In this document: piece after piece, positions 1 through 64,000 of the stretch
Layout of the letters: every line of letters starts with the position of its first letter
How positions within the stretch are numbered: position 1 is the first letter of the stretch
Assembly: GCA_031213475.1 (NCBI GenBank)
Contig: JARUPZ010000009.1
Span: 12,550,961 to 12,614,960, forward strand
Direction of reading: 5' to 3'
Length of the DNA: 64,000 bases
DNA from: Nereocystis luetkeana
Lineage: Eukaryota; Sar; Phaeophyceae; Laminariales; Laminariaceae
Notes under the pieces: model-generated
What the model was told of the DNA's origin: nothing
The model's database searches: none
What the model saw: only the letters and a program-made list of their open reading frames with translations
Translations under genes and position numbers: made by a program

Positions 1-1305
1 TTGTACAGTGGCGGTCACAAAGTATCGTACATATATGCTCCCAGGTACATACTTCAGCAGCAGCAGTAGAAGAATCATATGAAATTGTTGGGTCTACCCT
101 TGCAAGGCTTGGCTTGACACTGGTGGAACGTGGCCCCCTCGTCGAAGAGCCATTTCGTGTTGCTTTGGGCGCCCAGAGCACGTATCACAGAGAGAACACA
201 CTCTCTACCGGGAGAGAAGAGGTTGTCAACGCGCATACGAACGTTTTTTTAAAAAGTATTTCCTTTAGACGAAACATAGTCTCCGGCATTGCACCAGCCA
301 CAGTGGCCACAGTCACGCCTATTTCCGCACAGGACCAACTGAACCAAGGACATCATATTGATACCGGTACCTGGGGTTTTTCGCAATCTGCTTGAGGTCA
401 CATGCAAAGCTCGTCGGGTTGACCTCCATATTTTGTCTTTATCAAAGTCAGGTTTGAGCGGAGTGTTGACCTCCGGAAATGAGGAACTTTAGAAGAATCC
501 CGGTTCACCCTTACCGTATCATGCGTCCCGATGCACTATGGAGGTATCCTATGGTAAGCGTGTACGAACTTTGTTCAGGCTGCTCACGCGAGGAGCTATA
601 CAACCTATTCCAAATCCCGATGAACCATGCCGGAAGTATACCCAGCTACCGCGTGATATGATCGGTTGATATTGCTGAAGGTGAGGAGCCCCGTCAACCA
701 GATACATCCGGTAACTACTGCAGAAGCTATTACAGTACTCCGATCGTATCACGTGTCTTTAGTGAACACCCCCTCGTCACCAACTTCACGCTTGTGACCT
801 CATGAGGTCATACAACGGACCGCCAACATCCATGGCCAGAGGCAACAGGCACCCCCCTTTCATTCGACGGTGTTATCCTATGCAGGCAAGTCTGCCGCAC
901 AGGCGGTTCTTAGTCGGATGCAGCCCGCCCTTCAGGCAAATCTCGCAATCACGGTGGTCAGCGCCTGGTGCAAGCGATGTCTGCCTGGTCAGTGAAACCC
1001 AGATGTGCTCCGTCCCGGTATTGTAGGGACACCGGGGTCTGCGGCCATACGGCAACGGCCATGCATGACATCAACACATCCCCACAGCGCCCAGTCACCC
1101 ACCGCGTACATGTGCGGTGACAAACGCACGTGTATCCACAATTTTGAACAACTGAATACGACTGTACCGTCCCCGACCTATGCGCTCACAATCAAAACAA
1201 AGCATGTACTCAGTACACTCGCAATATCACAGAAAACAAACGATGCTTTGCCACCACCGTGATATGGTCATATTTGCTGGTACGCTGGACTCCAACGCAA
1301 CCCTC
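1..1305. other. non-coding, downstream of the sulfotransferase-like gene
   Basis: No convincing coding sequence. It contains one copy of dispersed repeat C (881-1077) and the short palindrome GACCTCATGAGGTC near 797. The 3' end of the minus-strand gene transcript should fall here; no clear polyadenylation signal was fixed. Confidence 0.5.
881..1077 (+). repeat. dispersed repeat C, copy 1
   Basis: About 195 bp that align with the reverse complement of 14713-14910. Shared words include GCGGTTCTTAGT, GGATGCAGC, CAATGTCTGCCTGGTC (CGATGTCTGCCTGGTC in this copy) and GTGCTCCGTCCCGG. By eye the copies are about 70-75% identical. No terminal repeats or coding potential are seen. Confidence 0.65.
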
Positions 1306-4300
1306 TTAGTGTGTAGCAGTGCATAATCTAGATTCAAAGGAGTCGAACTTGCGTTGCAGGCGTGAGGTAACTACACCAGCACCTGCGAATGGTATCGTTT
1401 CGGTGGATGGGGCGCGTGGTCTTGCTTTACTCATCAAGGACATTTTCAATGGTTCCGCGACGTCTGCGTTAGGCGCGAGAAAGTTCGCAATCGCAGACGA
1501 TTGCTCGATTTCTCCGGCGCGCTCAAAATCGTGGCAGATCACGAAAGAAGGGTCCAATTCGGCGAGGAAGGAGTGCATGACGGCGATGTCCGTGATCAGA
1601 ATTTGCATGTACTCCATGTACCGCAGTTCGGGATTTGTAGCACCCATGCCGCCCAGCGAGCTGCCACGACAAACAGCAATTTATAGAAGCAGCAAGTCAA
1701 CCGACGGTCAGTCAAGCGGGCATTAAACATCATACACAGGTACGGTGTGATAGCAGTGGGGCAATTTCATCGTACGATTGGAGGGAGACCAGACAATATG
1801 AAGTGACGGTTTTCATTTTGGTTGCAACGGCCATGTACGCGTAGTTACCAGCAGTTATCAGCAGCATCCAAACCAAAGGTGCGAACAAGCAGTCGATGCA
1901 TGTCACGCCCGAGGCACCCCTAAACGTCGTGCTGAAGCTCCTTGTAGGAGGAGCCCTATGCAGGTCTTTACACCTCATCGAATGTTTAGGCCTCTTGTAC
2001 GCCCTGCCCAGTGATATTCCATCGCTGACTGCCCTTATAGCTGATGATACTACACAGCATAAGTTGGATTCCAAAACTGTCAGACAGTTGAGGACCCCCG
2101 GCAGCCAGAAATATTCGGGCTCGAAAGTATCCCACCTAACCTTTAGATGTGTATACTACAGTAGTTCTGTGAAATGCCTCAATCAGCACCATAGTACCCC
2201 CGAACCGCTGCGTGTTGCAATATATATAGGTATCGCTTTCTGGTCGAAATGTTTGTGACTGGTTACTATTACAGGGGACCATAGTTAACAGGACCTATGG
2301 TCTCCATAAAAACCTCTATGTTTAACTATTTTTACTAACAATATTTGGTCCTGTTAACTATGCCCCCCCGTAATATTATATACCAGGTCTCATATTATTA
2401 GACACTCCTCGCCTGAGGAATACCCAACCTTTTTGGGATCCCACGGGTATTTAACAATATTGACGGGATGGTTCATCGGGTTAGGCGTGTCATGATGATT
2501 TTTTATATTCGACCGTTTTTTATTCTGAAACGATGTCATGTGGATGTGATATTCGAATTCATGACCAACGACCCATCCATCTCTTACCCATAGACGGCAT
2601 GTGTTAAAGCCTTGGTCCGTTGGGCCACTCGTGCAACAACCTACCCAATCTAAGCCTTTTACAATATGTTCCATATATTACGGGGGACCATAGTTAATAG
2701 GACCAAATATTGTCAGAAAAAATGGTTAAATATATAGGTTTTTTATGTAAACCATAGTTCCTATTAACTATGGTCCCCCGTAATAACTCAAAACCAGGTT
2801 TTGGGAGAGGTACGTCGTGCTCCTGTAGGACCCGTTACAACGAATAAAAGGTTTGCATCGATTGAATTGAAACCCATTTGTTTTTTTTGTGAATCGATTT
2901 GAAAAAGTTGCTGATTGGTCGAACAGTGATCACCACGAATGCATTCGTTATTATGGCCGAGGTAAAATCGATCTGATAGATGTGAAATATATCTCCCCAA
3001 AAACATATTTTGGAACAAATAATATCGAATTGGTTCAAATCCAATATAAATGTGAGGAGTTCATCGAACTTCCATGGCATGCTAGCACTGGGCTAACATC
3101 CCCGAGGCAGTCCATCGCTGTTTGGGCACTTTCGACGACCACCATCAAGGCAGTAAATCATCAACCTCAACGAGTAGCGACTAGGGCATAGCAGTCGCGC
3201 CCACGGTTGCAGAACATAACACAGCGTGCCCCTTGCGGTGGCTCCTCAAAACAGGTCGAGGCGGTCGTAAGCCCATTTTCCCCGCCAGCTCGATCGGATA
3301 ACCGCCACGTAAACCAAGCATTCAACCCAAAATACCGAGAAAATAGTAAGACTACGAAAGCTGCGTCGCTGTCGCTGCGCCCCCCTTGCGTGGCGTACAG
3401 GGCTTCCTCCGCCCACCCAAGAGAGACTGAGATTTATAGCTGCGCCACCAACAATCAACAGAGGCTGGATGTGGCGCCCACGCCGCCCTGCACGCCATCG
3501 CTCTCATCAGGTTTTCTCGATGCTTGTCAGCTGGGTGCTGTCTGTGTGATATACTGCATTATTTCGATCGCATAAAAAATGTCTAGAAGAATACTTGGTT
3601 TCTCGATAGGCACTACATGCGTATTTTTTCCACCACATACATCCAACCGCATTCAATTCGATTCATACAGCATCGATTCGATGCAAAATTGTCCGTGTTC
3701 GTTAAAACCGCCCCGTATGCGAGGAGCGAAAATGGTAGGTGGACCCCTAGACCGCAGCATGCGTAAAACTCACACTTAACTTCCTTCATTTTTGAGAAGC
3801 ATACTACGGCGGCGCTACTGCATTGTACTACTATTTATATGTACTGCGTTCTGAGATGGATACCGTCGTCCAAAACAGGACGGTCGGTACGTTGTTGGAT
3901 ACCGGCTGCTCGAAACAGGCTACCGTAGTACGGTGTTTTACCGGTATTTTCCGGTTTGTAGAAGAACGAATACCGATAGTTTTGCTTCGGCATTCCTCGG
4001 AATTTACGCACGATATCGAATTACGGTACGTATATGTATCGGAATTGACTCCATGTTCCATCAGTATTAAATTTACTGGTAATCATACTCGCGGTAGTAC
4101 CGTGGTACCGAGTACGATGGAATATTTTACGTGGCATGCCAATACACCCAGCACGCGGGTCACAGCACTATATGTACACGAAGTACTTCGTTGAAGTAGG
4201 CTACGCCTGTAGTGTGTGGTGTATGCCGATTTAATGATAACAACACCTCCACTGACTTTGCAACAAACTCGAAAATCATGCAAAGTGAGATTAAGCTGCC

Positions 4301-7300
4301 CTCTTGCTTACTCGGTGACCGATCCACTTCTTACAGTTAGTTGTTGTTGTAAACGAGGCACATATCGTATACCGGGTGAACATTAAACACGTCATTATAT
4401 TATCCTCTTGCTACTGTACGTACTGGCTGATGATGTTATCACAATTACTCATTTCCCTGAAATCTAGGCCCTACAGCAGTAGTAGTCACAACACAGGGGG
4501 GGTGACAAACTACTACAACTATCGTAATACGGTATCGGTATTTTTGCCCACACGGCTTGAGTTTCCGTCCGTTGTGGTTCGCTGTTAGGCCATACATAGG
4601 TGTTGTCTTGTGCCGTGCGGAGGCTTTCGTGCAGGGCGGAGGATCAATACCAAAGTACCGTAATACGGTATCGCTACTTCGCAATCGGTATGATACCGAG
4701 AAATAAATACGGATACCGTCTGTGTTTGTAGTTTGGGCTTACCTATCCCGACACCGATTCACGGTCATCCTAGTGCGGTACGGTGTCGGTATCCATCCCT
4801 GATAGCATTGATCCCACTGCGGTTTCAAGCCCAAATATTTGTTATTGAACGGGCTCCTTAATAAGCGAGGAGTTACAACATAGTGAATATGGAGACGTTT
4901 TTGGGTGATTCGTGACCGGCTACAAACCGATATCCGACATGGCATCCTAACCGTAAGAAACGAAGCAAGAGTTAACCCATGGTTGGCGTCCATACCCCTC
5001 CCACCGCTTCCTTGGCCTACGAGCTGTCGTTCTGGCGTCTTGAGTTTACTCCGAGCTATTGGTACGCTAGACGATGAAGTTACCCCCCTCCCAACATTGT
5101 TCTGTGACTGACATGACTGACTACTGATATGAATGCTACTAATACTAATACTACTTCTTCCTTCACTGAGGGATCTCCCACAACAACTAAACGCTTTTCG
5201 TGTTTTCGCGAGGTAGGTGTCCGAGCAGGCTTATCAGTAGATAAACGTCGGCTCGTGGGCGATACACTCGTAATAGCGTAGAGTTCCTCGTGTTAGGCAC
5301 CTGAGGTAAAAATGTAGGTGTTTCGAACCGCGGCGACAATATGATGAACCCTCTGACGACGTGTCCCCTTTTTCATCTGGCGTGCCAAAATGCTTGTCAT
5401 CAGGTGGGTGGCTCTGCCGTTGACGTGCAGCAAAATTGAACTACAGCAACGGCACGAAGTGCGACGGTTCGCAACCAGCGTGTCCAGGCCTACATGCAGC
5501 ACAGTAGCATCATGACCATTCTACTAACTGCCAGTGCCGAAATGCGCTAAACCAAACCGTTGTACCGTTGTAACAGCACCCTGCGTCGGAGCACGATTCC
5601 GTGTTGTCAGACATCCATCTTGCTGACGACATTGCATCAACTCGTTTTCTTCAAGTGTAGCACGACCATAGCAACAATTAGCCAGCATTCTTGGTTAGTG
5701 AAGCGTGCTGGGGTAGGGGTGAAATAATGCTTGAACCCAAACATGAAACATGTGAGTGCCACCCCTTCCGTGTAGCAAGCCTGATCTCCTCCTTCCTTAG
5801 CACATTTCGGCTCCTTTCCCTCAAGTCCAGCCAGTACACAAACAATCACGTCTACGCATAGCAGACATTTAGAGTGGGAGGCGTGCCAGTGTAGTAGCTA
5901 GACGTTTGAGTATAAACAATACTCACTGACAGGACCCCCCAACAGAGATGCTCCCGGAAACCTTTCGACACGATAACTTGCTCGAAGCTATTTTTCGATC
6001 CTAACGGATTGTGAATCGGGTTTGACTTGCACTGCTGACTTTCAATACTTTCAATGTCTCTCACGGTGGGTTGGTTGGTTGGCGAAATACGAAGCCCCTT
6101 ATTATGTAAGAAGCGTAATACAAATGACAGGCATGCGCCTATCAAGCATTACGTATGCAGCACATGGCATGGGTTGGATCCACTAGCGACATGATAACAT
6201 GCTATACGAAGTATGTTGGCTTCGGTTGGGTGGAATTGAGGTGCGGCATCATGGGTGGGCGGTCTGGTGGGTCGGTTGGGTTCGATTGAGGTGGGGTGTG
6301 GCAGCACCGGTGGGTGGGCGGGGGCAGGGATGGGTGCGTGTTTGCGTGCGGATGGGTAGATGGGTGTGTGGGTGGGTGAATGGGTGGGGTTGGGTTGGGT
6401 GCACCAGCGATACAACAACAAAGTCCTCATTCAGCTGGATCGGTATCCACTCTTCACCGCCTCGGAGTCATCGAACTCCGACGATGAAAGGCGGCGTTGG
6501 GCCTCCCCGTTCACCCTGCTTCTGCTCTAAGCAGTTTTCGAAACTATGGGTAATGCAACTGGTGAAGTTGTCAAACGCTGTCGCTATACGTACAACGCCA
6601 AATCGACGCTTGTCAGGGCGTCCGACACGAACACCAACCCTGTTGTAGATCTCGTGGGAACCGACATACCCTTGCCAAATTCGTGTCAAACAAGCGTCGC
6701 AGTCACAACATCGGAAGCAGGGCCGCAAGCGACTGCTCCAGCCCTCGCATAGAACACCTGGGACGTGTCGTACATGAGCAACACATCAACACCAAATCAC
6801 GCGTTCTACGGTAGAGGTAGCAAATGTATTTGCGCTATTTTTATTCTGAATGGCGGGGCACCTAAACCCAAAACCATCGGAATGCCAATCTTGTTTCGAA
6901 AAATGACGTGTTAGTATACTTTGGCCATGGAGTTATTCATCGGAAGGTATTTTGATTTATGCGGAAGTCAGTTTTGGGGTGAGGTATGAGCTCCTCAAGT
7001 GAGGAGCCTCAGAAAATGTAGGGTGAACCTCTATCGTAGAACACCTTAAAAATATCTAAAATTTGGTATCACTATATTGGAAGCAGAACCGTAACACATT
7101 GTTTTTGGTTGACTCACTCTTGGAACCGGCGGTGAACCGTATCGGCCACCAGAATATCCTCCGCAGGTCGCTGCAAGTAGAGGACTCGAAAGTCCACCCC
7201 CTCCGCCTCCGCCGCCTCGGCAAGCAGCCGTAGGTCAAGGTACTTCAACACCTTGTCAAGACCGAACCCATCTGGGTACGAGTACTTCCCGTGGACAAAC

Positions 7301-7722
7301 ATCACGGTTCCCGGGGATGGCAGTTCCGCCTCTCGCTCCGCCAGTCTCTGCATCTCAGCCCTACCCCAGCCAAGGACATCGCTGTAGTGATGCACTTTTT
7401 TCCCCATGGAATACTGAATGTGGTAAATCCCGACGTTGACGGTGTCGTCTGCAGTCAGCCGGACAAGGTGGTCGTTTTTTCTGAACAGGTTATCGTCTAC
7501 CTGCAGGACGTAGTCGTGCCCGGTGCCTTCTAGTCCCACCGCCAGAACCAGGCGAAGTTTTGAGCTGAAAACGGTTTTCGGCAATGGTGAGGAGGCGTCG
7601 TCCGTGCCCGAAACTGCAAGGTCGGGAGAGCTAGACGCGACCGCCGCCACTAACGTAGCCACCATCACCATCACCCCCGCCGCCACCACTCCAGCTGAAC
7701 CCCTCTTCCGACGTTGGATCAT
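1306..7722 (-). CDS. sulfotransferase-like type II membrane protein, two exons
   Basis: Two minus-strand exons, 7722-7118 and 1660-1306, join into about 319 residues. Exon 1 opens with a basic cytosolic start (MIQRRKRG) and a hydrophobic anchor at about residues 9-31, as in Golgi type II enzymes. The segment LVLAVGLEGTGHDYV (about 58-72) resembles the PAPS-binding P-loop of sulfotransferases, and RVLYLQRPAEDILVADTVHRR (about 178-198, last residue omitted: RVLYLQRPAEDILVADTVHR) resembles their second nucleotide-binding segment. The donor reads A|GTGAGT at 7118/7117. The acceptor is TTTGTCGTGGCAG at 1661, and the phases agree: GA from exon 1 plus C from exon 2 makes Asp. Exon 2 (ITDIAVMHSFLAELDPSFVICHDF) continues the same acidic, hydrophobic style and stops at 1306. 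In the family such enzymes transfer sulfate to polysaccharides or proteins; the substrate here is unknown. The gene model is firm. The enzyme class is inferred from two short motifs, so another P-loop fold is possible. Confidence 0.72.
2267..2375 (-). mobile_element. MITE-A copy 1 (TA-flanked, about 109 bp)
   Basis: Starts TATTACAGGGGACC and ends CCCCCGTAATA. The ends are near-perfect inverted repeats of about 28 bp (core GGACCATAGTTAACAGGACC). The interior contains AATATTTGGTCC, which places it in inverse orientation to copies 2 and 3. The TA at each boundary suits a Tc1/mariner-type target duplication, though TA could belong to the repeat itself. There is no coding capacity, so it is non-autonomous. 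Confidence 0.82.
2676..2785 (+). mobile_element. MITE-A copy 2
   Basis: Starts TATTACGGGGGACCATAG and ends CTATGGTCCCCCGTAATA. The terminal inverted repeats are about 28 bp with a roughly 50-bp AT-rich middle (AAATATATAGG). It lies 300 bp from copy 1 in the opposite orientation, so the pair could also form a larger fold-back. Confidence 0.85.
3860..4770. repeat. cluster of short TACCG/CGGTA palindromes
   Basis: The words TACCGTAATACGGTATC, CCGTAGTACGGTG, GGTACCGTG and CGGTATGATACCG recur through this stretch. They make it dense in short inverted repeats, but they do not form a regular tandem array. I see no coding sequence. Confidence 0.4.
6225..6401. repeat. G-rich GGGTGGGT low-complexity tract
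   Basis: The plus strand is a run of GGTGGG, TGGGTG and GGTTGGG words with few C residues. Several GGG blocks lie close together, so G-quadruplex formation in the intron is possible. Apparent ORFs here are composition artefacts. Confidence 0.6.
6801..7045 (+). mobile_element. MITE-B copy 1 (245 bp)
   Basis: The ends GCGTTCTACGGTAGAGGT and ACCTCTATCGTAGAACACC are inverted repeats. The interior matches 60822-61064 in the same order: GGTAGCAAATG, TCTGAATG, GGCCATGG, TATTCAT, AAGTCAG, then the hairpin GAGCTCCTCAAGTGAGGAGC. It lies in the intron 72 bp from the 5' splice site of the sulfotransferase-like gene. No ORF. Confidence 0.8.
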
Positions 7723-8395
7723 GATCCCTTGTGCCTCCGCCGTTTTTACGCAGCTTCCGGCGGGCGTTTCAAACAGCGCGAGATCCGGGGCCTCAAGTTG
7801 ACCTGCGTGCGGTTTTCGGAAACACGACGGTGCGCGAGGGTAACCACGGGAACGTTCAGCGAAAGCGAGATGCGTAACGGAAGAAAGGATGCTGGGGCAG
7901 GGGGGGCACGTATGAGCCCTACATCGCTGGGTATCTTTACTAAGGTTGCAACCTTATACTCGTACGGGTTTCCCTTCTTCTACATGTGTTTTTGAGAATA
8001 GCCGATGGGGTTGTTGGTCGGGTTCGCGTATATTGTTGTCAATGTATTACGTTATTGATGATGCACATGGATATCCTCATATGATCAGAACAAGAAATAC
8101 CCCTGTACATGTGGTGTTACAATTTTTGAGCTCCTCACATGAGGAGCTCAACATCTTACCGCAAAGACGTTCGGGTGCGCAACCCCATCAACGTTTCGAT
8201 GCGTTATTCATAGTAATAAATAGGCGAGTATAAACATCACACTAACCGATATAATACCAATGGTTGCTCACTTGAGGAGTTCAACCGGTCAGAGAACAGT
8301 GAGAAAAGTTGTAATGCCCGTACCGTGACTTTGCTCGAACCTGAATAACAACTGCAAAAGGACCTAGGGCAAGGGACACATACCACTCTTCCTAT
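7723..8395. other. 5' flank of the sulfotransferase-like gene
   Basis: This is the upstream side of the minus-strand gene, so it should hold its promoter and 5' UTR. No TATA box or initiator could be fixed. A 22-bp near-perfect palindrome is listed separately at 8128. Otherwise nothing recognisable. Confidence 0.35.
8128..8149. repeat. palindrome GAGCTCCTC-acat-GAGGAGCTC
   Basis: Two 9-bp perfect arms are separated by 4 bp (CACATG centre). The same hairpin occurs inside MITE-B copies (near 6988 and 61011) and in weaker form near 19078 and 58021. This may be a solo relic of that family. Confidence 0.6.
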
Positions 8396-9651
8396 CTACT
8401 TGCAGGAACCGTTTAATACCAGGGACAGTCTAATACCAGGAACAGTCTAATACCAGGGACAGTCTAATACCAGGAACAGTCTATTACCAGGAACAGTCTA
8501 ATACCAGGAACAGTCTAATACCAGGGACAGTCTACTTGCAGGTACAGTCTAACACCAGGGACAGTCTAATACCAGGGACGTTCTACTTGCAGGAACAGTC
8601 TACTTGCAGGAGCAGTCTAATACCAGGGACAGTCAAATACCAGGATCAGTCAACCAGGGACAGTCTACTACCAGGAACAACAAACAGTCTAATACCAGGA
8701 ACAACAGTCTAATACCAGGGGCAGTCTAATACCAGGGACAGTATAATACCAGTGACAGTCTAATACCAGGAACAGTCTATACCAGGGGCAGTCTACTTGC
8801 AGGAATAGTCTACTTGTAGGAGCAGTGTAATACCAGGGACAGTCTACGTGCAGGAACAGTCTAATACCAGGGACAGTCTAATACCAGGGACAATCCAATA
8901 CCAGGAACAGTCTAATACCAGGAACAACCTAATACCACGGACAGTCTAATACCAGGGACAGTCTACCAACCAAGAACAGTCTAATACCAGGAACAGTCTA
9001 ATACCAGGAACAGTCTAATACCAGGTACAGTCTAATACCAGGGACAGTCTAATACCAGGAACAATCTAATACCAGGAACAACAGTCTACTTACTTGCAGG
9101 AGCAGTCTATTACCAGGGACAGTCTAAGGCTCATTCTTAACGGAGAGCTTTTTTTCCAATTTTTTCCCAAGTTTGGAAATAATCGGAGATATCGAGGCGT
9201 TCTGTCACTATATTATTCGTGAAATTCTCCAGAAGCAAAAATATCAAGTTCGTTAACATTCCAATATTTGGAAAAAAACAGGAAAATATGGAAGATTGAA
9301 AAAATTGCGCGAAAAAAATGTCGAAAAATTGGAAAAACTGCTCTCCGATAAGAATGACCATTCCAATATTTAATTTGGGAAAAAAACTGGAAAATATGGA
9401 AGATTGAAAAATTGCGCGAAAAAAATGTCGAAAATTTGGAAAAACCGCTCTCCGATAAGAATGACCATTCCAATATTCGAAAAAAACCCAGGGAAATATG
9501 GAAGATTAAAAATTGCGCGAAAAAAATGTCGAAAATTTGGAAAAACAGCTCTCCGATAAGAATGACCCTAATACCAGGGACAGTCTAATACCAGGAACAA
9601 ACAGTCTAATACCAGGACCAGTCTAATACCAGGGACAGTCTACTTGCAGGT
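8396..9651. repeat. 17-bp minisatellite (CTAATACCAGGGACAGT)
   Basis: The tandem unit CTAATACCAGG(G/A)ACAGT is repeated about 45 times, with variants (CTACTTGCAGG(A/T)ACAGT) and small deletions. The array is broken at 9128-9567 by an inserted TIR element and resumes at 9568. It is non-coding in all frames. Confidence 0.93.
9128..9567. mobile_element. TIR element nested in the minisatellite (440 bp)
   Basis: The left end GGCTCATTCTTAACGGAGAGC and the right end GCTCTCCGATAAGAATGACC are inverted repeats with one indel and a mismatch. The flanks are CTAA (9124-9127) and CTAA (9568-9571), a plausible 4-bp target duplication. Its right part (about 9257-9567) is three tandem copies of a roughly 105-bp unit (ATATGGAAGATTGAAAAA, TGCGCGAAAAAAATGTCGAAAA). 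Each unit ends with the terminal motif CTCTCCGATAAGAATGACC. No coding sequence. Confidence 0.72.
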
Positions 9652-10824
9652 ACTCAATAACGAACAACGGGGCAACGCACCGCACATCGACTACGGTAGA
9701 CGGAATCACGCACGCAATTAATGTACCTACTCATAGGCATGATAACCGCACCAGACACGTACGAGCTGGGCCGAGCTAAACTCCCTATCTTTCGTCAGCG
9801 ACGAATACCGCTTGCAAAATATACTCCAATGTCGCATATTTGGATCATACTCACCCCAACGAACAGCGAAAGGGGGTGTCAAAACAGTTGATCTTAGTTG
9901 AGGTATATAGAATGGTGCTAGCGGCGAAACGTGTCCCGACCAACCACGGGCCTAACAAAAGGTCAGTAACAGTAGTCGGGGGTTTTCCGTAGGAAAACAT
10001 AGTTGCATTTCACTTTTTCTCTCAATGAGCCGATGCCAGGTACTCTAAGGCATATATATCTGGAGAATATTCCGCGCAAATGTTCGTAGAATTGACTCCA
10101 TAGAACCAACTTCCAGTGCAATTTATCGACGAACGTTGATGCTATACAGCGATCACAGTTTCACTGCACAGTGGTCTAAATAAATGTGCACGCCGTTTGA
10201 TAAATTCAGATAGTGGGATTTTGCTGCACGTGCTCTGTCCGCCCCACTCGGCCCCTTGACAAAGGGTGCGAGGTGCTCCATTGTTTATCTCCGGAATATA
10301 GGTAAGGCCCGCATAACATCATGAAGAAGACGCACAAATTTCTGCCAGAAAAAATACGATTAATTAAACGCCGTCGGGTAACTTTCTAATAATAAGAAGA
10401 AATGCGTGGACTTCCGACTCTCAAGACATTGCCGGTGATCTTTTTCCACTTGTACCAGCTTGTATCGGAAGTATGTATGGGCCGAAAAATGACTTGGTTC
10501 CAGTGCAATATTGGAAACTGAATTAGGTTTTGGGTGGAGGTTGTAGTGGACTTGGTTTCTCGGTATGTATTATGGGGATCGCAGTTTCCTTGTTTTTTGT
10601 GTGGGAGGTCGAAATCGGCTTGATTTCTGTGTTGGGATCGAAATTGACTTTATTTTAGTCTAGGTGCCGAAATTGACTTGGCGTTCGTTTCGGGGGTCGG
10701 TATTTCGTCAGGAGGCCAAACTATTTTCTAGATACACGACAGCTAGCAAACAAATACTACAGATACATCCATGGTACCATACGTTTTTCGAAATTACGAT
10801 AGTGTAGCCCAAATTATTAAATCC

Positions 10825-10856
<32 letters not shown>

Positions 10857-11587
10857 CACGATACATCTTGTCATCTTACTGTACCGTACTATTCAGTAAA
10901 TCCTAGATATATCCTGCTGGGCGGCTGCGTCGAAAACGTTACCATGGACGTAGACTCTTCGCCTCGTGATTTTTCCGTATAGAAAGACAGACGAATGCGA
11001 CTTCAGTGGGGGTTTCTGAATAAGGCGTTGGTGTGCCAGAGCGCTATGACCGCAAAATTGCGGGCAGCCGCCTTACTCGTCAATACGGCGGTTACAGCCT
11101 TATCGAGTGTGTGGGATTACCTCATTAAGGCGCTTACTGCCTTATCGAGGGAAGTACCTTGTTTAAATGTGTGGTACAATATGTATGAACCTAACAGTGC
11201 GCAAGATGTAAGACCTGTTGGAAATATTTCATTATTATCTCAGCAGAGTTGACAGAATACACGTTTCAACGCTATTAAAAACGACTGACTTTGTTGCCGT
11301 ACTGGGACTACTTGTATTTGATAGCACCACTCCACCTTGCTGGTGTAGGTGCACCAGTCCGGCAGAGTGCAGCACTACTGTGCTGTGTCAAGACCAGGAA
11401 CACCACACCGGAGCCATGCAACACAAGTCTGCTACGCTACCCCCCGTCCCCTTCCTGGGCCAACCCCCCCACCCTCATGGCCGCCTGCCGTCGCAGTGGC
11501 TTGGACGCATGCGCTTCGATGAACGCCATCCTGGCTTTCTGCAGGTGGAAGGCGCGTTGCCACTGCCACCCTCTTCCGCTGCCGACT
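9652..11587. other. non-coding stretch
   Basis: No supported gene. It includes degenerate repeats of CGAAATTGACTTGG/TCGGTATGTAT at about 10490-10700 and a (TA)14 microsatellite at 10825-10852. It also has two direct words GCCTTATCGAG at about 11096-11150. Short ORFs here have no recognisable domain. Confidence 0.4.
10825..10852. repeat. (TA)n microsatellite
   Basis: Fourteen TA units, continuing into TGTATG. Simple sequence repeat. Confidence 0.95.
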
Positions 11588-12490
11588 CTACGAGGCCAAC
11601 GCTCCAGAGAAAATTTCAGCGTAAGGCGGCGGCAGGGTGCCCCCGCAACCCGTCATCTCATTACCACCGTCTTCCTTCTCGTCAGTAGTGGAGTGCACGC
11701 CCCTCACGCTAGTGTCTTCCAACTGGTCCGTCATCTCCTCTTCCGCATCCAACCGCATAGCTTCGGCGACGTCCTCCTGGTCCTCCACTGTCGCCTCAAC
11801 CTGAGCCGTTTCATTGACGGCCACATCGGCGCACTCGTCCGGATAATGTTAAGGTTTGCTAGCAAATTGACCATCTCCGTGTCAGCGACGGGCAACCCCT
11901 GCCCGTTTGCCAGGCGCACTTGCGAGCTCACGTTGTTGAGCGTTTTTTCCTGCCCCTCCACCCCAGGGTCATTGGAACCGTCTGACCCGCCTTTCCCGTC
12001 GGCTACCGTGGGAGTAGCCTCCATGTTCAGCGGCAATGTGTTGGCTTTGACCCAGCACCTGGGTGGTAAAGGGGTCGCCTCTTCTCGTGGACACGGGAAA
12101 CCGTGCACAACCTACACTTGAGATCCTCCTTGATCAAGCAGTAAGTTGCAGGACCTCAACCCTTGGGTCCAGTGTAAGCCGCGAGCGGTTCTTGCTATTA
12201 CCCTTTTTTCCTGAACCAGATATCGCACTCTTTCACGGTCCCGCCCCACGGCCCTCCTTGTCTGTACTTGAGCGCTTTCTCGCGGGGGCTTTCACGTTAT
12301 CCTTCGTGGAGGACTTGGCAGCAACACACGCGTGACAGATGCGGTGCATTGGGTTGCCAACATCTGATTCCTCCATCTCGTCACCATTGCCGTGAAGCCG
12401 ACCACCACAGCCTCCACTACAAGCATGTTCGTCAGGGAGCTCTGGTGTAAGGCTTGGAATAGTGCCCGGTTCACCTACTGCACAGGGCAT
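11588..12490 (-). pseudogene. broken zinc-finger-like coding region, possibly transposon-derived
   Basis: Read on the minus strand, three blocks look coding but are interrupted. Block 1 (12490-12233) has a Cys/His cluster: ACSGGCGGRLHGNG, then NPMHRICHACVAAKSS and a basic tail. This fits a small zinc-binding domain. It ends at a TGA, after which the same frame continues as KSAISGSGKKGNSKNRSRLT before a second stop. Block 2 (about 12108-11850) reads PREEATPLPPRCWVKANTLP and on to EMVNLLANLN. A one-base shift near 11845 leads into block 3, which is acidic (VEDQEDVAEAMRLDAEEEMT) and ends at 11588. The composition contrasts with the plus-strand shadow ORF. The family is not identified; transposase-associated zinc fingers look similar. 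Confidence 0.42.
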
Positions 12491-12559
12491 CGTGAGTCTC
12501 TACTGCTCGGGCGGTAAGGGTGCGGTCTCCTGCCATATTGCTTTTTATAATGGGAATAG

Positions 12560-13400
12560 GTCGAAGCTTCCATGGAAGCTTCCACGACTTCCACGGAAGC
12601 TTTTACCACTTCCACGGAGGCTTCCACCACTGCCATGGAAGAGGATGGAAGTTTCTACCAAAGCTGTGGAAGCTTCCATGGAAGCGCTGGAAACTTCAAT
12701 GGAAGTTTCCGAGGAAGCTTCCACAGTTTCCATGGAAGCTTCCGTGGAAGATGCATCCATGAAAAATTCCATGGATTTGTGGAAGCTTCCGCGGGAAGTC
12801 TGGAGTACTTCCGCTGAAGAAATTCTCCCAGAAGCTTCGGGCTGCTTCCAGCTTCATTCACCACTTCCACAGAAAATCTCTAAGCCTACGTTTATGAAAA
12901 CTCGAGTGAGCTTCCATGGAAACGGTGGAAGCTCCCGTGGGAGAAGTACACGCTTCCATCGAAGTAGCGGAATATTCAGTTTGGGTCAACGTTCCACGAT
13001 TTCCACTACTTCTATGAAGTCTTGGAGGAGCTTCCACGACTTCCATGGAAGCTTGTGGAAGCTTTGACTTCTTCCATGGAAGCTTGCGGAAGCTTCCACT
13101 ACTTCCATGAAGCCTTAGCTGAGCTTCCACCACACCCATGGAAGCTTCTGCTACTTCCATGGAAGCTTCTACCACTTCCATGAAAGCTTGTGGAAGCTTT
13201 CACTACTTCTATGAAGTGGGAGAGGAGCTTCCACCACTTCCACGGGCACTCCCATCACTTCGATGGACGTAGAGTTAGCTTCCACGATATCCATGGAGGT
13301 GGTAAAAGTTTCTGCGACTTCTCTTGAACCTTGTGAGCTTCGTGGCACTTCCACGGCTTATGTTGAAGCTGACACAGCTTCCTTGGAAGCATACTGCACT
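12560..13400. repeat. palindromic TTCCATGGAAGC minisatellite
   Basis: Degenerate tandem units of about 18-24 bp are built on TTCCATGGAAGCTTCCAC. They combine the palindromes TTCCATGGAA and GGAAGCTTCC. Because the unit is nearly its own reverse complement, both strands carry open segments spelling MEAS, VEAS, SFHGS or KLPWK repeats. It adjoins the broken minus-strand region 11588-12490 and may be its decayed repeat domain. In-frame stops and shifts occur on both strands. Confidence 0.8.
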
Positions 13401-13795
13401 CACACACAGAGTGAACAGGATACCGGCCTGTTGGTGTCCTTTATCATTGGTTAAGTGAGCTGCATGTGGTCGATTCCCACGAACTCGGCGCTTACATAAT
13501 CGGCCGAACTTTAGCAACCGAGTACGAGTAGGCAGTATTTTGTAGCAAGCGATGCGAATTTTTGAGCGGTGGCCAGTGGTGTGGGGTATTATCGGCAGCA
13601 AGTAGTTCAAGCGTAGCTGGTGGGGGTGGATGTGATCGGCGTACTCGTGTACTGCAGTTGTTCAATTTCCCGTTTTGTTTGTCCAGTTCGTTTGATTCGT
13701 TTCTTCGTTGTTTTGTTCGCTTTCGATCAACATACTCGACGAACACATGTTGACGACGCTTATGAATATCCTGCTGGGTGAGGTTGCAGCGATAA
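13401..13795. other. non-coding spacer
   Basis: No supported gene or repeat. Confidence 0.3.
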
Positions 13796-14338
13796 TTAAA
13801 CAAATAGTTCCAGAATAGTACAATACGGTATGACTACTACTGTAGTACGTTTGCGTAGACATAATCGGGCGGGGCTGGTGATGGTGTCGTGTGCGTTGAC
13901 AACGGTGGGCGCAACTGAAAGAAACAGTTGGCGACCACACTCAGGCGCCAGGCGGGCTCTTCCTAGATGGGGTCCAGACCTTCGGCCACGATCTTCATGC
14001 CCTCGTGTTCCCACAAGATAGCTATGATGCCGCAGTTTTGGCTGGCAATGATGTGGTCGTGTGTTTGAGGCATCGACGATGAGCCTGAACAGTCGCGCTT
14101 CATCAGGCCGTGCGTCGACATGAGATGGGGGCAAAGACAGTAGAGACAGCGCCAAAAACGTGGCTACAACAAACGTGCAACAGCAGGTGTGTGAGGAGAG
14201 TTTTTTGTATTCGACAAGGAGAATAATCGAATCAGATGCCACTTGTTCTCGCGCGGCCAGTTCAGTGCACGTGTTTTGGGTTTTATTACAAATACCAGCA
14301 CATGCAAACGTAGGTCGACTCGGCTTACGCCACGTCAA
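13796..14338 (-). CDS. doubtful 180-residue ORF with a hydrophobic leader
   Basis: An uninterrupted minus-strand frame holds a hydrophobic run (TFVVATFLALSLLSLPPS, about residues 55-72) followed by HVDARPDEARLFRLIVDASN. That could be a signal peptide and the start of a secreted protein if translation began at an internal site. After this the frame turns Arg/His-rich, and a neighbouring frame reads more protein-like (CGIIAILWEHEGMKIVAEGL). This suggests a frameshift, an intron or chance. No family recognised. Confidence 0.2.
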   Translation of the reverse strand: MTWRKPSRPTFACAGICNKTQNTCTELAAREQVASDSIILLVEYKKLSSHTCCCTFVVATFLALSLLSLPPSHVDARPDEARLFRLIVDASNTRPHHCQPKLRHHSYLVGTRGHEDRGRRSGPHLGRARLAPECGRQLFLSVAPTVVNAHDTITSPARLCLRKRTTVVVIPYCTILELFV

Positions 14339-14712
14339 GTTACTGCCTGAACAAAAATATGGTAGGGCCTTCCTTGCCGCCTAGTGATTGGCAACACCTC
14401 GTTCGTAGTCATTGCTGACTTAAATCGTTCGTGACGGTGGCCAGAAGGGCCTAGGCATATAGGTAATCCGAAGCATGTTCTGGCACCAAAATTACGGGCA
14501 GTTATCTTCAATACGTGCCTGCTTTAATCAAGCAACTGCCCATGGGCGTGACCGTTATTGGACTGTCTCGCGAAAAACGTGATACCTCGTAAAATGCCGG
14601 GGGTGTAAATGTAGCTACAGCGCTCGCTCGAAGAACTGCACAGAGAATAACGTGGATTGCGCAGGCCCAACGAGGGGTCTGAATTGAATGGGTGGCGGGG
14701 CGGGGGGTTGGG
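14339..14712. other. non-coding spacer
   Basis: No supported gene. Confidence 0.3.
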
Positions 14713-14910
14713 GTAGTCTGTTTCATGCATAACCGTTGTCGTTTAATGATAGACTCTCGCATCTCCACAATGCCGGGACGGAGCACGTCGGGTTTTCACC
14801 GACCAGGCAGACATTGCTTGTACCAAGCGCGAAGCGCCGTGAGGTGTCCAGCGAATGGCATGAAGGCTGAGCTGCATCCTACTAAGAACCGCTTGTGAGG
14901 CGGACTTGCA
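14713..14910 (-). repeat. dispersed repeat C, copy 2
   Basis: The reverse complement matches 881-1077. The best block is GTCTGCCTGGTCGGTGAAAA followed by GACGTGCTCCGTCCCGGCAT. Copies lie 13.7 kb apart in opposite orientation. Confidence 0.65.
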
Positions 14911-17529
14911 TATTGATGACAGCTTAAATGAGTTTATCAAATATCCGGTGTAGCCACTTCCAGAGATAGCATTGAGAATAGTATAAAGCTGCCTCTTGGT
15001 TTCCGTACCATGAACACTCCGTGAGACGATCATTCCCACTTGTGCGGAGTGAATATTATTCACCTCGCACGAATTATCTAAATCCACAACCAGCTGTGGG
15101 CGACCGCTAAAAAACAAGCAAACCAACAACAAACGGTACCCTGGTTGTCTAGCTCACGTAGTGAACGACATGTTTTACAGTGTCGTTGCCGACCGACGCC
15201 AACCCAACCTGGGGGGGGGGGGTATGATGTGCTTGCACCAAAGCCGTAGACTTGCCTGGCATTTTTCTCTCCAGCGGAAGGCGGCCCGTGTGTCGTGATG
15301 ACACAGGGGCGGGATGGATTGGGTGAAAGGGATGTTGATGCCCCAATCTTCATCGGCACGGATTGCTGCCTTAAAGCATGATTATCGTTTCTTCGTTTCG
15401 CGTGCTCGGGGGTAGGGGACGCCTGGGAGAGGTTGTCCGGTTTGTGGTTGACGTCTACACGCCGAAGGATGGGACTGTGTTTTAATCGCTTGTTGCGGTC
15501 GGCGCTTGCATGGTGTTTGCCACCAATGTGTGTGGTGTGCGTTTGGTTGTGGGGTTGGAGCGGCAGATAGATACTGTTGGGTTTTGATGTCCATAGCGTA
15601 GGGCTAGCTGGCGTTACGTTCTGCTGCTGCCGTGGGTATCTATGCAGACCCCAGCAAATTCTTCGTGGACGCTGGGAAGAGGTCTTGTTCTTATCGTTTT
15701 CATCCCTCCATGCCTGACCTTGTACACTGCCGTGTCCTAGTGCTCCTGGGGTGGGATTTACTAGGACTGGGCAATATTAGTGCTTGTGTCCCTACCGTAG
15801 CCTTGACTTCCATGTTGTCCCCTTGTTTCGGTCGGCACTTGCGTCGTGGCGGTAAAGGGGGCGTCCTTAGGTTGGTTGATAAACCCTACGGGAACGAGCA
15901 TCTTTAAGGTTGTTGGATAATTCCTGAGTCTGCGTGGTTTAGGGCAGGGAACGGCTTGCAGACCGAACTATCGACGTCACACTCGACCGGAAGACCGCGA
16001 GGTACTTTCGGGGGGGGGAGGGGGGGGATGCACGGTCAACCAGCGTTATACTTCAGCAACCTCAACTTCCTCCCGTTTGTCGCATACGGAGCAGTAGCGC
16101 TCAACGTAAAATTTTCGGGGGCATGCACGGACAGGGAATTTGGGATCTCACGTTTTGTGCAGCACCTTAAATACAAGGAGATATGTTAGGGTGGTGTTCG
16201 GTAACGATATTTCAGACTGACCTCAGACGGGACGGTAATGCTTTTGGCGGTGGTTTTGCTGACGGTAGACGGTATTTCGTTGTTTGACGGCAACCAATTT
16301 GACGGAAACGGTAAAACCAAAAATACCGGTAATATATCGGCGGTGAATAGGACACGACGGTAATTTCGTTGACGGTAGACGGTCATTCGTTTTTTGACGC
16401 AAACCAGTTTGAGTGAAACGGCAAAACCTCACCATCCACCACCGACCTCGAACTCGGGGCTAGCGAAGCAGCAGACTCAGCCTCTGCACATGAAAAAGCA
16501 GCAGACTCACACACAACACTACTACCACTGTCTGCACCGCTCATACTTCTACTCGACCACGCTGATCGTGATGTGGGCCTAGTAGGCAGACTTGTGTTGA
16601 CGTGGTGGCAAGCACTCTCTGTCCACGCGTCCACACACGTATTTTATCCCGAAAGGGAACCAGTGGAACCTTCTGACCAGAAAAGAAAAAAGAACACCCG
16701 CCACCTTGCGCGGTATCCAGTACTGACAGCCCCTCAGTAAGGGGGAGACCGTCTGCGGTTTCCAGTCGTGCCAAGCGATTTTGACCGCATATATCGGGAT
16801 ACCGCCTTTCTCAGACCGCCATATTGAGAGACCCCCACTGACTGTGTCCATATCAACAATCAAATAAAACAAACGAAAAATAATATTGGGAGGCAACTTT
16901 AACTGTTCTTGGGGGGCGGCGGCATGGGTTTTGATGACTGTCGACGCCCAACCCACACCGGTTTGATGCTGCTCGACCGCTACACGCACCCTTGTATGTT
17001 TAAAATACTCTGATCCTCGCTTGCTGGAGGGCCGGAGTAACCTATTTGGCCATCACAGGTGGGTTTGTGTAGCAGCACACGAAATGAATCGAGAACAGGA
17101 AACTCTTGACCAGATACATGCATTCCTAAATCACGTTTTCGGCTTGGCAACCTTCAGCCCCCCCGCTGTGGAAATCCTCATGCTGAACGTCGACCAAGTG
17201 AGCCACACCAGTGTGCGAAACCGAAGGTCTACCATAGGGGTCGCACGTTTAAGTCCAAAACACCTTCCCGCCGACGGGGCTTCTAAACTGATGAGGAGCG
17301 ACCCGATACTCACAACTACAGTAGTAGTATTAATAGAAGTAGGAGTATACGAAGCAACACCTATATTTGCTTTTTATGTGTATGCACTTATTTTTTGCAA
17401 GCCCATTCGGTTTAATTGCGCATCGGGTTTAGCTCACGTGCGCGCGTTCTCCACATAAAACCTTTATTTCTACCAGTCGATATTCAGCATACCCAGTGTC
17501 CGTGCTGATTGATATTCCTAGAGACTAGA
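14911..17529. other. non-coding stretch with simple repeats
   Basis: It contains a poly-G tract near 15210, a second G-rich tract near 16008-16027, and a degenerate direct duplication at 16256-16428. Overlapping ORFs up to about 145 residues have no recognisable domain and no consistent coding style. Confidence 0.35.
16256..16428. repeat. direct duplication of a ~60-bp GACGGT-rich unit
   Basis: Two copies (16256-16318 and 16368-16428) share TTGACGGTAGACGGT, TTGACGGCAACCAATTTGA (second copy TTGACGCAAACCAGTTTGA) and GAAACGG(T/C)AAAACC. The spacer between them is also rich in ACCGGTAA and CGACGGTAA words. Confidence 0.65.
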
Positions 17530-17735
17530 GAAGCGCTGTGGTTGCAAAACTACGATACAAGGATGCCACACCGTAGAACAGTATGGGAAGTACACGATGC
17601 CATCGCGCCTGGGTTTTGACCTCAGAGCTTGTATCTCTCTCGGATTGAAGAACCGGCGTGGACGCTGGTTGTGCTGGATGTCGACGGGTAGAAAACACGG
17701 TTAAATGTGAAGAATACCCACACAAGCACAAGATA
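17530..17735 (-). repeat. dispersed repeat D, copy 1
   Basis: The minus strand reads TTCTTCACATTTAACCGTG, TTTCTACCCGTCGACATCC, AGCACAACCAGCGTCC, GCCGGTTCTTCAATCC and GAGAGATACAAG. The same ordered words occur at 41345-41565 (+), 49325-49500 (-) and 20884-21110 (+). Confidence 0.7.
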
Positions 17736-20700
17736 CGTACCTCCGTTCCCCTCGCTGCCTCGGCAAGGAATGCTGCGAGGCATGCCCTATCAGCCTAATT
17801 GCGAGTGGGGTAGGTCTTTCTGGCGGGTGTAAGGCCGGACTCACCCTCAAGGAGTGATACCTTCTTGCTGCTGCCTGTGGCCGCGAGGCTCAGGCGGGAG
17901 TAGAGTTGGGTCGTCCGTGGTGCGTCAGGCACGGAGACCTACGATTCGCGCGTCTTTTTTAGGCAGCTGCGGCAGAGCAGCAATGCTCAATCGGGGTGTC
18001 CGTGCACGGAGGCAGGCGCCACCACAGGCCACACTACGGCACAGTCTATTGAGCCGGTTGGAGGCTGGATTCGACGACGAGGGAGGAGGGAGACTGAGCG
18101 TCGACGTGCGGGGAAGAGACGGATTGACCTCCCCCTGCGCGAGAATTTTATTTTTCAGATCAGAACCGCAAGTGCGAGGAGCATTTTGTTTTTCAGGATG
18201 ACGGAGAAAGGGAATCGACTGGAAGGGAATGACAACGAGTGAGTGCACGCGCAAAGGAGCGGGTGGATTGGGTCAAGGCGATGAGGCGGCCATGAAGAGC
18301 GGCAGGAAGACGGCGCACGGAGACCCATGATCTGCGCGCACACTATCATCACGAGAGAAGCAGTCATAGTTTGTTTTTTCCTGGTTTTGTTTTTCACGAG
18401 GTAGAATAGTATCTACCGGTACTTGTTATTAACGCCACTGGTCTTGGTAGTTCAACGAGTGGTATACCCTTCATGGGGAATAATATACGCAATTATCAGG
18501 GACGTGGTATCATAACTGTGCTTCACCTTTTTGTGTCAGACAGTCCAGGAAGAGATGGCGATCGTTGATATTCGTGTGGTAGTAAGGTTCGATTGCTCCT
18601 TTTTTCACTGCATATATATCCGCGAGTCTTCACTCTGACAGCACTTCAGATAGCAGGCAGGTGTATTCCTCTTTCGTTTTCACGACTACCGTGCGTTTCG
18701 TACGGTGCAGGCAGCACTTCAGACAGCATCAGCTGTAGTCAAGCAGCCACGAGTTGGTTAGTGGTGGGAACGGGGGTACTCTTCTATGTTATAGTTGAGA
18801 GGATATACCCGTGGCCATGTTAGTACAATTTGCACATTGGTTTTTTAGCTTGTGTGCGCTTTCTTCGTCTCATGTATTTTGAGGCAGCCGAATTTTCGAT
18901 TTTTTTTTGTTTTTCGGATCTTCCTAGGGCTCCAGCACCTTTGTGTGACCACGGACTCCTTCGTCAGAGAGTTCATGTGAGAACAGCAACAACAACGCAC
19001 GTGGACAACCCAGATATCATATCATAAGTATGTCCAAGGAGGAATACGAGAAACGAAAGACAAAACGTGTTCAGTAGAGCTCCTCGCACGAGGAACCTGA
19101 CGAAGTCTTGGTGCCACACCTATACTGTTGTAGCGCGCGTCTGTGCATGGCGTCGTTACAGCTACGGCTGTGGAGTTGACGGTACCAGAAGTAGCCACGT
19201 CGAGAACGCAACGCGACGGGAGCTTCTCGACGTACGTGCTACTGCCTCTAGGATGCAGCTGTGGCCATGACCGCTATTGTATCCCTGCTGTAGAGATACT
19301 ACTACTACTACTACTACTGTATGCAGAGGGCACGGTATACCGGTATACCGCATCATAAGTATTGACAACGCCGGAGACACAAAATGATGCAAATTTCTGC
19401 GTGCGATTACCTCTAAGCTGCAGCTGTGGCCATGCCCAACCGGACTACGCACAGGCTTCCACAGATAGTAGTACTGGCATGGGGGTAATGGTCATACGCC
19501 TGGTTTAAGAAAACGAACAATGGGAAACAAGAAACTCGGGAATCGTGACACTGGAGTTATGACCTTACCGCGAGACGCACGATTTCTTAGTAGTAAATCC
19601 AGCTCGGATCACCTCATTTGTTTTTTACTGATGTTACAGCAGGTGCCCGGTGTCTGCAGGACCTCTATACAGAAAAGATACATGGATGCTTATTGCGAGG
19701 GTCAACACATCTACAGTTCGGAGGCCTCAATTGCAGAACTCTCATACCTCGTTGCCAAACCACGATGACAGGCTGATGCTCAGGATCCTTCGCGTCGTCC
19801 AGTTCCTAGACCCGGATGGAGGGAGCGCTTCTATCTATGCTGGATGCAATTATGCCAGTAGTAGTGGTAATACGTACCAGGTATTGCCTATCTACAGTAC
19901 TTCTGCAGAAGGTCGCCTGCTCGGACAAGGTCAGCTTGGGTGCTCGGTGTGGATCAGATTCGTAACTTTCTTCGGGTTGCGTTTAGTCGATGAGGTGCCC
20001 TAGGCAAACCTCACACAAAAGCTGTCTGTCGCGACGCACCTACTCCCGATTTGAAGGGAAATGCGTTGGAACAGCTGTACACTCACCTTCGGCGGTACTT
20101 TGGGTTTAGGGTTGACCCCGTGGCCGAATATTCACTTAATGAAATGTGTGTGTGTTCTCGCATCATGTTTCGAATCCTGCACACCTAGTGGTCGTGGTTG
20201 TGCTGGGTTCATACGTATCAGTAGAGACCTGCGAGGTCGGCTCATCGTACTATTAATATTGCCCCCAGCCTTCGAATTTTGTGTGTGTTCATCACATTGA
20301 CGCTTTTGTTTAGGAGTGCAGCCCCGTATTTGGGCACAAACCCCTCATAATCCAGTCAAAGTAGTTAGTCGCCAAAACGGGATTTCAGTCATACTGTAGA
20401 AGTGTCGATCAGTTTTTTCCACTCACCGACACGAGTCCTGTGTGGGTTTGTTGTCTTCGCATTCAACCCAACAACAGCAGTGCACTACTGTACTACGCCC
20501 AGTGTCCGTCCTAAATCCACATACTGTATAATACATGTACTACGGTAGAAATTCCTTTTGGCCGCAGACGGTGAGACAGAGAAAAACCTCAATAATAGTA
20601 ACAATCGCAAAGCAATGGCTGCAACAAGTGAAATGCCAGCGTACGAACCCGCCCCCACTATTCACCCTACTCTATCTAGGGAGATTGATGCAACCTACAG

Positions 20701-20883
20701 TCCTGCGTGGTCAACTTCCGACACAGATGAGCAGGTAAAAACTTGAATTCCTTAATTCATCGGCACGAGCGTCAACTACACTCACTCGTAGCCCATGATG
20801 ATGTATTGGCGACGGCCATTTCAAGACCGGTGAAGGTCTGATGACTAGAACAACAAACTGCTGACAACGGCTATACTGAGACA
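17736..20883. other. non-coding stretch
   Basis: No supported gene. It has an (ACT)n microsatellite near 19299-19320. Two direct words, GACAGCACTTCAGA and GGCAGCACTTCAGACAGC, occur at about 18637 and 18710. The ORFs are short and unconvincing. Confidence 0.35.
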
Positions 20884-21110
20884 ATGTGTGCGTGTGAATT
20901 TCACACCAAGTACTGTTAAACACACGGTTATTTCTACCCGTCGACATCCAGCACGGATAAGCGATGTCGACGAGTGTGTGTTCGTGACATAAAACCGTTG
21001 TTTCTACTCGTCGGCATGCAGCACAAGCAACCAGTGCTCGCAACCCTAGAGAGATACAAGTTACCGGGTATGTGTCAACAAAACTACGCCACAGAGATAC
21101 TGCATTATTG
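20884..21110 (+). repeat. dispersed repeat D, copy 2 (partly duplicated)
   Basis: It carries two successive versions of the core: TTTCTACCCGTCGACATCCA (about 20930) and TTTCTACTCGTCGGCATGCA (about 21000). These are followed by GCACAAGCAACCAGTG, GAGAGATACAAG and CTACGCCACAGAGATACTGC, as in the other copies. Confidence 0.65.
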
Positions 21111-21339
21111 CTATAGAAATATCGGTTCCATGTGGAGGACACCCGAACACACCCACCCACTCATGTTCATGCCTATAATAGTAGTATGTATATATTCTCT
21201 GAAGAGATATAAAAGCTCTGGCCACACAACCGCACGCAGGATAGAAATACTACATTCTAATAATGAAGTGAGGAGAGTGCCATGCGCAAACGCCATATCA
21301 TCGTGCAGGATGCGACAGGTACAACGTACACGCTAATTA

Positions 21340-21725
21340 TAATAGCATTTAATTTTAATAGATACAGTACAACAGGAAGAAGAAGAGAGAAACATCAGGA
21401 AAGAAACACATACATGGGAATAAAGAGAAAAAATAAGGAAAATAAATACGGCTGTAATAAGCGGAAAACAAACTGCTGGCTGTGCAAAAAGAAAATAGAG
21501 AGAGGGAAAAATAAACAAAGACAGACATCGAGAAAAGGAAAAGGAGCAAATAAATGCCAGTCAGTACTCCGAGAAAACGAGAAAACTTGAGGACCGGCAA
21601 AATTTTAAATATAAACTCTCTCTGCGGGTGGGCATTGGCACAGTAGTAAGCACTGGTCACATTATCATCATCATGATCATGGTGGTGATCATCCTCATCG
21701 TCATCATCATCACAATCGAAAATAC
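21340..21725. repeat. purine-rich tract and (ATC)n microsatellite
   Basis: 21355-21590 is strongly A/G-rich on the plus strand and produces a Lys/Arg-rich pseudo-ORF. 21660-21720 is an imperfect ATC/ATG triplet repeat with the palindrome TGATCATGGTGGTGATCA. Both are composition features with no gene support. Confidence 0.6.
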
Positions 21726-22084
21726 CATCGGCGCCCATACACACCCTACTGTCGTTCCCCTCTCCTGCATTTTTTCTCGTCTTCTTCTGTTTTTCTGTCC
21801 GCGTCGGTCGTGCAGCATTATTATTATATTACTGATGTTTAACAGTTTTTGTTTCGTTTCATTTTTTACATGGCATTCTGTGCCAGGCGGGTGGGGTGTA
21901 ATTCTATCACTTCAGGCGAAGTTTCTCACGCGTGCCCGAATAAACGGACGCTGTTGCAATAATGAGGTACCTTTGTCACGAAACTGCTGCACGGGATTGC
22001 TCCCAGAGGTTAAAAAGTTTTTGCTTCGGCAAACGGCGGCCGGCCAACTCGACCCGGATCTCTGAGCCTAATCCTAAACCTATG

Positions 22085-22595
22085 TAAGGCCACTTCTTGT
22101 GCAGTCGGATTAGCAGTCAGTTGGAAATGGTGCTATCGGCACGTTCGCACGAGCTTTTGCCCCAAAAATGTGCGAAACGGCTGTTTCTTGCCTCAGAATG
22201 ACTTGGACTTCTCTCCAAGACCTATCTAGAGCTGTTTTCCGCTTCTCCAGGTGCCCAGTTGCAGGAAATCACCTCTGGTACTTTTCCGATCCAACTGGGT
22301 CAAATACGATTACAACCCCCGACCGGATCGGAAAAAACGTTTTTCCGATCCGATGCCCGATCGTAATCGTATTTGACCCAGTTGGATCGGAAACGTACCG
22401 AAGGTGATTTCCTGCAACTGGGCGCATGGAGAAGCGGGAAACAGCTCTAGATAGGTCTTGGAGAAAAGTAAGTGCAAGTCATTCTGAGGCGAGAAACGGC
22501 AGTTTCGCAGATTTTCGGGGCAAAGGCTCGTTTTTACGTGCTGATGGCACCATCTCCAACTGACTGCAAATCCGACTGCATAAGAAGTGGCCTAA
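22085..22595. mobile_element. foldback element: 511-bp imperfect inverted repeat
   Basis: The left arm runs TAAGGCCACTTCTTGTGCAG ... CAACTGGGTCAAATACGATT. The right arm is its reverse complement out to CATAAGAAGTGGCCTAA. Arms of about 250 bp are roughly 88-90% identical by eye and meet at CGGAAAAAACGTTTTTCCG near 22340 with almost no spacer. Transcribed RNA would form a long hairpin. There is no ORF and no clear target duplication. Confidence 0.85.
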
Positions 22596-23118
22596 CGATA
22601 AAATAACCAGGCAGGGCCTGCTTTGTTCGAGTTTCAGCTGGTCGTCGTGGTTGGGACGGCTCTTTGTTGTTCGGGCAAGTCTATACAAGGAAGTTCGCGT
22701 AAACGGTCAAATCTACGCCAGATCACGTGGATGGTGTCTATGATTGAAACAAACAAGCGCTGGACGCTGCCCGAGGGGTACTGATACAGCTGTCGACGAA
22801 TACAGAAACGAAATGATAGATCGGGTGGCCAGGTATCGGTTAGACTAGCTCTTACAATCTACTCGTAGCTGACTATTCATTGTTTGTTTCTTGTTGAGTT
22901 GTTCAATGGGGGGGCGCGACAGCTTCAGTACTGACACCTGGCACTGCTATTATTGACGGCAGTAGAAAGGAGACAAAAAAGGGTGTGGCTAAATTCTCGA
23001 ATCGATTTTCTAGGCCAGACGGGCACCAATGTTGCTATCTCCGCCTGGAATACGATGCTATATTTTTTCCTCCTTCTCTCTTGCTTCTTGCATTTTTGCG
23101 TTTCTCCTCCCTAATCCG

Positions 23119-23150
23119 CCCCCCCCCCCCCCCCCCCCCCCTCCCCCCCC
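23119..23150. repeat. poly-C tract
   Basis: A run of 23 C, one T, then 8 C, immediately upstream of the LINE relic. Confidence 0.95.
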
Positions 23151-23187
23151 GCAGTAGTTGTTTGTAACGAAGATAAGGTGAACCCGA

Positions 23188-24394
23188 GAAAAATTCAGTT
23201 GGAAGTGGGGAGAAGATGAATTGCCGATCGTAGACCAGTATATATACCTTGGCGTAGAGATCTCTAAAGACTGCTCTTGGGACGCACATATATATAGCAA
23301 AAGTAATAGGAAAGGGTAAAGCACACATAATCAAGATGGATGCGATCCTAACAGACTCGCACCTTGACACCAGGATGAAGAGATGTATCCTGATGAATGT
23401 GATAGTACCAAAGCTAGAATAAGCAGGAGAAGTATAGGAAGGGAATGAATGCGAAACTCGTAAAATAGTTGGAAACAGTACAGATGACAGCAGCTAAAAA
23501 AATCTCAAGATGCTCAAGTACGACTAGTAATACAGTATTAGCAGCAGAACTGGGAATGCACCCACTCAAGACAAAGAAACAGGGATATGAAAAAGTTGAA
23601 ATGGCAATATAAAGCAAGGAACATGCCAAAAAAGAGGTTGCCGGCCATAGTTGATGAAGCTGTATGTGAGAAAGTAACAAAAGAGCGAACTGGAATAAGG
23701 TGGGATAGCGTAGTTGAGAAAGTATGGAAGGATATAGGGGGTAACCAAGAAGAGGTGATGTTCGCCGGGAAGTTTGGGAAGTACAAGGCAGAAGAAGTAG
23801 AAGAAAGGATAGAAAGAAGGGAAAGGCTAGCGCTACGAAACAAGGTGGAATCGGGAAAACACCTAGAGATATACGGGAGATTGAGGGAAGGAATAAGAGT
23901 GAAAACGTATCTGCACGGCCCGATGGACTTCGCGAAAACGCTGAAGCTGCGGTTTCGTGTAGGCGACCTGGACTTGCCAGAAAGAAGAAAGAGGTATACC
24001 AGTAGCCGGGAGGAGGAGGGAATAGATGCACAGATGTGCCCGTGTGGCAAAGCGATAGAGAGTAGAACTCACATAGTAGGAGAATGTAAAATATACAAGG
24101 AGGAACGGGATGTGTTAGAAGAGGAGATGAGGGAAATAGAAGAATGTGACATAGTAGGAGTTTGACACACTAGATAGCAGCGAGAAAACGATCTCTATCC
24201 TAGGAGATAGATGGTGGCCACAGGCGGCCAAACAGGAAGGGGATATGATTAACAAAAAAAATGTAGGTATTATATGGAAACAACGTACTGAGCGCCCAAT
24301 TCTTGGAGGTGTCTCTATTAGGAGTAGGAACGGTGCTCCGTCTCGAAAGGCATGCGTGGTCAATGGTCAAATGACTAAGGCAAGCAACAAATGA
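23188..24394 (+). pseudogene. non-LTR retrotransposon (LINE) relic, C-terminal part of the RT ORF
   Basis: The frame starting near 23188 reads PIVDQYIYLGVEISKDCSWD, the familiar post-catalytic LINE segment (YLGV-I..D.SW..H). Frameshifts and stops follow. Next comes KKISRCSSTTSNTVLAAELG and an open 192-residue frame at 23587-24165 with KARNMPKKRLP, LRFRVGDLDLPERR and a Cys/His knuckle CPCGKAIESRTHIVGEC, typical of LINE C-termini. A further shift near 24160 leads to SILGDRWWPQAAKQEGD and SIRSRNGAPSRKACVVNGQ, ending at a TGA at 24392. The catalytic RT core and endonuclease are absent. The copy is 5'-truncated and inactive. Confidence 0.78.
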
Positions 24395-24399
24395 GTACG

Positions 24400-24418
24400 C
24401 CCCCCCCCCCCCCCCCCC
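24400..24418. repeat. poly-C tract
   Basis: Nineteen C residues start 6 bp after the LINE stop codon. They mirror the tract on the other side of the relic. Confidence 0.95.
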
Positions 24419-24717
24419 GCCGTCAGTATCCCGGCATCGTCCTCTCCTCTGTGTTGCTTCGTCTGTGCAGCAGATATCTCTCATTCCTGAGTACGTACGC
24501 TTTCCGCCTATTAATATCAATAACAGCTTTTCTGAACTCCTTGCTCCTCCTGCTTCTCATTTCAAAATTAATTTTGTATTGATTGTCTTGTTGTTCCTAT
24601 TGTCCAGCTGCTATTTTCTCGTCTTGCTCGTGTTGTTGTTGAGTTTTTGTACCCGGTACGTTGGCATTGAACTTGCTTGCCACTTGATTTTGCGATTCCT
24701 TTTGTTTTTTCGGTTTT

Positions 24718-25112
24718 AACAGACAAATCTGAAAAATGGGAACGAAGCCTAAAATGAGAACCAAGCCGTATCTCCAGAACCATGTGGTGTATTAGAGAAC
24801 CAAAATGATCCTGCGAAACCCCTTGGCCAGCCCTGTGAGAGGAGCTCGTCAGAACGGTCATGCTCCATCTCGTGCCTTCGGGTGGGCGCAAAAAGCGATA
24901 TACGCTGGCTCTATTGTGATTTCTCTAGATGCTGGCTGCCGCGGCGATGCCGAGGACTTCCAGCCTGAGCGACAGCTCATTCGAAGGCTGCTGTACAGCC
25001 CCACAGGACTGTCAACTTTTTTTCTTGGAGTTGTACACAATTGGTTTGCTTTCTAAAAAAAACCGTCCGTTCCCATTTTTTGTTTCGTTCCCATTTTTCC
25101 GTTTTGTCTGTT
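24718..25112. mobile_element. TIR element (395 bp)
   Basis: Left AACAGACAAATCTGAAAAAT plus GGGAACGAA; right TTCGTTCCCATTTTTCC plus GTTTTGTCTGTT. The ends pair as an inverted repeat of about 28 bp. TTTT flanks both sides (24714-24717 and 25113-25116), a possible target duplication although low in complexity. The interior has no convincing ORF. Confidence 0.6.
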
Positions 25113-25343
25113 TTTTCCAGTCTGAAGGTCAGTGACTACATAATCAGTTCGTATCTCTCTCTAGGATAAGGAATCACGCCAACCACAGGGTGTACTGATG
25201 AATCTAGGTAGAAGAACGATTTAATGTAAAGACAACACTCACAATACACAATACACAATACACACAGCAGTGCAGAGATGGTTTATCACTAGTGCTGTGA
25301 TTATCATTCATCTACGGCCCCGCCCATGGCACTAGTTTATTCT

Positions 25344-25525
25344 ATGCGAGTCGACGAGGGAAGAAAAGGCTGAAATCTTCTCGCGATAAAAATGAAGGCA
25401 CGTACCGTAGCGGGAAGGGGGGAGAAGAGCCTGTTATGTGACCCCGGATCTGAGTTGCGAGTTGGAAGGAGAGAGAGAAGATGTGCGAAGATAATAAATG
25501 GGATGAGAAAAAATAAATAAATATA
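25344..25525 (+). mobile_element. SINE-like repeat, copy B (5'-truncated)
   Basis: Matches the body of the copy at 30688-31029: GCGAGTCGACGAGGGAAGAA, TCTCGCGATAAAAA, GTGACCCCGGATCTGAGTT, GATAATAAATGGGATGAG. It ends in an A-rich tail (AAAAAATAAATAAATA) that runs into a (TA)n repeat. The tRNA-like head is missing. Confidence 0.8.
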
Positions 25526-28038
25526 TATATATATACCAGGTATACTATTAATATTAATACTACCGTACGGTACTTCTACTGTTCGTACGCACGCCTGGAA
25601 TTTCATTTACGAGTATCGATATCAATAATAATGCTGTTGTCTACTACTATTATTATTGTTATTAATATCATATCTACTACTATCAATAATACGAGCAGCG
25701 GGCAGTACTCATCCATTTATGAAGCTGTCAAACAATCACTATCGTTTCATGTCAAATAACAAATCTCTTGGAGATCTACTACCGTAAAGATCAATGAAAT
25801 AAAGTAGTTCCGCACAGCAGCCGCAAGGACTCGCCACCCATTGTATCGCATACGATACAGACTTCCCGTCTCTCACTATAATTAACTGTTACTGCTGCTA
25901 TCTCTGCTATTTATTAGTTACACTGTACTCCCATAATAATACCACGTACCTGGTACCAGTATGTAACACTGCTGCTGTAGTAGTCCATTAAATTAAACAC
26001 ACTCTCTCTCTCTCAGCGTACATGTCCGAGCACCGCTGTATAACTTCCCCACGAGCAGGCCGGAGGAGCAAACCATCCTCGAAAGCACGGAGGAGAGGAA
26101 GGCTCGTGCCACGCCTCGAGGTGAGTTCCTAAGCTTGCAGACTTCTGATTCGGAGGGATGCATTTTTTTTTTCGAGTGTATACTACCTGGTACGCGTTAA
26201 AAACCAGAGATGTTATCTTAGAAGACCGAGGAACGGGCGCTGGTGCCCGTCATCACATTTTAAATCAAATATCGAGTACGAACATTGGGGAAAAATTCGG
26301 CCTGGACGCGCTCCAAAGACATACCAGGTATCAGGGTATCTCCTAGCATCTGCGAGTGAGGCATCTCGTGGAATGTTTTCGATTTCAAAGGAACAGCAGT
26401 AGTAGTAGTAGCTGATCCCCGAACGACATGCTGCCGTGCTTGGATGTATTCAAGGAAAATGAGTGTTCGTGCGAGAGGGTCGTTGAAAGACCTGCACTCG
26501 AATCCCATCGTCAGCGAGTGTCACTGCCTCTAGAGTCTGTGCGAGTTTGAATCTCTGCACCTCGAAAACCAGGGGGGACGCGCCTGATCGGTTAGGGCGG
26601 TATGATATTACACCCAATTTAAGCGGCTCCTACGCGATGATGATGACAATGATGCTGACGACGTTCTCACAAATCTGCTGTACGGTGCCAGTAGGTGGTA
26701 GCGTATCGACCTGTTATTATTAACAATGGCATCAATAATATGACGGACACACATATATTATATACACGCAGCAGTAGTAGCAGTGCCGGGTGTCCCTCTA
26801 TTATTACGGAGGGCCATAGTAAATAGGACCAAATCTTGTGAGTAAAAATTGGCAAATATATAGGTTGTGTGTATGCCGTAGGTCCTATTATCTATGGTCC
26901 CCCGTAATAGGATGGGAAATCACCCCCGTGAATGGTGTTTTGGGTGTCGATGGCTTGTAATGCCGGTTTGTCGAGATCCATACAACACACATATTCTTAA
27001 CCAACAGTATGTCATTGGCGATCCAGCCGCCCCGGAATCGCCACCAGCACTAGCAACACTGCGTTTCAGTTATTCTGGATCAGGCGCTCATTTTCGCGGG
27101 TAGGTGGTGGGCATGGGTAATGAGTGACTACCCAAAGGAGTAGTGTCTGGAGAACTGGAGGGGGGAAATATTTAATTGGGAGGGCAACAGCAGGACTGGA
27201 TGGGTTGCCTCGAACACGACCTATAGTTGTTTTAACTTGCCCATAGAAGAGAAACAACGGACGCTGACAGCGGAGAAATTGGGCATATATATTATGGTTC
27301 AGATGTGTTGAAGAAGCGACAAGGCAGTAAGTAGTAAAGTACGCGAAGGCGTTGGTTTGTTAAGGAGAAGGATTATGTGGCAAACCCACGAGCGCTTGAG
27401 GTACAAAATGCGCAGCACCTTAATGAAGACACCGTTCGGCCCAAGGCCAGGGAGGGAAGAAGAGGAGCCGCGCTGGAAGAGGCGTTGCAACAACAGCAGC
27501 TAGCTAGCTACTTACTGCTGTGCTGTAGGCCGGTTAAAAAAAAGTGAAGACACCCGCCGAAACTTGTCTTTTTCTAGTTGAGACGGCCATTATTACCGCC
27601 TAAAATACTGTGTTGCAATTCCTGCTTCTTTCATTCTGCGTGTTTTGTTAGTTGTGTGTGATGCGCTATTATTCCCTGCGAAGTCGATGGTACCCCTCCA
27701 CTCCTCTCGTACCGTGCCATTCTGTGTCAGCGGCGTCACCTTATTGTTCAGTTTTTGTGACCCTTTGCTACTCGTATATTCTTCTTGTTTTTTTTAGCCC
27801 GGTTGTCTCTGTCCTCTTTGATTCGGTTGACATTGTGTGGTGCTTGACCCACCAGCTGAACACCCAAGGACCCTTCGTGTTTTGTTTGTTGCCCTTTTCT
27901 CCACCCTCTTCTTGCCGTTTTGCCTTCCGTCTGGTCTTCTTGTGACGCCCATCAGAAGCTGGACATACATACCGTAGGGCTGATTGTACCAGCGAACAAA
28001 CAGCAAACTTGTTCTCGGGACTCGGTCTGCGCCCTGAG
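25526..28038. other. non-coding stretch
   Basis: No supported gene. It is rich in ATT/ACT triplets (25630-25690), carries a (TC)n near 26000 and several TACCAGGTA words, and contains MITE-A copy 3. Confidence 0.4.
26802..26909 (+). mobile_element. MITE-A copy 3 (108 bp)
   Basis: Starts TATTACGGAGGGCCATAG and ends CTATGGTCCCCCGTAATA. Inner words AATAGGACCAAAT and AAATATATAGGTTGT match copy 2. It is in the same orientation as copy 2, 24 kb away. Confidence 0.85.
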
Positions 28039-28266
28039 CTCATCCCATTATTTATTATCTTCGCACATCTTCTTCTCTCTCTCCTTCCAACTCGTAACTC
28101 AGATCCGGGGTCACATAGCAGGCTCTTCTCCCCCCTTCCCGCTACGGTACGTGCCTACATTTTTATCGCGAGAAGATTTCAGCCTTTTCTTCCCTCGTTG
28201 ACTCGCATCGAATTGTGCCTACCCACGCTGCAAGGCGCTCTCAACAACAAACAGTTGAATCCTTTT
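28039..28266 (-). mobile_element. SINE-like repeat, copy C
   Basis: The minus strand reads GATTCAACTG, GAGAGCGCCTTGCAGCGTG, GGTAGGCACAATTCGATGCG, then the shared body to GATAATAAATGGGATGAG. It lacks both the tRNA-like head and an A tail. Similarity to 30810-31017 is very high by eye. Confidence 0.82.
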
Positions 28267-28299
28267 GATTTTTAGAACATATATATGATGTGCCTCGTT

Positions 28300-28490
28300 T
28301 TTCTTCCTATTTTTTTCCCTTATATTTTTTCCTTTTCTTTATTTCTTTTCTTTATTCTTTGTCTTAATTACTTTTTTTTCATTATTATTTCCTTTTCTTT
28401 TTTCCTTTTCTTTTTTCCTTTTCTTTTTTTGTTTCCTTCTTCTTTCTGTTCCCTCTTCGTGTTCTTATTTTTATTTTTCCATTATTTTTT
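28300..28490. repeat. polypyrimidine tract (TTTTCTTT-rich)
   Basis: Almost pure T/C on the plus strand, with tandem TTTTCCTTTTC units (three TTTTTTCCTTTTC copies at about 28390-28430). Such tracts can form triplex DNA. ORFs here are artefacts. Confidence 0.85.
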
Positions 28491-30687
28491 CGAGTGCATG
28501 TTCCTGATGACATTTTGATGGTATGCCACACGTCCTGCGTACCGCCCCCCTTTCGGACTGTCATGATACTGCCATGCACACTATTTCGTACTTGTTTGGT
28601 TTCTCCCATCGAGATGTATATAGATCTTTGTAACACCCTGTTTTGTAAGCAGGGTTTCAGGCAAGTTAAGTGAGCAAATAAATGTGAGAAAGTCATATCC
28701 TCACAATCATCGTGTTGCAGCGTACCTCTCCTGAATGAACCTGTGAACCTCCGTCACCCAGTAGTTACTGCTGTACTACTACCCGAAAGTTGATCTACAT
28801 TGATTTGGACTTCACACATTGGAGCGAGCCCGTCGGAGCGAACGATGCCGGTTGTATTGGGGCATGTGAAACACATGCCAATATCGCAAACCAGGCATGT
28901 ATGTATGTTTTGTTATATTTATAGAAGAACTGGCAAGAATGGTACCGCCACTATTTTCCCCATTCAGTGCTTGCTATAGCTTCGTACATACCTGGCCGGT
29001 TTAATGCATCGTGCTGGTGCCAAGGCATACATCGTCGTGCTTTTTAGGTCGTCAGCTCCATTCAGTTTCGATCTTTCGATTTGTACTGTTGTACCATGAT
29101 GAGGCTGTTCAGGGTAGGCTTTTTTTGTATTATTTTGTATCAACACCTTTTTGATACTGCACAACACAAACACAGAAACCTGACTCAAATTCCAAGTCCG
29201 ATGTCCCCACAATGGGAGTGCAGTCAGCCATAGAGGTATTTTTTTTCACCGGCGATTTGCAGTACACCTATTAATAGCGTCCTTGCTCATTTTCGTTCCA
29301 ACCTACTACTGTAACTGGTGTTTGTGCAGAGATATATATGCCAGGCGTGTAGTTTAATCTCTATAAATCCGTTCTATCTACCCAACTACATCATGATTCA
29401 GTGTACCCGGTGCCCGTTCTGGTTCTGTCCTACGATAGAGAGAACACCGATTTTGTTTTCACAGACTGTGAGACAGAGAAGACAAAAGTATCCCTACGAG
29501 TATGAACCATCAAATCAAGTGGGATTCCAGCGTAATGAGTAAGGGAAAACATCAACACAATACAAGTCACACCAGCCAATAAGAGCTCAGATGATGCAAA
29601 ACAGACACTCAATGATATGAAACGACACGCGGTACATGCGACGCAAGAAGATCAGGCAGGCTGCAAGAGAAAAATAATGCATGCTGAAGATGAACATAAA
29701 CCTGCTGCACAGGCAAAGCAACAGGAGAATAATAGGAAGATACCGGCACAAAAGGACGGTGGGGGGGGGAAAGGAAACAAAAAGAGTCACACGGCAAAAC
29801 ACAAGACAAACGAGAGAAACATCGTACTCAAGGCGGCGGTGTACAGCAGTTAGTAACTAGTTGTAGTATCATACGCTCCAGTCTCTGCTACAAAACCGAT
29901 CCTGGGACGTTGCCGCACCCTCCGCCATCTCCTTACTACTATTATTCTTGTCAGTAGAGGTGACACGAGTCATTACTGCCGCTGTCAAGCCCCCCCCAGT
30001 GAACAGCTCAGCAAAAATGAACCAGAGTAATTCACCGGCATCACGGCAATGTGTCACACGCTTTACATCCCAGGTGCCTGGTACTAGTGAAGTCGATACC
30101 CTGCCACAAGATCTACCATTCATTCTTTTCCTTCATATTCATATAATAATATATATACTCCGGAGTATGTCGACAGTTCTACCAGTCCGGCTGCCCCCCC
30201 ACCACCCCACCTCCCACCACCTTCGCTCGACGCTGCTCTCGGCGTTTGCAGCTGCGTGGCGTAGCCAGCTCTTCTCAGGTTTGCCTTTGTGCCACCTCGC
30301 CATGAAACAGGCCACCGCCTCGACGAGACCCCCCGATACCACTTCCCACTCACTCGTGTTAGGCGCCCTCGGCCTAAAAACTATGACCCAGAGATACCCC
30401 ATTGTATTAAAGTAATGAGACTACTCTGTAGACGATGTAATGCCGTGCCCATTGTATTATATACAAGGAAAACGCGCCTACCAGGATACAATATAATAAT
30501 ATACTGCTGTAACACGGACAACACAACTGCAACACAGGAATCGATACGAGGACAAAAAAAATAATATATATTTAACTAAAAATATAGAGCTAAAAAAAAA
30601 ATACATGACGAAAATCCACAGGAAATTACACGAGATTTAATAGGAATGCCTCCTATGAAGTATAATGCCTCCTATTAAGTAAAATAC
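28491..30687. other. non-coding stretch
   Basis: No supported gene. A diverged fragment of the family seen at 20470-20590 and 46860-47012 lies at about 29400-29480 (CAGACTGTGAGACAGAGAA). The Lys-rich ORF near 29617 is purine-rich sequence and not convincing. Confidence 0.35.
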
Positions 30688-31029
30688 GGTCGCCCCGATG
30701 GTTCAAGTGGTTAACCTCGAATCTACTTGTTTGAGTCCTGGGTTCGAGCCTCAGGTGGGTCGGACTTTGTCTTTTTTTGCAAAAAAAATAAGAAAAAAAA
30801 AATGATTCAATTGTTGAGAGCGCCTTGCAGCGTGGGTAGGCACAATTCGATGCGAGTCGACGAGGGAAGAAAAGGCTGAAATATTCTCGCGATAAAAACG
30901 AAGGCACGTATCGTGGCGGGAAGGGGGGAGAAGAGCCTGCTATGTGACCCCGGATCTGAGTTACGAGTTGGAAGGAGAGAGAGAGAAGAAGATGTGCGAA
31001 GATAATAAATGGGATGAGCAAAAAAAAAG
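30688..31029 (+). mobile_element. tRNA-headed SINE-like element, copy A (342 bp)
   Basis: The head contains an A box, TGGTTCAAGTGG (30699-30710), and a B box, GGTTCGAGCCT (30741-30751), 42 bp apart, as in a tRNA-type RNA polymerase III promoter. A T-rich/A-rich linker follows, then a body shared with four other loci in this window. It ends GATGAGCAAAAAAAAA, an A tail. The order of tRNA head, body and A tail is the layout of a SINE. Only this copy keeps the head, so the head-body link is inferred from one copy. Confidence 0.68.
30690..30765 (+). other. tRNA-like sequence with A and B boxes
   Basis: It resembles a tRNA gene: GCCCCGATGGTTCAAGTGG, then an anticodon-like middle, then CTGGGTTCGAGCCTCAG as the T arm. 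The acceptor stem pairs only partly (GTCGCCCC with GGGTCGGAC). I therefore read it as a tRNA-derived SINE head and not a functional tRNA. Confidence 0.5.
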
Positions 31030-31730
31030 GGACAAAAGTACTATTGTACTAGCTGTGTGTATCAATGAAACACCAAGAAGAATGAAAAGCGTGGCTACAC
31101 GGTCATCTTGTAACATTTTCAATTTTGTGTACCCGTGGCGGCACGTCCTCGTGTTTCGGGTTTTGAGATGTTGCAATTCGTACTCAATCTTAGGCCACAG
31201 TCTGAAATGCTGTTTGCCGACGGTAAGCGTTCTCTTCAATCACTGCCCCCGCTAATTTCACATTTATTTAGCAATATTTCACGCACAGATAGTGCACAAG
31301 TTTAAGTTTACGGATAGGTCATAATGTCTTTAAACTGCCACCAACCCTTGTTCATCTATTAATAGATAATTGCAAGAGAAGAAGAACTGAACTGCGCTTT
31401 TTTTCTGGAGCTTGATGGAATTGAAGCAAAACAACAATAATACCAAAACACTCAGAAGTGTCGAGCGAGCCTCATCACAATAGCTTCAGTTTAGTGCCGC
31501 GTAGGTAGTCGAATTATTCAATCAGAGGAACATAAATCTTGATCTTGCTGTAGGTTTGGTGTTTTGATGGGATTGCAACAAACCATGAACAGATACACAC
31601 GATGTAAAGTCCATGGTCAGTACGTAGTACAATAGTAGCAGCTGCAGGTGTACATAGCGTTCGAGGTGTGTTTCTTCCTGTGTTCTCCGAGCCCACCAGC
31701 TGTTGCGCGGGGATTTGTTTGACCGGGGAA
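31030..31730. other. non-coding spacer
   Basis: No supported gene between the SINE-like element and the LTR element. Confidence 0.35.
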
Positions 31731-31735
31731 ATAGG

Positions 31736-32086
31736 TAAGGGATCAATTCGAGCACCGGGTGCGCTTGGGTGATGCGCGGGTGAGGCTTGCCATGAGGCGG
31801 TGGGCCTTGCTCACGGAGAGCGGTCGATCGGGAGCATTCGCGCCATAAGGCGGTGGAAGGAGAGAAGATAAATATCAATTATTTTAGTGTACTGGTGGAC
31901 TGAGAGCAAGGGGGCCACGTTCCCCTAGACTCTATAAGACCCCTGAAAGCAGGTCAAACACAATTTTATGCAACTCCTCGGGGAAACACTAATCCCGCCG
32001 CAATCTCCGTAGATATATTACATTTACAAGAATCACACAATTCAGTACAATCAGAAAATCAGACTTTGGTACGAGCAAATCCCACA
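31736..32086 (-). repeat. 3' LTR of the Copia-type element
   Basis: 351 bp, apparently identical to 35490-35840. The boundary is fixed by the ATAGG duplication on the outer side and by loss of identity after CCCACA on the inner side. Confidence 0.93.
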
Positions 32087-32344
32087 TTCCCCCTGCTCGT
32101 TTCACAGTCCTGATAACTCTCGTCCGGTCAAAATATCAAAAATAAAACCTATGCATCCAACGCCTTTAATGATAACACCCTGAAATCTCAAAATAAAATA
32201 ACACAGTCCGAAGGAAGGTCACTAAAGTGTCAATCATGGCTAACGATCATCGACACCCGTTGGGATTAACACGAATTTTACTAAGGTACTGGCCATGGCT
32301 AACGATCACCAGTACCCGATGGAATCAATACCACACCAATAGAG

Positions 32345-33417
32345 TCACCACATATTCATCGCAAGGCTACGGTGGAACTCGAACGATTCTCGCGAGATGG
32401 CCTTGGTTAGAAAATCCGCATGCTGAAAAGGGGACGGTACGTGGATGATCGATATCTCTTTCCTCCCAACCAGTTCCCTGAGGAAGTGGTGTCGCACGTC
32501 GATGTGCTTGGAGTTTGAGTTGGTGATAGGGTTCTGTGCAAGCTGCACCGCACCCTGATTATCCTCGAACACCGGTATGCACGGCATGCCTACATCAGGC
32601 AACATGAAGCGCCAAACCTGCCTCAAGAACAACACTTCCTTAATGACGTCTGCAAGTGCCACGTACTCTGCCTCCGTCGTGGAAAGTGTGACGCATTTCT
32701 GAGTCCTAGAAAACCAAGACACGCATGCACCCCCACACATCACCAATCCTCCTGAAACTGACCTTCTGTCAGCCGCCTTGCTTGCATAGTCTGCGTCAGC
32801 AAACACCTGCAAGCTCAGCCCCCCGTCCGTACCTCTCTGAAAAGTGACTCCGGAAGAACTAGTCCTCCTCACATACCCTAAAATACCAAGTGCTGCCCTC
32901 CAGTGCACTAACTTGGGAGCAGCGCAGTACCTAGCCACTGCTCTTACTGCGTTGGAGATGTCTGGCCGAGTCTGAGTTGAAAGCCACATCAGTGAGCCAA
33001 CCAACTCGCGAAACGGCCAGCTCCCTGGCGCTTCATCCTGGTCAAAGTCCGCAAGTTTTGTGCCAACAGGGAGCGGAACACTCTTACCAAACTCTATCCC
33101 GTATTCATCCGCCAATTGTTCAGCGAATGTCTGCTGGGAAATCTTCAGCACCCCCTTTTCCCAATCCCTCTCGTAGAAACACCCCGAATACCAACGCAAC
33201 TCTCCCAGGTTCTTAACTGGAACCATCTTGTCCAATTCCTTGCCAAACTGGTCACACCTTGCCTTCTCCCCTACCGCAAAAATATCATCCACATGCACCA
33301 CTATAGTCATCACTACTCTCCCCTCATCCATCAAACGAAATACGCATGCATCAGACGCATGAAAACATTTCCCTCAAGATCAGACTGCACGAAAGCCTGC
33401 TCAACAGTCAAAATGGC
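32345..33417 (-). pseudogene. Copia reverse transcriptase (internally deleted) and RNase H
   Basis: The minus strand shows the RT segment VEQAFVQSDLEGNVFMRL (about 33410-33357), normally followed by some tens of residues before the next block. Here it jumps with a frame change to SDACVFRLMDEGRVVMTIVV and HVDDIFAVG (the catalytic VDD box), so the RT centre is deleted. The rest is open to 32345: a connection segment, PLPVGTKL, GSLMWLSTQTRPDISNAV, and then RNase H with catalytic acids in FADADYA, STTEAEY and EDNQGA and the closing HIDVRHHF. RNase H looks intact; the RT cannot be. The downstream end lies 258 bp from the 3' LTR. Confidence 0.9.
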
Positions 33418-34380
33418 AGTAGAACTTGTGTCGGCAAGATCTGACTGGAAGAAGCTACACACAATGTCAAGCAAAAACGAACCACTACCTGCGCTTTTTA
33501 CATAGCAGTACCGAGCAAAATAATAAAAAAGACACAACAAAAACACTATCAATACCAACCGTTACCCAATATAATAGTACCACTACAACCACACATCACG
33601 ACCGTCGAGCATCCACCTCATTTTCTCCGTTCACCATGCCCGGTCGTGATTTGGTCCTCTCGTCAACCGTCCACCTGATGCAATCAACGCAGTGCAGTCT
33701 CCAAGCAGAGATTCGGCAAATCATCGACAGCGAAAGGGGGGAAAAGCAAAGGTACTCGAATGAGGGAATCTGGTGACTCTTCATCCTATCGGACGAAACA
33801 TTAATAGCTTGGTGATATTTAGTTGGAAGAGGATATCACCCGCATGGCCTGTGTACACCTCAAATATTGTCTGTGGGGGGAGCAACCAGGGTCATGCAAA
33901 CTATCAATCAAGATACCCGGTATTCCGTGTGAATTTCCGATGTGCTCAAACTGAACTCTCATACTACCCTCCCTAGTTTGTGCCCATCGCAAACATTATA
34001 TATACCAGTCAAGTTTTCTATCCTCCAGCCGCGCTCGTCTCAGTAGTTTTTACTCGTATACGAACTGCGTTTTTGTTGTCCAACACGTTACGTGTATCGT
34101 ATATTACGTGAATCGTACATATGTCCGGAACTTGATACGTATACTCGTAAATGAAAGCTCAAAGTTCCAAAAGTTGCAGTCACACACGCCACGCATCAAA
34201 TGGCCATCACCAAATTATGACAAGTCTCGAAACGCTGCAAAACAAAAAAAAACACAAGATCAAATCCACAGCGAAGACTACGACTACTCGTACTCGTACG
34301 AGTATCACGTTTCTAAAAACAAACCAAACACAGACAGCAAGAACGTGCCTGATGAGCAATTGCTCGAAGATGATGGTCCT
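33418..34380 (-). other. internal region of the LTR element without coding sequence
   Basis: In an intact Copia element protease, integrase and the RT start would lie here. No such motifs are seen on the minus strand in any frame, so this looks like unrelated filler or badly decayed DNA. Confidence 0.6.
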
Positions 34381-35237
34381 TCACTTTTCTCGCACGCGCG
34401 CCCGCCGTAGCCGAGTCGGACGCCGACCGGCCACCTCGCACCCCCACCCCACGAAGGTGCCGCTGCATGACCAACCCGTACCGATCCCAACTCGCTCCCA
34501 AGCGCTTCCATTCGGCGCACCGTCGTCCTCGTCAATGTTCTCCGAACACCCGACAGCTCCTTCCATCACACCAATCTCCCCCACCAGACCCATGCCATCC
34601 ATTGGTACCCCCTCACGTTCCAAACCGTGCTGCTCCTCCTCATCCGACTCCTCCAGTTCCGTCTCCCTCACCATTCCCATGCCATCCACCGGTACCACTT
34701 CACGCTCCAAACCGTGCTGCTCCTCCTCATCCGACTCCTCCAGTTCCGTCTCCCTCACCATTCCCATGCCATCCACCGGTACCACTTCACGCTCCAAACC
34801 GTGCTGCTCCTCCTCATCCGACTCCTCCTCCTCAGTAATATCCATCAACTCCTCCTCGTCGCCTTTCTTGACGTACGTAGAAGCCCGTACTTGTTGTTGC
34901 TGCTGCTGTTGCTGTTGGGCCGCACTTTTTGCTCTCGATAGCACTGGGTCGGCGGGTGACGAGTTGTCGCAGCTCCTCGAACCATTGTCCTGGGCTTGGT
35001 GCGTGTTCTCTGTCTTTTTCCTTGCCTCCTCTCGTGCATTCGCGGCGGTTGCGTAACCCCTCCTAGCTCTCAGCTGCTGGTCAACATGTTTTTCAATGGC
35101 TTCTTGTTGCTATTTGACGGTAAGCAAGTGGAAAGATGATATATCCATGGGGCATCCTGCGCCCGGCCTACCGTGACGCTCCTCCTGCTCCTGCTCCTGC
35201 TTCTGCTGCTTTGCTGCTGCTGCCGCTGCCGCCGCTG

Positions 35238-35279
<42 letters not shown>

Positions 35280-35430
35280 ATGGGGCTGCTGCTGTTTCCT
35301 GTAGCTCCTTCCATTCTTCAGGAGTCCATATCCCCAACCCGATGTCCGCTCCCTCGCGGTGTCGCCTCTCCTGATCGAGGATCCTTGTCATCCAAGGAAG
35401 CTCCTCCCCTAAAACCACAAAACCCACCAT
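34381..35430 (-). pseudogene. gag-position ORF of the LTR element, one in-frame TAG
   Basis: It begins 59 bp inside the 5' LTR with MVGFVVLGEELPWMTRILDQ, continues through WTPEEWKELQE, a poly-Ala run (GCA repeats), and KQQKQEQEQEE. A TAG at 35112-35110 interrupts it where a Gln codon (CAG) would fit, and the same frame then stays open: QQEAIEKHVDQQLRARRG, a poly-Gln run, and three copies of a 29-residue acidic unit (ESDEEEQHGLEREVVPVDG...). It stops at 34381. The total is about 350 codons. No zinc knuckle or known gag domain is recognised, so the gag role rests on position alone. The plus-strand ORF over the same DNA is a shadow. Confidence 0.6.
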
Positions 35431-35489
35431 GGTGCGCTACACCCCGTGCCCGAGCGACCGTGACCATATGTCAGAGGCTAACGCTAGCG

Positions 35490-35840
35490 TAAGGGATCAA
35501 TTCGAGCACCGGGTGCGCTTGGGTGATGCGCGGGTGAGGCTTGCCATGAGGCGGTGGGCCTTGCTCACGGAGAGCGGTCGATCGGGAGCATTCGCGCCAT
35601 AAGGCGGTGGAAGGAGAGAAGATAAATATCAATTATTTTAGTGTACTGGTGGACTGAGAGCAAGGGGGCCACGTTCCCCTAGACTCTATAAGACCCCTGA
35701 AAGCAGGTCAAACACAATTTTATGCAACTCCTCGGGGAAACACTAATCCCGCCGCAATCTCCGTAGATATATTACATTTACAAGAATCACACAATTCAGT
35801 ACAATCAGAAAATCAGACTTTGGTACGAGCAAATCCCACA
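35490..35840 (-). repeat. 5' LTR of the Copia-type element
   Basis: 351 bp, begins TGTGGGATTTGC in element orientation. Just inside it lies CGCTAGCGTTAGCC, the primer-site position. It is not the usual TGG-starting tRNA complement. Confidence 0.93.
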
Positions 35841-35845
35841 ATAGG

Positions 35846-38149
35846 GACACACCAGTCCAAGCTCTAGGAAGTAAGTAAACATCTTCACGGTAAGTTGTCG
35901 TGACATACCAGGGTCGACAACGATCCTGGAATATACACTGTAGTAGTACCTGGGACATGTTGCTCTTGTGGTTCATTTCAGAGTATCTCACGACCATACC
36001 CTACTATTATGGTTCCGAACAGGCACAAGTAGTCTAATAAAGGGTACTAGTTGGGAAAACAGAACCGGGCAAAACCCAGACGGGGTACCAGCATGGCCGT
36101 ACGAATGTATCATAGATGTCATCCGGGGTAAAGCGCCCCAGGTCAGGGAAACCTATACATTCGAAAATATAAAGTTTTTCTTGGTTCTTCTGCCTGATAA
36201 ACCCAAATCCGCTTCAAAAATGAAGCTTGAAAACATTTGGTTCAGATTGCAGTGAACCGTTTATTTCTGCCGCATATCTCAAAGTAATTGAACCTAGACC
36301 ACCTCGGTAACAGACTCCGCTTGGCCGAGATGGGGGGGGCACAGCTACTTACTATTAGTAAGAAAACTGACTAGACAAAAACAATTGACCCTCCCCTGTA
36401 TTTGAGAATTTTTCAAAATCCTTACGGAAAGGCCGCACAGCTGTGTTTCCGCCACAATGCTGAGTTGAGACCTTCTTACGGAAGGTTCGTGATTCCCACC
36501 CCAAAGTTACTCACGCGTCAACATTTCGGTCATTTCGTTCAGTTGTTGGCAGGTTAGGAATATGTTTTTCACGGTCATATCCGTCAAATAAATGTCGGAT
36601 TTTTTTTTATGGTTGTACCTCGGTGGCACGAACGGGTTCGAAGTATACGGCGACGGGATCGTGACGCCCACCCCAAGATGACCGTACCCTAAAATTTTCA
36701 GCGTGACATGAAACATTTTTTTAATCTGGGGAAGTTTTTGGCCCATCCCCGCTTTATGTGATTTGCTGATTCTTTTATTTAGGTTGTACGTGAATCCAGT
36801 TGAACCCCGGCAATATACATGCTTTTGTTCTCGTCGAACGTAGTATTCTTATAACTCAAGGAAGTCGTTTTTTTTTTCAGACCGTAGCCGGGGATGTTCC
36901 ACTATTGTCCCGGCCGACACAAACAAAAAGGCTCTCTTATACGCGGATGACACCCACATAACATCCCCTGGTATTTAGGTGCAGCATGGTATTATGTTCG
37001 TTGTTGTCCTCACAGAGTGGAACGTTGTGGAATATCATCGCTTCCCACGGAGGGGATGATGAGAGTGGGGGGTGAGCAAGAATGATCCCCTTCCCCCAGT
37101 CATATTTTCTTGTCGTACCATGAAAAACACAGACGCTCGTATGCCATACATAGCGGCCTTACGTTATCGAAACACAATTAATTGCTGCAAGTTCATATAG
37201 GCCAGCACATTTCTGGAAAATCGTGCACTGTGCGTACATTCCGCCACCCTCTACCACGTGCATCATGTCGCATCACAAAAATCTTCAATATTATATAGAC
37301 ATTGACGAGGCCGAATTGTTCCACGCAAATGGAGGCGCCAGTAAAATAGTGCAATTGACTGAATAACCCTTAAAAAAGCGTATGTACCCCAGACGTAGGG
37401 CAGTAACAAGTATGGCACCGCAATGATTTGGGGACGTGGGCCCACGGAACACCCACCAAATGGATCTCCGTACGAGTATACACCATACAGGGTGTAACGC
37501 AACACCTATGAGTTTTTCCCCAGCTATGTCCCACCATCTTACGTAAATAAATGTCGACCTCTTCCATAATATCCCATTATTACTGTGATAACTCCATATT
37601 CTTACAAGGTTTCCGTCCTTCTCCTTCATTCAACATAACACTACAACTACAACTATGTATTCACCGACTACGAGTTTGAGAAATATGGTACAGACAACAA
37701 TACATAGGGATTAGCTTTGAACCTAGCCTTCTCATAACCCCTTATACATTCGTCTACTCTAGGGCTGTAAGGCTCACCGTCTGCTGCCCATGGTCGTCGA
37801 AGAGATTTATTTGGTGCTTTCACAGCAGGGAGGCAGCTGCTTGGTTCTATGTCATGTGGGTTTTGGGTGTCGGAGTGTTTGTGTTGGAAGTGATCGCACC
37901 CTCACTGGTAGTGTCACTTGAAGAAGATTCCGCGTCGGGTGGCTGTGGATCTACTGTGGTACGGCTTTAACACACAAGGTACCACGACTGTGCCGCAACT
38001 ACGGGCATTGTTGGTCATAGGCGTACGCATGTCTGGTGTGCTTGATGATCTGTCCCTGATATATTTGTTCGGGAATTTAAGCTTCCCGGGACTAGGTCTC
38101 CCGGGCGGCAACCTATTGGTTAGGGTTTCCAAGTATGGGGCCTTCTGCC
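35846..38149. other. non-coding stretch with a possible RT scrap
   Basis: No supported gene. At 36904-36980 the plus strand reads DTNKKALLYADDTHITSPG, resembling the YADD box of LINE reverse transcriptases. It has no neighbouring RT motifs. Confidence 0.3.
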
Positions 38150-38600
38150 ACTTTTATTCTACGTGTACGTCGCAATCAACTCCTACCCCGATGCAGTGTA
38201 CAGGTAAAGTTGACATACCTCTTGACGTCGCCTCATGGTGTCCCAGGTCTGTAGCTCCAACACCCCGTGAGCGAGGCGAGCATCCAAACAACCGGGCACC
38301 TGAATACTCAAACACGCTAGCGTAAGAGGTGGTTTCGTGCACAGGGTGCGAGTGGATCCTCCGGATGCCTCCATGGAACCCGAGCTCACCATCAGGGCGA
38401 GTACAAGTAAATGACCAGGAATCATTTGTTGTATTGAGAGAGAAAAAGCCTTGCGTCCCCACACCCCGGGACCCTAAGAAGGAATCAACATACGTATTTA
38501 TGCAATCCCTCCGAGGAAACATTCTTGCGGGGCCAACATCCGGAGAGAAACTGCAGTGACACAAGTAACAAATTCTGACTTTTGTATTAACGTCCTACAC
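38150..38600 (-). repeat. diverged LTR-type relic related to the Copia element
   Basis: Words shared in order with 35480-35840: ACGCTAGCGTAAG (38317-38329), GGGTGCG, TTATGCAA, CTCC, GAGGAAACA, CAAATTCTGACTTT (in the LTR: AAAATCAGACTTT). The shared ACGCTAGCG just outside the LTR start indicates the LTR/internal junction of a related but old element. Confidence 0.5.
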
Positions 38601-41344
38601 CCTAATTTGCCCTCTCCCGGAGTGGAGGAAGGGGAGGGGTTGAGGCGAGAGTTTCTCCTTCGAGCAGCGTCACGGTCCCGCCGAACCCGGAGAGAATGAG
38701 GTCGGTTTCCGGTTCATAAGTACTTCGTGGCCTTCACACCTTCGTTCAGCCGGAAAGCAAATCGTCATTCCTCAGGTCGATACCACCCCACACAGTGTGG
38801 GTGTGGAAACCCGAACCACATTGGGCATCCACGAAAGTCTGTACGTGAACGGCCGAACTTAACCTTTGATTGATTGGTCATTTGTGGAGTTGTTTGCCGA
38901 CGAAAACGGGAAAAAAGTGTTTGTATTCCAAATTTGGGGACTTCTTTCATATTGCGAATGAGTTTTTGAATCTGACCTCTCGATCAAGGTGGATGGACCT
39001 GACACATACATGTAAAATATATGGCAATCGATTTGAAGGCATACTTTGCCAAACCACGAAAGGTCGCCTCGCCATGTGTTTCAACGTAGTCGAGTCTCTG
39101 TGGGTAGAACACATGTTTATAGTGTGCAACCCTGCACACAGGACGAGGGCGTAGCCGCCCTCTTCTGGCCGGCCGAAAACTAGCTGCCTCAGAATGTGCT
39201 GAGTACGATTCTAACCAGTTACGCTCGACGGGAGGTGAACCTGTCGTGTACATAACATCTCGTTGGTGCTACTATAATACCACTAGTCTCCAATAATTGC
39301 TGGTCTACCGAATATGCATATTTCGAACAGCGTTTGTTCGATTTCGCCCGACTTTCACCTACCAGGGTATTCATTTTCTAGGATTCCCCGCCCAAACCCT
39401 CCTGAATCGATGCCTGTTTGTTGTTTGGCGTTTTCTCATTTTCTTTGAGAAAATTCAAGTCAGATCTCTACCTTCAGCTGAAACCTACCAATGGACACCA
39501 ATGGACACCACCCCGACAAACATGGAGTGTCGGATTAGGCCCGTAGACCGAAAAGGGGCACACACCCAGATCGGATTTGATTAATCAGCCGTGAAAATCA
39601 TTTTCCGATAAAAAAATGTTTCTGACGTACAGATTGGCTACTTGCTGATTGGCTGAGGATGGCGCAGCGAGCGGCATCCGAGAGGGATAAGGTCCCTTCC
39701 CTGGACCATCAATTATTTCAAACATCTACAACTCGGACGAAATCACGAGACAAGAACGTAAACGGGCACCCCCCGGGTTGATACTGCCCCGCACGGTGTA
39801 GAGGTCCGAACGTTACTGCCTGGTTGCTGTTTGTTTAGGGCTGGTGATGCCAGCGCCACCGGGGCATGTTTCGGGGTCTATTGCCAGAGAAGAAGTTTCC
39901 ATCCATTTACAAACACGACGAACCACGGACGGACACGGTGATTCCCCGAGAGTATAACCCCCCGGGCGATGAGATATCCTCGACCTGATTTGACTAGTTC
40001 TCGATTGGCTACGAGAGTTCGACACCCGGGGAGGATGCGGCTCCGTCGCCGGGTCATAACTCCTTCCAGTATTGTAATATCTGAAGGAGCGGCGGCGGAA
40101 ACAGTAACCCCCTAGTCGATGTACCTCTTTTATTGGGTGGGAAGCGTGACCTCATTGGCAAAAGGTGGCGAAGCGAGCAACACCCCCTGGCAAGGATTCG
40201 CCTCCATCTCCGGGCCAGAAATCCCTCTTCCTGTCTGCAATTCCGACGAACGAAGGTGATACGAAAGGCGTGATCCACCGTGACGAAACAGACCGCCCGT
40301 ACGGTGTGATGTCTCAGCCGCCTTTCTTTGTGCAATTGACGAGTGGGGGATTTGCGAAAGCCGGTAAACCTCGCCCAATAGAGCCAAGAAATTCAGACAA
40401 TTCAGTAGCCACCACCTCATACACGCCTGCATTGAAATTTTCATGAACAGGTGTAGTCTTCAGTATGCATCGAGTGAGAGTTCCAGCTCACTAATTGCCC
40501 GTGAAAACTCGGTTCTCGAGGCATCAGGCGTCCAACGTTAAAATATGTTTTCAGCAGCACAGCAAGATAGCACATAACACACAGCAAGATATCAACATGA
40601 CACCCGATAGGGTGAGGAAAAAATACATGTTTGCGTGAACGATACCTTCTACTCGCACGGACTTCGCTTGGCGGAGCTCAATAAAGAAAATGAGGTCCGC
40701 GAAGCGCGCCAACACATTCCCTTGTTCTTGTGTTTATTGCAATTGCCATCCGACAACGTGCAGGTCGATGAGCTTCAACGTTGATCACCCACGAACACTT
40801 ATCGAAATACGATAACTACGAGGGAATACCAAACCACAAGGACGCCTAACGTATACACAAAATCTAACCAACGTCTGCCCCTACTGTGCTTGCGTCTTAA
40901 TCTGTACCAGCTTCGTATTTACTACTTTTTTTACCAAAATGATCGTACATTATATCAAGGCAACCACATAGTGTGCCGATGTACCAAATACGAAAATAGG
41001 TAGCGGGTACGAAATCACAACAAATTCGAGCCTATCTTACGCAAGCATATCATTACCCGCCGAGGCGTAGAGTCGAATGCATAGATAGGGTCAACTGTTG
41101 TCTCGTTTGAGATTTGTAGTCAACTCTCCAGGAAACAATTGTAACCATTCGAGGCAACAGGGATGACTCAGATCGCACATTATTAATACGGCGTCGCAGT
41201 TGCCCCACCTCAACTATGTGTCGAAGTTTGGCAACCGCAGAGCTTGTATATCTTTTTTTTGAAGAAGAAGCAGCGAGGATACTGGGTATGTATGTATGGT
41301 GGATATCGACGGGTAGAAGAAAAGGTTCAAATTCGGAGAAAACA
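38601..41344. other. non-coding stretch with degenerate repeats
   Basis: 39640-40200 contains repeated GATTGGCT and GCGAAGCGAGC/GCGCAGCGAGC words and two CCCCGCACGG/CCCCACACAG versions (38790 and 39788), suggesting an old duplication. No coding sequence supported. Confidence 0.35.
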
Positions 41345-41565
41345 CACATGAAAGTTGACTGTTTTGGTGTGTGTTCTTCACATTTTACCCTTCCTTCTGT
41401 TCGCCGACATCCAGCACAACCAGTGTCTGCGCCGATTTTCCAATGCTGGACAGAACAAGTTCTTCTGTGGTCACAAAGCTACGCCACAGAGATACTACGT
41501 TGCCACGTACCTGGTATGCAGTAAGTACAGTAGTAGACAATGTAATGCTATGCCATACTACTGGA
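41345..41565 (+). repeat. dispersed repeat D, copy 3
   Basis: GTGTGTTCTTCACATTTTAC, GACATCCAGCACAACCAGTG, GTGGTCACAAAGCTACGCCA and CAGAGATACTACGTTGCCA occur in the same order as in 49325-49500 (reverse strand). Confidence 0.75.
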
Positions 41566-44008
41566 AACGACTGGCAGGGCATACACATTGTATGAAATAG
41601 AGAACCATAGGAATAAAAAGTATAAAAACAGAAAAACAAGCAGACAAGTTGAAAGAGAAAATAAATGAGAAAACAAAAGAATAGCAGAAACAACTGTCGT
41701 GCCCCCCCCGCAGGGGATGTGGCGGACACTTGAAAAGAACGAGCTGAAGGAAAGTAAAATGAAAACAAAATAAGATCACTACTTGTAAACAGAGTAAGAC
41801 GAAAAATCACAGGTAAACCAAAGCACTCAGCAACCTCCAGGGATACGCAGCAGTTAGTGGCACTATTAATAGTAGCATAGCCTGGTTCTCCTTGCTAGTC
41901 CGCCTGGTCCCTTCCTACCCTATCTGCCGTCTCCATCCTGCGTTCGTCAACTATTAATGCCCAATTCCTCCGCGTCAGACTAAACGAAACAAGCAAAGCA
42001 GGGTCGTCATCCACCCACGCCGCACGCCTCCTTTCATGACGCGTGTTGATAGAAGAAACGAAGATAAAAAATGAAATGCAAATCACAGAGGATCAAGCGC
42101 AGAGAAAGAAAATAAGAAGACTAAGAAAGGGACCACGTTGGGACCAGCTGCACAAGTTGGCGACACGAGTAGTATAGACATGCTCCACTTCCCAGTCGGC
42201 CTTGGTGCCTTGCTACCCTGTCTGCCATCCCCTTCTTACTTTCGTCCACCGCAGTTTCCTTTCTACACTTCCTGCCCCGTCTCAGCATTCCCTTGGTCGG
42301 GTTTTCTCCCTTTGGACAAAGTCGACCACAACGACGTTCGGTGTTGGAATCGCCTCTTCAAAAAACATCTAATAATATGAAATCCCGCTATTTCTGTGAT
42401 GCGAATACTTTTTCTTGTTCACACTCCCCACTCAGACAGACAGGTGGGCGGCACCCTCCCTTGCACAATGTGGGCGTGAAGCAAGCATTGCGGCGGAACA
42501 ATGCAGCGAACCCCACAAAACGTCGACACCTCCCATTTCAGCTCAAACATCGGTACCCCTAATGCTGTGCTACTTTGTTCAATATCTATCTCCGCAATGA
42601 TAATTTTATGCCCATATTGTGCAAGCGGCAAAGTTGCCGACCACCTTTGAATATAGTGAATACGCCCAGGTGCATCGATATTCTTAAGCATGAATTATTT
42701 TCTATGTCACCCGTTTATAACCCTAAGTTCTAGTCGTATTTGGTACCAATGAAATCCTCCTACACTACTTACTGCATGTATGTACAAGTCACCTGTTCCT
42801 CCCTCTTGTTGTGTATATTTTGTACCAGGTACAGTATTGGGTGATCGGTTTGTTTTGATCAAGACGCAACCTCCTGACTGTGAGAAAGTAGAGTGAGTAT
42901 AGTGAGCGCTGTAAAGGCTGCAGCAGCGGCATGCGTTCGTAAGAACGGCTCAATATTATGACCGAACACGTCGCGTCCACCCCTTTACCGAACAAATGCG
43001 ACCGCGGTGTTATATATTCATCAAAGTAGTTGGGGTCATGGACGAAAACATTCGCACTATGATAAATACTGTGATGAGAGTTGGAACCCTTCGTCTAAGC
43101 GTCACTACAAAGAAAGAGTAGCTACTAGGTGCAACTATAAACTATTGTCGGTAGAATTCAGCGTGGAATATGTTCGCCGTACGGACGGACGTGACCTGCG
43201 CTCGTTTCTATGTGATGGACCGCAGTTGTTGGACGTGTTTGTCTTCGAAAGACGTTGTCAGGGCAAACAACTCGACCAGAAGGTCTTGACGGCCGAAACC
43301 CGGGGACAAATATTGAATCTTCCCGTTCTATGAGAAACTCCCGACCACATGTTCAAAACCAGCCTATTTTCTTGTGTTCGTGTGTTTTTGGGTTCTTAGA
43401 TACGTAGTATTATACTCTGGTTGTTTCATACTCGTTAACGCTTCCTAGGGCGATACTCAAGTTCCGCCGTGAGGCAAGGTGTTTCCTACTTCCTGCACTT
43501 ACCTGAAGCAGTTTCAGTAGGAAGTTGAAGTTGTTTTCCGATGCTACGGGCAAATGACCAGCCGCTATCCCTCTGGCCCCAGTTTCTCAAACGCCGCCGA
43601 GTACTGGAGCTGGTATGTACAAACCCAACCCTGAAGGGGAGCTGGCCTCTGGCCTCCCCATTAATGCTGCCCATTATTTCACCGGTTCCTGTCTTGTTCG
43701 ACGCTATTATAGGAGCAAGGTATGCACTCTCTCTCTTCTAGCCTTCCTACTACCGGCCATACATTGTAAGATGCACGAGGGGAGAAATATAACTCAATAT
43801 TCTCGTTTTTTTTGGTGGATGGTATGAGCGGGTGGAAGTAGTGAAGGCCATGAATCATGTACTTCTTGGTGCACTGCCCAGGGCATGGAACCACATCAAC
43901 CCACCCCACCCTCGCTCGCGCTGACTCACAAATGCATTGATGCATCGCATTTTCACCCTTACTGCATGCAGCACCCACACTGTCAGGCGTGGAACAAGTT
44001 CCGGAATC
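41566..44008. other. non-coding stretch
   Basis: No well-supported gene. 41890-41935 and 42185-42235 share CTACCCT(A/G)TCTGCC(G/A)TC. At 42419-42691 the minus strand has a 90-residue ORF with IQRWSATLPLAQYGHKI, which faintly recalls retroelement RNase H tails. Confidence 0.3.
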
Positions 44009-44359
44009 ATGCTCAAATTGTTCGAGTTTGTGTGCTTCTGGGTACTTGGAGCGAGCTATGCTTTGGAGGGCCGAAGAGCAGATCACCCCCTCTGTCGTGC
44101 AGTGACCAGCGGAGAGCATACGCGACCGATCGAGTTCCCGTGGGCATACGTGTGCAACGGTGAGGGTGAGGGTGATGCCTACATCTGCGCCCCAAGGACG
44201 GCATTGGGTGCGACCTTCTCAAAGGCCGCCAAGCACAAGGTGAGGGTTAGTGCTACGGAAGCGGGAACGCATGCCATCGTTGCCAATACATCCTTGCTTA
44301 CAGCAGGTCACTCGCGGTCGGCTCCTCAGTCAAACTTGGAGCTGAAACTATTTAGTTGA
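44009..44359 (+). CDS. hypothetical secreted protein, 116 residues
   Basis: Starts MLKLFEFVCFWVLGASYALE, a good signal-peptide shape with a possible cut after SYA. The mature part has four Cys residues (PLCRAVTSG, WAYVCNGEGEGDAYICAP). The same frame extends upstream to 43937, but the internal Met gives the leader. Not recognised; chance ORF or single exon both possible. Confidence 0.28.
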   Translation: MLKLFEFVCFWVLGASYALEGRRADHPLCRAVTSGEHTRPIEFPWAYVCNGEGEGDAYICAPRTALGATFSKAAKHKVRVSATEAGTHAIVANTSLLTAGHSRSAPQSNLELKLFS

Positions 44360-44869
44360 TGCTGCGTAGTAAAATCCTCCCCCAACGTTGCAGATGGCGA
44401 GCACAAGAATCACATATAACAGTTTCAATAGGGTAGGCAGTGAGTCGGTCGAGTGGGTCTGGGAGGCTGGCATAAGATGGCTAAATTATAATACGTGGCC
44501 CCCTGACCACATCATCCGTGCCCAAAGCATTCGAAGAGCATCCTATTAATAGTGCCTATTATGTCTTTCCTACTCTTCAACAATAATACCCTTACTTAGG
44601 ACTAAGCACGAAATACCGTAAAAAGCGTTAGGTTTACACAGGCGCGCGATCGTTTTTCAACGATAGATTTTTACAGAGCGGCAAAATTTTCAATACCGAA
44701 CAATGTCATTTATAAAGCGATCTACTGGTAGCGTGGAGAGCTTGCTGAAAATAAATTGTTCCACTTTGCCAACCCTTACCGTTGTCGATGAAACGAGCGT
44801 TGGCAAAAGATAGCACCTCTGCGCGGAATTAACGCTCTTCACGGTAGGTACATAAAAAACTTAGATTTC

Positions 44870-45268
44870 GTGCATGGGTTTCCTATTTGCATTCGATTCC
44901 CTTGGTTTTTTCAATCGAAGAATGCTTGTGAATGTGTGAGAGTGGTCAACATTGAAGCTTATTTTGCATATCGTCGGATGGTAAATAAATGCTACAAAAA
45001 CATTCCCATTCCTCACCCAAACCCCGTTGCAGAACACAACAGAAGGAACCCGGCATTCGGTGATGAATGGCTTGGCCCATGTCATCACCTAACAATATCG
45101 TACAACCAATTGTATCTCGAATGTTTAGGAGTGATCGACATTGAAGCTTATGCTGCGCATTGTCGGATGGCTAACATATTGATCATACAAAAATCATGCT
45201 ACAGCAGTGGAGTGGTATTTGTTTCTCAGGGTCCCCACACGAAGAGTTCCATACGCACATATTATTAA
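44870..45268 (+). CDS. hypothetical ORF with an internal repeat, 132 residues
   Basis: Two blocks match each other: VRVVNIEAYFAYRRMVN and LGVIDIEAYAAHCRMAN. They are encoded by a DNA duplication (about 44940-45010 and 45125-45195). No known domain. The repeat could be simple DNA duplication in non-coding sequence. Confidence 0.25.
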   Translation: MHGFPICIRFPWFFQSKNACECVRVVNIEAYFAYRRMVNKCYKNIPIPHPNPVAEHNRRNPAFGDEWLGPCHHLTISYNQLYLECLGVIDIEAYAAHCRMANILIIQKSCYSSGVVFVSQGPHTKSSIRTYY

Positions 45269-48200
45269 CACAAACCATGTCTTGAGGAACAAGTTCAGCG
45301 TCGATGAATACTCACATTTCTTTTTCGCACAGCACGAGCATCACAGGCATTGTTGTTGCAGTTACTCGACAGAAAATCGAGACAAGGCCGAACTCCAAAT
45401 AAAGCAGCACAGCAGTACCCCCTTCTTCAGCCGACTAGTAGTCATGTCATATGACATGCCATGGCAGAGGGGGTATAATATAATACGTATATGTGTTCTA
45501 GGGTCCACCACATTCATTCGAATCTTCACACCTTGACATAAAAAACACGCTGCTCTTGTAGTATACAGATGATACATCTTTTTTACCTGGTAAGTTTTTT
45601 TTCTCCTGAGGTATTCTTCCGCCCCAGTTTTTATTAGCCTGTCGGTCACTCAATATTTTAGACATTGAGGTGTTGCGAGAGCGACACCAACGATATATTT
45701 AGAGAGTCAAGGTGCGCGAAACCCGGTAATGGTCGGACTCGCCGAGTGTTCGTATTCGAAAAATCGGTGAAAGTATCACAGGCATTAATTCCTTCGATTG
45801 AGACCCGTACCTGTTACAATGCCGGGGTCCAAGCCTCCCCCCTCTACCGTACGTAGGGTAGCCTACCTTAGAGCTGGCTTGTTTCCCGCCCCGTCCCACG
45901 CGTTTTGAACACCCTCTTTTCTACCCCACCCCCACGTACTTCCTTCCTTCGGGGAATACTTCAAACCTTAGAAAGCGCATATCGAGCGTTTAGAGTCGAA
46001 TTGAGAACTGAGTCGATTTCGAGTTTTATACAGCTGTCACGTTCATCATGTCACATGCGGCGAAAAAACCACCACACGTGGTACGCACGCGGTGAATAGG
46101 TGCTTGTCCGGAATGCCCACAAAGCAACAGATGTATTAGTAGTGTCCCGTTGAAAGTTGATACCGGGTGCATCAGTATTCTGAGTCATCGTGATACGATC
46201 GACGAGTCCTCCTGACAACGGCTTCGGATACATCTACCCTACGTCGTTGTCAGGAAGACCAGCCCCATCAGCAGCCAGCAAAAACGGGCAAACACAGGCA
46301 ACCCACACCATCTGCAACCGCTGCACGTACACACAGATATAAATATCCATATAGCTCTTGACAACGGCACCATGAACAGAGTGGTCACGAGTACTTCGTT
46401 GGCCCCATAGATAGGGAGACCGGCGCCCTTGCTGCCGACCTCATGCCAGGGGTGTGGCGTGGTATCAAGAGCAGCGAGGGCACAGGACAGATGGAAGGCG
46501 CACCAAAAGGACGGTTGTTCTTCTTCATGTGCGATTTTATGGCTTGTGTCATGTTCTCTTCTATATATCACGAGCCTACCTAACCCCAACCACCACCCTC
46601 ACCACGGTGAGAAACCCTTGCGCCCTAATCCCGAGGTATCCCAAAACACGACCCAAGCACGGCTTACCGGCGTTTTTTCTGAAGGCCATGCCGTGTGCGT
46701 ACTTCGTCTCTGCTTGCAGTCTGGTGCCGGGATTCGTGTGTGCTTAATTAAGGGCAACGGAACTATCAGGTAATAATAGCTAGGAAATCTTTTGCGCTCA
46801 AATGTTTCATCCAAGGCGTGTGTTGTATTCACATTATTATCCGTCATTTCTACTCAATCAACTACACCACCAGTACACCCAGGGTCCGTCTTGATTAGTC
46901 ATCCTAGTTATTTTGTTATAAGGATTACCTTGGGCTGGGTAATTGATCGATCTTTTACACATACATATAGCTCAGTAGGTAACACCTTGACACTTTGGTC
47001 ACAGACCGTGAAGCTAATTAAGAACAAAACTACAATAATATAAGAAATACAAATAATTCTGGAATGTAACTTGATACAAGTGACGAACACACATCATAGA
47101 TATAATTATTGAAGAAACGCATACTTGTACATACATGCTCAAGGGGAGCAGATAACTGATGCACGCACGAGGGAGCACGAAGAAGACAAAATACCGGCGT
47201 AAGGACGGCGGAGGGGGGAGGGAGGCAATAATAAGAGCAACGAAGCAAGAAGAGGGAAGAGAGAAATACTTAGTGAGCATCTGGAAAATAGTGATTTTAA
47301 GCGCTTTTTCAGTTTTTTATCCCTCGGCTTGCGGGAATGGTTGTTGTTGCGTCGACTCTACCAAAAGCGAGGAGAGCCCGATTGAAATATCACTCTCTTG
47401 AGTTTAGTTTAGACTGGGTCTTAGGTCTATTAATAGTATGCCACCAATAATTATTTGAGAAACGTACTACCAGGGATAACTTAGACGGAGTTAGACTACT
47501 CATGCGTGGGCTATATATATATATATACACTTGATCCAACAGCTCCTCTGCTCACTGGTGCTAGTACTATTCCCATCATCAGTGACTACTTGCACTGAAC
47601 GTTGCCTACTACTACTCTTGTATTTGTGTTCGTACAGGCTACCTAGTCTACACCACTTACTTGGCAAACACATTTATTAATAGCATGCGTACGAATTATA
47701 CGACAGCATTTATTAGCCCTCTCGTACGAAAAGCAGATCTAGATTCTGTCCTAAAAATATGAAATTGTTTAGAAAGGATGAAGCCTAGCCGCTCGCCATC
47801 TACTGTAGGTAGGGCACAGTAAGAACTTACCCCCCTCCGCACCTGTCCATAATATGGGCGATAAGCGCACAGTTGGTTTCAAAATTCGTACGAGCGGGCA
47901 GCCGCTCTATACGGTTCAGACGAGAAAGAACTTCGAAGTACATACGAGTACTACCCCAGGCTCCCCAAATTAAGCGTTCTATTAATAAACATATTTTGAG
48001 AAAAAAATGTACCACGTACGCGCAACTCCGTATGTATGCACTACAAGACTACAAGGTGTATATGTACTGTTTTTCGCGACCGGATCGAAGGGGTGGAAGG
48101 GGGGTCTAGTACGGAGGAGTGCTATTAATGGGGATTGTAATTTGATCCTATCTTTTCTGAGGCTCCCTTAATAATAATAATTTCAGATTCATGTGCAAAA

Positions 48201-48537
48201 CAGAGGCCTCATGCAGGAAACTACTACAACAGTAGTAGTATTAGTAGACCGTCTATGAGCAAAAGGACGCCTAAAGCTGCAGAATTGAAAGAATGGGTGT
48301 GCCTGTATTATTTGAGATAATATTAAAAGAACTTTTTCGAGGCTGCAGATACAGCCAGTCAGTAGTTTGCCACAGATAGATTGAGATGTGGGGATTATTT
48401 TCGGGGTGTCTTTCATACGTGGTTTTACTACTTTTTATAACTAAATGTCCGTTTGGATACCATCTACCTGGTATACCACTACCGACCAGCATTAAGGAAT
48501 AAGGGCATGTGTCGTGTGCATATTTGAGTAGGTTTAG
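45269..48537. other. non-coding stretch
   Basis: No supported gene. A diverged fragment of the 20470/29400 repeat lies at about 46860-47012. A hairpin CTGACAACGGCTTCGG/ACGTCGTTGTCAG spans 46213-46252. A (TA)n lies near 47511. Confidence 0.35.
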
Positions 48538-48830
48538 CAATCTGGGAGAAGGGATCTTTAGGGATGTTTTTGACTTGAAAAATGCGTAACGTGGTCTGCA
48601 CTTAGAAATAGTCGTCCGCAACTGAGAAATTTCCTGGTTCGATGCAAACGCGGCGCAGCCGCGATTATGACGAGTTTTGGCCCGTTTTGGCTGCGGTTTG
48701 GGGTTAGGGTTAGGGATAGGGTCAGGGTTAGAGTCAGGGTTTGGGTTGGGTCTTCGCCCATACCTTGATCCCAACAGGAACCAAAACACCTGACCAGCCT
48801 ACCAACCTAAAGATCCCTTCTCCCAGATTG
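48538..48830. mobile_element. TIR element (293 bp) with telomere-like interior
   Basis: Starts CAATCTGGGAGAAGGGATCT and ends AGATCCCTTCTCCCAGATTG. The terminal inverted repeats are 25 bp and perfect. The interior carries TTAGGG-like repeats at 48700-48750. No ORF and no clear target duplication. Confidence 0.75.
48700..48750 (+). repeat. interstitial telomere-like repeat (TTAGGG variants)
   Basis: GGGGTTAGGGTTAGGGATAG followed by GGTCAGGGTTAGAGTCAGGG. It has three exact TTAGGG or near-exact units and variants, inside a TIR element. Confidence 0.75.
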
Positions 48831-49324
48831 TTAAAGGTCCACGTATATTTGTAGAGACAAGACAACTACATGGGGCGTGCGTGGACCAAATTCTACCCAC
48901 GATAGTGACTCTAATTATTGTTATATTATTTGTGACTTTGAATCCTTGTGCAGTATTTTTCCCGGCAAGATGCGGACACGAGATTGAAAAACAATACGTA
49001 CGTGAGTCCTACTGTACGAGTAGCGATACTATTTAATACCAGGTATTAAAGTTGTAGTGTTGCTCTATTATTAATAATAAATTCCTGGTCTTCTTGCTCC
49101 TTTTGTATTTTCGTACACGGCACTGGAATTTCACGTGTATATTTTAACCATGAATTCATCGATTTTAGGTTAAGGAGCACCGCCATTGAACGAATTATTC
49201 GTAAAACATGTCAGTTGAAATGTGCCACCTCTATCGTGAAACGCGTCCTCTCTATTTCATAGAATGTGTATGCCGTCTCTGCTGTATCCACTATGATGAC
49301 ATGGCATTGCGTTGCCCACAGCTA
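48831..49324. other. non-coding spacer
   Basis: Nothing recognised apart from one TACCAGGTA word near 49037. Confidence 0.3.
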
Positions 49325-49500
49325 GCTGTGCTTACTGCATGCGTGGAAACGTAGTATCTCTGTGGCGTAGCTTTGTGACCACATACCTTGTGTCTCTTCT
49401 ATATAGGATTGAAGACTCGGCACGGACACTGGTTATGCTGGACGTCAACGGGTAGAAAGGACGGTTCCATGTGAAGAACACACACACAGCAGCAAGCAGC
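49325..49500 (-). repeat. dispersed repeat D, copy 4
   Basis: The minus strand reads GTTCTTCACATGGAACCGTC, TTTCTACCCGTTGACGTCC, AGCATAACCAGTGTCCGTG, GTGGTCACAAAGCTACGCCA, CAGAGATACTACGTTTCCA. Confidence 0.75.
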
Positions 49501-49879
49501 ACTTGAAAACAAAAGTGCCACGTACGAAACGCTCGTTGTCCGTAATGTATACTTCGTTTGCTGATCGCCACAAAGAAGTTAGTTGAGCAGCAGTCGATCG
49601 AGCTAATCGACAGTGCGAAGCGCCGGCGATTACGTTGGTGCAGCAAACTCAGTATCAGCAAGCCGCAGCAGCATAGCGTACAGGTACGTATCGTACGAAA
49701 ACTACGCTGGCACGAGACCTCCGCCAAGACGCCAAACAAGTGTCAATTACGAGACGGTACTCGTACAGCTTAAAAAGGAGATGGATCCGTCTTTCAACTC
49801 CAAGATGCGGGGACACCCCCCCGCGTGGGGTTGACTTGCATAATAACCATTCTCATTGGGGTTAGCAGCAAAAACATCT

Positions 49880-50310
49880 CCCATACATAGCAAAAGCAGC
49901 AGCAGAACAGCACGGTAGCAGCACGTGCATAGCAGCAGCAGCAGAGCAGCGTCAGAACAGCGGCAGGAGCAGGACCAACCGCAGTAGCACATCATGCACG
50001 CCCGGGGCTGCCCCTGTCGCACCAGTCGAGGAGCGGGAACCCGATGGCGCACGAGGAGGAAAAACATATCACTGCTGTATAATCCAGGCTGACCTACTCC
50101 ACCATGCGGACTGCGTAAGCAGCAGCAGCAGAAACAACAGAACAACACATCAGGTGCACGAAGCAGCAGCAGCAGAGCAGCAGCATCAGCAGAGCAGTGG
50201 CAGTACCAGCAAATTAAGCAGCAGTATAGCACATCACGCTTGCCCGAGGCCGCTCTCGGCACAGCAGCGGAGGCAGGGAATCACCGTGGGGCACACGACG
50301 AGGGAAGGTA
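49880..50310. repeat. CAG-rich tandem duplication
   Basis: Two units of about 190 bp (about 49880-50065 and 50118-50310) share AGCAGCAGCAGCAGAGCAGC, TAGCACATCA(T/C)GC and GCCCG(G/A)GGC words. The encoded Leu/Cys-rich minus-strand ORF is a triplet-repeat artefact. Confidence 0.65.
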
Positions 50311-50393
50311 AAATGGCGTCACCGATGGAGTTACTTTGTACTGGGTGAATCTCGTCCATTCTAAAGTCAAGTTGTGGAGTCGAGTCTCATCGA

Positions 50394-51263
50394 GTGCGTG
50401 CTCCATTCGTGTCTAAAGCAGTACGAACGGTGAGGAAATACATAATCATACCTTCAAGGGTCAGCAACGAAACATGTTCCAGGGTGAGCGGAACGCGCAC
50501 ATGCATGCACCCATGTATGTACTGGATCATCAATTCTTCATCCTTTCTTGGCGGTGACATAAATATACAAAACACCTTCACAACACAACGAAACCTCCAC
50601 GATGCATGTGACACTGCTGTCTGCCAGTCAGTGCTGTGTTACAAGGTTGTTTTCGTAGACACCGTTTGTACCTTCACCGCCGTACCGCTCCTGCCGCGTA
50701 GATTCACCCGATTCGGTAGACACCAAATACCCCGTTCTGTCTGCCTTACGGAGTCTCGTCGCTCGGCGTGCACAGCAGACGTAGAGGCTCGAGACGCTCA
50801 TTTCGCGATCATATGCTATAGCCTACGAATCCCAACAGTTGTGTGCAAAACTCGTGCTTTCAAACTTGAAAACCCGAATCAGAATTTCGACACTCGTTTC
50901 TGGAACGCCCAACCCTCAACGCACAAGCAACGGTGGAGCATGATACCCGACACCCTAGCCGATATTCCCCACGCTCTTTCTTGCCGCCATGAGCTGTCAA
51001 ATCTGCGGAGGATGCGGGCTCTCCTGTTTCGGCCCATGGAGGAGGTCCAATATGAGTGCTGGCAGCGGACACATAATATTTTTACCGTCACGAGCAAGAA
51101 GATAGGTCGGTTGACGGAACATTTGCCCCTTGACGGGCAGCCCTCAAGGACGCCTCATTGCTCAAAGCTATTATATTTTGGAAGAAAGCTTGACGGGCCA
51201 AAAGTAGGCCTGACGGGGCAAAATGTAGGCCATAAATCAAAATCTTTGACCACGAGACTGTGA
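50394..51263 (+). CDS. long unassigned ORF, 289 residues
   Basis: One of the longest open frames in the window outside clear elements. It has 14 or more Cys, no hydrophobic leader and no recognised domain. The final 45 residues lie in a tandemly duplicated DNA segment (51134-51535) whose second copy is not open, which argues against real coding there. Chance is a serious alternative. Confidence 0.2.
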   Translation: MRAPFVSKAVRTVRKYIIIPSRVSNETCSRVSGTRTCMHPCMYWIINSSSFLGGDINIQNTFTTQRNLHDACDTAVCQSVLCYKVVFVDTVCTFTAVPLLPRRFTRFGRHQIPRSVCLTESRRSACTADVEARDAHFAIICYSLRIPTVVCKTRAFKLENPNQNFDTRFWNAQPSTHKQRWSMIPDTLADIPHALSCRHELSNLRRMRALLFRPMEEVQYECWQRTHNIFTVTSKKIGRLTEHLPLDGQPSRTPHCSKLLYFGRKLDGPKVGLTGQNVGHKSKSLTTRL

Positions 51264-51535
51264 TAAGTCAAGTATGGCTCACTCAACTAGTCCAACTAAT
51301 CGCTGAAGTTCTTATAAGAACGTTTCTGTAAGAAACGGGCACAACACGTCTGGCCATAGCTTTCAAGGACATCCCAATTGTGAGAGCTATTATATTTTAG
51401 AAGAGGGTTTGCCGGCCCAAACGTAAGCCTGACGAGGCAAAGATTGCCCGTCAACCAAATTCTTCGGCCACGAGACTATTGTTTTTGTAATGTCGACCTC
51501 TCAACTAGTCCCACTCACAACTGACGTACTCACAC
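51134..51535. repeat. tandem duplication of a ~185-bp segment
   Basis: Copies at about 51134-51318 and 51352-51535 share AAGCTATTATATTTTGGAAG/GAGCTATTATATTTTAGAAG, GACGGGGCAAA/GACGAGGCAAA, GGCCACGAGACT and CTCAACTAGTCC. Divergence is roughly 25-30% by eye. Confidence 0.65.
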
Positions 51536-51706
51536 CCGGCCAGCCGGCACCCCAACATAGTGGGGGTGGGGGATCACGCTGAGGCAGCTTCGTCCCGTGC
51601 TTTGAACCGCATCATCTCGCGCTAGCACGAACAACGCAAACAAAAAAACGCGTAAGAGATGCAGAGGAGCGCTGAGAACACAGGAACAACAATATCGCAC
51701 TTATAC

Positions 51707-52383
51707 CTGTCTTTACACTCGAAACTCAAAGCTGTGAGATCAAGAACTTCGCTGAACTCATCTACGTTGTAAACGCTTCGTGTAATACTCCGATCATGCG
51801 CAGCTCGCGTTAGATATACAGCCTCATGCAGCACATACACCTCGTCTGTGAGGAAGATATAATCCGGAGCTGGGAAACTCAAGGAGTGGGCGTGTGTACG
51901 TTTGTAATTTTGTTTTTGCACGTAGCTTGCTACTGGTGGGGAATTTTTCGGGGTTGTAAATCGCACCTGGTAGTCCTGTTTGATACATAACATACACACC
52001 ATAAAATACACACCAACTTTTGAACAGCCGTTACGCTTAGGTTTAAAAGTTGGGTGTCGACCAATCAATCAATCAATCAACTGGTCCAACTCAGCTGACG
52101 TGTTTTTATATTAAGCAAAATAGAAACGTCAGCTAGCTGTGAGTGCAACCAGTCGGTCGATACTCAGCTTGGCAAGAGGCGGAAAAACCGTTCGCGCGTT
52201 CTCTGCTTTTCCTCGCGATTGACTGCTGGCCGGTGACTCCCCTGAATGCTTCCGGGGTCGACGAGACAATGGGGCATACTTGTATAGGAAGGATTTCGAG
52301 TTGAATTCGCCCAATTCCATCTCGTGCACTAACATAACCGGTCGCACGTGAGGGCCGTCGAAAGTGTGTATGATGAGCGCCAT
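51707..52383 (-). CDS. candidate spliced gene fragment (two blocks)
   Basis: Upstream block 52383-52129 reads MALIIHTFDGPHVRPVMLVH and on to a basic stretch (SRRPRKHSGE). Downstream block 51869-51707 reads PDYIFLTDEVYVLHEAVYLT and VYNVDEFSEVLDLTALSFEC. It is framed by a pyrimidine-rich acceptor (CCTTGAGTTTCCCAG, ending 51870) and a consensus donor CAG|GTATAAGT (51707/51706). Composition looks coding. The link between the blocks and any further exons is not shown. No family recognised; a gene relic is possible. Confidence 0.3.
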
Positions 52384-55300
52384 CCCCTATTGACAGGTAC
52401 TGTGAACGTTGCGGTAAGTCGCGACGTTCTGCAGGACGTGTTTGGTGAAAATCAAGCGTATACACCTTCTTGGCCTCTTCTGCTCGTACAGTTATATAGT
52501 TATATAGTTATATATGGAAACATACCGCATGAACACACCTGTAAGGGCGAACCAAGAGCAAAGGAGGTGCCACTCGTGTTTGCTGCAGGCAGGTTAGCGA
52601 GTGGCGCAGTTTGAGCCTACAGCTCTTTGTTCCATCTCAGATGATCAAATCTATGTAATACGATCATCACCCTGCAAACGATGCAACGAAAATCAAAACG
52701 ACCGCTAAAACTGAACGCGGGCGCCACTCCGAATCCCCTGTCGCGTTGCTTGCTTTTTTCTCTATAGAAAAAAAGAAGTCCGGTCCCTTTTTTGTTGAAT
52801 GTGTACCTGACCCTGTTCAGGGAAGTTTGCATTAAATATGAGATCCATGCGTGAACACACCTACAGAACGTACCGTTGAAGAAGCATATACTACAGTAAC
52901 CGCTCTAGTGCCACTGAAGCATAAACATGGAACACCTGATTAGGCGGTATATCTATGCGCCAATGCGTAGTGCAAAAATGCAGCGAACGACGAAGAGGAG
53001 CTTTCGAGGATAATATGTTGGGTGTTAATACGCTGTTGGGGATCAAAACTAAATCGCCACCCGGAGAGTATCTTTTCCAGAGAATAGGTGCGCGTAGTAC
53101 GTCGAGTGTCTGGAAGCTTATCGATCTTGAAAAAAGTACTTAGTGCGTGGAACTCTGGAAGCGCAACGCCCTTGACGTTGCTAGCTACTAAGTAGCATAG
53201 GTCTGCGTTGCCGACCTCCCCCCCAGGCGGCTCTCTTCATTCATTCGTCGTTCTCTGAATCGGCCGGAAAACGCTGTTTCGACACCATCAATGCGTTTCT
53301 GCTGGCAAAACACGCAGCTGGTCGTACCCGAAAGCGATCTAAGCACTTGAAGTTAGACTCTTGTCATGGCCGGTCACATTTGTTCTCAACAGTGGGCCAT
53401 TGTTGGTGTTTATGGTACGTTGCTAGACCAGGGGATTGCCAACCGATTTGCATATTTTTTACGGTCTCCACACTTTAAGTGAGGTACGAGTCCAGGCATC
53501 CGCAAGCAAGCACCGTCGGAAAAAAGGGTTGTACAACCCTATTGTAGCATGCATCAGCTCCTCGGCCGAACACCCCGGACAAAAAAGACCTAAACACACC
53601 TCCTCTATCGAGGCATGGATGTTTTGGCTCGCCCTATGTGTTTTTATCGTTCACCTTCCCACCCTACCCACACCCTCACGAAAACACTGCTAAGCGTCAC
53701 TATTTTCCGTTCGTCATCGATATGAGTTTCCCCACACAGTTGCAAGCATACTTCTCGAATATTGAAGGATAAAGCACGCTGGTCATTGGTCTTGGCGGAA
53801 TCTCCGTAGCAGGTATGTGTGCGCGGCTCCTGATTTAGGTCAGGAACCGAACCCCGCCGCGGAAGCAAGCACTCCAGCCGCTGTCCAATCGACTCGTTAT
53901 TGTTCAAGCTTCAGCTCTCAAACGAACATATGGAATATAATGACTCTCGAGGCCAGTGTTGATTAGCGGTCTTGTCCAACAGGACACGATGTGGAAAAGG
54001 GGGACGAGGAGACCCTTAGTGAAGAGGAGTAAAGGAATGTGTGGGTGTACTTTCGATCGATCACGGAGCAGTCAAGGCTCAACACCCCCAGCATGCAGTG
54101 TAAACTAAAACTCGAACTAAAAACCTCGGCTGTAGCCGAAAATGGTATGTCGAGGTTCTGCCGCATGTATACCCGGGATAACTGATCCAAACGTATTTCC
54201 ACCCCTTGCCGCATACGACTGAATAGACAGTGGATGTCTCGCACTGCTTGTACTGCCGCCGCACTCTGTAAAGCTGAGGTGGCCTACTCGCTACGGGCGG
54301 CTATGATACCGATCAGCGACTCGGTAAAGACAACTGGCTACTACTGCTGGGTAGCATGCTAGCTATCCTTAACAACGTGTACTCGGTTTTCCGGTAGAGA
54401 GTTTCGAGGAATGCGTAGCACGGCGCAATGCAACCTGTTTTTCACGCCTGCTGCGGTAAGGGTAGCACCATACCTTGTTTTAGGGATCTTGTACACGGAA
54501 TTCATTACCTTTCCCAAATCCTCGTCACCCGAACACCGACTTCAAGGAATCAGTTCTCCCAGAACCCGATGGGTGATCGCACTGCTCTGGTGTGGTATAC
54601 AACGAACAACGATCATGTCGTTGGGTAGTTCCCCAGCGAAGGAGCCACGCCATTCACAATCTTTGTCCGAACGTGGTATCCCTATCATAACATACATCAG
54701 GTATACTCCTCCTGTAGGTATGTTTGAAATATATACATTTAATTTACCCATACTACTGTAGTTTCACAGCCGCCTCAAAGCACGGCGTTTGTATATACTC
54801 GACTTGAAAAATCATCGTGCCGTTCCTTTCCTTCCCCGTTAGCGCCTCTACTTCAACATGATACGTTACGTCTGATCTGCGGTGGGGTTGATGATCTCCT
54901 TCTTCCTGTTGGTCAGTAGGACCGAGGGGTGTATGGAGGGACGAGGGCGCACGAAAAGGTATGTTTGGAACCCTCACGTTGATTCGTTTTTCTGTGACGT
55001 TCCCAATGGTGGGGGGGGAGACCCGACACCACCCCTCTGTACACTGGTGACGCTCCGCAGGGGCACGGAGAGGTGACATGGTGGGTGTACCAAGACCGGC
55101 GTAAGCACATTTCAAGCCGCCCGGGGGATCTTAGCCCGGATATATGGATCGACTGTCCAGGCTGTGAGTGCCGAACGGTCAACCCCTCTAGAGTTTTGCC
55201 GTTTTGTTCGAACATGACTGTTTGGAACTGGAACATGTATACTTCACACGTCTGGCAGATCACTGAGGGTCAGATCATCTGTAATAAATATATATCCTAA

Positions 55301-55838
55301 ACTGTCGTTCCGAGGTGCTGTGCACCACCTGTATACGTACGTACAAATTCAACCCAGTAAATGCCTGATATGTCGCCGTGTAGATCATACAGGTTACACA
55401 GTTCCGACCTTGCAACACGTGATAGATGCTTACATGTGAGAAATCCATGTCCGCTGGAGGATCGATATCACGAAGTGGAAATCAACACTCGATACGATGT
55501 ATGAAATATGACATAGTTTTGGACGCGATTACAATCTTAGCTGGCACTTTCTGAGTGCATCGCTAAGTCTTGCTTCTAGGAGGGAACATAATGGATAGAC
55601 GAATTTTGTTGAATCCTCGTATCAGGCCAAGCGCGAAACCTTAGGCAACACTTGAAAGAAAGAAACGAGTGAGACTAACGGATCCAATGTCAAGGGATAT
55701 GTGAGTGCCGATAGGCCGTGTTAGACTCGAGTTAGAACTACGCCCAAAGTTAGGGTAGGAGTAGTGGGAGTTACGGCATATATGTAAGATACACTGCCTT
55801 CGTAGCGGTACACGGTACGGGATGGAACCTGCCAGGTA
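52384..55838. other. non-coding stretch
   Basis: No supported gene. Many overlapping ORFs under 120 residues, none with motifs. TATATAGTTATATAGTTATA near 52497 is a short tandem repeat. Confidence 0.35.
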
Positions 55839-56138
55839 TCACGCAGTGTGATACAGCGGTATCGACTCTAGCCTTACTGTAAGTTTCACTTCTTCACCAC
55901 GCACGAGGTTTGCCATTTCGACGACACGAGGCGTGTTATAATCATCTTGTGATTCTACCGTTGCGCCCTCCACCGAGCAGACTACGCATTCAGGGGAGTC
56001 GGGTTCGATGTGGGCGACAGTCCCGGTGTTTCCCTTGCCCAGTTTCCGGAGGAAAAGATCAAGCACATCAGAGACCTTGAGAAACTTGTGGGAGAGTCCA
56101 ATGAAGGTGCGTACAGAAAAGGCGACAGCGACATCTTT
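55839..56138 (-). CDS. candidate coding exon, about 90-100 residues
   Basis: The minus-strand frame opens after a TAA and reads DVAVAFSVRTFIGLSHKFLK, VSDVLDLFLRKLGKGNTGTV, HIEPDSPECVVCSVEGATV, VVEMANLVRGEEVKLTV. A possible donor ACA|GTAAGG lies at 55878/55877. Composition is balanced and protein-like with no low complexity. No family recognised; neighbouring exons not found. Confidence 0.35.
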   Translation of the reverse strand, partial: KDVAVAFSVRTFIGLSHKFLKVSDVLDLFLRKLGKGNTGTVAHIEPDSPECVVCSVEGATVESQDDYNTPRVVEMANLVRGEEVKLTVRLESIPLYHTA

Positions 56139-56370
56139 TTAGAACTGGGGAGCTAGGGGAAAGTTCGATTCTACTCTTTCACAAAACATATGCAATAATA
56201 GTACACGTCGATATCCATAGAATTTTCTGTGATGTAGAACCCGCCATACCGAGCCAGAGTCAGAAAGTGATGCCCTCGAATGCTGCCACTGTAGAGCTGC
56301 TTCCGTGAGTTCAAATTCCACCGTAGTATGGTATGGAAAAATGGTATATTACCTGGTTATAAATAGAAGA
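56139..56370. other. spacer
   Basis: Nothing recognised. Confidence 0.3.
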
Positions 56371-56577
56371 AGAATCAACTACTGCTGAGAGCGCATAGCA
56401 TACATACGTAGGCGAAAATCAACGCGAGTCGACGAGGGAAGAAATAGCTGAAGTGTCGTGGTGACAAGAATGAAGACACATAGTAGTGGGAAGGGGGGTG
56501 AAAGCCCGCCATGTGACCCCGGATCTGTCTCACCACCAGGAAGTAGAGCGAAAATACGACGAAAATAATTAACGGGA
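56371..56577 (+). mobile_element. SINE-like repeat, copy D (diverged)
   Basis: GAATCAACTACTGCTGAGAG, GCGAGTCGACGAGGGAAGAA, GTGGGAAGGGGGG, ATGTGACCCCGGATCTG and AAAATAATTAACGGG follow the family order. More substitutions than copies A-C; no tRNA-like head. Confidence 0.72.
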
Positions 56578-57567
56578 AGCGATATAAATATTTATACACG
56601 AAGTAAGGTAGACCCTGGTAGTGTGACATATACAACGGTAGGGGCGGTGTCAGATTGTCTGATGTCATCATCTGAAAAAACTCAGTATCGTTCTGTCCTG
56701 AAACAGAAATATCTCGTATTCTTTCACTAAAATGATAACCATTAATAACCGGCACTCGTAGTCGTTGCCTAGAGGAACTCAACCGGTGGGAAACTAAAGA
56801 TAAAAAAATGGTGCCCCTACCGTCGGATTGGTCGTTGCCGCGAAAACGCCTCGACAATTCGGCTTCTCAAGTGCTGTCGCGAAAGTGCGTTGCTCAGGTA
56901 AACCAAATCTACGTATTTTCGCTTGTAGCCTGTATTTCTGTGTGAACACAACGGGGTAGTCTAAACGGTCGACGGTTCCCCCCGAGATAGATTTCCACTC
57001 TACGCAAAGTCAGGTGTGTGGTCTTAGCAATCTTGCCTTTCCTCGAGAGTGTAGTCGCTACACTGGGCTTTCAGTTTGTCGTCATTTCCCAAAAAGAAGT
57101 ATCATGTACCAGGTACGTTTTTTGTTTGGGTTTCGTTCAGGACTACGTATCCTGACGTACAGGGTTGGCACTTTTGGGCTCCATTTTTAATGACCGGTTA
57201 AGCTTTTCAAGTGAGCTACCACTACTACTGCTAGTGCGCGACACGTGACGTGCACACGAATTATTTTTTTTTCGGCCTGGGAAGGGACATATTCATGTTC
57301 GTCGGGTAGCGGGAGCACACTTCTTTGAAGCCATGGCTTGGGTGGGATATTGCGCTCCCAACGCGAGGAGCTCAAACATAAGGCACCACATTTACGGTGG
57401 CATTGCTCCATCCAACGTGTGAGTTGAGGCGACGGGTATGTGCTTAGCCTTGACCCGTCTTCCTATCGTCCTCGCGACTGTTGTATTGTTTGCACTGCAC
57501 AACTGTACACTTTTCACGCACCTACGATGCACACCATGGTTCTGTACTGGAGGACGCGTAAGGTAAC
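56578..57567. other. non-coding stretch
   Basis: No supported gene. Confidence 0.3.
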
Positions 57568-58040
57568 GCGTTTTACGATAGAGATTGCACATTTCCGCTA
57601 AAACGTTTTGTGAATGACTGGGCTCCCCCAACCCAAACTCGTCGGAAGGCCAGTCTTGCTTCGAAAAACGACTTTCGGCAATATATATATATATATATAT
57701 ATATTTTCACCGGGATGTAATTTGGAGGCATCCCTCGGTAGGGGTGCAACAGACGTTCCTCAGCCCGTCACAGTAGGGGCTCAACATCTCACTCGATACA
57801 AGACTTGGAAGAAATTTGTTCGCGCCACCCGACCTGCACTTGTATGCGCATGTCCTAAAAACAAGATGCGAGTCAAATTTTTCATCCTAACTGGTAGTTC
57901 CTGACTTACTTCCTTAGGGAACTCAATTGGCCAGAAACATCTGGCCCAAAAAATGCAACCCCCACCGTTTGTTTGGTGACTCTTTGATTTTCGCTGAAGT
58001 CAGCATTCGGGTGGGGTCTTGAGCTCCTAAACTGAGATGG
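57568..58040 (+). mobile_element. MITE-B copy 3, disrupted
   Basis: The left end GCGTTTTACGATAGAGATTG and GCACATTTCCGC match the MITE-B terminus. Inner words TCGGAAGGCCAGTCTTGCTT and CGAAAAACGAC follow 6801-7045. At the right it has GCTGAAGTCAG and GAGCTCCTAAACTGAGAT but no closing TIR. About 230 bp of extra sequence, starting with a (TA)n at 57680-57704, splits it. Confidence 0.6.
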
Positions 58041-58552
58041 TCCAGATACAAGGTGGTGCAACTCTGCTGTAGCATGCGTCGGAGGTGATGCATACATGCT
58101 GACCTTCGCCACTTCTACCCAGACTTGCCGTTGTCAGCTCGACAAACATCACGACGTCTCCGAAGCTCGGATACGACAAGGACAGCAGCAATATTGGAAG
58201 CAAGCCCACGAGGGTGAGCTTATTATCCCGCAAATCTGCGATGTGGCGTCCAATGGAACGAACTAAATATAGAGGACGGGTCGTTAGAAGAAGGCGTTGT
58301 CCCCCAGTAGACACCTAGCCTTGGTGCAACGGCTGCTCTCTTCGTTTGTTTTCTTGAGGTGAGGGTGGTTCTAGTGCAGAAGAGCAACATATAGGGGTAA
58401 ACTGAGGGTGAAATGCATGACTCTTGTATATCGCCGTTGGTCGACTCTTGAAAAAATATCATCTGATCTCTATCTTGTCCTCTGACGTCTTGCGAGAGGC
58501 AGTGCACACTACATAGGGCGCGTCGAGGACGACGTGTTGAGAATACAGCGAG

Positions 58553-59005
58553 CTATGCTGACAGGTACAAGGTATTTACCCCTCTGGTATAGGTAGGTAC
58601 CACTCCATACGACCAATAGAAACACGTCAAATCATCAACTGTGCGATCAAGGAGTTCGCCGAACCTCACCCATTGCAAGCTGTGAACGATACTTACCCTT
58701 CTATCCCGCGTGAAACCCACACGGTAACACGGCTCTTTGACTACTATCCATTTTTTGTTTTGCTGGCTTGTATAAAGTATTACACGTGCATATAACCCCT
58801 GCCCTCTCGATTCCGATGCTTCCATACTCTCTTCGCTCTTAAGCAGCCGCATCTTCGCTCGGGATAATAACCCTAGGGTACCCACGACGAACCTAGCCCT
58901 GATGTTTTTACATCTTCTAGGTATCCTGGGTGATAACTGATCAACCACCCACCCCTTGCCCTCGCCTTGCTTCGATCCAACGCATTCTACGAGCAGTCTC
59001 TCCAT
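58553..59005 (-). CDS. candidate coding exon, unassigned
   Basis: The frame from MERLLVECVGSKQGEGKGW runs through ARFVVGTLGLLSRAKMRLLK and YTSQQNKKWIVVKEPCYRVG to GFTRDRR. There a strong donor AGG|GTAAGTAT lies at 58697/58696, with frame continuing to a stop at 58553. No domain recognised; the acceptor or true start is not settled. Confidence 0.3.
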   Translation of the reverse strand: MERLLVECVGSKQGEGKGWVVDQLSPRIPRRCKNIRARFVVGTLGLLSRAKMRLLKSEESMEASESRGQGLYARVILYTSQQNKKWIVVKEPCYRVGFTRDRRVSIVHSLQWVRFGELLDRTVDDLTCFYWSYGVVPTYTRGVNTLYLSA

Positions 59006-59258
59006 GTATAGAGCTCACCCTAACCACTTGTAGCTGGCATTGGTACTGCCCAAAGAATCTACTACTACTGTGTGTGGTATCCGAGTACATCATGTGCGTC
59101 ATGTGCGTAGGGGGGGGGGAGACTATTCCTTAAGACTAATTGAAGTGAACGTTAATGGTATACAGTTTTCGATTCGACTCAGACTGGAATACGTACGATA
59201 AATCACCGGAGGGGCGAACATATAGTCAGTATACTACGGTACAATCGAATGGACATCT

Positions 59259-60180
59259 GTGCCCTGCTCCCGGTTTGCTGGTACCCCCCATGTTTGTTTG
59301 TTTGTTTTTTCGAGCAGACCCAGCCCATCTCGGGACGACTCTGCAGGTCGAATCGAACCTGGCCAGAATGTACGGAGGGAACTAGACCAACAGAGAAACG
59401 GCTTCGTCTACGCGCCAAATGACATCTGCCAAGAGTTCTGGCTGCTGTGGCCAGCCGTGAACGAGAAAGCTATCTCTGATGGCACCTTTTTGATATTCGA
59501 CGTCTTCCCGTCAATAGGGAACCTTTTCCTGGCATTGAAGGATCTGCTCCAGGTCAGAATAACGTGTACGCGATCGGGCGTGGGGATGTACTGGATGACT
59601 GTCGGTATTTCAGTCGAGCGTTTGGGTAAAATGTTCATCAGTGGCACTAACGATAATATTCTTCATGTATGATTGATAACACCTTCCACGTCTGAAGTCG
59701 TTGGAATTCCCTATCGTGAACATAGATGATTCGCTTGGAGCAGACTGCATATATTTTGACCTGTCAATTGAGTTATTAACACAGCAGTATATGTCATCAA
59801 CTGGGAGAAGCCCACCTGCTACTAATTCAAGACATCAATCATGAATAATATAGTTCACCCCATCCAGCCCTAGGAAGGTGTATTTGGTGGCCGGCAATAT
59901 CCATCGATAGACACAGGGTACAAAATTTGTTGGGATGGACAATACATATCGACCGTCATCATTTTCATCTATCTTGCGGGTTATTGTATCGTCTCCTAGA
60001 CAAAAACCCTATAAATCAGTTAGGTCTTTCACCCCTTGCGGTTTTTGGGTTTATACTAATACCCCCCCTGTCTTACATCTACCGGAGTATCCGTTATCGG
60101 GGGCGAGACGTTCGAGTTCTGTCGCCAGCGTTACAGGAGAAAGCGATCGCCAACGGCGCTGGCTATATATTTGACTGATA
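59259..60180 (+). other. weak coding-like duplication
   Basis: 59440-59520 reads PAVNEKAISDGTFLIFDVF, and 60125-60178 reads PALQEKAIANGAGYIFD then a stop. The similarity is at both protein and DNA level. The first block could end at a donor CTCCAG|GTCAGA (59550). Possibly a decayed exon duplicated in tandem; function unknown. Confidence 0.25.
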
Positions 60181-60821
60181 TTTTCGTCCATTGCCTGGAA
60201 ATGTATCCCTCCCTTAGACATATGATGCTCGACAAAATGTACGGTAGTTCATCGCCTGCCGTTGCGAGAGGTTGCGTGGCATCTGCATAGCGCAGATCCA
60301 ACCAAGGGAACACGTAAATGGTCGAGCAGACTGTACGGGTCTTGCCGAGCAACAGGAGCTAGACCATAACATACGAAATCGGGGATAGAGCTGTTGAAAT
60401 ACCCAGAGTAGACCATGAGGTGGGAATCAATGACCTGTTCGAGGTGGGAAGCCGTTGCTTGGCCTCGAGGGCGATGCTCCAGCTCACACCAGCCGTGTTG
60501 GTGACCAGAGTTGGCCATGTCGTAGGTGTCGTCAAGTGTCTGTTTTGGCATTCCAAGTTTTGAAGAAACCCCTCAGGATATATATCTGGCCCGATGGACG
60601 ACACGTCTGAGTGTGGTGAGCAAGGGTTCACCGAGGTGTCAGCCTACGAGAGTAACGTCTCGAATTATGTTCGAATCGAATTTAGCCAGCGCTTAGCTTA
60701 CGTTGGGGCCTTCCAGAGGACCCCGTCGCGACTGATTTACCGCACGTAGTAGGGTTAAGCTTCGGAAACAAACAACTTTCACGGCTGGGGCTGCTCACCT
60801 AAGATCCTACCCAATATAGAC

Positions 60822-61064
60822 GCGTTCTACGATAAAGGTAGCAAATGCCCGGTATTTTGTTTCTGAATGACGGGGTTCGTTATGTCATTATCGTCAGAAG
60901 GCCGATCTGTTTTCGATTTTTTTTTTTTTTGTTTACTTGGGCCATGGGATTATTCATTGGGATGCAATTTTGTTTTGGCTGAAGCCAGTTTTTGGGCGAG
61001 GTATGGAGCTGCTCCTGAAGTGAGGAGCCCAGACAAATTAGGGTGAACCTCTATCGTAGAACGC
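60822..61064 (+). mobile_element. MITE-B copy 2 (243 bp)
   Basis: GCGTTCTACGATAAAGGTAG at the left and ACCTCTATCGTAGAACGC at the right are inverted repeats. The interior follows copy 1, including the AGCTGCTCCTGAAGTGAGGAGC hairpin. Copies are about 75-80% identical by eye. Confidence 0.8.
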
Positions 61065-62978
61065 CTCTATATCTAAATCCGATGTGTAGGCCTTAGTATA
61101 GTATTCACCAGATACCCAGCCCGTGGAACTGCGTATGGAGCTTACCTCATGTCGTCTTATAAGGTCGGTTGCTGCATAAGGTATAAAGATTATCAACCTA
61201 GAGGCGAGTGCTACGGTGGGGGAATGAACACCACCTATTATTGATGACGCCCCTTACCCGAGGGGCTCCTTGTCTCCCGAAACACTGTTTTATTATATAT
61301 ATTTAAACTGGATGACTAACTTTTTTTGTTTTTCATCCTCCAGCGGACTGGTCAAAATAAAGCTTGAGCTCACCATACTTCCACGTTCCAATGGTCGTGT
61401 CGTGTGTCAGTTTGACCTACAGCTCCCGTTGCAACGTCAGCACAGACAGGCTGCTGATGCCACTGGAGCTTGGGCACGTTGACCCGACCTGACCCCCGAG
61501 AGGGGCAGGTGCGGTGGAGATAGCTACCCGGGAGAGTCATCTTCCCTCGGTGGTGTTGGACTCGCGCGAGCTCACCCACTAACAAATACCGAGGCTATGA
61601 GGCCTTCCCGCCGAACTTGGTCCAGTTACGGTCGGCCCTAGCCGTTGGGGCATTGGTCCTCAGCGTAGCGTCAGCCTATCACTAACCCATATATATATAT
61701 ATCGAATTATGCCGTAAAACAAAGACATCAACGATTTTTTTTTTATTATTTGCCTTCTGACAATGTGCAGGGCGTTATCCATTCAAAATGAAAAAGCTGG
61801 CATAATTCATCGAATACCACTAACTTCATCGAACCATCATCGATTGTGTCAAAGAGCTGCTTTGTCGACGAACCCTGTCCGTCATAAATATACTTTCCAA
61901 AGTATGTTATTTCTCCCATCGGAGGACGCGTCGAGGAACCTTCTGAAAATAACCCATCACGTTTGGGACCAACTACCTTTTGACTGTTGGGGCTCTCTAA
62001 CAAAAAGGACGCTACCCGATCTTTTTCGCACAGTACCGTTCATAGTGTTTCACAGGAATGAATGCACGTCTTGTTTACCTAGGCCATCGGGCCTCACTTC
62101 CACGCTTTCTCGAAGTCAACGTGTAGGTGACATAGTAATATTAATAGTATAGAGCTCCTATCCTAGCATGTGTCACGCGTTTTGAATTTCATAGAACAAA
62201 ATCGTTTTTGGCCGCCCCACATGCATGCGTGCATGCATGTGTCGAACGAAGCAGTTTGCCCGGCTACTCGAGCTGGGCCTGGTTATCACCTGGGGGCGGT
62301 TTCCTGGTTTTCGAGAGGCGTTCGATCCTGCGGAAATCAACTGGGGCCTCGATCCTGTCCCGTTTCAGCAAAAGGTTGCTGAGATCATCGGAGGTGTGTG
62401 AGGTCGGGGTTCTGCCTGTAACGCCTTAGGATATGATAGCTCTTCCTGCGATGTTCGCACAATTACTACAGGGCCTCGCGGGGCTGCTCGATAGAGGAAT
62501 TCCCTCTTATCGTTACAGTTTATCTGCGGTTGACCCTATACTAGTACGTGATATATACTGCCTTTGTAAACCTAGCCCACGGAAACGCATCGATTGTTTT
62601 GCTCTACGGCAGGTTTTGGGCGACCTACTACTTGTATGAAGCTTCTGAAATGAAGAGCGCCAGGGAATTGTAGGCGCACCCGCTATATACGATATATATA
62701 TTTCTCCTGTACCGACAGGAACGGTTACCCCGTGTCGCGCTCAGCAGCCCAATCATGAACGACCACTAAGTCATAACCTAAGATTGACGTTTGTAACATG
62801 AGCGCACCCATAGCGCTACTCTTCTCTCACACCAGGCTGTAGTTTCTGTCCCATAGTACTCTACTGTAGCCGCTGATGGAGTGCTGCTACTGTAGCCGTC
62901 GCCGTCGATGATGTTTCGTTGTTGCTGACTTGGTTACTAAGCCCGACACGGGGGTAACAACTTCTGCCGCTACACGTC
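61065..62978. other. mostly non-coding stretch
   Basis: At 62003-61746 the minus strand has an 85-residue ORF (GEITYFGKYIYDGQGSSTKQ, KLVVFDELCQLFHFEW) that ends AAATAATAAAAAAAAAA, stop plus A tail. The end word CTGCACATTGTCAGAAGGCA recurs in diverged form at about 40765-40745. This could be a retrotransposed fragment. The rest holds nothing recognised. Confidence 0.3.
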
Positions 62979-63296
62979 ACAGCCCTTATCTCAAACCCCC
63001 TTCGCGTCTCTGAAGGTGTCAACCCCTACGGTTTTCACGCAATGGAGTTCAACGACTACTCCATGGTGCTTTCCGACCCACAGCTGGAGCTGCTGGCATC
63101 GGCGCTCGGCTTAGCTAACACGAGTAACGAGGCAGTGACCACCTACTTCAGGGGGCAGTTACCGAAGAGGTTTGCCCAGTTCATGAACGACTTTATGCGT
63201 CTACCAATGTCTGGGTATGCGGCGCTAACGACACACCCGTGCGCTTGGAATATGCTCCTGAGACGCAGGTGCGTCTGGTTAGTTTGCGGTTCGTAA
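62979..63296 (+). CDS. candidate coding exon, unassigned
   Basis: A possible acceptor CGCTACACGTCACAG ends at 62980, followed by an open frame ALISNPLRVSEGVNPYGFHA, MEFNDYSMVLSDPQLELLAS, FRGQLPKRFAQFMNDFMRLP. A possible donor GACGCAG|GTGCGT lies near 63269. Near 63220 a neighbouring frame (NDTPVRLEYAPETQ) reads more naturally, which hints at a frameshift. Amino-acid use looks real; no family recognised. Confidence 0.38.
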   Translation, partial: TALISNPLRVSEGVNPYGFHAMEFNDYSMVLSDPQLELLASALGLANTSNEAVTTYFRGQLPKRFAQFMNDFMRLPMSGYAALTTHPCAWNMLLRRRCVWLVCGS

Positions 63297-63317
63297 ATCC
63301 GTTCATTGTCTTTGCCC

Positions 63318-63480
63318 TTATTATCTCTTACCCTCTTGCCTCCGAACTCAAGTTGAGGATCGCGTATATACGTAGCCTCTTTTTCCCCCTCCTTGATATC
63401 GTGCGAAGAGGTTCATCACATTATTTCCTTGTCGAATCGCGTCGAATTGTGTCTACCCAATCTATAAGAAGCGCTGTCTC
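63318..63480 (-). mobile_element. SINE-like repeat, copy E (diverged)
   Basis: The minus strand reads GTCGAGACAGCGCTTCTTA, GGGTAGACACAATTCGACGC, then pyrimidine/purine blocks in family order to GAGATAATAAGG. The weakest copy. Confidence 0.5.
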
Positions 63481-64000
63481 GACACAGTAGGAGCCTTCTG
63501 GGAATCAACGAACCTCTATACTGAAATGTTTACCCAGGCACTAGCACTACTAGTGATGTTTATGTTAGCCACTACAGTAGGCATCCAGGGCAACCGGCTT
63601 AAAAAGGCGCCATGCTTGCAATATCCGATTTCGGGTAGGCGGTTGAGTGCAAACCTGTGCGCCTGGTGTGCTATCGAAGTTATCCTCCCATTCTTCCTTG
63701 GCTGGTAGGGTTGGTAAGCTGACTGAGCGCTGCATCAGTAACATGTAGCAGCTGGTGTATCTGGCGTGCGCGTGCAACAATAAACAGTGTCTGCCCCTTC
63801 TCCAGTAGGGTTCGGTTCCGTCGAATGGCTGAGCGGCGTGTCTGTACATGTAGGCTTAGGGTAACCGTTTGATAACTGTGGCCCATATTATCAGCACTGT
63901 ATCTGTAACACGCAACAGTAGGTGCGTCTGGCGTGCTACGGGAAACATATTTCTCCCGTTACCCCATTTGGGGTACGTCCAAAGGAAAGTCAGAGCTGTG
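63481..64000. other. non-coding end of window
   Basis: Short ORFs only; nothing recognised. The pair CGTGCAACAATAAACAGTGTC (about 63771) and GGTGCGTCTGGCGTGC (63922) suggests another small duplication. Confidence 0.25.

Follow-up and report, generated by a model that had tools for sequence, protein, structure and literature searches.

The LTR element lying in the window, the 64,000-nt stretch of DNA analysed here (C9:12550961-12614960), belongs in all likelihood (roughly 90%) to a non-autonomous Ty1/Copia family that is moved in trans by fuller Copia elements, and its insertion is recent. Members of this family would retain what is needed in cis, namely the LTRs, the primer site and the purine tract, together with an ORF1 of their own and, in many copies, a reverse transcriptase-RNase H (RT-RH) stretch, and they would carry no integrase or protease region. 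The family RNA would be reverse transcribed and integrated by the proteins of fuller Copia elements that share its LTR and 3' end, and it would presumably be packaged in one particle together with these elements. The initial annotation had proposed trans-mobilisation of an internally deleted Copia element. Movement in trans is well supported, with the corrections that the lesions are shared with other insertions and that fuller relatives are present, but simple deletion gives way to a composite element with a 5' module of its own.

Anatomy of the element

The element is oriented on the minus strand (Table 1). Its 5' LTR is followed by the primer-site side with the leader and then by ORF1, whose end lies within a block of about 1.47 kb; beyond this come a damaged RT-RNase H region, a purine tract and the 3' LTR. 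The primer-site side (CGCTAGCG), with its end at 35489, adjoins the 5' LTR, and 2.9 copies of an 87-bp repeat lie inside ORF1 (34575-34828). Base-by-base comparison of the two LTRs brought out no difference. With the perfect ATAGG target duplication, this bears out the recent insertion proposed in the initial annotation, which had put forward both features. That annotation had also described pol as lacking protease, integrase and the centre of RT; these are indeed absent, but the 5' part has been replaced and not just deleted. None of the five frames of the element scanned against Pfam matched a protease or integrase (rve) model, and the 342-aa fragment, which we take from its motifs to run from the RT catalytic motif to RNase H, had no Pfam match by itself. 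The RT stretch directly upstream of the deletion is part of a 67-bp match to the fuller copy L034 (92.5%).

The Copia type, likewise proposed beforehand, is confirmed by the longer frames of relatives, which match RVT_2 (L013, 2.1e-24; L018, 2.8e-42; L034, 6e-41). Among the features of Ty1/Copia elements, the LTR pair and the short target duplication are found in the window element itself, the Copia-type RT (RVT_2) in these three relatives, and the integrase before RT only in the fuller copies L018/L033 and L034, where an rve frame precedes the RVT_2 frame. ARAGORN predicted no tRNA gene within the 64,000 nt of the window, and one pattern search for a half-tRNA primer with a particular anticodon arm gave 0 matches.

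Table 1. Parts of the element and their positions in the window.
Feature	Position	Strand	Remarks
Target-site duplication ATAGG, copy 1	31731..31735	.	
3' LTR	31736..32086	-	TGTGGG...CCCTTA in element sense; 351/351 match to 5' LTR
Polypurine tract	32087..32096	-	GCAGGGGGAA in element sense; adjoins 3' LTR
342-aa open frame	32348..33373	-	presumed RT catalytic motif to RNase H
139-bp deletion junction, RT centre	33354..33355	.	three genomic places
RT stretch directly upstream of the deletion	33355..33418	-	frame differs from that of the 342-aa ORF
Block of about 1.47 kb	33419..34891	.	no match in fuller L033, L034; common to most other family members
ORF1	34381..35430	-	cut by TAG at 35110-35112, window copy only
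ORF1 segment related to gag N terminus of fuller relative	34892..35177	-	74% at DNA level; 51/84 aligned aa positions
Primer-site side and leader	35427..35489	-	common to fuller relative
5' LTR	35490..35840	-	
Target-site duplication ATAGG, copy 2	35841..35845	.	

A family of non-autonomous relatives

The genome searched was a 465-Mb assembly of 1987 contigs, in which the LTR gave at least 43 matches (best 40 of 236 candidates scored). Twenty-four stretches were fetched around LTR matches, L033 being later extended. The ORF1 part of the window element was carried by 21 of them; L018 and L019 had none of it, and L020 held only a later part of the internal block. In most relatives, this replacement is accompanied by about 1.5 kb of sequence not related to that of the fuller elements, and L010 has ORF1 with the rest of the block absent. 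Several of the fetched stretches are truncated or mosaic (e.g. L012, L026 and L031).

The LTR pairs are 100% identical in six other family copies (L013, L017, L022, L025, L028 and L030), and a perfect 5-bp duplication surrounds 11 of the 14 elements tested (L024 being a duplicate of L023), the exceptions being L014, L017 and L022. The purine tract adjoining the LTR has the same sequence in L013, L014 and L030 as in the window element. Two types of 3' end occur in the family. In one, the LTR starts with TGTGGG and RT-RNase H is kept to the end; in the other, the same 5' module is joined to a different 3' internal end and to an LTR starting with TGTCGGAC. Template switching may have given rise to the two types and to mosaic 3' ends. 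These elements have no integrase or protease region of their own and yet occur in many copies, as expected of a non-autonomous family. TRIM and LARD elements have no coding capacity, a description that does not fit here, as ORF1 and RT-RH frames are open in relatives.

The RT-centre deletion recurs at another insertion

Relatives such as L009, L013 and L014 have 139 bp of the RT centre that are missing from the window copy. Several LTR differences, of which there are none, and a deletion unique to this locus had been named beforehand as observations that would speak against trans-mobilisation. Such a private lesion was overturned by L032 and L035, which have exactly the same junction, and by a search with a 45-nt pattern across the junction (up to three mismatches), which found it at three genomic places, two on contig C1 and one in the window (control, 0). 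The two C1 copies sit in one LTR-internal-LTR-internal-LTR array, so that the three places correspond to two insertions. This array is flanked on both sides by CTTGG, as against ATAGG at the window; its 5' flank is unlike that of the window element, its 5' LTR matches at 336 of 350 positions, and each comparison of the LTR and internal region combined has 31 mismatches in 2.6-2.7 kb. By eye, no microhomology was evident at the breakpoints of the deletion, which makes its independent recurrence unlikely. The same junction in two insertions with different target duplications implies at least two rounds of copying and insertion of an RT-dead template, except if the lesion was transferred by conversion.

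The deletion could indeed have spread between C9 and C1 by gene conversion or segmental duplication, and this would be in keeping with there being only three RT-deleted copies found, two of them in one array. We nevertheless judge it very unlikely in view of the differing flanks and target duplications, the divergence of the 5' LTRs and the mismatches spread over each comparison; no matching flanks beyond the LTRs were seen between the C9 and C1 copies.

The initial annotation had further called for a count of deleted copies at other loci. In a third scenario, a complete element inserted at this site and lost its middle later. The TAG in ORF1, confined to the window copy, does indicate that some of the damage occurred at this site or while this copy was being made. 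A loss after insertion is, however, at odds with the gag-to-integrase replacement common to 21 of the 24 fetched relatives, and with an RT-deletion junction that recurs on C1 in an insertion with another duplication, which leaves this scenario extremely improbable. Copying of an already deleted template in trans is the reading that we retain.

Fuller relatives and LTR pairing

The initial annotation had also proposed a search for full-length relatives with the same LTR and primer-site region. Fuller elements that share the LTR, the primer-site side and the 3' end do coexist in the assembly, but they are known from incompletely read copies: the 5' LTR is truncated in L033 and L019, L034 was read short of its 3' LTR, and no fuller copy was covered end to end. 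In L034, positions 746-1046 align along the entire window LTR, of which they lack about 50 bp. Its 1692-aa frame matches Pol_BBD (9e-11) and rve (3.5e-11), along with Retrotran_gag_2 at 1.1e-4 and 22.2 bits, below the cut-off of 27, and is followed by the RT-RH frame with its RVT_2 match; no protease model matched in L034. Over 958 bp, the RT-RH/3' region of this copy and that of the window element are 99.9% identical. L033 and L018 are one locus, with rve and RVT_2 matches, and it is 99.8% identical to the window over 1268 bp.

The LTRs of some non-autonomous copies follow those of fuller elements, and in two subgroups the match is nearly perfect. Those of L029 and L030 match L034 at 298-299 of 300 positions and those of L015 and L016 match L033 at 351-352 of 354, while L035 and L032 are less close to L019 (344-345/354). 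No near-identical partner of the window LTR was present among the three fuller elements compared (L033, 335/351; L019, 335/351; L034, 285/298). An RT-dead template with a recurrent lesion, the presence of fuller relatives in one and the same assembly, and LTR subtypes that track these relatives would make the family a clean natural case of trans-mobilisation.

ORF1, the 1.47-kb block and the RT-RH frame

A protein search with the ORF1 of L013 yielded 144 match rows from the best 120 of 407 candidates scored. Among the matches listed, at least 51 rows by hand count cover at least 301 of the 334 residues without interruption, their identity being 90-100%; further rows are split into two segments, and 16 rows, with 57-62% identity, span only residues 98/99 to 199. 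Nine of these 16 sit in frames of 1501-1732 aa. An open ORF1 of 250 aa or more is present in 40 of 44 distinct fetched copies (all but L020, L029, L048 and L057), a set picked from the best matches, which favours intact copies, and composed without L024 (a duplicate of L023), the fuller L018, L019, L033 and L034, and the window copy. The TAG that cuts ORF1 in the window does not recur in the fetched relatives, where none of 45 matched occurrences has it at the corresponding codon (L012 counted twice, L024 duplicating L023).

Residues 100-182 of ORF1 match the gag N terminus with 61% identity over 84 aligned positions. This similarity is confined to gag residues 8-90, before Retrotran_gag_2 at 188-320, and no significant match to the gag polyprotein was obtained outside ORF1 residues 100-182. 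No gag family was among the Pfam matches of ORF1, the best of which were low-complexity (Ribosomal_60s, 21.4 bits, cut-off 28.1). The 1.47-kb block and the ends of ORF1 might come from a host locus, captured and carried as cargo. The lack of any match to the block in L033 and L034, and to gag outside the central ORF1 segment, fits such a capture. Part of ORF1 is nevertheless gag-derived, nine of the 16 rows at 57-62% lie in frames of the size of the gag-to-integrase frame, and no host gene was recognised among the ORF1 protein matches listed; we hold capture to be possible but doubtful. A host gene as the source of all of ORF1 is weakened by the gag-related residues themselves.

The 3' half of the window element is near-identical to fuller elements, its ORF1 is only distantly related to the gag N terminus and its 1.47-kb block is unmatched. 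On these grounds, the element can be read as a mosaic in which a fresh 3' module is joined to an older 5' module.

In a codon test, ORF1 gave an omega of 0.57 against 1 (p 1.3e-4; 40 copies, 255 codons), with broken-frame copies left out and the null kappa taken from a coarse grid. Both controls also fell below 1: the RT-RH frame at 0.74 (p 0.60; 10 copies, fuller elements included) and a 131-aa frame at 0.66 (p 0.30; 17 copies). Purifying selection on ORF1 was not relied upon because of these controls, the exclusion of broken frames and the coarse kappa. An earlier site count on 22 copies had pointed in the same direction for ORF1 as the codon test. Any role that ORF1 may have in the family is putative.

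The RT-RH control also bears on the possibility that, before the loss of its RT centre, the lineage was semi-autonomous, supplying its own RT-RNase H and ORF1 and borrowing only protease and integrase. Several relatives (L009, L013, L014, L015, L029 and L030) have open RT-RH frames of 415-451 aa, frames of this type recur in the rows of the RT-RH protein search, and that of L013 matches RVT_2 from model position 79. The first 78 model positions are, however, missing from that match, the codon test does not reject neutrality for RT-RH, and the RT-deleted sublineage still moved despite its lost RT centre. Semi-autonomy of this kind seems improbable to us, and supply of the whole machinery by fuller elements is preferred.

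A conserved UAG between integrase and RT

The four loci read first (L010, L019, L033/L018 and L034) all have an in-frame UAG immediately ahead of the RT frame, and in L019, L033 and L034 it separates the RT frame from the integrase-side frame. The fuller copies thus themselves carry a UAG inside pol, an observation that counts against supply in trans. In the RT-RH protein search (best 93 of 2544 candidates scored), hand counts among the matches listed gave a 473-aa frame in 19 of the 23 rows that have at least 85% identity and start at query residue 1, and a 471- or 476-aa frame in all 38 rows at 66-67% identity. The boundary was then read in 20 further loci picked to span the identity range, making 24 in all, with RT identities down to 66%. 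UAG occupies the integrase/RT boundary in 22 of the 24, the exceptions (L064 and L065) being diverged copies with a sense codon; all 22 UAGs are followed by CAR, and 21 of them by CAR-YYA (not that of L072), counts that are not independent because the loci are related, with flanking residues that differ widely between groups. By contrast, about 70 of 150 RVT_2 matches (best 150 of 1397 candidates; hand count) lie in frames of more than 1000 aa, and many Copia elements here are thus without a stop at that place.

The conserved UAG with its CAR-YYA context suggests that RT is made by readthrough; the stop could alternatively reflect separate re-initiation of RT. In tobacco mosaic virus (TMV), readthrough is said to require CAR YYA 3' of the UAG (PMC2754532), a context that the UAG seen here also has directly 3'. 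Stop codon suppression is also reported for the env-like gene of SIRE1, a Copia-type plant element (PMC2829016). Compared with both systems as described there, the stop of the present elements lies between integrase and RT, and readthrough is predicted from sequence. We lean towards the view that RT-RNase H is only a minority product in this whole Copia clade, made through a leaky, TMV-type UAG at the integrase/RT boundary instead of the usual gag/pol one. On this view, the non-autonomous family would have lost all that lies upstream of the UAG and acquired its own gag-N-like ORF, and it would capture 3' ends and LTRs from fuller elements time and again. Among the open-licence papers listed in literature searches, none was seen to deal with a Copia stop at this boundary. 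If leaky, this UAG would represent retroelement recoding at an unusual boundary.

Comparison with known systems

TR-GAG elements are defined by a single ORF with a gag capsid-type domain. In plants, where Chaparro et al. are said to have described them in 2015, they are reportedly short, flanked by LTRs, and endowed with a gag-related ORF but not with a complete pol. By that definition, the present family resembles them in these respects; it differs in that its gag similarity stops before the capsid-type domain, which ORF1 does not contain, and in that an RT-RNase H stretch is kept. Its anatomy, a gag-N-like ORF that matches no gag family combined with a retained RT-RNase H, differs from that of TR-GAG, TRIM and LARD elements as they are generally described. 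The prefix RLG stands for Gypsy, and the wheat pair RLG_Cereba/RLG_Quinta is thus of the Gypsy type.

The partners of that pair are matched by their LTRs, primer site and purine tract, much as in the present family, and the non-autonomous Quinta contributes gag and is cross-mobilised; unlike the present elements, they are described as inserting specifically in centromeres (PMC11302176). In the wheat Copia element RLC_Angela, the LTRs of non-autonomous sub-families group with the LTRs of their autonomous partners, and these sub-families seem to have switched from one partner to another (PMC9744471). Partner-tracking LTRs are thus common to both, and the present family is distinguished from Angela, as described in that source, by the replacement of its 5' half. 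Non-autonomous Copia elements with a gag-related ORF, among them those named Copia-N1_Ec32 and Copia-11_Ec32, are described in Ectocarpus (PMC12477816); as far as that description goes, the retained RT-RNase H stretch and the unrelated 1.47-kb block set the present family apart. By analogy with these precedents in Ectocarpus Copia, wheat Angela and Quinta, the proposed mechanism of trans-mobilisation is of an already known kind.

Putative readthrough codon and structure of related copies

Within the Copia clade, an in-frame UAG separates the integrase and reverse transcriptase (RT) frames in 22 of the 24 loci whose boundary was read; the 22 are L010, L019, L033, L034, L058-L063 and L066-L077. 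The motif CAR-YYA lies directly 3' of this codon in 21 of the 22, and the loci that carry it span RT identities from 100% to 66%.

Among the fuller copies, which hold integrase and RT frames, the 5' LTRs of L033 and L019 are cut at LTR positions that almost coincide (about 173-182), and an inverted LTR piece adjoins the truncated LTR in L019. L010, flanked by a CTACG target duplication, joins a full-length RT frame to the module of ORF1, the non-autonomous family's own frame, and lacks most of the 1.47-kb internal block. L035 and L032, which share the 139-bp RT-centre deletion junction with the window's element, form an array with mixed 3' ends, bracketed as a whole by a single perfect CTTGG duplication. 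One element with identical flanks was recovered from two contigs (L023 on C214, L024 on C6), probably an assembly duplicate or a haplotype contig.

Other features of the window

The window also contains a tandem array (about 42 copies of a 17-bp unit) and a fold-back repeat, about 513 bp long, whose match to its reverse complement is 86%. A Pfam search with the 207-aa open frame returned no match; the frame looks like the C-terminal portion of an RT protein encoded by a non-LTR retrotransposon.

Coordinates of features in the window and at related loci
Feature	Location	Strand	Description
Tandem array	window 8403-9127		
Fold-back repeat	window 22084-22596		
Open frame	window 23542-24162	+	207 aa
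In-frame UAG	L034:6129-6131		
L010	C1:12455700-12460800		shorter variant, 3349 bp
L035 + L032 array	C1:21248300-21260500		order LTR-internal-LTR-internal-LTR
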